From positions 1 to 39,598 of IMG/VR virus record IMGVR_UViG_3300020154_000002: 39,598 nt of DNA, one strand, 5' to 3'. A program made the translations under genes and the position numbers. Below the pieces are notes generated by a model. The model was not told the origin of the DNA, did not search any database, and worked only from the letters and a program-made list of their open reading frames with translations. This document shows, piece after piece, positions 1 to 39,598 of the stretch; within the stretch, counting starts at the first letter, position 1, and each line of letters starts with the position of its first letter. The DNA is from a virus.

Positions 1-127
1 CCTCTCATCATCCAAGCGCTCTGACTCAAGTCCAGACCCAATAAACCATGTTCTAGGCATATCCGTATAATTTGCTTGCACAGCAATCATCAAATCATCT
101 TCATAATATCCCTTACTAAATAGAGCC
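1..127. repeat. 127-bp terminal direct repeat, left copy
   Basis: Bases 1-127 are identical to bases 39472-39598. An exact repeat of this length at the ends of a contig is the usual sign of a circular or circularly permuted molecule whose assembly overran by one k-mer; 127 is a common maximum assembly k-mer. It lies inside the terminase large-subunit gene, and joining the ends keeps that reading frame open. This favours an assembly overlap over a true terminal repeat. Unique genome length is about 39,471 bases. Confidence 0.95.
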
Positions 128-681
128 GAATCGGCACGCGCTAGCCACTTCCTTGATACAGGATCACCGCGAGAACCTCTATTCATGGTCACCCATATTT
201 CTGGAACAGGCATATCTTCAATGTCAATTCCAGCGGCGAGCATTTCGTCAACGTCTTTGGCAGAGTTACGCAAAGATGCAGTAAGAACACGCAAAGTTTT
301 TTCAGACAGGGACTCTCCCTCTTCCACCCATAGGGCTTTAACGCCAGACAGCATGCCTTTTATTGATGTTATATTCCGTGCTAGACCACGATAGAAAGGT
401 CGACCGCCGCTTATATGGCTAATCGTTGTTGCGTTCTGAGTAAATCCTGGGAGTGACAGCCTATCTATCTCGTCGCATAGGGTCCGGTGCACTGACTCAT
501 CAATAGAATTCTGGAACTCACGTGCGCAGCACCATATATTACCGTCCATGACACTTGTTAGGCAGTAGTCAGCAACAAATGTAGTTTTGGTTGACCCTCT
601 GCCGCCGACAATAAGCTTGACCCGCTTTTGTTTTTCAATAAGCGGGCCGAACTTGTCTAAACATTTAATTTGAGTCTGCAT
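1..681 (-). CDS. Terminase large subunit, N-terminal part (continues at 39471)
   Basis: The ATPase half of the DNA-packaging motor. Reading down from an ATG at 681-679, the frame stays open to base 1 and, after circular joining, continues at 39471 and stops at 38677, giving 491 residues. A Walker A loop GGRGSTKTT lies at residues 26-34 and a Walker B-like LWVEEGE near residue 120. The start overlaps the small-terminase stop by 17 bases, the usual coupling of the two subunits. The protein translocates DNA into the prohead through the portal and cuts it with its C-terminal nuclease. The gene is broken only by the arbitrary linearisation point. Confidence 0.93.
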   Translation of the reverse strand, partial: MQTQIKCLDKFGPLIEKQKRVKLIVGGRGSTKTTFVADYCLTSVMDGNIWCCAREFQNSIDESVHRTLCDEIDRLSLPGFTQNATTISHISGGRPFYRGLARNITSIKGMLSGVKALWVEEGESLSEKTLRVLTASLRNSAKDVDEMLAAGIDIEDMPVPEIWVTMNRGSRGDPVSRKWLARADSALFSKGYYEDDLMIAVQANYTDMPRTWFIGSGLESERLDDER

Positions 682-988
682 TGACGCCGACAAAGGTTAT
701 AGACCCCTTGTGGTTATGCTGCAAAGGCTGCTCCGGATCACCAATAAGTTCTGTCTGCTTAAGGTCTGGAAGGTACTTGTTGACCAGCTTTAGATTAAGC
801 TCTGCGGCTATCTTAAGGCGCTGAACCTTGTCTTGCTCTAGGTCTTGGTCTAGGTCGCCTATTTTTTTTGCTATATCAGACACTTGCTCAACAAGCTTTT
901 GCTTAGATAATTGCTCTCTAAGAGCATCTTGACGGATCTTTCTGTTGCGGTCTGCGGCACTTAGTCCGTCAGTTGGTGACTTTGCCAT
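665..988 (-). CDS. Terminase small subunit
   Basis: A 107-residue charged, helical protein directly before the large terminase, with which it overlaps by 17 bases. Residues 30-85 are predicted coiled or helical, and the stretch around KLVNKYLPDLKQTELIGD resembles the region after the DNA-binding part of many small terminases. Its role would be to recognise the packaging start site and stimulate the large subunit. It is shorter than P22 gp3 (about 160 residues), so the call rests mainly on position and overall character. The ribosome-binding GAGG sits about 10 bases before the ATG, next to a 12-bp inverted repeat that could hide it. Confidence 0.75.
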   Translation of the reverse strand: MAKSPTDGLSAADRNRKIRQDALREQLSKQKLVEQVSDIAKKIGDLDQDLEQDKVQRLKIAAELNLKLVNKYLPDLKQTELIGDPEQPLQHNHKGSITFVGVNADSN

Positions 989-989
989 A

Positions 990-1035
990 ATACTATAACC
1001 TCACTTAATGGTTTCCCATCGCAAGGTTATAGTAT
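990..1035 (-). promoter_or_regulatory. Hairpin over the small-terminase ribosome-binding site
   Basis: A perfect 12-bp inverted repeat (990-1001 with 1024-1035) separated by 22 bases. The loop holds a nested 4-bp stem (1008-1011 with 1016-1019) capped on the transcribed strand by a GAAA tetraloop. The 3' arm ends one base before the TerS start codon and includes part of its Shine-Dalgarno sequence. The arrangement suggests control of TerS translation by RNA folding or by a bound protein. There is no T-run, so it is not an intrinsic terminator. Confidence 0.6.
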
Positions 1036-1041
1036 AACAGG

Positions 1042-1284
1042 TTAAAGCGAAGAACCAAATATGAAAGCAAGAAATAGGGCGCCAGTCCCGAAACCTGAAT
1101 CTGATTTCTTTGCGTCTGCATCAACTTCTCTGAACCTCATAGCAAATTCTTGCTGCTCAGCTCTTCGGGCAATGCATGATTCTTTTTGCTCTGGAGTCAT
1201 ACTCTCCATAATTTTTTTATCCCACTCATACCGTGCCATTGCTGCAATGGCGGCAGCATGGACAATAGTTTCTATACCAAACAT
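1042..1284 (-). CDS. Small protein with hydrophobic C-terminus
   Basis: An 80-residue protein of no recognised family. It has an alanine-rich N-terminal helix (residues 7-17), a charged middle (about 18-65), and a hydrophobic C-terminal segment GALFLAFIFGSSL that could touch or span the membrane. GGTGA precedes the ATG at a normal distance. It lies just before TerS and after the 129-residue exported protein, within the leftward late transcript. The function is unknown. Confidence 0.65.
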   Translation of the reverse strand: MFGIETIVHAAAIAAMARYEWDKKIMESMTPEQKESCIARRAEQQEFAMRFREVDADAKKSDSGFGTGALFLAFIFGSSL

Positions 1285-1309
1285 ATTAATTCACCGCTAA
1301 GCTCTTCTA

Positions 1310-1699
1310 TCATTTCCAGCTCCACTTATAGTCAATAAAGATCTCTGTTCTAGCCGATTCCGCATCGTTGTTGACCGGCCACCCGTCACCCCACTGGCTG
1401 TAATGCGCTACTCCATAGCTGAAATTTCCCTTCTGCTTGCCAAGCTCAAACCTGGCCCCAATAGGTGATGACTGGTCTTTCCACTGATAATCCTTCCCCT
1501 CATGGTGTGTAGAAGCCTCGGAGTGCGTTTTGTAGCTAGCCCCAACCTTTAGGTATATCTCATCACACGCCGTCGCCTCGAATCCGGTGAATACTCCAAT
1601 GAAGAACATCAGGACGCATCCGATTGCGGCACCTGGACATCCGCCTTTTCCCATGTATTTACGGTTTGCGGGACGGTAGTATTTAGTTGACCTTTTCAT
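1310..1699 (-). CDS. Exported beta-rich protein, outer-membrane-like
   Basis: A 129-residue protein with a basic N-terminus, a hydrophobic segment at about residues 22-42 that may be a signal or anchor, and a remainder of alternating polar/aromatic strands ending KWSWK. The strands (LKVGASYK, GARFELG, FSYGVAHYSQW, EIFIDYKWSW) look like the small beta-sheet or barrel proteins with terminal aromatic residues found in outer membranes. GAGGGTG precedes the ATG by 6 bases. A leader of about 75 bases separates it from the gene upstream, with a recurring motif at its far end (1764-1784). It is not a recognised virion protein; a role in changing the host surface is inference. Confidence 0.65.
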   Translation of the reverse strand: MKRSTKYYRPANRKYMGKGGCPGAAIGCVLMFFIGVFTGFEATACDEIYLKVGASYKTHSEASTHHEGKDYQWKDQSSPIGARFELGKQKGNFSYGVAHYSQWGDGWPVNNDAESARTEIFIDYKWSWK

Positions 1700-1763
1700 T
1701 TTTCACACCCTCGTTGTTGTTTGTGTGTTTATTATTGTTCTTGTAAGGGTGTTTGGCGAGGAT

Positions 1764-1784
1764 CTTTACTTAACTTAACCTAAG
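1764..1784. promoter_or_regulatory. Recurring intergenic motif, copy 1
   Basis: On the plus strand this reads CTTTACTTAACTTAACC and is close to motifs at 4728-4747, 7285-7305 and, on the other strand, 36521-36540. It resembles two copies of CTTTACNNAA spaced 10 bases apart. It overlaps the 3' end of the 58-residue gene and lies about 65-85 bases before the next downstream gene. It could be a protein-binding site or part of a promoter region. The similarity is seen directly; the role is not known. Confidence 0.4.
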
Positions 1785-1951
1785 TCATTTTTCATTTCAG
1801 AAACTAATTTGTTTAATTCGGGATTGGTCATGCCGGTAACATCAGCGATCATTGCTCCAATATGCTCAGCATCTAGCTTGTAGCTCATGGTTATTTCACC
1901 AATGCACATGTTTTGAATTTCGCATAAAACAGCCAAATATTTATCTTCCAT
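1775..1951 (-). CDS. Small protein, 58 aa
   Basis: A 58-residue protein starting at an ATG (1951) with GGGAG upstream. The start is just 1 base past the stop of the upstream 67-residue gene, so the two are probably coupled. The sequence is mostly helical and acidic with no recognisable domain. It ends in Leu-Gly-stop within the recurring motif CTTTACTTAACTTAACC. Position between small leftward genes supports it as real, but no function can be given. Confidence 0.6.
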   Translation of the reverse strand: MEDKYLAVLCEIQNMCIGEITMSYKLDAEHIGAMIADVTGMTNPELNKLVSEMKNDLG

Positions 1952-1952
1952 A

Positions 1953-2156
1953 TCAAAACTCCCGCCCTTTCTCTATCTTGTCGATCATGGATTTAAGCTC
2001 CTCGAAATGAAGAGTAATTATCTCATACCTGTCCTTCATACTGTTAAATACAAAATAAGCATATAACGGGTATGCAAAAGGATGATGTACTGGGTCAGCA
2101 TTAGGATTATCTCGAAGCAACTCCTTCCACGCCTTTTTGTTTTGTATGTAGATCAT
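1953..2156 (-). CDS. Small protein, 67 aa
   Basis: A 67-residue protein with a strong GAGGA Shine-Dalgarno before its ATG. It is rich in aromatic residues (PLYAYFVFNSM) and ends in a charged helix. No family is recognised. It lies 3 bases after the upstream gene's stop and is followed almost at once by the 58-residue gene, fitting a compact operon of accessory proteins. Confidence 0.6.
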   Translation of the reverse strand: MIYIQNKKAWKELLRDNPNADPVHHPFAYPLYAYFVFNSMKDRYEIITLHFEELKSMIDKIEKGREF

Positions 2157-2159
2157 AAA

Positions 2160-2423
2160 TTAATCCTCTGGCATCGCATCGAATTCTTCGTCAGTCATAT
2201 CGATTCGCTTAAAATGAATTTCGACACGCTCCCCATCATCAATATTTGAAGCGCAAATTATGCCATCAATCTCAGAAGTCACCGGAACCCATGCATCTAG
2301 ACCTTCGTCTAGGTAAAACAGATATGGGTTCTTTTCTTGTCGGTATCCATCGCACATTTTATGATGATGATTACCCCTATCGCCTGGTTTTGTGATGCAA
2401 AAATCTGCACAGCACTTTTTCAT
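2160..2423 (-). CDS. Cysteine-rich small protein, 87 aa
   Basis: An 87-residue protein starting at the ATG within ATGA (2423), overlapping the stop of the 47-residue gene upstream; GGAGTGGG precedes it. The N-terminus has a cluster of cysteines and histidines (CC..FC, then a histidine run HHH and a further Cys), which may bind a metal. The C-terminal half is acidic, ending DEEFDAMPED. An upstream in-frame start exists but lacks a ribosome site. The family is unknown. Confidence 0.6.
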   Translation of the reverse strand: MKKCCADFCITKPGDRGNHHHKMCDGYRQEKNPYLFYLDEGLDAWVPVTSEIDGIICASNIDDGERVEIHFKRIDMTDEEFDAMPED

Positions 2424-2563
2424 ATATCCCACTCCGCTAATGCGCAGGCGCACGACTCTTCGATTGAATGACCGGCCGCTGCCATCTTATAGAAGCTGTA
2501 GATCACTTCAGGCATGAATCCCTGAGCGTCAGCCTGGCGGACCATTTCGGTTATATCTTCCAT
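2420..2563 (-). CDS. Small protein, 47 aa
   Basis: A short gene starting at the ATG at 2563, with purine-rich GAAAGAGAAAG upstream, and ending in ATGA shared with the next gene. The 47-residue product is helical with a Cys-x-Cys near its end (SCACALAEW). The four-base overlap with the cysteine-rich gene and the matching strand support it. The function is unknown. Confidence 0.55.
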   Translation of the reverse strand: MEDITEMVRQADAQGFMPEVIYSFYKMAAAGHSIEESCACALAEWDI

Positions 2564-2574
2564 TTCTTTCTCTT

Positions 2575-2832
2575 TCACGTAAAATTACCCCTTCGGTAGC
2601 TAACCCTGAATTCGATCTCCGGTACGAACTTTACTGCCCCGAAATCGTCTGTAACCATGAATGAGTGTAGCGCCGGAACTCCGCGTATCACTCTCATTGG
2701 CACTATCTGGGGCGGGTGGTCTTCGTAAAAGTGGAGGATCAACCGCTCTCCGCCGTCCCTAAGCTCCATCGCCCTGATCTGTAACGCCGTTACTATCTCT
2801 GTGTGCTCGTATCTAGGCAGGTCGTCGCTCAT
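2575..2832 (-). CDS. Small protein, 85 aa
   Basis: An 85-residue protein preceded by GAGGA seven bases before its ATG. It appears to form mixed beta strands (LILHFYEDHP, HSFMVTDDFG, EIEFRVSYRRG) and has no recognisable family. It is the first gene after a 240-base gap and heads a run of small coupled genes, so a promoter or processed RNA end may lie just upstream. The function is unknown. Confidence 0.6.
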   Translation of the reverse strand: MSDDLPRYEHTEIVTALQIRAMELRDGGERLILHFYEDHPPQIVPMRVIRGVPALHSFMVTDDFGAVKFVPEIEFRVSYRRGNFT

Positions 2833-3073
2833 TTCGCAATCCTCGGTTAAATTCAGCCATTGGATTGCTATTTGGTATTCCTGTCTGTGCGCGGTTTACT
2901 GTGTTTTAAGCGACTAAATACCCGTTCGTGGCACCTTGGGCGGCGGCTAATGCGGAGTTTCACCGTCCACTTGACGTTTATTCACTGAGCTGCGCTTTTT
3001 GATTGCTTTGGCAAAAATGATAAAGGTAGTTATCCGCTAACAGTTCAGCATGGCGAACGCCCACGCGGGGAGT
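2833..3073. other. Gene-free gap before the 85-aa gene
   Basis: A stretch of 241 bases with no open frame longer than about 15 codons that has a ribosome site. I saw no clear -35/-10 pair on the minus strand and no terminator. It follows the 72-residue gene and may carry the untranslated leader of the small-gene group that runs toward the terminase. Confidence 0.5.
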
Positions 3074-3292
3074 TCATCGTTGATACTCATTTGGCCAGTC
3101 AAACGTGCCGTCAGACTTTAAATTGCCTCTTTGCTCGGACTGCATCCAAAACTTTCCCTTGTTGCTATCATCCGGCAGTGACCGCTCCAGCTCTTGCAGC
3201 CACGCCGATTTCTTACGTGCCTTACCCTCTTGCACGCGCTTTGACATTTCAGCTACTGCTCTGTCTCGCCTGTTATCTGGTTGCCATGGCAT
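3074..3292 (-). CDS. Small basic protein, 72 aa
   Basis: A 72-residue protein beginning MPWQPDNRR, with a basic helical middle (about residues 8-35) and a tryptophan-containing C-terminus. A weak AAGAGA lies upstream of the ATG. It follows the tRNA-like element at 3311-3387 by about 20 bases, so its messenger probably carries that element in its 5' part. No family is recognised. Because the ribosome site is weak and the neighbour is noncoding, it is less certain than other small genes here. Confidence 0.45.
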   Translation of the reverse strand: MPWQPDNRRDRAVAEMSKRVQEGKARKKSAWLQELERSLPDDSNKGKFWMQSEQRGNLKSDGTFDWPNEYQR

Positions 3293-3310
3293 GGGATTGG
3301 TCTCTTGAAT

Positions 3311-3387
3311 AGGGGGTGATGGGCTGGACTTTAACCAGCGACCTGCGGTGCGACCACTGCTCTAAGCAATTCTGAGCTACCATCACC
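3311..3387 (-). tRNA. tRNA-derived element with a 3-base anticodon loop
   Basis: Clearly tRNA-shaped on the minus strand. It has an 8-bp perfect acceptor (3380-3387 with 315-322 of the same thousand), a D stem GCTC/GAGC after TAGCTCAG, and a T stem GCTGG/CCAGC. The T loop is TTAAAGT, not the canonical TTCAAGT. The D loop lacks the usual GG, and the T loop lacks its partner C56, so both sides of the tertiary elbow pair are gone. The anticodon arm folds as 5 bp closed by only three bases (CGC, 3350-3352), so no anticodon can be presented. CCA is not encoded. It looks like a tRNA converted to a non-decoding structure. Confidence 0.5.
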
Positions 3388-3517
3388 ATAGTTGCCCGTC
3401 TCTCCGGGCTGTCAAGACTAGCTGCATGTATCCCCACGCTTGCAGGCCTGCTTGTGGGCTTGACCTTCCCATGCTCCGCGTCTTTCCTTCCGTTCTTTTT
3501 GCCATTGCTGGCGAATA

Positions 3518-3590
3518 TGGTGGAGGCGGCTGGATTCGAACCAGCATCTGGCGACATCAACTCCCGACTTAACCTGTAGTCCTCGCCCCC
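3518..3590 (-). tRNA. tRNA-like element with encoded CCA, irregular anticodon arm
   Basis: On the minus strand this is a 73-base tRNA-like fold. It has a 7-bp acceptor (3584-3590 with 3522-3528, one G-T), an encoded CCA (3518-3520), a D stem GACT/AGTC with a GG-containing loop, and a canonical T arm GCTGG-TTCGAAT-CCAGC. The interval for the anticodon arm and variable loop is only 20 bases (3546-3565) instead of 22-23 and does not form a proper 5-bp stem. The best fit has three pairs with two purine mismatches around a loop that would show GAT (isoleucine). It may be a degenerate tRNA or a tRNA mimic within the surrounding structured RNA. Confidence 0.55.
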
Positions 3591-4101
3591 ATATTTGCCG
3601 AGTTACCACCGCGCTCGGCTCGCGGATGTGTGGCAGGCTTTCTCAGGTATCGGGCGATCTCGTTTGCTCCCGATCCGCGTCCACGCGGGCGACCCCGCCT
3701 CGGTTTTAACCTATCCTGCCCCGCCAAGATTCACACATCGAAACGAACACTCCCGGACCGTTGACTAGACTATCCGTTAGCTTGTCAGGCTGGAATGCTC
3801 GTTTCGATGCCCTCTCGCTACATCCGCCCGAGAGGGTAGGCGTTGATGTGATCCCTCTGGCTTTTGAGGGTTGCGATGCAGTCCTGAAGTCAGGAATCGC
3901 GCTATGTATCTGCTCTTGTCTGCTGCTAGTTGCCACCTAGCTAATCACATCGAGATAGCATCTCTGCCTTTTAGTCAGCATTAACTGATTCTGAGGCATC
4001 TCTAAGAACTTTCGATTGCACGCTTTAACCCACATTTATTATCTGTGGGACAACCGCCACAAAGCAAAGATACTATCTCAATGCCGCCTCTTAAATCCGG
4101 G

Positions 4102-4144
4102 GAAGCGGTTCCCGTTACTCTTTGAAGCGCCCCTGTTACTTTTT
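4102..4144 (-). repeat. Imperfect tandem repeat at the 5' side of the structured RNA
   Basis: Two adjacent units of 22 and 21 bases, each starting GAAGCG and containing TTACTCTTT or TTACTTTTT on the plus strand. They lie at the upstream (minus-strand 5') border of the structured region, just after the 65-residue gene. They may represent the start of the RNA or a protein-binding pair. The repeat is visible directly; the role is unknown. Confidence 0.5.
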
Positions 4145-4164
4145 GCACTCGGTTAATGATTGGC

Positions 4165-4362
4165 TTACCTGCTTAATTCGTATCTTTTATGTATAAGCCG
4201 AATAACTTCTTCGCTCAAACGCTTTGATTTCTCAGCATCTTTTATTTCATTCTCAAGATGTTTAATCCTTAATTTTGCGTTATGTATTATAAAGTCTGCC
4301 TGAGAAACTCTAGCTCTTGATTTTAGATATAGCTCCATGCTGTCATCAAGAACCTTAAGCAT
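4165..4362 (-). CDS. Small coiled-coil protein, 65 aa
   Basis: A 65-residue protein, almost entirely predicted helix or coiled coil with regular charged residues (about 15-60). Its start overlaps the end of the upstream 95-residue gene by 8 bases, which supports coupled translation, although the Shine-Dalgarno is weak. It is the last recognisable gene before the structured RNA region. No family is recognised. Confidence 0.55.
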   Translation of the reverse strand: MLKVLDDSMELYLKSRARVSQADFIIHNAKLRIKHLENEIKDAEKSKRLSEEVIRLIHKRYELSR

Positions 4363-4642
4363 ATCTAAATTCTACATATTGAAAACGGTATGCTTGGCGG
4401 GTTCCGCTATGAGTTCCGCGAGATGCCACCAGAGAGCTTTCATTATCAAATCCAAGCTTTACTGTTCTGCCTTGATCTACACTACGAATAGAAAGCGAAT
4501 CAACCATTTCGCACTGCGCCTTAGTTAGAACCAAGTCAACACGAAAACACTTGGATCCTTCATTGTCGAATTTTAGCTTTTCTGTCAAAGGATTGCTTTT
4601 TATTGATTCGATTAAATCTTTAAGGCTCGCTGCATTAATCAT
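4355..4642 (-). CDS. Hypothetical protein, 95 aa
   Basis: A 95-residue protein starting MINAASLKDL. AGGG lies upstream in a 14-base sequence (4643-4656) that is repeated exactly before the gene at 7226. The N-terminal half is helical and the rest looks mixed; the C-terminus is rich in Arg, Tyr and Phe. No family is recognised. It opens a small transcription block after the RuvC-like gene, from which it is separated by a 96-base leader holding a recurring motif. Confidence 0.55.
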   Translation of the reverse strand: MINAASLKDLIESIKSNPLTEKLKFDNEGSKCFRVDLVLTKAQCEMVDSLSIRSVDQGRTVKLGFDNESSLVASRGTHSGTRQAYRFQYVEFRYA

Positions 4643-4747
4643 CTCATAACCCTATCTATTCCGGCTCAGCCCATCGCCTCACCACATGTGTTTAAATATA
4701 CTCGCGTTAATCTGGTTTGTAATGCGTCTTTACATAACTTAACCTAG
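4643..4747 (-). promoter_or_regulatory. Leader with recurring motif (copy 2) before the 95-aa gene
   Basis: A 96-base gap that begins in the 3' end of the RuvC-like gene. The motif CTTTACATAACTTAACC (plus strand, 4728-4747) matches copies at 1764-1784 and 7285-7305. The leader ends with a 14-base sequence CTCATAACCCTATC (4643-4656) repeated exactly at 7222-7235. Finding the same two elements in the same order before two unrelated genes suggests a duplicated promoter or control unit. Confidence 0.45.
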
Positions 4748-5179
4748 CGCTAGATAGCCGAAGTAAGCAGCGCTGCGCGTATCTGCATTCGACTGCTTTG
4801 TCCAGCCAGTAACTTTCTCAAACTGCGCCTTGTTATCCGCCCAGTTGCCCTTCTGTGGCTTATGCAATACGTATGGTATACCGTAATGGTCAAGCCAGCG
4901 CATAAGCTCAACCTGGGCTTGCTGGCATCGCCCTATGTGCATTGCAATCTTGCTTTGATTTGCCGTCGATCCTTTTCGGTTTCTAGCGTATACAAACTGG
5001 TTTGCCATTACGTTTTCGATGCTGAAAATATACTGATCGATACCGAAATTTGATTTTAATATTTTATCAAAAATACCAACCGTATTCATCATTTCGAGAT
5101 AGCACAAAACTCCATCGAAATAATAAGCTACACCGTGCCTTTCTGAATCAGGGTCTATCCCTACAACTATCGTCCGCAC
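4739..5179 (-). CDS. RuvC-like Holliday junction resolvase
   Basis: An RNase H-fold nuclease of the RuvC type that would cut four-way junctions formed during phage recombination and replication, and so clear branched DNA before packaging. Acidic catalytic positions are visible: Asp9 in VVGIDPDSERHG, Glu55 in SIENVMANQ and an Asp near 135 in NADTRSAAY. A GTG start at 5179 is chosen because GGGGA lies seven bases upstream and translation then begins right before the first strand. The longer frame up to 5254 has no ribosome site. The 146-residue product matches phage RuvC-like lengths. It overlaps the Ref-like gene by 13 bases in a nin-like recombination cluster. Confidence 0.85.
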   Translation of the reverse strand: MRTIVVGIDPDSERHGVAYYFDGVLCYLEMMNTVGIFDKILKSNFGIDQYIFSIENVMANQFVYARNRKGSTANQSKIAMHIGRCQQAQVELMRWLDHYGIPYVLHKPQKGNWADNKAQFEKVTGWTKQSNADTRSAAYFGYLALG

Positions 5180-5523
5180 TGCGCTATCCCCGCTATGTAG
5201 TTTGTTGGTAGTTCTAATGGGCAATCCTCGGCCTGTATTAGCCATAGATCGCATTGAGGTCCAAACTGATCTGTAAATGCCCTTCGGCTACCGTTAGTTA
5301 CTATCCCGTCGCAATTAGGGCACAGCCCCAATATGAACAAGTGGCCTATCTGCAACCGCTCACATCCCACCCTAACCTTGAATGTTGAACCCATAGCATG
5401 GTGACAGATTACAAATCCATGAGCACCGCACGCTGCACATATCATCCTATCTTTGATCCAGCCCATATGCTGCTTCTCTAGCGTGTTAGGTCCGCGAGAT
5501 TGACCGGTTGCTCTGCGTTGCAT
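5167..5523 (-). CDS. Ref-like HNH-fold recombination protein
   Basis: A 118-residue protein resembling the Ref / RecA-dependent nuclease family of phage P1 and lambdoid phages. It has a Cys-x-x-Cys pair (CAACG, about residue 32), CHH, a central segment ending in LGLCPNCD, then NGSRRAFTDQFGPQCDLWL, which fits the family's C-terminal pattern. In typical members the second metal motif is LCPxHH and the following Asn is His; here these read NCD and N. The catalytic state is thus uncertain, or this is a divergent subfamily. The ATG at 5523 follows AGGA and overlaps the upstream stop as TGATG. Confidence 0.65.
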   Translation of the reverse strand: MQRRATGQSRGPNTLEKQHMGWIKDRMICAACGAHGFVICHHAMGSTFKVRVGCERLQIGHLFILGLCPNCDGIVTNGSRRAFTDQFGPQCDLWLIQAEDCPLELPTNYIAGIAQCGR

Positions 5524-5900
5524 CAATTATTTCCTGTGCTGCACGGCGAAGGCCGCCAAGTCATTCTAACAGCCTTGATTGTTTCTTTTCCCATGCATAA
5601 CGCTTTAATAATCCGGTGTCTACCATCAGCTATCGATCCGTCCCACGCGATGATAATCGGCTTTGTTAGGTCTGCATCCATAACCTTTTTGCAATGGAAT
5701 GCTAATTCGTATATATCACAACCACGCCAAATCTCTCCAGATAGGTCAATGCAGGCAAGAGGCGCATCAAACGGCTTTAGGTTTTTAGTGTCATCGACTA
5801 ATCGAGCAACTGACCACCTATTGCCACGCCCATCATCATAATAATCCTGTAACGAGTCAGCATCGCGGAACGTTACCTTTGGGTATTCTTGTTTTTTCAT
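5523..5900 (-). CDS. ParB/sulfiredoxin-like domain protein
   Basis: A 125-residue protein whose C-terminal half contains PIIIAWDGSIADGRHRIIKALCMGKETIKAVR (residues about 81-113). This matches the DGRHR core of ParB-like nuclease domains, in which a nucleotide or DNA phosphate is bound. The N-terminal part is unassigned. It overlaps both neighbours by one or a few bases (TAATG and TGATG) in the recombination cluster, so it probably acts on DNA with NinB-, Ref- and RuvC-like proteins. That role is inferred from context. Confidence 0.6.
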   Translation of the reverse strand: MKKQEYPKVTFRDADSLQDYYDDGRGNRWSVARLVDDTKNLKPFDAPLACIDLSGEIWRGCDIYELAFHCKKVMDADLTKPIIIAWDGSIADGRHRIIKALCMGKETIKAVRMTWRPSPCSTGNN

Positions 5901-6364
5901 TATCGCATTATCTCCCGGTAAACTTCCTGCCAGTAACCGTCATTTGGTGGATCAATTGTTATCTGCCACATATCCCAGCAGAATGGTTTTATCTCGTCGT
6001 CGATGTAACCGCAGAATCTTTTGCGGCTCATTGTTGCGGTTGATTCGTAAACCTTGTGATGACGACCATTGAGCAAATACTCCTGCTTAACCAGGAAGCA
6101 ATCCTGAAAGGCTGCGTGAAGCGTGTCTCTTGTCCATGGCTGGCCGCCTGGCATTAACTGGCCAGATTCGTTCAGCTTGTGGACTATTTGTTTTGTGTAG
6201 ACATATCCATTCAAGTAACGATTCTGTAGCCCTGTTCTAACCTCCGAGGCAATATCAGCAATAACCATCTGCCCAGGCTTCTGCGATTTAACCCACTCCA
6301 CAGCATTTGTCGCTCGCGGCTCAAGCAATCCGTCTGATCTGCAATACAGCGCCATATCAGCCAT
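5900..6364 (-). CDS. NinB-like recombination protein
   Basis: A 154-residue protein resembling the NinB (Orf) family, which in lambda helps RecA-type recombination in place of RecFOR. The family pattern is seen as TGLQNRYLNGYVY (about residues 45-57), a central segment with WTRDTLHAAFQDCF, then STATMSRKRFCGYIDDEIKPF and a C-terminal IDPPNDGYW. The ATG at 6364 is chosen because GGGATA lies upstream and it overlaps the upstream stop as TGATG. It heads the nin-like cluster with ParB-, Ref- and RuvC-like genes. Confidence 0.6.
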   Translation of the reverse strand: MADMALYCRSDGLLEPRATNAVEWVKSQKPGQMVIADIASEVRTGLQNRYLNGYVYTKQIVHKLNESGQLMPGGQPWTRDTLHAAFQDCFLVKQEYLLNGRHHKVYESTATMSRKRFCGYIDDEIKPFCWDMWQITIDPPNDGYWQEVYREIMR

Positions 6365-6639
6365 CAAATATATCCCATCAGCTTATTGTTCATATCTTTT
6401 ATTTTTGACAGTTTAGCAATAAGCTGATTTGTCGATCCATTTCCGTTTACATGGTATTCAACGCAGCGAGCCTGAAGCTTTTTGTACTCTTCTACGTCCT
6501 GCATCTTGCCATCGCGGACAAGTTTCTTTGGCGTCTTTAAAGACGTTTCACGAAGATCGATCAATGACTTTTCAATATCAGCAGCTAATTGCTTTTTTGT
6601 CTCGCGTATTTCAGCGAGCGTTCTCTTAGGCTTGCTCAT
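6364..6639 (-). CDS. Helical protein, 91 aa
   Basis: A 91-residue protein with a very strong ribosome site GGAGGTTTAG before its ATG. Two charged amphipathic helices (about residues 4-32 and 45-60) and a helical C-terminus suggest a small coiled-coil adaptor. No family is recognised. The start codon follows directly on the stop of a 19-residue frame, and the end overlaps the NinB-like gene, so it is probably expressed together with the recombination proteins. Confidence 0.6.
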   Translation of the reverse strand: MSKPKRTLAEIRETKKQLAADIEKSLIDLRETSLKTPKKLVRDGKMQDVEEYKKLQARCVEYHVNGNGSTNQLIAKLSKIKDMNNKLMGYI

Positions 6640-6699
6640 CTAAACCTCCTCCGAATAGTCCCACCATAGGACTTCACACCATTGTTCAAATGCTGTCAT
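6640..6699 (-). CDS. Possible 19-aa peptide
   Basis: A short frame (ATG at 6699) beginning two bases after the stop of the upstream 62-residue gene. Its last codons form the ribosome site of the next gene. The peptide is acidic with three tryptophans (MTAFEQWCEVLWWDYSEEV). It fills the only gap in an otherwise coupled gene string, so it may exist mainly to carry ribosomes into the next start. It could also be chance. Confidence 0.3.
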   Translation of the reverse strand: MTAFEQWCEVLWWDYSEEV

Positions 6700-6700
6700 A

Positions 6701-6889
6701 TCAACCAACCGCGAAAGCCATTCGCCACATGTACCAGCAATCCTCAAGATGCTGCATTGAGTAACTGCTACCGTCTCGCAGATTACGGATAGACTGAATA
6801 TCCTCATCTGTTCCGCTCATGTGGCGGATTGCGTAGACTCGTTCGAACTTATCACGCATCGGGTTTTTCTCGCAGCAGTCCGGCGTCAT
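6701..6889 (-). CDS. Small protein, 62 aa
   Basis: A 62-residue protein from an ATG at 6889 preceded by GGAG at seven bases. A later ATG (6859), giving a shorter overlap with the upstream gene, is also possible. It holds two early cysteines and an aromatic C-terminus (CWYMWRMAFAVG). It overlaps the 124-residue gene by 38 bases. The family is unknown. Confidence 0.5.
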   Translation of the reverse strand: MTPDCCEKNPMRDKFERVYAIRHMSGTDEDIQSIRNLRDGSSYSMQHLEDCWYMWRMAFAVG

Positions 6890-7226
6890 ACCATGCTCCA
6901 GCGGCGGCAATTAATCGGTCTTCGATTTCTGATGTGCAATATACCCCCACAACACCCAATGATTTCATCGCTTTTTCAATTGTTCTATCACGCTCGGATT
7001 TTGAAGGAGCAAAATCCCCCTTTGAGAAATAGGCAGAACCAACGCCTTTTTGCCTGTGATAAAAAGAGACAACGATGCCAGATTCTATTTCTACCAAAGC
7101 AATAACCTTTAACTCAATGTCAAAAAATCTAGAAAGCTCCGGCCCAAGCATAATCTCTGAAATAGCAAATTTAAATTTGTCACCAACTTGTGGTGGATCA
7201 CCGCGCTCATACCAATCATTACTCAT
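6852..7226 (-). CDS. Hypothetical protein, 124 aa
   Basis: A 124-residue protein starting MSNDWYERGDPP. GAGGATAGGG precedes the ATG, while the longer in-frame start at 7253 has no ribosome site. The N-terminal half looks beta-rich with a small-barrel feel (VGDKFKFAISEI, FDIELKVIALVEI, VVSFYHRQKG). The C-terminal half is helical, with GAWYDAGLLREK. No family is recognised. It is preceded by a leader with a recurring motif, so it may start its own transcript. Confidence 0.6.
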   Translation of the reverse strand: MSNDWYERGDPPQVGDKFKFAISEIMLGPELSRFFDIELKVIALVEIESGIVVSFYHRQKGVGSAYFSKGDFAPSKSERDRTIEKAMKSLGVVGVYCTSEIEDRLIAAAGAWYDAGLLREKPDA

Positions 7227-7305
7227 AACCCTATCCTCGTTTAATTTCCCCAATCTTACCCTTTGCCTTAATGATTAGGTGGATATTTACATAACTTTAC
7301 CTAAT
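7222..7305 (-). promoter_or_regulatory. Leader with recurring motif (copy 3) before the 124-aa gene
   Basis: The gap after the 69-residue gene carries TTTACATAACTTTACC (plus strand, in 7285-7305), close to the copies at 1764-1784 and 4728-4747. It ends in the 14-base CTCATAACCCTATC (7222-7235), identical to 4643-4656, in which the start codon of the 124-residue gene is embedded. The spacing differs from the other copy by about 20 bases. A shared promoter or operator is the simplest reading. Confidence 0.45.
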
Positions 7306-7506
7306 CAAAGAATCACGAAGCTCTACTGCATCAGAAAGACGCTTACGTGACCCGCAGTACTTACGTTTTACGATTACCTCGAAAGATCCATTTTCCTGCT
7401 TTGGCCTGATGTTCGAATATAGCGATCTTTGTTTATTAAACCTGCTTAGGTCCATATCAAAAAGGAACATGTCGTGCTTGTCTTTTGCTACCTGTACGCC
7501 ACGCAT
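7297..7506 (-). CDS. Small basic protein, AP2-like fold possible, 69 aa
   Basis: A 69-residue basic protein starting at the ATG overlapping the upstream stop (TAATG, 7506). Its C-terminal half (SNIRP...FEVIVKRKYCGSRKRLSDAVELRDSL) has the three-strand-plus-helix pattern of AP2-like DNA-binding modules, which in phages are often attached to HNH nucleases; no nuclease part is present here. This is a weak resemblance from pattern only. It lies after the replication-like 122-residue gene. Confidence 0.45.
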   Translation of the reverse strand: MRGVQVAKDKHDMFLFDMDLSRFNKQRSLYSNIRPKQENGSFEVIVKRKYCGSRKRLSDAVELRDSLIR

Positions 7507-7874
7507 TAGTTGGCCCAACTTCTGTCTGTGAGATCTTCCAAAACAGTCCTATCCCTCGTGCTTCTATTTCCATCCTGATTCTGTATTCTGGGCGTCGTAA
7601 CAGCCTGTGTTATAGCGGTCATACGGCGTGATATCTCGGCAGCAATATATTCGTATGTTACACCCTGCCAACCCTTGTCTACGACCATCAGAACAGCGTC
7701 AGTTGCGCTTATTCCCAGCTTCTCGCATTTAACTGCCGTAGCCATAGCTCGATCAAATGCGCCCTGTGTAAGCGGCTTTTTGATATTGATTCGATGGTCG
7801 ATAAATTCTTGTGCGGCCTCCTCGGTTACGTTGCTGAATATCGCCATGTTTATAGCTATTTTTTTGTAGATCAT
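7506..7874 (-). CDS. Protein resembling the C-terminus of phage replication proteins
   Basis: A 122-residue protein with AGGA upstream of its ATG. It contains EFIDHRINIKKPLTQGAFDRA and DKGWQGVTYEYI, a pattern seen in the C-terminal part of some phage replication-initiator (O-like) and replisome-organiser proteins, and ends DRSWAN, also seen in those tails. There is no N-terminal DNA-binding domain, so it may be a stand-alone or truncated form. It is the only hint of a replication gene in the genome. Confidence in function is low; the gene itself is credible. Confidence 0.5.
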   Translation of the reverse strand: MIYKKIAINMAIFSNVTEEAAQEFIDHRINIKKPLTQGAFDRAMATAVKCEKLGISATDAVLMVVDKGWQGVTYEYIAAEISRRMTAITQAVTTPRIQNQDGNRSTRDRTVLEDLTDRSWAN

Positions 7875-7882
7875 AATTTTTC

Positions 7883-8443
7883 CTAAAGATTAGCCATGAC
7901 TGCTGAATATTCACTGTCAAGACTGCTGTTTATTTCATCTGCCTTTTTCTCTACCTTTGTGTAGTAATTTTTAACCCTATAACCACGCACAGCGACAAGG
8001 CACTCCAGCTTAAACCACTCGCCGCGAATACGAAAATGCGAAATCATTCTATGCAGCTTCTTTTCTTGACGCTTAGCTTCTTTATCGTCATCACCAACAT
8101 AGCACTGCCACACAAGAGATAACTTATCAGTTGAGGCAGTCTGTAAAGATCTCATTCGCGATTTTGGATTAGCCGAGTATCCAATCTTAACCTTGTCCGA
8201 AGCCTGGATTGCATACAAATATCTTCTTGATTCAACCGGAGGCTTTGGCCCATCTGGAATCTCTATTCCAACTATCTCAGAAGCTCTCTTTCTCATTGAA
8301 GTTGGCAAATAACCGTTTCTTACGAAATACAAAATCATCTCGTTGCAATCCCTGCGGTAAATAGCGTTTTCAGACGCTCTTACAATCTTGTAAATCTTCT
8401 CCAATAAATCATCTTTCTTGTAGCTAATATATCTTTTAGGCAT
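7883..8443 (-). CDS. GIY-YIG-like (T5orf172/MUG113) domain protein
   Basis: A 186-residue protein with GGGGTGA before the ATG. Residues about 74-145 contain YLYAIQASDKVKIGYSANPKSR, then LVWQCYVGDD and EKKLHRMISHFRIRGEWFKL. This is the pattern of the T5orf172/MUG113 branch of the GIY-YIG nuclease superfamily, with KIGYS as its second motif and a Glu-Lys-x-x-His helix. The N-terminal 70 residues are basic and may bind DNA. It could be a nuclease acting on phage or host DNA; similar phage proteins also sit beside regulators. Its position after the Rha/ANT region is typical of accessory early genes. Confidence 0.7.
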   Translation of the reverse strand: MPKRYISYKKDDLLEKIYKIVRASENAIYRRDCNEMILYFVRNGYLPTSMRKRASEIVGIEIPDGPKPPVESRRYLYAIQASDKVKIGYSANPKSRMRSLQTASTDKLSLVWQCYVGDDDKEAKRQEKKLHRMISHFRIRGEWFKLECLVAVRGYRVKNYYTKVEKKADEINSSLDSEYSAVMANL

Positions 8444-8653
8444 AGTTCACCCCTTTCCCTACTACTGGTAGGTACTAGTTGCCCTCTAAATTAATAGCCC
8501 TACTACAGGCTCCCATGACGTAGACGCGGATACAAGGTTAAGCATTGCCGCGATTAGTCCATCCACTTTATCCACTTATGGCCGGTGTCCGCTTTCGCGA
8601 TTTACCTATTCAGGCTTTGGGTCTGTCTTGTTTATATAGCGGTTGACGACTGC
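8444..8653. other. Gap between terminator and GIY-YIG-like gene
   Basis: About 210 bases without a credible gene. It contains the direct repeat GTAGTAGGG (twice on the minus strand close to the GIY-YIG-like start) and an imperfect inverted repeat around ACTAGTACC. A 19-codon minus-strand frame lacks a ribosome site. Because a terminator lies at its upstream edge, this gap should contain a promoter for the downstream genes. TATATA on the minus strand near 8633-8638 is a possible -10 box, without a clear -35. Confidence 0.4.
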
Positions 8654-8682
8654 ACAAAAACCGCTCGATATTTTGAACGGTT
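8654..8682 (-). terminator. Intrinsic terminator after the 65-aa gene
   Basis: On the minus strand an 8-bp stem AACCGTTC/GAGCGGTT (one U-G pair; 8675-8682 with 8659-8666) with an 8-base loop is followed by TTTTG. It overlaps the stop codon of the upstream 65-residue gene. This would end or attenuate the first block of the leftward operon unless an antitermination system acts. Confidence 0.65.
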
Positions 8683-8878
8683 AAATAAATTGCATTCGCT
8701 TATTCATAGCTTCATAGATTCTTTCTAGCTTCATGCTCCAAGCAACAAAACTCCACCAACTAAAAAACAAAAATTTACGTCTTTCATAAAGCTCGAACCT
8801 TGGCTCATATCCACGCAGGCACGCTTCAATGATTCTGTAATTCGGGGTATCCAAAAGAACTTTTTCAAACCTATTCAT
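8681..8878 (-). CDS. Small protein with hydrophobic aromatic segment, 65 aa
   Basis: A 65-residue protein starting at the ATGA shared with the Rha/ANT stop (8878), with GGGG upstream. It has a strongly aromatic hydrophobic stretch FLFFSWWSFVAWSM (about residues 36-49) flanked by basic residues, which could associate with the membrane. No family is recognised. It is the last gene before an intrinsic terminator. Confidence 0.55.
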   Translation of the reverse strand: MNRFEKVLLDTPNYRIIEACLRGYEPRFELYERRKFLFFSWWSFVAWSMKLERIYEAMNKRMQFI

Positions 8879-9543
8879 TTCGCACCCCATAATTGACTAA
8901 CCCACTCAACACCTTTTGGAGTGAATTTGGCACTGGTAAAGGTGTGATCGTTATCTCCGGTTCCGGTGGTTACGTAAAAGCGCCCTGCGTCGATATGGGA
9001 TGCGTATGGAACCCAGTCGCCGTTCAGTCGGTACATGATTCGGCTATCTTGCAGGAATGCTCGGAAGTCATTCTCTTTGGCCTTCAGGAGCTTGCAGACT
9101 TGGCGGAAACCCAGATTGCCGGTTGACTTGACGTAACGGTCTACGAACTCCACGGCGGGCTTCTGCTGTTCAACCTGTGCGGCCTGAGCCTGGATTTTTT
9201 CTTGTTGATCGGCTGCTAGGCGTAATGCCTCAGCGAATGACTTGGGTATCTGGTGATGCGGATTAGCTACTTGGCGTTCCAGCTCTTGCCATCTGTCGAC
9301 GATCTTTGCAGTAAATTCCGGGCAGTTTTGAGCAACAAGAATAATGCTATCGCGCTTGTTAAGAAGGTATTCCGTGTAAGTATTCCCGTTGTGGCCGAAC
9401 TCTTGCGCTGCAAGGGTTATCAGTCCGGCATTGCTTAGCCTATCGGCACTTATTTTGATGTTTGTGTGAGTCTTGCCAATAAGAGCGGCAATATCACGAG
9501 TTGACATGGTTAAAAAGGATTGGTCTTGCAGAATTGGAAGCAT
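8875..9543 (-). CDS. Rha/ANT-type phage regulatory protein
   Basis: A 222-residue two-domain regulator. Residues about 12-95 match the Rha-type domain (STRDIAALIGKTHTNI, YLLNKRDSIILVAQNCPEFTAKIVDRWQELE). Residues about 135-218 match the ANT/KilAC C-terminal antirepressor domain (FVDRYVKSTGNLGFRQVCKLLKAKENDFRAFLQDSRIMYRLNG, ending KFTPKGVEWV). Such proteins block phage repressors or change host regulation. The start is an ATG directly after a T-run and a 20-bp inverted repeat whose 3' arm contains the AAAGG ribosome site, so translation or transcription is likely switched in the leader. Its stop overlaps the next start. Confidence 0.85.
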   Translation of the reverse strand: MLPILQDQSFLTMSTRDIAALIGKTHTNIKISADRLSNAGLITLAAQEFGHNGNTYTEYLLNKRDSIILVAQNCPEFTAKIVDRWQELERQVANPHHQIPKSFAEALRLAADQQEKIQAQAAQVEQQKPAVEFVDRYVKSTGNLGFRQVCKLLKAKENDFRAFLQDSRIMYRLNGDWVPYASHIDAGRFYVTTGTGDNDHTFTSAKFTPKGVEWVSQLWGAK

Positions 9544-9613
9544 AAAAAAACGCCTTTGATCTAGTCCTTGGTGACAGATACCGTCGCAGGTACTGGCAAA
9601 AAGGTTTAGCCAT
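9494..9613 (-). CDS. Possible 39-aa leader peptide overlapping the Rha/ANT start
   Basis: A frame of 39 codons from an ATG at 9613 runs through the loop and 3' arm of the Rha/ANT leader hairpin and ends 50 bases inside that gene in another frame. The peptide is basic and starts MAKPFCQYLRRYL. It has no good ribosome site. If translated, ribosomes would open the hairpin and expose the Rha/ANT start. It may also be a coincidence of an open frame. Confidence 0.3.
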   Translation of the reverse strand: MAKPFCQYLRRYLSPRTRSKAFFYASNSARPILFNHVNS

Positions 9614-9646
9614 TGTTTACGGTAAACAAGGACTAGATCGAAAGCG
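9551..9646 (-). promoter_or_regulatory. 20-bp inverted repeat plus T-run in the Rha/ANT leader
   Basis: Bases 9551-9570 and 9627-9646 are inverted repeats, 20 long with two mismatches and 13 perfect at the core. The loop is 56 bases. On the transcribed strand the 3' arm ends in AAAGGCG, the ribosome site of Rha/ANT, followed by seven Ts and the ATG. The element could therefore act as an intrinsic terminator, as a ribosome-site clamp, or both. A nested TACC/GGTA stem in the loop offers an alternative fold. Confidence 0.65.
9613..9629. promoter_or_regulatory. Perfect 17-base palindrome, candidate operator
   Basis: TTGTTTACGGTAAACAA is an 8-bp perfect inverted repeat around one base. This is the size and symmetry of an operator for a dimeric helix-turn-helix protein. 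It overlaps the edge of the larger inverted repeat upstream of Rha/ANT. The Cro-like or XRE-type protein of this phage is the obvious candidate to bind it, though I do not see the same sequence in the divergent control region. Confidence 0.5.
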
Positions 9647-9746
9647 TCTCAAGTTTACCTGCTGTTTTCACCCGCCCCTGTCACAAGGCACCTTACGGCT
9701 AAAGGGTTGCGCGCCGAACCTCCAAGGTAACTAAGGCGCATCGCAA
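9647..9746. other. Gap between the DUF3268 and Rha/ANT leader
   Basis: About 100 bases on the minus strand leading into the Rha/ANT hairpin. A 28-codon frame starting with ATG near the DUF3268 stop has no clear ribosome site. I see no clear promoter. It is probably untranslated leader RNA belonging to the Rha/ANT control region. Confidence 0.4.
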
Positions 9747-10133
9747 TTATATCAACTGCTGTGACAAATTAAAAGCCACCCGGTAAGCCTTTCTTGCCGT
9801 CTCAATATCGCGGATCTCGGCTGTGTGGTATTCGCAACCCAGTTCGTCGCCCATGCGCCGGTAAATCTCTTTGCGGGTCATTCTTCCGCTCTGCCAGATA
9901 GGGTCGATGAGCTTGTGAAGATGTTGGCGAGCGGCCTTGATCTCAGGAGACGGGATGACTCCCAGCGGCCTTGTGGGGTTCTTTGTCTTGTGGTGGCACC
10001 CTACGGTATTCCCGCAGGTGTCGCACTTCCAGAATGGCAATGCAGCAAGGTCTTCGCGGTGGGAATAGATCTCTTTGCCATTGGTCAATCTTGCATCAAT
10101 ATCGGTTTTACACGTGCAGCAGTAGATTTTCAT
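9747..10133 (-). CDS. DUF3268 zinc-finger-containing protein
   Basis: A 128-residue protein of the DUF3268 type. It has KIYCCTCKTDIDARLTNG at the N-terminus, then LPFWKCDTCGNTVGCHHK and NPTRPLG, with four cysteines in two Cys-x-x-Cys pairs plus CHH that should bind zinc. Further on come EIKAARQHLHKLIDPIWQSG and a C-terminal EYHTAEIRDIETAR. Members occur in phages and prophages; no biochemical function is established to my knowledge. The ATG at 10133 has GGAG five bases upstream; the longer frame from 10211 has none. Confidence 0.8.
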   Translation of the reverse strand: MKIYCCTCKTDIDARLTNGKEIYSHREDLAALPFWKCDTCGNTVGCHHKTKNPTRPLGVIPSPEIKAARQHLHKLIDPIWQSGRMTRKEIYRRMGDELGCEYHTAEIRDIETARKAYRVAFNLSQQLI

Positions 10134-10211
10134 GTGCGCTCCATAACATTTTAATGGGCGCTGAGTAGGCAGGGGTTTACAGTGGGAATGAGGCTGATAT
10201 AATCGTCTCAT

Positions 10212-10269
10212 CGCTGCTGACTCAGCGGTACTTCTTGAAGGCTCGGTAGCTAGTAACTATCGGGCCTTC
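10212..10269 (-). promoter_or_regulatory. Paired hairpins in the leader of the DUF3268 gene
   Basis: Two inverted repeats lie in the 149-base gap: an 11-base palindrome GCTGACTCAGC (10216-10226), and a larger stem GAAGGC/GCCTTC (10237-10242 with 10264-10269) continuing inward with symmetric mismatches to CTA/TAG. There is no T-run on either strand. They may be operators or structured leader RNA; the symmetric palindrome looks more like a protein site. Confidence 0.45.
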
Positions 10270-10282
10270 GTCTATTCTAAGT

Positions 10283-10609
10283 CTATGTTTCTTGATTTAC
10301 AACATCCTTAACATGCTCAACGAAACCCTGATCGTTTGGCGACCCCCAGTTTCGCTTTTTGTTTATCGACAGCTTTGTGTAGCATGCAGTCAATATATCA
10401 CTAGCACGAACTCCGTTATAGCTCGCCGCATCCAGCAATAGCATCATGCAATCAGCATACTCCATAATGTCTTTTGGGTCTCCCTCAACCTCTTCAGTCT
10501 CTTTTCTCAAATGAGCAAGGATGGATGATGTTGTGCGCTGTGGGAACTGCTTTTCTGTCCAACTCTTTAGATCGAACTGCAAATCATTAATATCTATCAG
10601 GTAGCTCAT
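10283..10609 (-). CDS. DUF550 / MazG-like nucleotide pyrophosphohydrolase
   Basis: A 108-residue all-helical enzyme resembling the DUF550 family of MazG-related dATP/dGTP pyrophosphohydrolases. These trim nucleotide pools or signalling nucleotides. The motif is visible as FPQRTTSSILAHLRKETEEVEGDPKDIMEYADCMMLLLDAA (about residues 22-62), whose EExxE and ExxD residues would bind magnesium, followed by KLSINKKRNWGSPNDQGFVEHV. ATG at 10609 follows AGGGGATATT, the same ribosome-site sequence as the next gene upstream. Confidence 0.8.
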   Translation of the reverse strand: MSYLIDINDLQFDLKSWTEKQFPQRTTSSILAHLRKETEEVEGDPKDIMEYADCMMLLLDAASYNGVRASDILTACYTKLSINKKRNWGSPNDQGFVEHVKDVVNQET

Positions 10610-10648
10610 AATATCCCCTAACACTTAGGTTTCGTTTGGCAACTCAGA

Positions 10649-10912
10649 TCAGTCATCATAATTTACGCCGACATACTCGCTTTTTAGCCACCTATCCTCA
10701 CTATCCAGAAGCTTAGCGCCTTGATGGAACCACTCGGCGGCATCCTTTCTTGATGAAAATTCAAGAATTTCGCTTCCAATAGCAATATATGCTTTCCCTT
10801 TATGGAAAATAAGCTCAGCCCTGGTAGCTATGTTTAGCGATCCAATTATTCCGGCTTCGCGCGTATATGTGTTTCCCTCCGATGAATCAGGAAATTCTAT
10901 TACTTCACCCAT
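10649..10912 (-). CDS. Hypothetical protein, 87 aa
   Basis: An 87-residue protein preceded by AAGGGGATATT, near-identical to the ribosome site of the DUF550-like gene. Predicted strands (AELIFHKGKAYIAIG, EILEFSSRKDAAEWF) suggest a small mixed fold. No family is recognised. It lies between the 137-residue protein and the pyrophosphohydrolase. Confidence 0.6.
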   Translation of the reverse strand: MGEVIEFPDSSEGNTYTREAGIIGSLNIATRAELIFHKGKAYIAIGSEILEFSSRKDAAEWFHQGAKLLDSEDRWLKSEYVGVNYDD

Positions 10913-10921
10913 AATATCCCC

Positions 10922-11335
10922 TTACACGTCAGTCTTGGTTAAACCTTTGGCTAAGGCTGATAGTCGTCGCTTAGCAATACCGAACCTCTTCTTTGCTGCC
11001 TTGCGTTCCTGTATTAGCTTGTCAGTCAGCTTTCCGGCTTCACATAGTTCTGGCGGCTCTTCGCTTTCTGGGCCGTCAGGCTCGAAATCTTCTTCATAAT
11101 AATGGGTTCTGTTTTTCCATCGATCATATTCCCTGCTGTCCATATTCCACTTGTAGAGCAGAGGCACACAATCCGTGTCATCAAACGGATTTTCAGATTT
11201 ATTTCCACATGTGCACTTTTTTCGATATATATCGCCAACATATACACCAATCGAATCTGAAATATCACGGCCAATCTCGATAATCTGCTTTCTCGCTGCA
11301 TCATATTCAAAGATGGCTTTTTGGTACTTATCCAT
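10922..11335 (-). CDS. Hypothetical protein with Cys motif, 137 aa
   Basis: A 137-residue hydrophilic protein; GGGGA lies six bases before the ATG at 11335. Residues about 37-62 contain YRKKCTCGNKSENPFDDTDCVPL with three cysteines, which may bind metal. The central part is acidic (EEDFEPDGPESEEPPELCEAG) and the end is a basic helix that could contact nucleic acid. No family is recognised. Codon use and spacing match its operon neighbours. Confidence 0.6.
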   Translation of the reverse strand: MDKYQKAIFEYDAARKQIIEIGRDISDSIGVYVGDIYRKKCTCGNKSENPFDDTDCVPLLYKWNMDSREYDRWKNRTHYYEEDFEPDGPESEEPPELCEAGKLTDKLIQERKAAKKRFGIAKRRLSALAKGLTKTDV

Positions 11336-11369
11336 CATTCCCCTACCTTACGTGCTTCCACGTTTTCTG

Positions 11370-11654
11370 CTAAACCAAAGATTTAAAAATTTCTTTTAGT
11401 TCTCTTATCTGTTTATTTTGTGAATTGGTGTCACCAGAAAGTGATATTGTCCAGCTAACATCATATTTGAAAAACCTTTTCCTACACTGGAAAACAGTTA
11501 TTCTTATCCACGGCATTCCATGATCTATAAACAAATCCCGTTGCGTTCCTGCCGGCACATTGCGCCACTCTCGAGAGGCAAGTTGAGAACCGAACCATCC
11601 AGACCACCAATATTTTACGCCGGATATAACGTAGAAGATTCTAGCTTTGTTCAC
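11370..11654 (-). CDS. Hypothetical protein, 94 aa, GTG start
   Basis: A 94-residue protein. GTG at 11654 is chosen because GGAGAGAG directly precedes it; the longer frame from 11705 would overlap the 39-residue membrane gene and lacks a comparable site. The product is basic and tryptophan-rich (KYWWSGWFG, GMPWIRITVFQCRKRFF), ending in a charged helix. No family is recognised. Confidence 0.55.
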   Translation of the reverse strand: MNKARIFYVISGVKYWWSGWFGSQLASREWRNVPAGTQRDLFIDHGMPWIRITVFQCRKRFFKYDVSWTISLSGDTNSQNKQIRELKEIFKSLV

Positions 11655-11664
11655 AATCTCTCTC

Positions 11665-11784
11665 CTATTCCTGTTCGTATGTGATGCCAGCTTTATCAAG
11701 CGCATCAGTAACCATCCCGACCAAAATCCACAGGCAGTAGGGAGTTATGCAGAGCAAGATGTAGCAGAGGATTATTTCTTGCAT
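11665..11784 (-). CDS. Single-span membrane peptide, 39 aa
   Basis: A 39-residue protein with AGGAGA seven bases before its ATG. Residues 3-25 form one hydrophobic segment with cysteines, followed by a short polar tail. It overlaps the upstream 46-residue membrane protein by 13 bases and is followed by a strong ribosome site for the next gene. It is too short for ordinary gene callers but has the best initiation signal here. Confidence 0.6.
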   Translation of the reverse strand: MQEIILCYILLCITPYCLWILVGMVTDALDKAGITYEQE

Positions 11785-11912
11785 TCTCTTATCTCCTTAA
11801 TAATTTCCTCTGAAAAGTGAAAAATAAACCCAATGCAAAGATATCCAACGTGCGCTGAAAAATCGCCATTAATCAATGTTAATAACGACAATACTAAAAA
11901 TACCCACTTCAT
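11772..11912 (-). CDS. Small membrane protein, 46 aa
   Basis: A 46-residue protein from the ATG in the ATGA overlap with the upstream gene (11912). The hydrophobic segment MKWVFLVLSLLTLI and a second, AHVGYLCIGFIFHF, suggest two short membrane passes with a charged tail. The longer frame to 11981 lies inside the upstream gene and has no ribosome site. Early membrane peptides often alter host physiology or block other phages; that is inference only. Confidence 0.55.
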   Translation of the reverse strand: MKWVFLVLSLLTLINGDFSAHVGYLCIGFIFHFSEEIIKEIRECKK

Positions 11913-12124
11913 TTTCTTTCCTCCATCACTGCGCCGGGGCCAATTATTCTGCATAAATGAGGCGCTCCGGTATGTCTGCACGCCATATATTGCGATCCTC
12001 CATATGCAACAAAGTGATTGCCCCTAGTGGCCCCAGACTCTAGATAGGTAGCCTCAACTACCTCTCCACTATGCAATCTAACGCGCACCGTGTCGCCGCG
12101 TTTTGGAATGAAGAACTTATTCAT
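11909..12124 (-). CDS. Small beta-barrel-like protein, 71 aa
   Basis: A 71-residue protein with GGAGAGAGG before its ATG. The pattern PKRGDTVRVRLHSGEVVEATYLE resembles the start of small SH3- or KOW-like barrels, with a later segment HFVAYGGSQYMACRHTG. Such folds bind nucleic acids or proteins; no specific family is recognised. It overlaps both neighbours by four bases (ATGA). Confidence 0.55.
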   Translation of the reverse strand: MNKFFIPKRGDTVRVRLHSGEVVEATYLESGATRGNHFVAYGGSQYMACRHTGAPHLCRIIGPGAVMEERK

Positions 12125-12294
12125 GCCTCTCTCCATAATTCATAATTGTCAATATTTATGTATTGACCCGTATCAACTCGATACCACTGAAATCTCCCAT
12201 GCGACCATTCAGCCAAAAGACCATCATCGCCATCATATTTGTAAAGCATTACTCTTTTGACTTGGCTGCTATTAAGCGTTGATATTTTATCCAT
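12121..12294 (-). CDS. Small protein, 57 aa
   Basis: A 57-residue gene with GGGAGGTAGGT before its ATG and a four-base ATGA overlap with the next start. The product contains mixed strands and several tyrosines and tryptophans. No family is recognised. The strong ribosome site and coupling on both sides make it credible. Confidence 0.6.
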   Translation of the reverse strand: MDKISTLNSSQVKRVMLYKYDGDDGLLAEWSHGRFQWYRVDTGQYINIDNYELWREA

Positions 12295-12296
12295 AC

Positions 12297-12371
12297 CTAC
12301 CTCCCAAACCTAACGAATTGATTCATCTTTTGTTGTGCCATCCACATGTAATAGCGGGTGGGTGTGGTCAT
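12297..12371 (-). CDS. Possible 24-aa peptide
   Basis: A 24-residue frame with GGAGA six bases before its ATG. The start overlaps the upstream stop (TAATG) and its last codons form the ribosome site of the next gene. The peptide is basic (MTTPTRYYMWMAQQKMNQF). It closes what would otherwise be the only break in translational coupling between neighbouring genes. Confidence 0.4.
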   Translation of the reverse strand: MTTPTRYYMWMAQQKMNQFVRFGR

Positions 12372-12568
12372 TAGAAGTCTCCTAGAAAGCAAATTGAAAT
12401 CGTCGCGCTGAAAACGCAAATTCCGAATAGTAAAATACTAAATGCAGAATTCTCCCTGCTGTGCCTTCCGGTTTCTGTCTCGCCGGGACGCTCCCTGTTG
12501 AAATTGAAAATGCCAAGCGTTATACATACAACGCCAAGCAGAATTCCGAATATTAATAATATAGTCAT
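12371..12568 (-). CDS. Two-span membrane protein, 65 aa
   Basis: A 65-residue protein with GGAG before its ATG and an ATGA overlap with the upstream gene. Two hydrophobic segments (about residues 2-22 and 43-62) are joined by a charged loop with FNFNRERPGETETGR. It is probably an inner-membrane hairpin with both ends on the same side. No family is recognised; early membrane proteins of this sort are often exclusion or host-takeover factors. Confidence 0.6.
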   Translation of the reverse strand: MTILLIFGILLGVVCITLGIFNFNRERPGETETGRHSRENSAFSILLFGICVFSATISICFLGDF

Positions 12569-12822
12569 TTGGTTTTCTCCAGCTCGGCAAGAAGTCCATC
12601 TGCAAGAGCAACAGATCTGTCGCGAACATACTCAATTGCCGAGTCATGTAAAGAGTCAACTAGCCTATGGTTTGAAGCTATTGCCTGCATTGCGTGAAGA
12701 GCGAATATCTCGCGCTTTGTCATTCCGATAGCGGGCACCTTAGTATCACTAACATGACAAATATCAGATATAAATCCGTGGCTATTGAAAATCGGCATTC
12801 CTGGCATGTCTGACTTTTTCAT
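12565..12822 (-). CDS. Hypothetical protein, 85 aa
   Basis: An 85-residue protein from the ATG overlapping the Cro-like stop, with AAGGTGA upstream. It begins with a short proline- and glycine-containing region and continues as a long helix with FALHAMQAIASN and later ADGLLAELEKTK. No family is recognised. Being second in the leftward operon, it is likely an immediate-early product. Confidence 0.6.
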   Translation of the reverse strand: MKKSDMPGMPIFNSHGFISDICHVSDTKVPAIGMTKREIFALHAMQAIASNHRLVDSLHDSAIEYVRDRSVALADGLLAELEKTK

Positions 12823-13028
12823 GATTTCACCTTGTGGTAAGTGGTTACTGTTACGCCTTCGTAGCCGATCCAATCTAGGATTGAATCAGGGATTGGCTTC
12901 TCTTCACTATTCAAAACCCGGCTAAGGTGGACGTTTGTTATTCCAAAGTGCTCAGCCGCTGCTTTATTGGTTGGAAACTGCATCCGAATCTCTTGCTTAA
13001 TCTTGTCTATCAGTGTGTTTCTATGCAT
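12819..13028 (-). CDS. Cro-like helix-turn-helix regulator
   Basis: A 69-residue protein starting MHRNTLIDKI, with GGAGGA before its ATG. Residues about 19-40 (TNKAAAEHFGITNVHLSRVLNS) fit a helix-turn-helix in which the second helix, NVHLSRVL, would read DNA; the rest is a short C-terminal strand region, as in Cro. It is the first gene of the leftward operon and faces the divergent promoter region, so it probably binds operators there. No partner repressor of CI size was found. Confidence 0.75.
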   Translation of the reverse strand: MHRNTLIDKIKQEIRMQFPTNKAAAEHFGITNVHLSRVLNSEEKPIPDSILDWIGYEGVTVTTYHKVKS

Positions 13029-13159
13029 AAAGTCCTCCGTTGTTTTGCTTAATCTATAGCAATGATGTTTCTGTGTCAAGTTAATCTATTTTACATTTAT
13101 GTGTTGACACAACTATTAAGTGGGGCTAATCTACCACTACCGATAACTAAGAGGGATTT
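13029..13159. promoter_or_regulatory. Divergent early promoter/operator region
   Basis: The intergenic region between the leftward Cro-like gene and the rightward operon. The 8-mers TGTGTCAA (13072-13079) and TTGACACA (13104-13111) form a perfect inverted repeat, each containing a TTGACA -35 box on its own strand. Leftward, TTGACA is followed 15 bases later by TATAGA or 17 later by TAGATT. Rightward, the -10 is weak (TAATCT, 17 bases on). TAATCTA occurs three times (13050-13056, 13082-13088, 13127-13133), twice as TTAATCTA exactly 32 bases apart, and overlaps or adjoins the -10 regions. These are good operator candidates for the Cro-like or XRE protein. Confidence 0.6.
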
Positions 13160-13303
13160 ATGGCTGGTTTATATCGAGATGTTGGCGGGAGCGAGTACAG
13201 CGTAAATTACTACGACGGTATTTTTTATATATCACCGCGCGGAAGCAACATAGGTTCATACATGCTTGATGCTTTGCCTAAAGCATGGGTTAAGATTATT
13301 TAA
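13160..13303 (+). CDS. Small protein, 47 aa, first rightward gene
   Basis: A 47-residue protein with GAGGGATTT before its ATG. The short beta-like sequence (GSEYSVNYYDGIFYISPRG) is followed by a brief C-terminal helix. It is the first gene of the rightward operon, about 50 bases from the -35 repeat. The leader AACTAAG-(A/G)GGGATTTATG is nearly duplicated before the next gene. No family is recognised. Confidence 0.55.
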   Translation: MAGLYRDVGGSEYSVNYYDGIFYISPRGSNIGSYMLDALPKAWVKII

Positions 13304-13379
13304 CAGAGGGCGGCTTGCTCATAGCAAAAAGCTAAAACTAATTCTCGATGCCGGTCATTCGGTTGACTAAGGGGGATTT

Positions 13380-14366
13380 ATGGATATTGAAGAATCTAAA
13401 ATTGGAACGCTTTGGTGTGATAGCAAAAATGAATCAGAGCTAATCGAGTGTTCTGATACTGGGCGACTTTCATCAGCTGTTTTTCATCTTTACCGAGATA
13501 TTAGCTGCCTTAAGGAAGATATTTCAGGATTGACTGACAGACTGCGCGCCGCCGAGGATGAGCTTGAAGAAGCAAAAAACCAATATGTAGCGCTATTCAA
13601 CAAACGTTCTGCTCGTGTTCATGACTTGCAGAAAGCTGTTTGGGTGGCGATGGATCGTAAAAGCTGCCCCGGTATTTTTATGCAGATAGCCGCCGATGCT
13701 ATCTTGGAGCACGGTTGCGGAGAGCTTGCGGATACTAAAAAGAAGCTTGAGCAGTGCCAATCTGAGATAGCCGAGCTCCGCGCATACAAGGAGGCGGCTG
13801 AGGGGCAGGAGCCAGCAGCGTGGATTACGGAAAGTTTAAGCGGACAAAAAGTGCTTTGCGGTCCCGGCGAAAAGGCAACTAACTCTAAATATTGGTCTGA
13901 TGCGAAACCTCTATACACCCACCCCATCCCACCGCAGCAAGCGGTGCCGGATGGGTGGAAGCTGGTTCCTGAATGGCCAACAAAGGAACAAAAGGAGGCT
14001 GGCAGTGCCAATAAGATCTTTGCTGGCGTTGATGCAAATCTTGAGCGGCACTACATTCACGTAACTCATAGCGAGGTGCATGATATTTACGAGAGAATGA
14101 TAAATGCCGCTCCATCGCCGGACCGCTGCCCGAGCCATGAGGGGGCGCAAAGCACATATAAGTGCAGCCAAGAAAACAACAAGTGCGAGCGGTGCGGAAA
14201 GCCGTTACTGACCCACGTGGGTCAGCGGTATTGCCCGAGCCATGAGAGCGAGCAAGGGTCGCCGGAGTGGGTTGATAAGCTTCGCGATGAGCTTGTACGT
14301 CACAGCACAATTAGAACCACTTTTAATCTAACTCGTGATGAGTTGCAGTATTTAATTGATCGATGA
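13380..14366 (+). CDS. Ea22-like modular protein, 328 aa
   Basis: A 328-residue early protein of the Ea22-like type common in lambdoid phages. An N-terminal coiled coil (about residues 30-145) ends in ELRAYKEAAEGQEPAAWIT. A middle part with PLYTHPIPPQQAVPDGWKLVP follows. Near the end a Cys-rich segment, KCERCGKPLL...RYCPSHESEQ, could bind zinc, and the tail is helical. Several blocks (PxQQAVPD, CPSHE, AEGQ) recur in the 262-residue protein at 19044 and twice within this one. The ribosome site GGGGGATTT is strong. The function is unknown; Ea22 of lambda is a non-essential early protein. Confidence 0.7.
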   Translation: MDIEESKIGTLWCDSKNESELIECSDTGRLSSAVFHLYRDISCLKEDISGLTDRLRAAEDELEEAKNQYVALFNKRSARVHDLQKAVWVAMDRKSCPGIFMQIAADAILEHGCGELADTKKKLEQCQSEIAELRAYKEAAEGQEPAAWITESLSGQKVLCGPGEKATNSKYWSDAKPLYTHPIPPQQAVPDGWKLVPEWPTKEQKEAGSANKIFAGVDANLERHYIHVTHSEVHDIYERMINAAPSPDRCPSHEGAQSTYKCSQENNKCERCGKPLLTHVGQRYCPSHESEQGSPEWVDKLRDELVRHSTIRTTFNLTRDELQYLIDR

Positions 14367-14372
14367 AGAGCT

Positions 14373-14582
14373 ATGAGAACGAGAAGCGGAGCGTCGGAAA
14401 ATAGATTGATCTCAAAATGGAGAAATAAAACTTTGTCTTGGTGGTGGTCTGGGGAGTACTGGTATGTCCATTCGGAGCGGGAAAATAACAAGCCCGTTAG
14501 ACAATATCTGGTTGGCGTTGGCCAGAAAAGAATATCTGCTTTGAATGATTGGATTAAGTTAACGCAGAGCAACCAATCTTAA
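14373..14582 (+). CDS. Small basic protein, 69 aa
   Basis: A 69-residue basic protein with GAAGAGCT before the ATG, six bases after the Ea22-like stop. It is tryptophan-rich in the middle (LSWWWSGEYWYVH) and ends in a helix. No family is recognised. Close spacing to the upstream gene supports it. Confidence 0.5.
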   Translation: MRTRSGASENRLISKWRNKTLSWWWSGEYWYVHSERENNKPVRQYLVGVGQKRISALNDWIKLTQSNQS

Positions 14583-14588
14583 CCAAAA

Positions 14589-14607
14589 CTTACGCAACTT
14601 TACACAG
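14589..14607. promoter_or_regulatory. Variant of the recurring intergenic motif
   Basis: CTTACGCAACTTTACACAG resembles the direct-repeat motifs at 1764, 4728 and 7285 (two CTTTAC-like units about 10 bases apart). It sits 35-50 bases before the 107-residue gene. A TACAAT at 14617-14622 could be a -10 box but lacks a proper -35. The role is not known. Confidence 0.35.
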
Positions 14608-14641
14608 CAAACAATTACAATTTGGTTTTAACGGAGGGGAT

Positions 14642-14965
14642 ATGACAAACCTACTAACAAGTAAATTCCTGCAAAACGCATACGAAAACTACGGCGATTC
14701 TGTTCTGGATTGGCCGGATGATTACAAGGATACGGCTGTCGTTTTCGCGATGACTGTCGGCGATCATGGGGAGTTTAAGGGGTGCATGACAGACTTCTTC
14801 GCTAACGATGGAATCCTTGCGCTGTATACAATGACATTCGCATACGACGCGAAATTGGCAGTTGATGATGTAAAAAACAACGTCTGGGCAAACCTTGAGG
14901 CAACATTTCAGGAAGAGCTAGACACTTACATTGAGTCATTAAGCGAATCTGGGGAGGGGGAGTAA
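14642..14965 (+). CDS. Acidic hypothetical protein, 107 aa
   Basis: A 107-residue acidic protein with GGAGGGGAT before the ATG. It looks alpha/beta (SVLDWPDDYKDTAVVFAMTVG, GILALYTMTFAYDAKLAVDD) and ends in a long acidic helix. No family is recognised. Its stop codon abuts the next ATG (TAAATG), so it is coupled to the YopX-like gene. Confidence 0.6.
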   Translation: MTNLLTSKFLQNAYENYGDSVLDWPDDYKDTAVVFAMTVGDHGEFKGCMTDFFANDGILALYTMTFAYDAKLAVDDVKNNVWANLEATFQEELDTYIESLSESGEGE

Positions 14966-15349
14966 ATGAGAATCTATAGCGGATCTTATTGCATGTGCGA
15001 ATGCGGAGTACCAACGGGTGAAAAGGACATTCACGGCAACGAATTATTTACCGGCGACGTTGTTCAGTTATGGCACGGTAATTATATCGGGACGGATCAT
15101 GAAGAATGGCTTCCACAAAGCGGATTAACTGCAATTGTTTCAAATCAATATACAAGCTATTTCGACGGATCAATTGTCGAAAACGAAGGAAAAATAACAA
15201 TATTTACCATGGGTATTGCGTTTAATGGCGTCCAGAGCGAAGAGTGGAAAGTGAGCCTAGTAAAAAGCCACAAAGCTATTATTCCTGGCGAACGCTTTCC
15301 TAGCTATGGATTAAACTATAAATCAATCAATAAGGGGGATAGCCAGTGA
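14966..15349 (+). CDS. YopX-like protein, 127 aa
   Basis: A 127-residue protein. Residues about 15-34 read TGEKDIHGNELFTGDVVQLW, the YopX-type signature (TGLKDKNGKEIYEGDIV in typical members). The rest forms beta strands (GLTAIVSNQYTSYFDG, KITIFTMGIAF, EEWKVSLVKS). YopX-like proteins are common in phages and prophages and have no firm function. It ends four bases into the GTG start of the annealing protein. Confidence 0.65.
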   Translation: MRIYSGSYCMCECGVPTGEKDIHGNELFTGDVVQLWHGNYIGTDHEEWLPQSGLTAIVSNQYTSYFDGSIVENEGKITIFTMGIAFNGVQSEEWKVSLVKSHKAIIPGERFPSYGLNYKSINKGDSQ

Positions 15350-16032
15350 GCGAGCAACAGTTAAGAGAAAAACAATTTGAATGTGCTATGGAAAAGCTTA
15401 GGGAGCCATTCGAGCCTCACCAGATCGGAAAGCTGCCAAAGCCAACAAAGGCGCAGACAGATGCGGTTAAGGCTAATTTTCAGGCTGGCGTTCGGTGCAA
15501 ACTTTGCGGTGGATGGCACCATCCAAACGTTGTCCACCTTGACTATGTTGGCCATGCGGCAATTACTGACAGGCTATTGTCTGTAGATCCTGCATGGTCA
15601 TGGGAGCCTCTTGCGCTAGGTCCAGATGGATTGCCCGCCCTCGACAAGATAGGAGGTTTATGGATTAAGTTAACAATCCTTGGGGTTACTCGGCTTGGCT
15701 ACGGCGATGCTACTGGAAAAAGTGGTGGCGATGCAGTAAAGGAGCTTATAGGTGATGCTTTACGAAATGCCGCAATGCGTTTCGGTTGTGCTTTAGAGCT
15801 TTGGCACAAGGGAGAGCTGCACATCACAAAAGATCAGCCCGAAGAGCCAATAGCTGCGACACCGCAAGAGCCATCCAAGCAAGTCATTACTGATGAGCGC
15901 CTAACTTCTGCAATCGCCAAAATAAACAACGGAGAGTACACCGTGGCTCGGCTTAATGCGTCTTTTGATCTTACTCCTGCGCAAATTGCTAGGGTTCAAT
16001 CCGAGGCTATTATTTCAGGAGAGGCGAAATGA
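15346..16032 (+). CDS. Rad52-like single-strand annealing protein
   Basis: A 228-residue recombinase of the Rad52/Rad22 superfamily that anneals complementary single strands, using ends made by the exonuclease encoded next. The core is visible: a short zinc-ribbon-like CKLCGGWHHPNVVHLDYVGHAAITDRLLSVDPAWSWEPL (residues 51-90), then GGLWIKLTILGVTRLGYGDATGKSGGDAVKELIGDALRNAAMRFGCALELW (about 101-151). The C-terminal tail is probably for interaction. The start is GTG with AAGGGGGAT upstream. It overlaps the exonuclease by four bases, a standard two-gene recombination module. Confidence 0.88.
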   Translation: MSEQQLREKQFECAMEKLREPFEPHQIGKLPKPTKAQTDAVKANFQAGVRCKLCGGWHHPNVVHLDYVGHAAITDRLLSVDPAWSWEPLALGPDGLPALDKIGGLWIKLTILGVTRLGYGDATGKSGGDAVKELIGDALRNAAMRFGCALELWHKGELHITKDQPEEPIAATPQEPSKQVITDERLTSAIAKINNGEYTVARLNASFDLTPAQIARVQSEAIISGEAK

Positions 16033-16682
16033 TCCGGTGTAGCTCGATAGCAAAGATAATGACCGAACCTCGCAGCAAGAACGAGGAATGGTCAGAAACA
16101 GCAAAGGCGGCGATGCTTGAGATAGCCCGTGAAGAGCTGTTTGGGGTTCGCAAGGAGTTGGATGATGTGAAGTGCATCCAGAAGGGCAAGTTGTGCGAGG
16201 ATGCAGGCGTGCAGCTTTACAACGATGTTTTCCTTTACGACTTGAAAAAGGTTACTGCGGATGGTCGGCGGGATAACGGGATCATAACCGGAGAGCCGGA
16301 CCTTATCGCAACAGGATCGCGAAAGGGCGTTGACATCAAGATTGCATGGTCATTGCTTACGTTTCCATTGACTGCCGATCAGGCTGGTAAGAAAGCGTAC
16401 GAATGGCAGGCTCGCGGATATATGTGCTTGTTTGACCTGCCTGAGTGGGAGATAGCCTACTGCGCAATCGACACGCCGGAAGAGCTGCTGAAGCCGTGGG
16501 ATGACCCTAAGATCCACTTTATCGACGCCGCAATACCAATGCACCACCGCATTACCGTCGCTACCTACACGCGCGATTTAGAGATCGAAAAAGCCATGCT
16601 TGAAAAGTGCGCGAAGGCTAATGCATGGATTGAGCAGGCTATCAAAGATTTTGCAGTAACCCATGATGGATACATTCTATGA
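16029..16682 (+). CDS. PD-(D/E)XK exonuclease of the lambda-exo/YqaJ type
   Basis: A 217-residue nuclease expected to degrade one strand of duplex DNA and hand the other to the Rad52-like partner. The catalytic set is seen as Glu57 (GKLCEDAG), GEPDLI with Asp91, and VDIKIAW with Asp102 and Lys104, the classic D-x17-DxK order. A downstream helix AYEWQARGYMCLFD matches the QxxxY motif of this family. ATG overlaps the previous stop (ATGA), and the end overlaps the XRE gene likewise. Confidence 0.88.
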   Translation: MIRCSSIAKIMTEPRSKNEEWSETAKAAMLEIAREELFGVRKELDDVKCIQKGKLCEDAGVQLYNDVFLYDLKKVTADGRRDNGIITGEPDLIATGSRKGVDIKIAWSLLTFPLTADQAGKKAYEWQARGYMCLFDLPEWEIAYCAIDTPEELLKPWDDPKIHFIDAAIPMHHRITVATYTRDLEIEKAMLEKCAKANAWIEQAIKDFAVTHDGYIL

Positions 16683-17011
16683 TCGCAAAAAAGCTCAGAT
16701 ACTACCGCGCAATTTACCGGTTGAGCCAGAGGGATCTGGCGGCCTTAGCCGGTGTTAACGAGACAACAATAGCGCAGATCGAAGTGAGGGATAGCAATGT
16801 TACCCTGGATACTGCCCTCAAGCTGGCAAAGGCTTTTGATATTAGCATTGACTCGCTAATTGGAGATTTGACAGAGAATCAGCGGGAAAAGATGCAGCTA
16901 TGCAACCAGCGGATTCGAGAGCTTCAAGAGCTGAAAGAAGAGAATAGCAGGCATAGGCGCATTGAGCGCGTGAGGCGTAACCGGGAGAAGTCTGTAGGTA
17001 AAGCTAAGTAA
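16679..17011 (+). CDS. XRE-family helix-turn-helix regulator
   Basis: A 110-residue protein with an N-terminal XRE helix-turn-helix (residues about 1-60): YRLSQRDLAALAGVNETTIAQIE, then LDTALKLAKAFDISIDSLIGD. A coiled-coil tail of charged residues follows (about 63-110), with no peptidase domain. It is coupled to the exonuclease by ATGA, so it is expressed with the recombination genes, not from its own repressor promoter. It may be an auxiliary repressor; it is too short to be a full CI. Confidence 0.8.
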   Translation: MIAKKLRYYRAIYRLSQRDLAALAGVNETTIAQIEVRDSNVTLDTALKLAKAFDISIDSLIGDLTENQREKMQLCNQRIRELQELKEENSRHRRIERVRRNREKSVGKAK

Positions 17012-17013
17012 AT

Positions 17014-17038
17014 CCCATAGCTTATATTGGGCTATGGG
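17014..17038. promoter_or_regulatory. Perfect 8-bp hairpin after the XRE gene
   Basis: CCCATAGC (17014-17021) pairs with GCTATGGG (17031-17038) around a 9-base loop, three bases after the XRE stop. There is no T-run on the plus strand, so it is not a normal terminator. It could stabilise the 3' end of the upstream messenger or be a protein site. The next genes are more AT-rich, so this is also a boundary in base composition. Confidence 0.5.
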
Positions 17039-17070
17039 GTGAGAATAATGGATATAGATTAGGAGTTTTT

Positions 17071-17247
17071 ATGTTTACTAAAAATCAAATTAATAAAATG
17101 AAGTCAGCTATCAACGAGTGTAAAAATTCTAATTTATGCAATTCGCATGTTATTGAGTATATATTTTGGGAGGCAAAAAAAGATGCGGCGTGGTATTGGA
17201 ATCCATTTATAGGATCTGTTATATCTGGCATGACAGTTACGGCATGA
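17071..17247 (+). CDS. Small protein, 58 aa
   Basis: A 58-residue gene with TAGGAG before the ATG. It begins MFTKNQINKMKSAINECKNSN and contains a conspicuous aromatic run WYWNPF. No family is recognised. It starts the block of small genes after the XRE regulator. Confidence 0.55.
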   Translation: MFTKNQINKMKSAINECKNSNLCNSHVIEYIFWEAKKDAAWYWNPFIGSVISGMTVTA

Positions 17248-17276
17248 GAATCTGATAACACATTGGAGAATTTTAA

Positions 17277-17462
17277 ATGATTGAATCTCTTTCAAAAAAA
17301 GTTGCTAGCGAGATTTTTAAGGAATTCGACATCGGCAATGATAAATGTCAAAGGCTTGAGGCAAAAGGCGGATCATATCCAGATAAAGAAACTGGACTTG
17401 GTGGAGTTTGCGAGCAAGCATTTTCTGAAATGCTGGAAAAGGCAATACGAAAGTCGATATAG
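17277..17462 (+). CDS. Small protein, 61 aa
   Basis: A 61-residue protein with TTGGAG upstream of its ATG. It has a charged helix at each end. The sequence CTGATAACACATTG lies before it (17252-17265) and again before the next gene (17464-17477), suggesting duplicated leaders. No family is recognised. Confidence 0.5.
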   Translation: MIESLSKKVASEIFKEFDIGNDKCQRLEAKGGSYPDKETGLGGVCEQAFSEMLEKAIRKSI

Positions 17463-17488
17463 CCTGATAACACATTGAGGGGTGGATT

Positions 17489-17674
17489 ATGCAAAAGTCA
17501 CAGCAGGTTACTCTAAGGTATTACAGCAGCAAAAAACCGCCGAATGTATTAATTGAGATCCCCGTGCATATAGCTAATAGACTGATTGATGGGCACAAAA
17601 ATATCACAGAAAATCTTTTTGAAGATATACGAAAGTCCATAAAGCACGCATCTGAAAGTGAAACTATTAAATAA
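17489..17674 (+). CDS. Small protein, 61 aa
   Basis: A 61-residue basic protein with GAGGGG before the ATG and the same 14-base leader sequence as the preceding gene. A beta-like N-terminus (QQVTLRYYSSKKPPNVLIEIPVH) is followed by helices. No family is recognised. Confidence 0.5.
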   Translation: MQKSQQVTLRYYSSKKPPNVLIEIPVHIANRLIDGHKNITENLFEDIRKSIKHASESETIK

Positions 17675-17695
17675 CAACCATCTACAGCGACCAAA

Positions 17696-17866
17696 ATGAA
17701 CCGACAAGACCTAGAACAAAAGATCTCCGAATATCTCGCTTCAGGCAGGAAAATAGAAGAGGTTCCGATAACAAAGCGGACGGTAACGAATCCAAACCGG
17801 GGATTTACCATTAACTATTTAGGCCAGCAGGAACGAGTTAGGTATGAGCGAGAGCGAAGAGTGTAA
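17696..17866 (+). CDS. Small basic protein, 56 aa
   Basis: A 56-residue protein with an N-terminal helix MNRQDLEQKISEYLASGRKI and a basic tail RYERERRV. The ribosome site is weak. It overlaps the following cysteine-containing gene by 23 bases in another frame. No family is recognised. Confidence 0.45.
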   Translation: MNRQDLEQKISEYLASGRKIEEVPITKRTVTNPNRGFTINYLGQQERVRYERERRV

Positions 17867-17996
17867 AACCTGCTTGCACTTCCGCTGCATAAACGGAAAG
17901 GGCGGATCGATGATACTGCCCTATTCTGCAACCGCTGAGCAGGCGTTATATGAGGCTCGGCTTACTATTGGCCCTAAGGTGCTGAGGGTTTATTGA
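17844..17996 (+). CDS. Small Cys-motif protein, 50 aa
   Basis: A 50-residue protein with AGGA upstream. It starts with Cys-x-x-Cys and a further Cys (CKTCLHFRC) and could hold a metal. It ends at TGATG shared with the next start. No family is recognised. Confidence 0.5.
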   Translation: MSESEECKTCLHFRCINGKGGSMILPYSATAEQALYEARLTIGPKVLRVY

Positions 17997-18139
17997 TGGC
18001 GTATTTAAAAACGTTTTCCATTGTTTTGACAGCGGTAATCCTTGTTAGAATATTCAACGGACCTTCTGATTATTACATTAGTACAGCATATGGTGCCGCA
18101 TGGGCTCTCGCCACTCATGCATACCTTAACAAATCTTGA
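17996..18139 (+). CDS. Small membrane protein, 47 aa
   Basis: A 47-residue protein coupled to the upstream stop by TGATG. Residues 3-20 are hydrophobic (YLKTFSIVLTAVILVRIF), and a second weaker hydrophobic stretch follows (YGAAWALATHAYL). It probably sits in the inner membrane. No family is recognised. Confidence 0.5.
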   Translation: MAYLKTFSIVLTAVILVRIFNGPSDYYISTAYGAAWALATHAYLNKS

Positions 18140-18209
18140 TGCTTCTTTACAAACCGCAACACAAAACTAAGCTACATTAATAACACGATAAATAAACGAG
18201 GGTGTGGGT

Positions 18210-18383
18210 ATGAAAGAGTATCGAATAAAAGTAATAGAAAAGCATTTTGACATTGTAACTGTACGCGCAAACAGCAAAGAAGATGCCATTAAAATGGCTA
18301 TCGATGAGTCTGATTGCAAATATGATCTTTTGTACGATTGCGAATTTTTATCTGTTGATTATATTGAGGATTCAGGGCTATGA
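18210..18383 (+). CDS. DpnD/PcfM-like small protein, 57 aa
   Basis: A 57-residue protein with GAGGGTG before its ATG. The sequence YRIKVIEKHFDIVTVRANSKEDAIKMAIDE follows the pattern of the DpnD/PcfM family (strand, basic strand, helix with SxEEAI), and the end is acidic. The family is widespread in phages and plasmids and not functionally defined. It overlaps the next start by ATGA. Confidence 0.55.
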   Translation: MKEYRIKVIEKHFDIVTVRANSKEDAIKMAIDESDCKYDLLYDCEFLSVDYIEDSGL

Positions 18384-18613
18384 ACTACGCAGACGTCGAA
18401 AAACTAGCAGAGGTTAACCCGGTGGTTAAGGTCTGCGTCGATATGTTCGAGCGTGGCCAGTGGTCAAAAGACCAAATGTATTGCCATATGACTGTTAATC
18501 TGGTTCGGCAAGTACAGCAGCTCGAAGACCAGCTTAAAGCGACCGCTGGCCCAACCAATCCAGTGGTTTACATTAACGGCGAAGTTTACGAGTACAAGAG
18601 GGTGCAATCATGA
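18380..18613 (+). CDS. Hypothetical protein, 77 aa
   Basis: A 77-residue protein with a four-base overlap with its upstream neighbour. It is helical to about residue 55 (MYCHMTVNLVRQVQQLEDQLK), with a beta tail VVYINGEVYEYKRV. No family is recognised. Coupled on both sides by ATGA. Confidence 0.55.
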   Translation: MNYADVEKLAEVNPVVKVCVDMFERGQWSKDQMYCHMTVNLVRQVQQLEDQLKATAGPTNPVVYINGEVYEYKRVQS

Positions 18614-18870
18614 TCTACTTCGACAAATACGGCGATCAGCTTCTTTTTTGTCTTGAGAACAAAATCAACATAATCGCCCTCGAAAAACAGGTTACTGTAT
18701 CGCACGGTCTTTTTGATATGCACGAGAAATACGACCGCCACGGTGGAGATAGAATAAAGGCTGTCAATTCAGCAATTGTCAAACTGGTAGATCAAATTAA
18801 CAAGGCTCGTGACCCTGGCCGTGATCCGAAAGTCGGCGTGTTCAAAATGGTGGCTCCCCATGGAAATTGA
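18610..18870 (+). CDS. Hypothetical protein, 86 aa
   Basis: An 86-residue protein coupled to the upstream gene by ATGA. It has an N-terminal strand-helix (KYGDQLLFCLENKINIIALEKQV) and a helix with IKAVNSAIVKLVDQINKA. No family is recognised. Its last codons overlap the start of the 59-residue membrane gene. Confidence 0.5.
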   Translation: MIYFDKYGDQLLFCLENKINIIALEKQVTVSHGLFDMHEKYDRHGGDRIKAVNSAIVKLVDQINKARDPGRDPKVGVFKMVAPHGN

Positions 18871-19039
18871 TTTTAGGTCCGTCTTGATTGCAATAGCCGC
18901 CCTAATAACAATAGGCATGCTGTGTGCAATGATTGACGAGTACAAAAAGGCAGAGTCGAAAGAAGATAGATTTTCAATATCATTGCTTATATTGGTATTC
19001 TTCTCTGTTTTGGCCGTAATTGTTAAAAACAATTGGTGA
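18860..19039 (+). CDS. Two-span membrane protein, 59 aa
   Basis: A 59-residue protein from the ATG at 18860, chosen because it lies 11 bases before the upstream stop and leaves two clean hydrophobic segments (about residues 5-25 and 40-56) around a charged loop DEYKKAESKED. The ribosome site is weak, so coupling to the upstream gene is likely. No family is recognised. Confidence 0.5.
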   Translation: MEIDFRSVLIAIAALITIGMLCAMIDEYKKAESKEDRFSISLLILVFFSVLAVIVKNNW

Positions 19040-19043
19040 ATAT

Positions 19044-19832
19044 ATGTGTACAACAGAAGCGTATGAAAACTTGCTTGGCATTCGGGATATGCTCGAAGCT
19101 AAGATTAAGAGGCTTGAACGAGAACTGGACGAGCAGACCAAGTTTGCGCGGGATATGGCGGCGGAGAATGACGAACTCCGCGCACACAAAGAGGCGGAAG
19201 AGGGGCAGAAGCCGTCATATTATGTAAACGTCCCAGCAGGTAATCCGGATGGGCCTCACGATTTCCTGAAGCCTCATGAATGGGCAAAGAAATTCACAAG
19301 GTGTCTTTACAGTCCGCTCTACACCCGCCCCATCCCATCGCAGCAAAAAAAGCCAATGTTTCAGGCTGCCTGCTCCGGTCTTTGGTACGAAAATCCAGAG
19401 GCTTGCGGCGAGGTGTCGGCGGTTAAAGTTGGCGAAAATTACTATAGAATCCCATCGCAGCAGGCGGTGCCGGACGATCGGATGCTTGAATTAGCAGAGC
19501 GGTTAGTAGCCCCCGGCCCTAAATGCTGTGCATTGTCAGCATCAGAATGCCACGAGATTAGCGATTTTATTCGCGATCTCGCACCGGCCCCATCGCAGCA
19601 GGCGGTGCCGGATGGACATGTATTGGTTGAGAGGGCTATTGTTCCGCAGCACGTTGTTGATGCTGGTGAGAAATGTGCTCAGCTAATAATGAGAACAGGC
19701 GGTGACGCACGATTGATAGCGTTAGCAGCATTCACAGATATGATCCTTGCATACGATAAAGACCGCTACCCGAGCCATGAGAGCGAGCAGCTACAAAACC
19801 TAAAAGCTGCCGGACTGGCAGAAGGGGAATAG
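19044..19832 (+). CDS. Ea22-like modular protein, 262 aa
   Basis: A 262-residue relative of the protein at 13380. The N-terminal coiled coil (about residues 8-55) ends in ELRAHKEAEEGQKPS. Repeated PSQQ modules follow (LYTRPIPSQQKK, IPSQQAVPDDR, APSQQAVPDGH) and the block YPSHESEQ lies near the C-terminus. DNA of these modules is nearly identical to that in the first copy. The ATG at 19044 has GGTGA upstream; an earlier TTG in frame is less likely. A role is unknown; the modules suggest recombinational reshuffling. Confidence 0.65.
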   Translation: MCTTEAYENLLGIRDMLEAKIKRLERELDEQTKFARDMAAENDELRAHKEAEEGQKPSYYVNVPAGNPDGPHDFLKPHEWAKKFTRCLYSPLYTRPIPSQQKKPMFQAACSGLWYENPEACGEVSAVKVGENYYRIPSQQAVPDDRMLELAERLVAPGPKCCALSASECHEISDFIRDLAPAPSQQAVPDGHVLVERAIVPQHVVDAGEKCAQLIMRTGGDARLIALAAFTDMILAYDKDRYPSHESEQLQNLKAAGLAEGE

Positions 19833-19833
19833 C

Positions 19834-19947
19834 ATGAAGACGTTGGTTGTAATATTGGTAATCCTGTTCGCTGTCCTGGTTGTTTATGGCCTTAAAACTG
19901 ACTGCCCGGATACAGCAAACTACTCTGATTGCAGCGAATCTAAATAG
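19834..19947 (+). CDS. Small membrane protein, 37 aa
   Basis: A 37-residue protein with GAAGGGGAAT before its ATG. Residues 3-20 are a hydrophobic helix and the rest is a polar tail with two cysteines, CPDTANYSDC. It could be a single-span inner-membrane protein with a periplasmic disulfide. It is too short for ordinary gene callers. Confidence 0.55.
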   Translation: MKTLVVILVILFAVLVVYGLKTDCPDTANYSDCSESK

Positions 19948-19956
19948 GTAAGCACT

Positions 19957-20139
19957 ATGGACAACAAAGACGTATCGAAAGAGGTTGAGGAATTTATCAG
20001 ATCTGGCGGTATGATTGTAGAGTGTGAATCTGGTAAAACGGCTATCAATAGTTCAACCATCATCAACCGGAACCAGTATGGCGAGCCTGAGTTGCTGGAT
20101 CTGAAATCGCACGCCAACAAGCGGCTAAAGAGGAAATAG
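19957..20139 (+). CDS. Small protein, 60 aa
   Basis: A 60-residue protein with AGGT upstream of the ATG. It starts MDNKDVSKEVEEFIRSGGMIVECESGKT and ends in a basic tail LKSHANKRLKRK. The short N-terminal helix and strands resemble a small DNA- or RNA-binding protein but no family is recognised. Confidence 0.5.
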   Translation: MDNKDVSKEVEEFIRSGGMIVECESGKTAINSSTIINRNQYGEPELLDLKSHANKRLKRK

Positions 20140-20141
20140 CT

Positions 20142-20450
20142 ATGCCTACATTAAAGAAACTGCTAGAAACATTGCACGAAAGCACCAAACTTTCTTCAGC
20201 GGAAGAGATAAAAAGCGCTTGCGAACTTATTATCGAAGTTCAGGATATGAATAATGCAGAGCGCGATTGTATCGTCGCCTCTTACGAAGTGGGCCCGCTT
20301 TTTGATGGGGATGTCCCAAGCAAAACTGGGAGAGACAAGTTGATTGAGATGGGATATATGGCCAAAGTAGTTGTGAATGGCGGAGATGGGTTTAACGCGT
20401 GCACCCACAAAGGCGCATGGGCTTATAGAATTTTAAAGGCGTCAGAATAG
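20142..20450 (+). CDS. Hypothetical protein, 102 aa
   Basis: A 102-residue protein with AAGAGGAAAT before the ATG. The N-terminal half is helical and the C-terminal half (TGRDKLIEMGYMAKVVVNGGDGFNACTHKGAWAYRIL) looks like a winged-helix end, which would suit a small DNA-binding protein. No family is recognised with confidence. Confidence 0.5.
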   Translation: MPTLKKLLETLHESTKLSSAEEIKSACELIIEVQDMNNAERDCIVASYEVGPLFDGDVPSKTGRDKLIEMGYMAKVVVNGGDGFNACTHKGAWAYRILKASE

Positions 20451-20451
20451 C

Positions 20452-20610
20452 ATGGAAAACTACCAATATTATGTTGCGTTAGCGCTGATAGTAATAGCAG
20501 CATCATTCTCGCTGGCCATCATTTTCGGTGCGCCGAAGATTGATGATGGGAACAACGATATTTACGGAGACGATTTTGTTAGCCTGGATGATGATAGGGG
20601 TGAGAAATGA
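20452..20610 (+). CDS. Small membrane protein, 52 aa
   Basis: A 52-residue protein starting two bases after the upstream stop. Residues 7-27 are a hydrophobic helix (YVALALIVIAASFSLAIIF) and the rest is an acidic tail rich in Asp. It ends in ATGA shared with the next start. No family is recognised. Confidence 0.5.
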   Translation: MENYQYYVALALIVIAASFSLAIIFGAPKIDDGNNDIYGDDFVSLDDDRGEK

Positions 20611-20873
20611 GCAACGAATACAAAATATCTAACTTGCTCGATATAGTCGAGCTTGATGATGATCAAATTGACCGTATTTGTGCAGAGCTACCAAGAGTGC
20701 TTAAATACGCCAAAGCATTAAATTCATTGATTATTACCAATGAGCAAGGCGAGCATTCCCCGGCTGTTAAAATCCTATCACCGCTTACGTGGATAGATGA
20801 CGGGAAGACCGAGTTAACTATTACTGCTAACTGCCTTGACGATCAAAAAATTACTTTGAAAGTGGATTACTGA
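20607..20873 (+). CDS. Hypothetical protein, 88 aa
   Basis: An 88-residue acidic protein, the last of the rightward operon. It has helical (DIVELDDDQIDRICAELPRVLKYAKALNSL) and beta (KTELTITANCLDDQKITLKVDY) halves. No family is recognised. It is followed within 80 bases by an intrinsic terminator. Confidence 0.55.
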   Translation: MSNEYKISNLLDIVELDDDQIDRICAELPRVLKYAKALNSLIITNEQGEHSPAVKILSPLTWIDDGKTELTITANCLDDQKITLKVDY

Positions 20874-20892
20874 TATACTTGCATCACTCATC

Positions 20893-20957
20893 CGGCCCTA
20901 GCCTCCCAATCCCTCGTTATAGGGCCGTTTAGACCTCGCTATGCGGGGTCTTTTTTT
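20893..20957 (+). terminator. Double hairpin with intrinsic terminator ending the rightward operon
   Basis: A perfect 8-bp stem CGGCCCTA/TAGGGCCG (20893-20900 with 20920-20927) is followed by a second stem GACCTCGC/GCGGGGTC (20932-20939 with 20943-20950, 3-base loop) and seven Ts (20951-20957). The second hairpin is a classic rho-independent terminator; the first may strengthen it or act on its own. Confidence 0.9.
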
Positions 20958-21014
20958 GTGTGTACAATAAAGATGCCGAAAGGCTTAATCACTCAATCAC
21001 ACAGGAAATCAATC

Positions 21015-21302
21015 ATGTTTACATTAAAGTTCTTCCGCCATGGAAACGAAAAAACAGTCATTTGCGGGCCTCATTATTCTGTTTGTGAGTCATATCCAGT
21101 AACACATGTGTATGTATACCCGTCATTTAAAGATGATCAATGCAAGGTATTTGAGCTTGAGTTAAGCCCAAATACAAGCGGGCAAGATGTGTACTATGAG
21201 GTTTTCATTGAAAACGAAACAGGTAAAACCATAGATCGCTACAGAGCATTATCAGGCAATCCACCCAGCAGACCAGCTTCCCCTGATGGGGTAGGAATTT
21301 AG
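21015..21302 (+). CDS. Isolated 95-aa gene between terminators
   Basis: A 95-residue protein from the ATG at 21015, which has AGGAAAT upstream; the longer frame from 20958 begins inside the terminator tail. Strands are predicted throughout (MFTLKFFRHGNEKTVICG, THVYVYPSFKD, DVYYEVFIENETGKTIDRYR), suggesting a compact beta protein. It is the only gene between the rightward terminator and the bidirectional one. That is the layout of an independently expressed moron-type gene. No clear promoter was identified and no family is recognised. Confidence 0.6.
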   Translation: MFTLKFFRHGNEKTVICGPHYSVCESYPVTHVYVYPSFKDDQCKVFELELSPNTSGQDVYYEVFIENETGKTIDRYRALSGNPPSRPASPDGVGI

Positions 21303-21312
21303 CAAAATAATG

Positions 21313-21336
21313 CCCGCCCTAATCGGCGGGTTTTTT
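21313..21336. terminator. Bidirectional terminator between converging operons
   Basis: CCCGCC/GGCGGG (21313-21318 with 21325-21330) with a 6-base loop and six Ts on the plus strand ends the isolated plus-strand gene. On the minus strand the same hairpin is followed by ATTATTTT and would end the late operon just past Rz. The end of Rz overlaps its T-run. Confidence 0.85.
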
Positions 21337-21805
21337 ATTTGCACTCACTCAAAATATATTTCTGCAATCCGTTTATTTGAGTGGTGGCTTCGGCGTGTCT
21401 TTCACGTAAGGTGAAATAAGCTTGTCTAGCGGACTCTGTAAGTCTGGGGCTGGCTGCATTAGATGCGTTGGAGCTGGAGCTGGACGCGGGCACGCTTCCT
21501 GTGTCGGGACACTCTGCGTTGACGTGCAGCTCAGTGTTGCCAGCATCGACAGAAGCGCGCAGCTCTTCAATAGTTTGCTTTGCATATTCTAGGTCTCTTA
21601 GGTTTTGCTCGGCTATCTGCGTGACTCGACCAACTGATTCCCTTTCGCTGGTTAATGCCTTTTCGTAGGCGTCTGCGCTAAGCTGCGCCCTATCCCTTTC
21701 TCCTTTAACCTCTTTCAGGTCGCCCTTAAGATCGCTGATGTACCAACCGGTGCCGAGGAACGCTAGCAGCCCGACAGCACCAAGTATCAGATAGAGTTTA
21801 GCCAT
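21335..21805 (-). CDS. Rz-like inner-membrane spanin
   Basis: A 156-residue i-spanin: an N-terminal signal-anchor (about residues 4-20, LYLILGAVGLLAFLGTGWYI), then a long periplasmic coiled coil (DLKGDLKEVKGERDRAQLSADAYEKALTSERESV onward) and a C-terminal segment. It pairs with the lipoprotein Rz1 to fuse the inner and outer membranes in the last step of lysis. The ATG at 21805 follows GGTGG and overlaps the muramidase stop. The Rz1 gene is fully contained within it in another frame. Confidence 0.85.
   Translation of the reverse strand: MAKLYLILGAVGLLAFLGTGWYISDLKGDLKEVKGERDRAQLSADAYEKALTSERESVGRVTQIAEQNLRDLEYAKQTIEELRASVDAGNTELHVNAECPDTGSVPASSSSSNASNAASPRLTESARQAYFTLRERHAEATTQINGLQKYILSECK
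21373..21585 (-). CDS. Rz1-like outer-membrane spanin lipoprotein
   Basis: A 70-residue protein embedded in the Rz gene in another frame. A basic N-terminus and hydrophobic core lead to a lipobox LATLSC (cysteine at residue 20), where lipid would be attached, and a proline-rich mature part (CPRPAPAPTH, PAPDL, TPKPPLK) as expected of o-spanins. It works together with the Rz product across the periplasm. The nested position is characteristic. Confidence 0.85.
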   Translation of the reverse strand: MQSKLLKSCALLSMLATLSCTSTQSVPTQEACPRPAPAPTHLMQPAPDLQSPLDKLISPYVKDTPKPPLK

Positions 21806-22382
21806 TGGAACCACCAGAATACCGCTCGTAGGCTTTTTTCAGGCTGATGTTATATGGTTCCCGGCCGTATTTGTGGGCTATATTCATATAACCAGATCCA
21901 TTATAAATGTATGCGATCATATGCCAATCTTTATCAATCATCGCTTGTTTTAAGCGTCGGTCGGTTTCGATAAATGTGATTAGGGCTGCGACATGGTTCT
22001 CTGTGGATTCCTTGAAGTCATCCCACATATGACCCACAGATTCATATCCAAGGCGTTTCCAGTGAAACCCCATGATCTGCGGGAGGCCGATAGATGTCGA
22101 CTCCATTGCGGCATTTGGGTCTTTGTGGAACGCGTCATTGAACGCTAGCCACTCTTTCGACTGTACGTCCACCTTATTGACTGACCATTCCCCAGATGGA
22201 GCATAGGGCGCTTTACGCTTGAACCAGTGCGGCTCGAATTGAATGAGTATTTTCCCGGTGTTTTTGTCGAATCCGCGACCACCAGACTCAACCTCAATAA
22301 ACGCCTGCATCATGGCAAGCTCTATATCAGTACCGGTTTTCTGGAGAGCGGATTTGATGATCTTCGTGAGTTGAGGTGTCAT
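21798..22382 (-). CDS. N-acetylmuramidase-type endolysin
   Basis: A 194-residue peptidoglycan hydrolase resembling the DUF3380/N-acetylmuramidase family. The early AFIEVESGGRGFDKNTGKILIQFEPHWFKRK (about residues 27-57) carries the likely catalytic Glu in EVESGG. STSIGLPQIMGFHWKRLGY (about 115-133) is also typical. No signal or anchor is present, so release needs the holin. GAGGT precedes the ATG. It overlaps the upstream 79-residue membrane gene by 56 bases and Rz by 8. Confidence 0.85.
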   Translation of the reverse strand: MTPQLTKIIKSALQKTGTDIELAMMQAFIEVESGGRGFDKNTGKILIQFEPHWFKRKAPYAPSGEWSVNKVDVQSKEWLAFNDAFHKDPNAAMESTSIGLPQIMGFHWKRLGYESVGHMWDDFKESTENHVAALITFIETDRRLKQAMIDKDWHMIAYIYNGSGYMNIAHKYGREPYNISLKKAYERYSGGSNG

Positions 22383-22566
22383 GTGTTACCTCTATGGATT
22401 TGAATTTCTGGGCTGTGTTGCCTGCGATATAGGCAGCAACAGTGCCAAGGATTATATCACGGAAGGTTATTTCACTGATTACTCCAAATATTACCAACCC
22501 AGTACATACGGTTGCGCATCCCATACACATAAGAAAGCGTCTGCCGCCGTATTTGGTAAAATTCAC
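22327..22566 (-). CDS. Probable holin, two-span membrane protein
   Basis: A 79-residue protein beginning with GTG directly after the upstream stop (TAAGTG) and overlapping the endolysin by 56 bases. Two hydrophobic segments (about residues 11-32 and 36-52) are joined by a very short loop with a charged C-terminal tail, as in small class II-like holins. The lysis-cassette position supports holin. The upstream 112-residue protein is the other candidate. Confidence 0.65.
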   Translation of the reverse strand: MNFTKYGGRRFLMCMGCATVCTGLVIFGVISEITFRDIILGTVAAYIAGNTAQKFKSIEVTHDTSTHEDHQIRSPENRY

Positions 22567-22905
22567 TTAGCCACCACTAAATGTCTTTATAAGGATAGCC
22601 AGCTGTAAGGCGGTATAAACAATGGCAACGAGCGCACCTATCGCTTTCCATTGGTTTTTAGCACCTTGGGCCATAAGCTTTTCATTGTTTAGATCGGTTA
22701 GCATTTTTTCCTGAGTGCCTAGTTTTTCCATTACCTTGGTCTCTGTTCTGACAAGCTGGCCGCATATCTCATCATGACGGCGGTCACCATTCTCAAGCCT
22801 ATGCCGCGTAACCTCCTTGAACGTCTCAAGGCTTGCTATCCGCTCTCCGTGTTCGTCAATTTTTTTAAATATGACTTCGTTCGTCTGAGCCTGATTATCT
22901 GGCAT
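22567..22905 (-). CDS. XhlA-like membrane-linked coiled-coil protein
   Basis: A 112-residue protein with a long N-terminal helical/coiled region (KIDEHGERIASLETFKEVTRHRLENGDRRHDEICGQL...TEKMLTDLN) and a single C-terminal membrane helix (about residues 84-106). This resembles the XhlA/hemolysin family found in lysis cassettes, where it may help the holin. Two starts (22911 and 22905) are possible; AAAGG better suits the second. Confidence 0.6.
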   Translation of the reverse strand: MPDNQAQTNEVIFKKIDEHGERIASLETFKEVTRHRLENGDRRHDEICGQLVRTETKVMEKLGTQEKMLTDLNNEKLMAQGAKNQWKAIGALVAIVYTALQLAILIKTFSGG

Positions 22906-22947
22906 TGGCATAACCTTTCACCGTTGATTTGCGTGTCAGTTTATCAC

Positions 22948-25431
22948 TTACGACATCTGCCAGCTATTACCTATTTCTGATTTAACTCCGCCACCAGAGT
23001 TTGTAAGCGGTGTTGCAGCATCAGTTGAATTCCCTATAACAATAAGGGCAGAGCGTGTTGACGGGGCATAGAATCCCCTGTCTAATCCGGCTATATTCGT
23101 GCAATCATTGCTCGCGAAACGGATTGTAGTAAATGCTCCAGTGTTGGCAATTATCCCGTAATCCTGAGTGCCGTCAGTCGTACAATCGTTAACGCTAAAT
23201 CTGCCGCTGTGAGAACCATCTATTGTTGCAGTAATACCTTGGCCTGTAGCGGTTAAAACGTCACAGCTTGAAATCTCAATATCACCGTAAGACGATCTTA
23301 TCCAGATACCGTGATCTGATGTCGTGCCTGCAATATCGTAGATTTTTGCCCGACTGATCTTTTGGCGAGAGCATTCCCTTAATTGTATACCACCCGTAGT
23401 GGAGCCATTTATTGTGTTGTTATCAACAACTATTCCTGCAACACGTCTGGCATAAATTGCAAAGTTTAATCCACTTATGTCTTTACCTACATTATTGGTA
23501 ATATGCATATCAAATGACGGGTCAGTAAATGTTGTATTCGCAACAACAGAAATCATGCCTGCGCACGCCTCCATGATATTGCCATCAATAATGTACTGGC
23601 CAAAATTTGGAGGCGTGCTATCTGATGACGGCGTTATATTGATCGCATAGTCATCAAGGCAATTGATCATGTGGTTTTCACTGATGGTGACTCGCTGAGC
23701 ACTGGTCTTTCCGCGAACCGGTGACTTATTGCAATCCTCAAAAGTACAATTGGTAATGTGCACATCCTTGGCTTGACGATAGAAATCAATAACGCCAATT
23801 GCATCAACTGCCGCAGAAGGGCGTCCCAAATTGTTAAAGTAAGAATTGGAAATCCAGCAGCGCGGACCATCATCAACACCGAACGTCGCTGCTTGCACAG
23901 TAAGGCGAACAGCGGGAAATGTGTATTCATCGACCCCAGTAGCCTCATTTATTTCAAATGTTCCCTTATCTATCCACAAATCGGTTCTATCAGTAACGCG
24001 GATGAAATCACTATCGTAATCAACCGTGTTAAATCGACCGTTAGTAAAACTACATTTACCATCAATTACTACTATCGTTCTATGGTCACTGTTATCACCA
24101 GTAGCAGTATAAATGGCCAGCTTGCAGTTGTTTTTATATGTAACGTCGCGGAATCTGACTATCGTTCTAATATCGGGGTCGCTTGTTGTCATGTTTCCTA
24201 CGCGAACAAAGATACCGGTTGGCTCTGCATTAGTCTGCGCCGCCTGATTGGCGTCCAATGTTAGATTGTCAAACACCACTACCGCTGTAGGCTCAACAAC
24301 GTCAAATACATAGACACCGGGTGATACTGCAAGATTACCAACCGCAGGGATGTCACAATCATCCAGCCTGCGAATTTCACCGCCCCCAAAAAATCGAACG
24401 GAAGAATTAATAGACAGATTATTAACTCGAGCAATATGGTTTGACGGTATCAATACCTGGTTGACACCACCATTAGCAATGTAATCAAGCATAGCCTGAA
24501 ATGCTGCTGTGTCATCGCTGGTGCCGTTGCACAATGCCCCGAACATCATAGGAGTTACCGACCCAACAAGACGTCTTTTAAGCTGTTTTCCATCGGCGCT
24601 AACAAACACCCCATCATCGTCATCGGTGCCGTTGCCAATTACATCAAAATCACCAAACCCTACATTTCCAGATGTGTGGGACGACACATCTAAAACCTGT
24701 CCGTAAGAAAGCCCGGTAAGCGCACGCAAATCCGCAATCGTTGCTACGGATTGTACTCTCTCGTTAATCTGGGACTCTAGATCAAGAACTATGGCGTCGA
24801 CTGCCGAAGTGTCGGCCTTTAAGTCAAGTGCGCTTTGGGTTGCTGTTGAGATAGGCTTGTTTGCATCTGAGGTGTTATTAACTTGGTCTAGATTTAATGT
24901 CTCTTTTAATTGACCTGCTGTAATAATCTCCAGTGTATTGTCGTTCTTTTTCCGCATATAGCCATCTAATGCGGAATCGGGGAATTCAATAAGGTTTACG
25001 CCGAATGTTGATGGATTTGGTCCATCTGCAAGCAGTGTCCCGGTTGTATTGTCATAAACAGCAAGATTACCAACAGTTGAACTTTCTGGGCCAACTACGA
25101 AACCAATATCGCGATACTCTGTCTGAGCCGTTGCAACGTTGCCGTTATCAAGGGTGATGTCGTCTGGACCGGCTTCGATAGTCGTTATCTTATAAAGTCT
25201 GTATTCAGTTTCTTCTACGCGAACATAAACGGGATTATCTTGATCGGCACGCAGCGGAGCCTCTTGCAGAGACTCGATAGTGGGATAGATGAATGGGGTT
25301 ACAATCCTATCAAACACATTGTCAAGGAAGTCTGGCCAGCGTATGCGTCGGTTCTGCGCGCCAGTGATGTTGATATAGTCGTCATCGGATACCGTACTTT
25401 GGGCCGTGAACTGGGAGAATTTTGTAGACAT
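22948..25431 (-). CDS. Tailspike with pectate-lyase-like beta-helix
   Basis: An 827-residue virion protein. Residues 1-110 are a head-binding-like N-terminus (FSQFTAQSTVSDDDYINITG is typical of podovirus tails). The middle shows the start of a right-handed beta-helix at VTPMMFGALCNGTSDDTAAFQAMLDYIANGG (about residue 290), as in the pectate lyase 3 superfamily. Following repeats of roughly 20-25 residues (e.g. WISNSYFNNLG, VHITNCTFEDC) run nearly to the end. It should bind and probably depolymerise a surface polysaccharide. No intramolecular chaperone or SGNH domain is visible. GGGGCTG precedes the ATG. Confidence 0.85.
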   Translation of the reverse strand: MSTKFSQFTAQSTVSDDDYINITGAQNRRIRWPDFLDNVFDRIVTPFIYPTIESLQEAPLRADQDNPVYVRVEETEYRLYKITTIEAGPDDITLDNGNVATAQTEYRDIGFVVGPESSTVGNLAVYDNTTGTLLADGPNPSTFGVNLIEFPDSALDGYMRKKNDNTLEIITAGQLKETLNLDQVNNTSDANKPISTATQSALDLKADTSAVDAIVLDLESQINERVQSVATIADLRALTGLSYGQVLDVSSHTSGNVGFGDFDVIGNGTDDDDGVFVSADGKQLKRRLVGSVTPMMFGALCNGTSDDTAAFQAMLDYIANGGVNQVLIPSNHIARVNNLSINSSVRFFGGGEIRRLDDCDIPAVGNLAVSPGVYVFDVVEPTAVVVFDNLTLDANQAAQTNAEPTGIFVRVGNMTTSDPDIRTIVRFRDVTYKNNCKLAIYTATGDNSDHRTIVVIDGKCSFTNGRFNTVDYDSDFIRVTDRTDLWIDKGTFEINEATGVDEYTFPAVRLTVQAATFGVDDGPRCWISNSYFNNLGRPSAAVDAIGVIDFYRQAKDVHITNCTFEDCNKSPVRGKTSAQRVTISENHMINCLDDYAINITPSSDSTPPNFGQYIIDGNIMEACAGMISVVANTTFTDPSFDMHITNNVGKDISGLNFAIYARRVAGIVVDNNTINGSTTGGIQLRECSRQKISRAKIYDIAGTTSDHGIWIRSSYGDIEISSCDVLTATGQGITATIDGSHSGRFSVNDCTTDGTQDYGIIANTGAFTTIRFASNDCTNIAGLDRGFYAPSTRSALIVIGNSTDAATPLTNSGGGVKSEIGNSWQMS

Positions 25432-25441
25432 TTACAGCCCC

Positions 25442-26521
25442 TTATGCAATAACCCAAATTATTGATGTTGATCTTTTAAGTGTATAGGAAACATTATTAA
25501 CAATAAGATCGCCACCTGTTTCTATGGTAAGCGTTCTTTCATTATCCGATGCGGCTATTGGGAATACAGTGTTAACCGCTGGCCTATGGCCAACAGGCAA
25601 ATTGCCAATATCAATGCCAACTACAGCGCCAGAGCATTCGCAAGTTATTAAACCAAATGCAAGTTTTCCAATCACCCAATATTGCAGAACAGCAGAAGTT
25701 AAGCTGCCTACTGGGGTAGCTGTAATTGTATTTAAGGATGCTGCACTAAAATAATTACTATTGATTATAGGAAAATAATCAATATCATCAGCGCTTACCT
25801 CGCCATCTGAATCTATAAAATACTTTGGCCCGGCATCTGGGCCTATCTGTATCTTCCCGCCCTCGGCTTTAATTTCTGATGAGGTAGTAATTCCTCCGGT
25901 TACCGTAAGATTTCCGCCCACAGAAAAATCACCAGAAACCGAATCATTGAATGTTAGGTTTGCCCACTTGGCGCTTGGCGGTGTATCACCGTTGTTGTTC
26001 TCTAATGATCGGTAAATAAACCCTTCATAGATAACAATATCATTAAGCTCATATCCATTATCTGCCGCCTTTGAAGTGTTGAAAAACTCCATGAAAGCGA
26101 TCTGTGTCCAAAACTGAGAGTTTACTGAAGGCGGGTTGCCGATATTGTTATTAATTTCTGAGTAGTAATAATTGCCATCTGTGTAACGTACAATTTCGTT
26201 CATATTGTAGTTTTTAACAGATGACCAGTTTGAAAATTGTCCAGTTAACTCATCAACCGAAACATCATTTCGTACCCATTGCTGGACATCGTTCGAATCT
26301 TTTAAAACAACGGTGTAAAGGCCAGATCCAAAACAATTCGGAAGAAGACCGGCATCCGTTAACGGAAGCGGATTGATGTTTTTAATGGTACGATCAGGAT
26401 CACTGTACGTGTCTTTTTTGGTTGTCGTTGAGCCATTTTCGTAGAAATAAAGCTTTCCGTTCGATGCAATATCACCGTTTTTAAGCGTGAATGTCGGCGC
26501 TGGATTGTATAGTCTTCCCAT
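25442..26521 (-). CDS. Tail protein with P22-tailspike-like head-binding domain
   Basis: A 359-residue protein. The first ~110 residues (NPAPTFTLKNGDIASNGKLYFYENGSTTTKKDTYSDP...NINPLPLTDAGLLPN...LYTVVLKDSNDVQQWVRN) match head-binding domains that attach tail fibres to podovirus particles. Short carbohydrate-binding-like repeats follow (WSSVKNYNMNEIVRYTDGNYY, YELNDIVIYEGFIYRS), then a beta-rich region. It is likely a second receptor-binding or adaptor protein that anchors or accompanies the 827-residue tailspike. The start overlaps the upstream stop (TAATG). Confidence 0.75.
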   Translation of the reverse strand: MGRLYNPAPTFTLKNGDIASNGKLYFYENGSTTTKKDTYSDPDRTIKNINPLPLTDAGLLPNCFGSGLYTVVLKDSNDVQQWVRNDVSVDELTGQFSNWSSVKNYNMNEIVRYTDGNYYYSEINNNIGNPPSVNSQFWTQIAFMEFFNTSKAADNGYELNDIVIYEGFIYRSLENNNGDTPPSAKWANLTFNDSVSGDFSVGGNLTVTGGITTSSEIKAEGGKIQIGPDAGPKYFIDSDGEVSADDIDYFPIINSNYFSAASLNTITATPVGSLTSAVLQYWVIGKLAFGLITCECSGAVVGIDIGNLPVGHRPAVNTVFPIAASDNERTLTIETGGDLIVNNVSYTLKRSTSIIWVIA

Positions 26522-28338
26522 TATTTAATTTCTCGCTTTAAAAGTTCTTTAATGGCCTTGAATGCGTTTTCTTCGTTGATCCCGCGAGCCTTTTCGACAC
26601 CGGCTGATGCAGCATCGATTGCTAGTCCTGTTAATGACTTCTGACCTGTTGCGGTCTCTATGCCGCGCTTTGTGGCTTTACCAACATCACCTTGCAATGA
26701 TGTTCTCGCGGCAGCTCCAAAAAGCTTATCAAGCTCATCAGCGAATAAAACTTGCGCCATAATATCATCATCGAACTTGGAACCATACTTAAGCGACACA
26801 TCTTCCAGGTTTTTTATTGAGTCCATCATATTTACGCGGGATTGGGTATTGCTTAGTAGCCGTCTGGATACTGTACCAAGCGCCTTATCAGCGTTATCAC
26901 CAAACAGATTAACCTTTGTCCCCGCTGCATCTTGAAACGAATCTAGCGCCTGAATGGTGTCTGAATATCGAGTATTAACATCGTTGTAAGCGGGAAATTG
27001 AGAGTCAAGCGAAGAGTCAATGTCGGCACGCAATCCCTTAAGGATTCTTTCTGATTTACCGGTAAGTCCCTCGGCTGTTTTTCCGTAAGCAACTTGCTCA
27101 TCAATAAAACGTTTCAGGCGGTGCATATCATAAGCATCACCCTTAAGCGTATTAACTCGACCAAGGATCTGCTTAATGGCTTTTTCTGCACCGGTAACTC
27201 CCTCAATATCAGAGCCACGAAAGTTCGGCACACCTTCATCGGTAAACGACACCCCGAGATCGTCAAGCTGTGTGTAGAAGTTTCTGATCGGAGTTTCCGC
27301 ATCAGCTTGCTGTCCGCGCAGTGACTTGGCAACACCGTCCAGCTCCTTCCCGGCCTGAGTGTTGACTTGCTTAACGAAGCGGATACGGTCTGATAGGGAG
27401 TCCCCAACAATATCAGCGGGGCGATTGTACGACCCATAAACGGCATCTTTCTTTGCGGCCTCAGCAGTCAATGCCATTTTCAGCATCTTCTTTTTGCTGT
27501 CTTTGGTGGATTGCTTAATGGCTGAAACTACACCGTCATCAACACCTTGCTTTATCACTTCCGCAGCCTGACGATCAGGGATTGCGCGAGGTGCGGCACT
27601 ATTAACCGTCTTTGGGTCAATTCGATAGGACGCCAAATCTTTGGCTGTATCACCAGCTAGAATTCTGGAGGCAATATCATTGCTGGATTGTCTTGCGGCG
27701 TTAACCATTCCTGCACCGGTAGCCACTGCGGCAGGCGCGGCGATACCGCCGACAAGTGTTCCAATCTGTGCGCCTGTCTCACCACCCACAGCACGACCAG
27801 CCTCTTCACCTAGCTTTGATCCAGTACCAGAAAGTCCGCCGTATAGCGCATCCTGTGTGGCTGTTGATGAGCCTAGTTGCTGAATAACTCCTTGCGTTGC
27901 TGTTGGTTGTGCCATGGCTGGAACTTGCGCGGCTGCTTGGCGTAATGCAGCTCCAGTGGCTACGCCAGCAGGGATAAGCTCAGAGCCTTGTCTTACAACA
28001 TCACGAGCCAACCCTTCGCCCATGAAGTTGCCGGTTGTTGCAGGAGCCAATGCCTGAACAGCGGAAGGGATTCTTTTATCTGATCCTGCCAGCTCCATCA
28101 CAGCATTGGGAAGGGATGCAGCAAAGTCAACTAATCCGGCTGCGCCTCGGTTGACCCCGGCTGCTGCTTCAAGGCCAACATTGCCTATCTGCTGGAGAAT
28201 TCCTGGCTGCTCAGCTGGCTGTGCCGGTTCCTGAATAGAGGCGAATATCTCGTCAAGATCTTCATCAGTTGGCGGAGTGTCACCCGTCAAGCGGACCTTT
28301 TGTCCGGTATTGGGATCTGTGACCACATAAGTAGGCAT
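26521..28338 (-). CDS. Virion DNA-transfer protein, gp16-like
   Basis: A 605-residue protein beginning MPTYVVTDPNTGQKVRLTGDTPPTDEDLDEIF, a start often seen in podovirus ejection proteins. Glycine/alanine-rich hydrophobic segments follow (about residues 55-220), then long helical regions. By P22 order it is the gp16 equivalent, injected ahead of DNA to form a conduit through the envelope. The ATG overlaps the previous stop by one base (TAATG). Confidence 0.7.
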   Translation of the reverse strand: MPTYVVTDPNTGQKVRLTGDTPPTDEDLDEIFASIQEPAQPAEQPGILQQIGNVGLEAAAGVNRGAAGLVDFAASLPNAVMELAGSDKRIPSAVQALAPATTGNFMGEGLARDVVRQGSELIPAGVATGAALRQAAAQVPAMAQPTATQGVIQQLGSSTATQDALYGGLSGTGSKLGEEAGRAVGGETGAQIGTLVGGIAAPAAVATGAGMVNAARQSSNDIASRILAGDTAKDLASYRIDPKTVNSAAPRAIPDRQAAEVIKQGVDDGVVSAIKQSTKDSKKKMLKMALTAEAAKKDAVYGSYNRPADIVGDSLSDRIRFVKQVNTQAGKELDGVAKSLRGQQADAETPIRNFYTQLDDLGVSFTDEGVPNFRGSDIEGVTGAEKAIKQILGRVNTLKGDAYDMHRLKRFIDEQVAYGKTAEGLTGKSERILKGLRADIDSSLDSQFPAYNDVNTRYSDTIQALDSFQDAAGTKVNLFGDNADKALGTVSRRLLSNTQSRVNMMDSIKNLEDVSLKYGSKFDDDIMAQVLFADELDKLFGAAARTSLQGDVGKATKRGIETATGQKSLTGLAIDAASAGVEKARGINEENAFKAIKELLKREIK

Positions 28339-29507
28339 TAAGGCAATACCTCAATCTGATAGCGACTGGACGCTGGTGTGCGCTCAGTCATGCCTGGAGT
28401 TGCTGCACCCTGACCTGATCCGCCTGTAGTGCGCTGTTGTTTTTGCATCGCTCTTAGGTCGGCAAGAGAATTGCCCGGCACATTAAGGAACTGCACTGCC
28501 CCGTCGAGAATGTCAGCAAGCTTTTGTTGGGCAGTCATGCGGTCTTCAAACCACTTTGCCAATTGTTCTGGCTGCAAGTTGTTAGGCATCGCGGTATCAA
28601 GTGCCATTGCCAGCTCGGCTTCTGAGAGCGCGCCAAAAGTAGTGCCGCCAACTACATCCAGGCCAAGCCTGTTGCGAAGGTTATCCAGTTTTTGGCTGGC
28701 TGCGGTAAGACTTGGAAGGCGACGGGCGATAACCCCTGAATTGGCCCCCTCTTCGCGGATAAGACGGATACCTTCGGCGTAGTTGCGTATATTGCCCTCG
28801 ATGTTTTGCAACTGATCGAAGTATTCTTTGCTGGTCTTTGTGACGTTTTCCGCCTCTTTCGTAGCGCGAGTTGTCAAATCCTGAAGCCTAGGCTCCTTGT
28901 CTATCCGTGTATCAAGTACAGCGCCAGCCCTTCCGCCAGCTCGTTGCGATTGAATATCAACCCCGAACTGTTGTGCGTCTCGAATGGCTTGTGCGCGCTG
29001 GTCACCTTCAACGACCCGGCCATTTGGGTCTGTTACCCGCGTAGATCCATCGGTAAGCACCTGAACAGTAGTTCCGTTATCAAGAACCTGGGACGACTGT
29101 ACGCGAACGGTTGTTGAATCCTGCGGTATGGCAGCATTAAGCTGAGAAATAAACTGATCAAGTGCAGCATCGCCCAAAGGCTGTTGCGCTATTTGCTCGA
29201 CAGAATACCCAAACGATTCTAGTGCTGGCGCGGCACTCATGACGTATTGCTGGCGCTGATCAGGAGGAAGCTTTCGCGCATTAGAGGCAAGATTCCTCAG
29301 AAGGGTTAATTTTCTAACCCCATCGCGGTACTCAATTTCGCTCATCTGCTGATCAGCGCCTTGCTGGCGTAGAGCCATTTGCTGTTCGCCTGCACGCAAC
29401 GCCTGACTGTTGGCTTGAATACCTTGGCCTTGTGCAACAGCGCCAAGCAACTGCTGTCCGAAGTTAGGCGCCTGCCCGAATTGTTGTGGAGCTAATGGAG
29501 AAACCAT
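28338..29507 (-). CDS. Internal virion (ejection) protein, gp20-like
   Basis: A 389-residue protein rich in Gln and Ala in its N-terminus (FGQQLLGAVAQGQGIQANSQALRAGEQQMALRQQ) with helical stretches, resembling the middle ejection protein of P22-like phages. It ends in a Gly/Thr-rich tail. It lies between the two other ejection candidates, and GGAATG precedes the ATG. No enzyme motif is seen. Confidence 0.65.
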   Translation of the reverse strand: MVSPLAPQQFGQAPNFGQQLLGAVAQGQGIQANSQALRAGEQQMALRQQGADQQMSEIEYRDGVRKLTLLRNLASNARKLPPDQRQQYVMSAAPALESFGYSVEQIAQQPLGDAALDQFISQLNAAIPQDSTTVRVQSSQVLDNGTTVQVLTDGSTRVTDPNGRVVEGDQRAQAIRDAQQFGVDIQSQRAGGRAGAVLDTRIDKEPRLQDLTTRATKEAENVTKTSKEYFDQLQNIEGNIRNYAEGIRLIREEGANSGVIARRLPSLTAASQKLDNLRNRLGLDVVGGTTFGALSEAELAMALDTAMPNNLQPEQLAKWFEDRMTAQQKLADILDGAVQFLNVPGNSLADLRAMQKQQRTTGGSGQGAATPGMTERTPASSRYQIEVLP

Positions 29508-29509
29508 AA

Positions 29510-30613
29510 TTACATTCCGCGCTGTTGGTTAAGCCAATTTTGATATGCAGTTCCTGTGTAGCCAGCTTGCGTTGCGCCAGCCCCACCCCCGCCAAGCATT
29601 TGCCCAAAGCTTCCGCCGGCCCCTGAATATGCACCAATACCACCAATAATGCCCTGCAAATAGGGGTTCATGTTTTGGGATTTGTAAATATCGTAAGCGC
29701 TATTAGCTTGACCCAAGTTCTGTGCCAACTGGGTTTGCTCTGAGCCTGACTGCATATATGCATTTGATACGGCAGTACCTTGGTTCGCCAAAAGCTGTGC
29801 TATCTGTTGCTGCGTATTGGCTGCCATGTTGGCTTTGTCTGTGTTAAGACCAGCTAGATTGCCCGCTTCCCCAGTAGATAATCCGGCAAGGATTTGAGCA
29901 AGATTTTGCTGTATTCCAGACCTGCCGCCAGCGAGAGAAGCCTGAAGGTTTGCAATAGAATTAGCAGCAGCATCGCCACGACCTGAAATCTCAGATAGGC
30001 GAGCGTAATTGTTGGAAAAGTCTTGCGCAGCGATGCCAATGGCGTTCTGTTGAAGCTCTTGCATGACTTGAGGTTGCGCACCGAGACCACCGCCCAAAGC
30101 AGCAGCATTACGCAGAATGGATTGCTCGCCCTGTCCAGTTAGCCATTGTTGTCCTGGGGACGCTATGAATTCATCATAAGCAGCTTGCCGTGCCTCTGGT
30201 CCTAATGCTCCAGAGAGTGCTGCCTGTAGCTCGGAGGATTGTAGACCTTGCTGATAAGTAGGATTTAGGGTGTTAACTGCCTGCCCATAGCCTTGTTGCA
30301 ATAACCGGTCGGCATTGCCAAACCCGGTATTTATCTCACCCCTAGCCTGATCGTAACCACCTGATAGGATATTCCCAGATTCATCGAGCAACAGACCGGC
30401 TTGGTTCTGGCCGGAAAGAAGCGCTTGTCGTGCAGCATCAAATTGTGTGCCTAGCTGATCAACAGCCCTGCCGGTGTAGTCACGCTGAATTTCTTGAGCG
30501 TTTTCAACACCTCTTGCTTGCTCGCGAGAGGCATCTTTAGCGGCATCACGGTTTTTCTTGGCGCTATATGCCGCTGATCCCGCTACCACTACCGCCGATG
30601 TTATCGCTGCCAT
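29510..30613 (-). CDS. Internal virion (ejection) protein, gp7-like
   Basis: A 367-residue protein starting MAAITSAVVVAGSAAYSAKK, a short hydrophobic segment followed by a helical Gln/Ala/Asn-rich body (about residues 25-330) and a Gly-rich C-terminus (YLQGIIGGIGAYSGAGGSFGQMLGGGGAG). Ejection proteins are typically of this kind; by order it is the gp7 equivalent. The start at 30613 has AAAGG upstream; the longer frame from 30652 has no ribosome site. It overlaps the GNAT gene by 50 bases. Confidence 0.65.
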   Translation of the reverse strand: MAAITSAVVVAGSAAYSAKKNRDAAKDASREQARGVENAQEIQRDYTGRAVDQLGTQFDAARQALLSGQNQAGLLLDESGNILSGGYDQARGEINTGFGNADRLLQQGYGQAVNTLNPTYQQGLQSSELQAALSGALGPEARQAAYDEFIASPGQQWLTGQGEQSILRNAAALGGGLGAQPQVMQELQQNAIGIAAQDFSNNYARLSEISGRGDAAANSIANLQASLAGGRSGIQQNLAQILAGLSTGEAGNLAGLNTDKANMAANTQQQIAQLLANQGTAVSNAYMQSGSEQTQLAQNLGQANSAYDIYKSQNMNPYLQGIIGGIGAYSGAGGSFGQMLGGGGAGATQAGYTGTAYQNWLNQQRGM

Positions 30614-31052
30614 AATCAAAAACCTTTGTGTAGCTCGTTTCAGAGCGGACATAGCCCATTTTTTCGTACATCTTGCCGATTACTTCTGGCATGGATGACT
30701 CCATGGCTACCATGGTCCAGTACTTAATCTTTTGCTCTTGCACTAACTTCTCCATGAACTGGAGAAGCGCTACACCGTGTTTCCCCCCACGGCACTCGGG
30801 GTTAAGCCACCAAGCAAGTTCTGTTGCAGCCCATGCTTGGCTTGATCCCATTGTATATGCTTTGACGGCGGCGCAAAAGCCCACCGGTCCATCAACATCT
30901 ACAACAGCAAGCAATCCTTGTGAGTGCGCCAGCTCAACCATGGCAAGCGTATGTTCACGCTCAAATGGCTCATCAAACTGAGTATGCAGCCAAAACTCTG
31001 CTGACATATCGAGGATCGTTTCGAAGTCTTCTTTTATGGCCAGTCTGATCAT
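30564..31052 (-). CDS. GNAT-family acetyltransferase in the virion module
   Basis: A 162-residue N-acetyltransferase fold: an N-terminal IRLAIKEDFETILDMS, then VGFCAAVKAYTMG, TELAWWLNPECRGGKHGVALLQFMEKLV (acetyl-CoA loop RGGKHG with flanking strand and helix), and EVIGKMYEKMGYVRSETSYTKVF. The substrate is unknown. It is coupled to the upstream 64-residue membrane gene by ATGA and overlaps the next ejection gene. Similar genes are reported between tail and ejection genes of podoviruses; it may acetylate host or virion proteins, which is inference. Confidence 0.75.
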   Translation of the reverse strand: MIRLAIKEDFETILDMSAEFWLHTQFDEPFEREHTLAMVELAHSQGLLAVVDVDGPVGFCAAVKAYTMGSSQAWAATELAWWLNPECRGGKHGVALLQFMEKLVQEQKIKYWTMVAMESSMPEVIGKMYEKMGYVRSETSYTKVFDYGSDNIGGSGSGISGI

Positions 31053-31243
31053 TTTTTCTTTACGATCAACCATGTCCCACAAATCCCAACCGGGACAAAA
31101 ATCTTTTCATATTCATCTTGCCTTGACTCTCCGCTTTTTATAGATTCTTCAGCAATTTTATTGATGGCGAAAATGCTTGCAATACATAATACAATCACTA
31201 GGATTGCGACTATGGAATATCCAATGGCAAATAATTCATTCAT
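31049..31243 (-). CDS. Membrane protein, 64 aa
   Basis: A 64-residue protein with GAGGA before the ATG. An N-terminal hydrophobic segment (about residues 3-28) and a weaker C-terminal one (VPVGICGTWLIV) flank a charged middle. It sits between the oxygenase and acetyltransferase genes. No family is recognised; it may be expressed to help DNA entry or to exclude other phages. Confidence 0.55.
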   Translation of the reverse strand: MNELFAIGYSIVAILVIVLCIASIFAINKIAEESIKSGESRQDEYEKIFVPVGICGTWLIVKKK

Positions 31244-31252
31244 TTTAATTCC

Positions 31253-31804
31253 TCAACTAAAGAAGCACGTCAGCACTGTTCTAGCTTCTGAGCTTTCACC
31301 AAAACCGCCGACAGGCATTGCACAATGGAATTTTCCAGCATCAAATATCACAGCGCGATTCTCTTTCATTTGTGCCATATCAACAACAGCCCATTTTTCT
31401 GGTGAATTCTGGTCTTGCTGCATCATTTCGACATATTCCTGAGATTCAGGAGCGTAACAAATACCGGTTTCTCGGTGGCGCAGAAATGCGGTCCCGCCAC
31501 CTTCGTACTCGTTACAGTATAACATAAGGCTAAGTCGCCCCATAGAAATGTCAGTGTGCGCGACGCGAGGCCCCGGTATACCATGCGGCGATTTTCGCAT
31601 AAATACAGTGGATTTTTCCGGTGGACGCCCAATAACATCAGCTATTCGTCTATCCAGTTCGGATCTAACCACAACCGGCAGAGACACACAGATAAGTGGG
31701 TAAACAATACCATCAGCAGGATTAACAACATCACCGAACGGAGCAGAAAGAATGTGATGTTTGAGAACATGGTAGCTCTCTAGAAAGTCATCAATAATAA
31801 TCAT
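31253..31804 (-). CDS. 2-oxoglutarate/Fe(II)-type oxygenase
   Basis: A 183-residue protein of the prolyl-hydroxylase-like 2OG-Fe(II) type. His83-x-Asp85 in VAHTDISMGRLSLMLYCNEYEGGGTAFLR form the first two iron ligands. A third His in DAGKFHCAMPVG (about 162) and an Arg near 175 (SSEARTVLTCFF) complete the site. The family hydroxylates proteins or small molecules; phage members lie beside tail genes without known targets. The ATG at 31804 forms ATGA with the preceding stop and is preferred to 31819. Confidence 0.75.
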   Translation of the reverse strand: MIIIDDFLESYHVLKHHILSAPFGDVVNPADGIVYPLICVSLPVVVRSELDRRIADVIGRPPEKSTVFMRKSPHGIPGPRVAHTDISMGRLSLMLYCNEYEGGGTAFLRHRETGICYAPESQEYVEMMQQDQNSPEKWAVVDMAQMKENRAVIFDAGKFHCAMPVGGFGESSEARTVLTCFFS

Positions 31805-32049
31805 CCCAGCTGTATCCATCCCGTGTCTAATGTTTCGTCGGTTGTCTTAAACCACAGCTGACCAAGTGCGGTATCGAGATAAAACGTTTTTGCCGGGGCG
31901 AATACATTTCCATTGGGCGTATCCGCTCCATCCTGCACATCCATAGCGTTTATCCTATCAGAAACCTCGCGCATCCAGCCCTCCATCTGGCTCTCTGCGG
32001 TGGCGTCTGCCCTGACTATAGGATAAGCAGTTTGTGGAGGTATGATCAT
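31801..32049 (-). CDS. Small virion-module protein, 82 aa
   Basis: An 82-residue protein coupled to gp10 and to the oxygenase by ATGA. It begins with a proline-rich IIPPQTAYPIV and contains GNVFAPAKTFYLDTALGQLWFKTTDETLDTGWIQL, a short motif widespread in phage tail-associated proteins. Its place corresponds to P22 gp26, but it is far too short to be that needle and lacks the coiled coil. A role in particle assembly is inferred from position only. Confidence 0.55.
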   Translation of the reverse strand: MIIPPQTAYPIVRADATAESQMEGWMREVSDRINAMDVQDGADTPNGNVFAPAKTFYLDTALGQLWFKTTDETLDTGWIQLG

Positions 32050-33488
32050 GTGACGTTCGCTAATAGTTTGTTAAACGATGCTGGATTAATACCGGTGTAG
32101 ACAAATTCTAACATGCGCGTATTTGGGAATGCTCCAAGCCGGTCAAATACAACCCTGCGGCCATACTCACCAACAGCGCCAAGGGGCCGCGAAATCCAGT
32201 TGGACCACGTGAAACCGCCGTCATCAGACCATCTGAGCTGAAGACTTTCCTCATCCGAATATCCAACATCAAAATAAGCCTCAATAGCCCATACACGCTG
32301 CCTGATGCCCATATTCATAAATGGCTGAGTTCTGACCTTTCGGTGCAAGTTTATGCCGTACTCGGTCGCTGATAGGTCATCAATCACGCCGAGAATAGAA
32401 TCAGCAGAATCCGTTACGAACACCTTATTGTAGATCTGAGTAATGCTATTAACACGCCATGGCGTATCAAGGAAGTCATCACCAAACGGAATTCTGGAGC
32501 GCCGCTCATGCCATCGCCCTACAACTAAATCATAGACGAAACAATAGTCACCAATCCGGAAGCACAGGAACTCAGCACCATCTTGTGAGTGGCGCATCAT
32601 GAAAGAGGTTTGGATGCTTTCGCGGGATTCGTTTTGGATTAAATAGTCCAGCGGCTCAGTACTGATTGTCTGGGGATATGCGCCGGACATTAACCAAACT
32701 TGCTGTTCGGCATTTTCTCCAGACCCAAGAAATACGAATGATCCACGGAAGAGTGTTTTTGCATGCGTTCCAGCTAGCCCACAATCAATAATACCGTTTG
32801 GTATTACCTGAAATGCGAATTGATTGCTCGCACGCCCAACAAACGGCACCGTAGAGTACTCACCCATTATATAGGCTTGGCCACGGAAGTTTATCAGCCC
32901 TATAGTTTCGGGTATTTGCGTAACCTGCCAACGATCTAGCGCGGCATAAATTTTCCCGTCATTGAGAGCGGAGTGGAATAACCAGTTCGTACCCGTTTGG
33001 CAAAACAGAAAGAAAGAATTGATCTGAATAACGTCTCTTATCGGCGTCATTACGTTGGTAACACCGTACAAATCGGTCAACGTTGCACCGTCGTACACAT
33101 ACGCACGAATGTCTGGCTCGACAATGACAAGCTGTCCGGCAGTTGAGGCAAAAATAACACGTCCTGATCCGGGAATATCAGCCACGTCAACAGGCGAATA
33201 GGATTCGCCACCATCAGGATTAACGGTGCGGTCTATCCGATAGAGCTTTTCACCATTTACCGTGTATAAAACGCCATTAAATGAGTGTGACCCACGCCCT
33301 ATACCATCCAGACCGTCGAGAACCTCTGACAGCCCCGGAGAGGCATACAGGTTTGATCCGCTCAATGTAGCCTGAGTGTTATCGTTTGGTTGCCAGTTAA
33401 CGCATATCTTGGAAGACTGCGGCTTGGACCTCGAAAGATAGAAGCCGTCAGTGAAGGGAAGTTCTATTCTGCCGATTCGCTTGGCCAT
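32046..33488 (-). CDS. Packaged-DNA stabilisation protein gp10-like
   Basis: A 480-residue homologue of P22 gp10, the tail accessory factor that binds below gp4 and helps retain DNA. It starts with IELPFTDGFYLSRSKPQSSKICVNWQPN and continues as a series of short beta repeats (e.g. GAYPQTISTEPLDYLIQ, MRHSQDGAEFLCFRIGDYCFVYDL), with ...ASFNKLLANVT at the end. The length matches the family. GAGGA precedes the ATG, which follows the gp4 stop by one base. Confidence 0.85.
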   Translation of the reverse strand: MAKRIGRIELPFTDGFYLSRSKPQSSKICVNWQPNDNTQATLSGSNLYASPGLSEVLDGLDGIGRGSHSFNGVLYTVNGEKLYRIDRTVNPDGGESYSPVDVADIPGSGRVIFASTAGQLVIVEPDIRAYVYDGATLTDLYGVTNVMTPIRDVIQINSFFLFCQTGTNWLFHSALNDGKIYAALDRWQVTQIPETIGLINFRGQAYIMGEYSTVPFVGRASNQFAFQVIPNGIIDCGLAGTHAKTLFRGSFVFLGSGENAEQQVWLMSGAYPQTISTEPLDYLIQNESRESIQTSFMMRHSQDGAEFLCFRIGDYCFVYDLVVGRWHERRSRIPFGDDFLDTPWRVNSITQIYNKVFVTDSADSILGVIDDLSATEYGINLHRKVRTQPFMNMGIRQRVWAIEAYFDVGYSDEESLQLRWSDDGGFTWSNWISRPLGAVGEYGRRVVFDRLGAFPNTRMLEFVYTGINPASFNKLLANVT

Positions 33489-33947
33489 TTAGTCCTCGGC
33501 TATTAGATAATCACCCTGCTCGGTGGTGAGATTGTTTTCTGGTCCAGGGTAAAAATGGCGGTCGCAATCCCAGTTAGGATTACCAGAGCCAATCGGGAGG
33601 ATTGAAGGATAATCCATCGCAATATCTGCTGGCTGTTGCTTGAGAAGCTGCCGATAGGCCTTCCTTTCCTTATTCTCCAGCTCCATGATGGATTCGTTCG
33701 GTCCAAACTGCGTGTTCATACGCACAGCGAGACCGTAAACAGCCCATTCTTCAGCGTATGCAGGGATTGTCACAGTATCGTTAGCATTGTCGATAATCGT
33801 ATACCCCAACCCCAGATTTTCATGGGAGGCCATCAATCGATTGGCATAACGAATACCGGTTTGAAATTGGTCAGGGGTAACCGGCTGCTCAGCAGCCAGC
33901 TGCCCCAATTCTTGCAGCGCGTCTCTAATCCACTCGCTCGCTTTCAT
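33489..33947 (-). CDS. Tail accessory factor gp4-like
   Basis: A 152-residue homologue of P22 gp4, which closes the portal after packaging and provides the platform for gp10. SEWIRDALQELGQLAAEQPVTPDQFQTGIRYANRLM (about 4-39) and VTIPAYAEEWAVYGLAVRMN (about 60-79) are typical. Unlike some gp4 members I see no lytic domain. The start overlaps the upstream 123-residue gene by 23 bases. Confidence 0.8.
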   Translation of the reverse strand: MKASEWIRDALQELGQLAAEQPVTPDQFQTGIRYANRLMASHENLGLGYTIIDNANDTVTIPAYAEEWAVYGLAVRMNTQFGPNESIMELENKERKAYRQLLKQQPADIAMDYPSILPIGSGNPNWDCDRHFYPGPENNLTTEQGDYLIAED

Positions 33948-34296
33948 TGATTACCGCCTTGGCTTTTTCTTTAACGGTTTCAACGCTTCCGCGCTTGTCG
34001 ACGGATTCGCCATAATTTTCTTCAACGAACTTAACGATAGCATCTTTATCATCCATGCTGTCGATAGTGTTGAGATCATTATCGCGATCTTCGTCAGACT
34101 TATCTTCTGGCTCATGACCCACATCAGAATCGGACCGTCGACCAGCTTCAACGCCGCCCATTTCTTCAATGGTTTCCTGTGATTCTTCGCCCTTAACTTC
34201 CCAGCCATCGCGCTTGAAATGCTCAAGATAACGATCTTCAACAGAAGCCTCTTGGCGCTTGCCATTCACAACTTTAACAATCTGAATGCTGTTCAT
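33925..34296 (-). CDS. Acidic protein with HeH/LEM-like C-terminus, 123 aa
   Basis: A 123-residue protein between the coat and gp4 genes, with GGAGATC before the ATG. The N-terminal ~30 residues contain VEDRYLEHFKRDGWEVKG; the middle is very acidic; and the end (DKDAIVKFVEENYGESVDKRGSVETVKEKAKAVI) resembles HeH-type small helical domains. Similar genes lie at this position in other P22-like genomes. The role may be in head assembly or host interaction. Confidence 0.6.
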   Translation of the reverse strand: MNSIQIVKVVNGKRQEASVEDRYLEHFKRDGWEVKGEESQETIEEMGGVEAGRRSDSDVGHEPEDKSDEDRDNDLNTIDSMDDKDAIVKFVEENYGESVDKRGSVETVKEKAKAVINESERVD

Positions 34297-34317
34297 TTCT
34301 GATCTCCTTTAAAGGTA

Positions 34318-34340
34318 AAGGCGCCCGTTATGAGCGCCTT
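34318..34340 (-). terminator. Hairpin after the coat gene
   Basis: AAGGCGC/GCGCCTT (34318-34324 with 34334-34340) forms a perfect 7-bp stem 8 bases after the coat stop. On the minus strand it is followed by TACCTTT, a poor T-run, so it would be a leaky terminator or an RNA-stability element. Setting a high coat level relative to downstream tail genes would be a sensible purpose. Confidence 0.45.
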
Positions 34341-34347
34341 ACTTTGA

Positions 34348-35637
34348 CTACGGTTTACCGAATCCGTTACCAGCGAACAGCGGCTGAAGCACACCAAATG
34401 CAGGCAACAAGTCAAAACGCACCTTGTTGGTGTTGGCATCACCGTTTGAGTAGCGAGTCATACGAATCATAAACCCGTCTTCTGACTCCATAATGGTATC
34501 TTTAGAGTGCAGTTTAGGGATACGAACAGATGCCAGCGCAAACGCATCGCGGTGGTAGAACAGTGCGGATTGATAACTAACATTAGTGTTGCCAAGCAAC
34601 GCAAACGTATCACCAGATGTGATCGGTGTTGAAATGTTGTCGTACGCGCCGTCCTCGTTGATAGCCGCGCCTGTCACAGTCACAGTCACATCGCCAGCAC
34701 CATCTGTATCGCCGCCTGTTACAACGGTGTAGGTCCACGAAACCGGATCACCGCCTGTATCAAAGATAATCTCTTTTGTGTGCGGGTTAATCCGTGAGCG
34801 TCCGGCCTGGGTAATCAAGATCTGATCACCGGGGCGAACAGCATTGACAGTAGATGCTGTCAATCCGCTCAACACAACAGTCTGGGTCATCGTGTCTTTA
34901 GCGGCGACATAGGTTGCTGTCGGCGTAGCACCAATGGTGCCCGTACGAGCCACAGAAGCACCTGACTGATAGGTCGGGATATGATTGCTTGACAAGGCAG
35001 TAATACCGCCAAAGTCTTTACTGATCCGCGCCTTACGCCATGCCTGATTGACCAGCTCGTTATCGCCTGAGGCCAGACCGCTTTGCAGGTCAGCAAGGTT
35101 TTCACGCACAGCAGGAGAAAGTACTGCATACGCATTGCCGTCCAGCGTAGGAACACCCATTGACTCAAGCAGAGTGTTAAACGCTGCAACATCGGACCAC
35201 TTGGTGATAGGAGTTCCGGGAACTCCAGACAGCAAGCCAGAATTGCGCTGCATGAAGCGGCCCAGGTTTCCTTCTAGCTGAGTAACCAGACGAGTGGCAT
35301 ACGGACGCAGGATTTCATCCATGCGGTCCATACGGATAGCTTCGTCGATGATGTCCCACTCGGCGAAAGTGGTAATGAAGTTCTGCACGGTTACAGGGGC
35401 TTGACCAGAAGTAATATCACCAGTCAGGCCAGTAATATCACCTTTGGCAGTCTCAACAGCCAGCGCTTCATAAGGGCGGCGAACGAAAACGGTATCACCG
35501 GTTTTTGGATTGATGCCGTTATTACCTGATACCAGCTGGGTATTAACGGTTTTGGTTAAAACGCGGGCTGATTCGAAGTTCTTGATGAACGACGCAGCCA
35601 AGCGTTTCTCTACGTTACTGTCAAAATTGTTAGCCAT
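34348..35637 (-). CDS. Major capsid protein, P22 coat (gp5) type
   Basis: A 429-residue coat protein matching P22 gp5 in length (430) and start (MANNFDSNVEKRLAASFIKNFESARVLTKTVNTQL...). Typical features are KTGDTVFVRRPYEALA near residue 45, DEAIRMDRMDEILRPYATRLVTQLEGN near 97, an inserted beta domain (about 225-345) like the P22 telokin/I-domain, and ...KVRFDLLPAFGVLQPLFAGNGFGKP at the end. It assembles with the scaffold and portal into the procapsid. Confidence 0.9.
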   Translation of the reverse strand: MANNFDSNVEKRLAASFIKNFESARVLTKTVNTQLVSGNNGINPKTGDTVFVRRPYEALAVETAKGDITGLTGDITSGQAPVTVQNFITTFAEWDIIDEAIRMDRMDEILRPYATRLVTQLEGNLGRFMQRNSGLLSGVPGTPITKWSDVAAFNTLLESMGVPTLDGNAYAVLSPAVRENLADLQSGLASGDNELVNQAWRKARISKDFGGITALSSNHIPTYQSGASVARTGTIGATPTATYVAAKDTMTQTVVLSGLTASTVNAVRPGDQILITQAGRSRINPHTKEIIFDTGGDPVSWTYTVVTGGDTDGAGDVTVTVTGAAINEDGAYDNISTPITSGDTFALLGNTNVSYQSALFYHRDAFALASVRIPKLHSKDTIMESEDGFMIRMTRYSNGDANTNKVRFDLLPAFGVLQPLFAGNGFGKP

Positions 35638-35651
35638 GATAGCTTAACCTC

Positions 35652-36479
35652 TTAATATACTTTCCAGTTTTTAACCGGAGAGTTTTCAGGATTGCGAGCG
35701 CCTTTAACCTTTGTTGGAGGCGGTGGCGCACCAGGAGTCTTTCGTTGCATGGCTTTAGGGGCAATATTTTCGATAATGTACTCTAGGCGCGATCCGTCAT
35801 CCATCTGACTCAATTTATGCAGCTCTTCAAAATTGCTACCAATGTGCGTCATGATGGCCGGACCAGCCTTGTGCTTTAATAGATACTGCGTCACAACATC
35901 AGTGAGTACTCCCGCTGACGTCGCGTTATCTATTGCGGCCTTGTGTAAATTGGCATCAACCTTAAGCTCTATTGCTCGCTTGTGGTATTCCGCCGATTTC
36001 TGAGCAATTACCTGCTTATTTGCCTCTTCAGCCTGCTTGGCCTTGGCTTGCTGCATCTGCTCTTGTTGGTGTTTCTTAACAAGATATTCAGAATATGCTT
36101 TCTGCTGTTGGGCAAATTTGGTTGGATTGTCAATCGCTAAGTCGACACTTGGCTCCTCAACAACAACCAGTTCTTTCTCTGCCTTTATTGCGTCAAGCTC
36201 TTCTTGCAGTTTTTGCAGTTTCGTCTTGGCCTGATCGGCTTCGAGTGATTTTCTGTAAAGTTCTCCGACTCTTGATTTAACCTGATGACGCAGGTCCTCA
36301 TCTGGAATCTTGTCGAAATCTACAAAGTTACTCTTTGCCTTTTCCTGTCTTGCCCCTTGCTCGCCCTCACCTTCCGACTCTTCTGCTTCGGCGTCATCAA
36401 GCTCGTCCACTTGATTTTCAACTTCTGCTTCGTAATCGTCTTGCTGGTCTTGCAGGTCGCTATCTTGCTCGTATTGCAT
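35652..36479 (-). CDS. Scaffolding protein
   Basis: A 275-residue highly charged helical protein directly before the coat gene. An acidic N-terminus (DSDLQDQQDDYEAEVENQVDELDDAEAEESEGEGEQG) is followed by long coiled-coil helices with Lys/Gln runs (about 65-185) and a basic C-terminus (AMQRKTPGAPPPPTKVKGARNP), as expected for a coat-binding scaffold tail. Size and order fit P22 gp8 (303). AGGTTTAG precedes the ATG, and a promoter lies upstream. Confidence 0.75.
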   Translation of the reverse strand: MQYEQDSDLQDQQDDYEAEVENQVDELDDAEAEESEGEGEQGARQEKAKSNFVDFDKIPDEDLRHQVKSRVGELYRKSLEADQAKTKLQKLQEELDAIKAEKELVVVEEPSVDLAIDNPTKFAQQQKAYSEYLVKKHQQEQMQQAKAKQAEEANKQVIAQKSAEYHKRAIELKVDANLHKAAIDNATSAGVLTDVVTQYLLKHKAGPAIMTHIGSNFEELHKLSQMDDGSRLEYIIENIAPKAMQRKTPGAPPPPTKVKGARNPENSPVKNWKVY

Positions 36480-36508
36480 GGCTAAACCTCATTGGGTCAC
36501 TGTTGTCA

Positions 36509-36536
36509 AGTATATCACTGGGTTAAAATATGTAAA
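36509..36536 (-). promoter_or_regulatory. Promoter before the scaffold gene
   Basis: On the minus strand a -35 box TTTACA (36531-36536) and a -10 box TATACT (36509-36514) are 16 bases apart in the 66-base gap between portal and scaffold. Transcription would start about 20 bases before the scaffold ATG. The -35 side lies in AACTTTACATATTTTAACC (36521-36540), a relative of the motifs at 1764, 4728 and 7285 but on the other strand. It would boost scaffold and coat over the portal. Confidence 0.55.
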
Positions 36537-36545
36537 GTTATAACA

Positions 36546-38669
36546 TCACACGCCATCTTGAAGCGCTCCAATCTTTCCAGCCTGCTCGTCGTATGCCTGC
36601 TGTGCAGACGGCGATAGACTTACATCTTTCTCGCTGCTCTCGCCAATGTTTTTCAGTATTTCCGACATTGTTTTAAGCATGTTTACGACCTCAGTCTGCT
36701 GCCCAAGGATCTGGTCCTGACCCGCTCTCAGCAGCTCAATCTTTTGCTTCTCTTGCTCAAAGTCCATCTTCTGTTGCGCTTGTTGCGCCTTGATCAGAGC
36801 TGTCTGCGCTTCAACTTCAACCTTTTGTGTCTGAGCCTGCGCCTTTTCCACCTCAGCCTGTGCTACGAGCGTCATAGGATCTGGTGGCGGCGGATTTGCA
36901 GCAGCGGCGGCAGCGGCCTCTTCGGCTTCTCTCTCCTCCTCGTCAGTCCATTGGTCGGGCGGAATTGCGCCAGCCTTAAGCAGCTCAGCTCTGGCACGAC
37001 CAGCAGCCAATTCCATGCCTGGCAAGTCAATGGAGCCAATAATAATGTCTTTATTCTGGGCAACGATAGACGGGTCAATCTGGCCGAGAGAAACAAGTTT
37101 GTCGGTCGTCTCTGTGCGTCGTGACCGGTAAGCCGGGCCAATATCACAGTAAACGTCATAAACGCCTTTGGTGAGATCATTTAATACCATTGGCCCAGTT
37201 GGACCCATGATGGTTTGATTAATCTCGACGTCCTCAGAATCTCCGTCCTCGCCAATCACACGCTTAATCATTGGCGTGTCGTAAACCTTTGGGATAGCAC
37301 GAACACAGATCTTGGCTATCTGTTGGGCAAAACGAACAATCGTATTGTGGTACTCAAGAGAACCTACGTCACCTTTGTGCTGAAGTTGCTCAATCGCATA
37401 CCCGGATTGCTGGCCCATCTGCTTGCCCATGGATGGACCAAACAGTCCGGAGCTTTCGTCAAGCGCAACACGGGTCATGTCAACCAATCCAAGCAAAGAC
37501 TGGTCTGCACCGGTGGCCCCCATCTGGAAAGGAGGCGGCGCATCGGGAACAGCGTTATATATAAACACTGGGTCTTTGTTGTCGTTATATGATTTTAATT
37601 TGGATTCGTAACCATCAAGGTGCTCGTCTGTTGCCCAGATCTTGGGCTTGGGAGCCAAGGCAGAATCGCCCACATACTTTGAAACAGCATAGTTGTGTAC
37701 GCGCTGCTGATCCATCAGAGGCTCAACCATGCCCATTGAGATAGGCTTGTTCTCTACGATCTCAAAGTTAGGCAGAGCAAGAACGATGGGCAATAAGTCG
37801 AATACAATCTCTTCTGGGTCATTAAGCCAATCTTCGGCATCGTAATACCGGGTCATGACCTTAAATGATTGTCTCTCCCGCTTACGGGCCGACTCAATAT
37901 CATAATCTGGGTATTTGGCTGCTATCGCGTCGATGCTCTGTTGGTCTTCAGCATCAATAACCTCACCGTTAGGCCCTTCTATCAGGGTCTTTGTAATGGA
38001 CTCCTTATAAAACAACTGGGAGACGATAGAGCCTTTACGCTTGTGGTAGTAATAATTGTTAAACGAGTCGGTATCGAGGCTATTGCACTTCCGCCCCACA
38101 TCAAACATTTCCTTGAATTCTTCTTCGTCCAGCATGTGGTCCAGCGTGACAGCCGGGGCGTCACAGCCTGTTGGGTCAGTCCAGTTGCCCAGAAACCACA
38201 CCCGGTCAACAGCATCAGTTATGGGCCGGATAAACAGCTCTTGGCTGAATGAGTCATTGTCCGCCCAGTCCTGCTCAACCATCCCCGCATCGAACCCGCA
38301 GGTCATGAATCGGCGCGTTACAGTGGAATAGATGTCTCGGGCCCCTGACTGGTATTCGATGTTTCTTAAAAGCCCAGCAATAGTCTTGGCGGTGTCTTTA
38401 TTGGCATCACCCCCGGCAGGCTTAACGTTTATCTGTATCTCTTGGTCTGCTATCTCGCCCCACGCCTTGAGTAATTTCGGTTTGGTGAGATCGAATGTAT
38501 ACCGGGGACGGCCGTAGTTGTCGAAGCGGTCGATAATGTCCGGCTCCCACTGGCCATCCTTCTTCGTTATAAAGTGGATTGTCTCGCGGAATCTGTCCCG
38601 ACTGTCGCACTCTACGTTCTGCGCGGTCTTGCGGCACTCTATAACCTTGTCATGATCGTCAAATTTCAT
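36546..38669 (-). CDS. Portal protein, P22 gp1 type
   Basis: A 707-residue portal, close to P22 gp1 (725). The N-terminal body (SRDRFRETIHFITKKDGQWEPDIIDRF...), the clip region with YRSRRTETTDKLVSLGQIDPSIV, and a C-terminal Gln/Ala-rich coiled-coil stretch (AQTQKVEVEAQTALIKAQQAQQKMDFEQEKQKIE, about residues 615-650), matching the long barrel of P22-like portals, are all recognisable. It forms the 12-fold vertex for packaging and tail attachment. TAGGTG precedes the ATG, seven bases after the terminase stop. Confidence 0.9.
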   Translation of the reverse strand: MKFDDHDKVIECRKTAQNVECDSRDRFRETIHFITKKDGQWEPDIIDRFDNYGRPRYTFDLTKPKLLKAWGEIADQEIQINVKPAGGDANKDTAKTIAGLLRNIEYQSGARDIYSTVTRRFMTCGFDAGMVEQDWADNDSFSQELFIRPITDAVDRVWFLGNWTDPTGCDAPAVTLDHMLDEEEFKEMFDVGRKCNSLDTDSFNNYYYHKRKGSIVSQLFYKESITKTLIEGPNGEVIDAEDQQSIDAIAAKYPDYDIESARKRERQSFKVMTRYYDAEDWLNDPEEIVFDLLPIVLALPNFEIVENKPISMGMVEPLMDQQRVHNYAVSKYVGDSALAPKPKIWATDEHLDGYESKLKSYNDNKDPVFIYNAVPDAPPPFQMGATGADQSLLGLVDMTRVALDESSGLFGPSMGKQMGQQSGYAIEQLQHKGDVGSLEYHNTIVRFAQQIAKICVRAIPKVYDTPMIKRVIGEDGDSEDVEINQTIMGPTGPMVLNDLTKGVYDVYCDIGPAYRSRRTETTDKLVSLGQIDPSIVAQNKDIIIGSIDLPGMELAAGRARAELLKAGAIPPDQWTDEEEREAEEAAAAAAANPPPPDPMTLVAQAEVEKAQAQTQKVEVEAQTALIKAQQAQQKMDFEQEKQKIELLRAGQDQILGQQTEVVNMLKTMSEILKNIGESSEKDVSLSPSAQQAYDEQAGKIGALQDGV

Positions 38670-38676
38670 GGTGCAC

Positions 38677-39598
38677 CTAGTCGAAGTCTATAAGGAGCGG
38701 TGATTTCTTGGCTTCTATTTCTCTTTGCAACATCATAACAACATCAGCCCTGTTTGGGCTATCAATGCCAAGCTTCTTCATTTCAGGTTTGCTGAGAATC
38801 TGAACTCTACCTCCTGGCTTTAAAGGTATCCTACAAATCTCAGTTTTAAGACCATCTATATCCTCAATCTCTGAGCTAAATGATATCAATTCGTCGGGAT
38901 TATATACCTTCACGCCCTTAATTACAGCAAGGTGTGTCCTAAGCATCTTGTCGGCAAGAGAAGTGTAGAACTGAGATCGCCAATTAAGAAATGTTTCCTT
39001 GTTTGTCTTCTGTTTATGTCTATCCATACTAGACACTGGCATATAAATGGCGTCCGGCTTATCTGCACCAAAAGATCCCTTGAACTGCTCAATTACTATT
39101 TTCTTTTTCCCAAGTCCTTGGTCAATCTGGAATGTAAGGCCAGCACCCATGCCATCGCAATCCCAAGTGAAAGCATCTGGTTTTGCTGATGCGGTGTAAG
39201 TAATAGCCGCATCAGTCTTGCTTACAATATTCCCACCCTCGATCTCTTTAACAGACTTTACAACAGAGCCATGCTGGTATCCCCACGCTGCCGGATCTTC
39301 ACCATCATCAGACGGATCGTAAGCGCATCGCTCTTGGCCAAGCGCCTCAAAGCCAAGCTTTATGTGCGCATCTACGCACGAATCAAACCACTCAGGCTGA
39401 ATAATAGCGTTATCGATTGTCTCCAGATAATCAGCCCTCCATTTATGGCGGTATTGAGCAGGAGTCATAGTCCTCTCATCATCCAAGCGCTCTGACTCAA
39501 GTCCAGACCCAATAAACCATGTTCTAGGCATATCCGTATAATTTGCTTGCACAGCAATCATCAAATCATCTTCATAATATCCCTTACTAAATAGAGCC
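38677..39598 (-). CDS. Terminase large subunit, C-terminal part (continues at base 681)
   Basis: The C-terminal 265 or so residues of the large terminase, open at the window edge. Bases 39472-39598 repeat 1-127, so the non-redundant portion begins at 39471. The nuclease domain is here: FTWDCDGMGAG carries the likely first catalytic Asp, a later Asp comes near DRHKQKTNKETF, and the protein ends PLLIDFD. It is joined to the ATPase part (1-681) by circularisation without a frameshift. It ends seven bases before the portal. Confidence 0.92.
   Translation of the reverse strand, partial: ALFSKGYYEDDLMIAVQANYTDMPRTWFIGSGLESERLDDERTMTPAQYRHKWRADYLETIDNAIIQPEWFDSCVDAHIKLGFEALGQERCAYDPSDDGEDPAAWGYQHGSVVKSVKEIEGGNIVSKTDAAITYTASAKPDAFTWDCDGMGAGLTFQIDQGLGKKKIVIEQFKGSFGADKPDAIYMPVSSMDRHKQKTNKETFLNWRSQFYTSLADKMLRTHLAVIKGVKVYNPDELISFSSEIEDIDGLKTEICRIPLKPGGRVQILSKPEMKKLGIDSPNRADVVMMLQREIEAKKSPLLIDFD
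39472..39598. repeat. 127-bp terminal direct repeat, right copy
   Basis: Identical to bases 1-127; see the left copy. It adds no new sequence and should be trimmed once when the genome is treated as a circle of about 39,471 bases. Confidence 0.95.

Follow-up and report, generated by a model that had tools for sequence, protein, structure and literature searches.

A phage contig of 39,598 nucleotides (IMG/VR virus record IMGVR_UViG_3300020154_000002; the whole stretch is called the window below) carries between its early and its packaging genes about 830 bases, positions 3311-4144, in which a reading of the sequence alone had proposed a large structured phage RNA with tRNA-like elements on the minus strand. 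Does this stretch specify an RNA, which part of it folds, and is the RNA of a known kind?

Genome context

The phage contig (39.6 kb) is circularly closed: its first 127 bases are the same as its last 127, and a terminase large subunit gene that spans the contig ends supports the closure. This gene (693-1, minus strand) and that of the terminase small subunit (988-665, minus strand) occupy positions 1-988 and start the late packaging genes. Genes for a portal, a major head protein and an endolysin are also present. The terminase is a distant relative of, among others, the terminases of Hamiltonella APSE phages, and its relatives in bacterial records include sequences from Gilvimarinus, Aestuariibacter, Colwellia and Paraglaciecola, so that the sequence relationships make a gammaproteobacterial host likely. 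The early part is lambdoid, with an HTH protein at the Cro position, an O-like replication protein and a Rha/antirepressor-type protein, as well as a single-strand annealing protein, an exonuclease and a RuvC-like Holliday junction resolvase (4739-5254, minus strand; phrog_1770, E 5e-16) that ends the early, nin-like region. The window is most likely a lambdoid podovirus, and the RNA sits at its early/late junction.

The RNA stretch is preceded by the RuvC-like gene and two small ORFs from the ORF list, orf95 (4642-4355) and orf65 (4362-4165), and followed by small genes that lead to the terminase, the first of which is orf72 (3074-3292); all are on the minus strand. Searches of the Pfam and PHROG type gave no significant family for orf95 or orf65 (together 4165-4642), and orf72 had no family match in protein-family searches. 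Lambdoid phages often carry Q at the site of orf95 and orf65. A candidate sigma-70-type promoter, TTGAGC-17-TATACA (4190-4218, minus strand; 8 of 12 consensus bases), was read by eye upstream of the RNA and is weak since it falls under the promoter-scan threshold; the scan for promoters and terminators found no clear one of either kind bounding the stretch. Just downstream of orf72 there is a second stretch of about 240 nt (2833-3073) that has no minus-strand ORF of at least 40 amino acids.

The location, between the nin-like region with RuvC and the packaging genes and with all genes on one strand, is also where a cis-acting leader of the late operon might lie, and no Q-type antiterminator was recognised among the window proteins searched. 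Such a leader would work in the nascent transcript, through antitermination as in HK022 put, attenuation or RNase III processing, and would have no function as an RNA of its own. This is the main rival explanation, and the evidence that bears on it is given in the sections below.

Coding potential

No coding signal was found, in agreement with the earlier judgement that the stretch holds no credible protein gene. On both strands of 3311-4144 the ORFs score -0.09 to -0.41 for codon usage, around or below the shuffled level (-0.16 +/- 0.10), and the confident genes of the same phage score mostly +0.09 to +0.34, with one at -0.06. These ORFs have no Pfam matches and a single PHROG match, which is insignificant. 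The sole ambiguous case is a 48-amino-acid ORF (4148-4002; codon score -0.09), for which tblastn against phage genomes found no relative. At the 5' edge of the RNA and within this ORF is an imperfect tandem repeat, AGTAACAGGGGCGCTTC / AGTAACGGGAACCGCTTC (4143-4090, minus strand).

A structured core on the minus strand

The body of the stretch (3600-4160) is structured beyond chance and favours one strand: against dinucleotide shuffles, the minus-strand RNA has a folding z of -5.7 and the plus-strand RNA one of -2.6. Among 394 minus-strand segments of 200 nt tested across the window, the two most extreme are 3701-3900 and 3901-4100. The core, 4084-3735 (minus strand, approximately 350 nt), is the most structured stretch of the 39.6-kb phage. 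For comparison, the same method gives a z of -2.0 for the ROOL RNA of Ligilactobacillus salivarius pMP118.

Both of the longest unbroken stems that the minus strand can form anywhere in the window (span about 160 nt) are in the core, at 24 and 19 bp; in eight dinucleotide-Markov sequences used as a null, the longest stems were 14-17 bp. The two stems include eight G-U wobbles and no other departure from perfect pairing, and on the plus strand these positions become A-C mismatches, which indicates the minus-strand RNA as the selected entity.

The core comprises two domains and two hairpins, all on the minus strand. Domain 1 (3947-4084) is closed by a stem of 19 bp, or 24 bp in its extended form (4084-4061 / 3970-3947), which is the longest minus-strand stem of the window and absorbs a 7-bp stem drawn earlier at 3952/4073. 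Its multi-branched inner region has arms at 4056-4050/4019-4013, 4049-4044/4034-4029, 4009-4005/3992-3988 and 3987-3984/3979-3976. The domain has a z of -6.9 (4080-3951) and pair probabilities of 0.78-0.99. Domain 2 (3845-3951; z -4.3 for 3952-3844) has an 8-bp closing stem, GATGTGAT/ATCACATC, that encloses three hairpins and an unpaired stretch, and its first five bases compete with the extended, 24-bp form of domain 1. Then come a hairpin of 8 bp, CCCTCTCG/CGAGAGGG (3810-3836; z -3.0 for 3837-3809, pair probability 0.96), and a long hairpin (3735-3810; z -7.0, pair probability 1.0) with a stem of 18-19 bp, an inner loop and an upper stem. The long hairpin holds the second-longest minus-strand stem of the window.

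Most of the best stems of the sequence-only reading are thus recovered. The 8-bp stems at 3845/3944 and 3810/3829 correspond to domain 2 and the short hairpin, and the 11-bp stem at 3736/3799 extends to the 18-19 bp of the long hairpin. The 7-bp stem at 3621/3673 is unsupported because the segment that contains it, 3600-3734, has a z of +0.9. This segment belongs to a G+C-rich linker (3591-3734, minus strand; z +0.9 for 3734-3600) between the core and tRNA-like element 1 that is locally stable only in its last hairpin, GCCGAG/CTCGGC (3619-3597). The 5' flank, 4160-4080, has a z of -1.2. Structure over some 830 bases therefore holds for the core of about 350 nt and fails for 3600-3734 and 4080-4160. 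The idea of one large RNA keeps its substance, as the region is noncoding, strand-specific and significantly structured, and is better put as two things, a core of about 350 nt and, apart from it, the tRNA-like elements. The core and the elements are candidates for a single functional RNA.

Long inverted repeats also serve as DNA signals, and the long stems could act at the DNA level, in protein binding or as a replication or recombination signal, beside decaying tRNA genes and with no functional RNA. A related phage contig (L148) offers a precedent in a repeat array that folds equally on both strands. Here the strands differ (z -5.7 vs -2.6), all eight pairing departures are G-U on the minus strand, and the multi-branched inner structure would be unexpected in a DNA palindrome. 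The G-U pattern in particular makes the DNA-level role less likely, and we consider it very unlikely overall. Two points also count against the cis-acting leader: the terminator scan places none of the intrinsic kind on the minus strand within the core, and the core far exceeds the known antiterminator RNAs in size.

tRNA-like elements

Two tRNA-like folds had been noticed on the minus strand, and both are confirmed, one by ARAGORN (3518-3590) and both by Infernal scores, although an Rfam run at the default filter missed them. They lie 3' of the core and are separated by a weakly structured spacer (3388-3517, minus strand; z -2.1).

Element 1 (3518-3590, minus strand; z -1.0) is called 'tRNA-Ile GAT' by ARAGORN, and its best-scoring family in Infernal is tmRNA, whose cut-off of 47 bits it does not reach with its 34.2. 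It has a 7-bp acceptor, GGGGGCG/CGCCTCC, with G3:U70, an A73 discriminator and an encoded CCA. The D arm is present, the T arm is canonical, and position 8 is A instead of U8. The anticodon stem has just four positions and is broken by an A-G mismatch. An Aestuariibacter tRNA-Tyr ends in a sequence that matches the last 30 nt of the element at all positions but one. Relative to this tRNA, pair 6-67 is changed on both sides with the acceptor pairing kept, and A3 has become G3, creating G3:U70. In whole-length folding, element 1 pairs with the linker in preference to forming the cloverleaf, the difference being about 9 kcal/mol. The competition may be real, or the result may be an artefact of a method that leaves out tertiary contacts.

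The 3' half of element 1 resembles an alteromonad tRNA-Tyr, and we considered an attP site in a tRNA 3' end. This was rejected: no tyrosine integrase (PF00589) was found anywhere in the record, and the control genomes were all positive.

Element 2 (3315-3387, minus strand; z -3.8) is scored as tRNA at 42.9 bits, over the cut-off of 29. Its acceptor has G-1:C73, which is of the histidine type, and it has a canonical D stem, A56 in the T loop and no encoded CCA. The anticodon arm has 5 bp and a loop of 3 nt.

Neither element has the paired anticodon stem and 7-nt loop of a functional elongator tRNA. Both are unlikely to decode, since the working anticodon arm is lost while the acceptor and T arms are kept. 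AlaRS and HisRS depend mostly on the acceptor end of the tRNA, and therefore both elements could in principle be charged without decoding.

In another explanation the phage keeps both elements, as degenerate tRNAs that no longer decode, to serve as decoys for host enzymes, either the aminoacyl-tRNA synthetases or defences that cut tRNAs, and the core is a mere carrier. Both elements lack a working anticodon arm and keep acceptor identity (G3:U70 for Ala, G-1:C73 for His), and two odd tRNA-like elements lie next to the RNA ligase gene of a related phage. However, two elements are too few to exclude the ordinary decay of phage tRNAs, and the identity argument depends on general knowledge of synthetases; we regard the decoy explanation as unlikely. 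For a cis-acting leader, the tRNA-like elements would be unnecessary.

Homologues

The BLASTN comparison with related phages that had been suggested as a check produced no homologous region. Among 50,697 phage records there was no homologue of the RNA, just short matches of the tRNA type. The five matches in plasmids are short and weak, with a best E of 5e-3, and each leaves the greater part of the query uncovered. Searches with blastn and nhmmer of the terminase and RuvC relatives, comprising viral contigs and bacterial genome records, also found no homologue, and in approximately 1,150 bacterial genomes the core has short, chance-level matches only. Scans of viral contigs for exact 15-mers found GATGTGATTAGCTAG in 14, GGATAGGTTAAAACC in 29 and CGAAAGTTCTTAGAG in 48 stretches, none convincingly similar any further. 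R2, a covariance model built from the one sequence of domain 1, matches itself only in about 175 sources. Among the collections searched, which may lack near-identical records, the RNA of the window is at present a singleton.

Structured RNAs in related phages

Related phages carry other structured RNAs. The closest terminase relative that includes the upstream region (L084, 73% identity) has a noncoding structured stretch at 1375-1795 (plus strand; z -3.2) with a terminator-like hairpin at its end. The lysis genes follow the stretch directly, and on its other side is a gene that looks NinG-like; this gene and the lysis cassette were both identified by reading the translations.

In a phage whose RuvC is 63% identical (G003, contig L048), there is an 800-nt noncoding stretch (z -4.9) with a tRNA-like domain at its end. 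Its core is shared with G011 (L040) and L206, at 75% over 189 nt (alignment A3). We refer to this structured RNA of three phage contigs as family B (L048:6610-7570, plus strand; L040:9450-10210, minus strand; L206:1-600, plus strand). Its members have a common 90-nt core that includes a terminator-like hairpin, and the family is not in Rfam; a family B model (R1) had no match in 369 bacterial genomes. The downstream gene encodes a DNA methylase in L040 and L206 and a SpoU RNA methylase in L048.

Two family B members include a tmRNA-like tRNA domain of 140 nt (L048:7267-7406 and L206:172-308) with a G3:U70 acceptor, a P2-like stem, a T arm and CCA, and with no D stem or anticodon arm. Between the two, 4 of 23 pairs are changed on both sides, and the signal is lost when the pairing is slid. 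These compensatory pairs, from two sequences, are suggestive support for the domain structure. With homologues and compensatory pairs, family B is open to immediate testing.

Two further terminase-related phage contigs have Leu-type tRNA 5' and 3' ends with about 100 nt replacing the anticodon arm (L155:4247-4390 and L108:666-843). Structured RNAs, and tRNA-like elements that lack an anticodon, thus occur repeatedly among phages of this neighbourhood. By the tests made, the RNAs of L084, family B, L155 and L108 are not homologues of the window RNA; homology with family B was considered specifically and rejected, as model R1 gives no support and there is no sequence or covariance-model match.

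Other contigs were also inspected. In L044 (7734-8490), two tRNA-like elements come after an RNA ligase gene. The anticodon of one is odd (ACC), and the acceptor of the other, GGTGGTG/CATCACC, is reminiscent of element 2 of the window. An array of direct and inverted repeats of the TGTGACAGT type lies immediately before the terminase genes of L148 (4649-5443); it was rejected as a structured RNA, since its inverted DNA repeats fold as well on one strand as on the other, and is perhaps a DNA signal. L174 has ordinary tRNAs and is a bacterial contig, and the L207 match is a chance match within a protein gene.

The related RNAs return us to the cis-acting leader. The structured stretch of L084, with its terminal hairpin and its place directly before the lysis genes, is what a leader might look like, and family B cores likewise have a terminator-like hairpin. 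Three things make the cis-acting leader a serious alternative, possible in our estimate though doubtful: its location, the failure to recognise a Q gene, and these terminator-like hairpins in comparable RNAs.

Proposed function

In the explanation that we prefer, and to which we give about an even chance, minus-strand 4084-3735 is the core, of about 350 nt, of a noncoding structured RNA that a lambdoid podovirus encodes between its early and late genes, and the tRNA-like elements govern how the transcript is processed and how stable it is. We predict that the core is transcribed together with the rightward/late operon. RNase P would cut the transcript at the 5' end of element 1 (about 3590/3591), releasing the structured RNA and a separate tRNA-like piece. 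The tRNA-like parts would thereby set processing and stability, as processing sites and as end protection, and the released RNA may act in trans.

This proposal is favoured by the z of -5.7 for the body, by two modules near -7, by the preference for the minus strand, and by G-U pairs as the only departures in both longest stems. The lack of a coding signal, the position of two tRNA-like elements 3' of the core on the same strand and the retained 6-67 pairing are also consistent with it. By analogy, so are the tRNA-coupled structured noncoding RNAs of related phages, with four compensatory pairs between L048 and L206. Counting against it are the lack of a homologue and of a clear bounding promoter or terminator, the unstructured linker, the preference of element 1 for pairing with the linker (about 9 kcal/mol) and the fact that the related-phage RNAs are not homologous. 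We consider the window RNA a good candidate for a new viral RNA.

A more speculative and rather unlikely extension is that some lambdoid and related phages combine a large structured domain with anticodon-less tRNA-like elements that keep an aminoacylation identity (Ala, His and perhaps Leu) independent of the anticodon. Such RNAs may be charged, message-less analogues of tmRNA that act on host translation or on tRNA-targeting defences.

Comparison with known RNAs

The RNA had been likened to GOLLD and ROOL, with membership of such a class or of a new one left open. At gathering level, the Rfam search found no match in the window, and the models for GOLLD, ROOL, HEARO, OLE and introns have no match in 2850-4700 up to E = 10 with lax filters. 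The same tool found the ROOL of Ligilactobacillus salivarius pMP118 at 130.4 bits. As this control works, the RNA is assigned to none of these families.

Of the families compared, tmRNA (RF00023) is the one that element 1 most resembles. The alanine acceptor identity of tmRNA (G3:U70, A73, CCA) is present at 3590-3518, along with a T arm and no working anticodon, and the top Rfam score is for tmRNA. However, the 34.2 bits are less than the cut-off of 47 and reflect the tRNA-like ends only, the element has a D stem, and its 73 nt leave no space for a tag reading frame or pseudoknots. ARAGORN predicts no tmRNA in the window.

The put RNA of HK022 and lambdoid late leaders are examples of structured RNA in a nascent lambdoid transcript; put is much smaller and occurs in early operons. 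The window RNA is like them in being a structured RNA of a lambdoid phage, and a likeness of function would be by analogy.

Family B is similar to the window RNA in that all three members (L048, L040 and L206) are long structured noncoding RNAs, two of which end in an anticodon-less domain with G3:U70 and CCA. It differs in that this domain has 140 nt and no D stem, and family B has no match to the window RNA.

ROOL (RF03087) is phage- or plasmid-borne, often near tRNAs and of similar total length, but its model, which detects a real ROOL in the control, has no match in the window. Like GOLLD, the window RNA is a structured RNA borne by a phage close to tRNAs, with two tRNA-like elements downstream of it on a phage contig, and tRNAs can sit inside a GOLLD linker (PMC12286853). 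It differs from GOLLD in its core of about 350 nt, compared with 800 or more, in the lack of a covariance-model match, and in its tRNA-like elements, which have no working anticodon arms and are 3' of the core. The phage origin, size range and closeness to tRNAs described for GOLLD and ROOL (PMC12286853) would fit a diverged member of either family. Given that neither covariance model matches at E = 10 with lax filters, that a real ROOL scores 130 bits, and that the window elements are degenerate and 3' of the core, we regard such a descent as extremely improbable.

An unrelated structured RNA in a small genome, by chargeable-looking, non-decoding elements, would be a simpler system in which to approach the function of such RNAs. 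GOLLD assembles into a 14-mer nanocage, and to our knowledge neither GOLLD nor ROOL has a known function.
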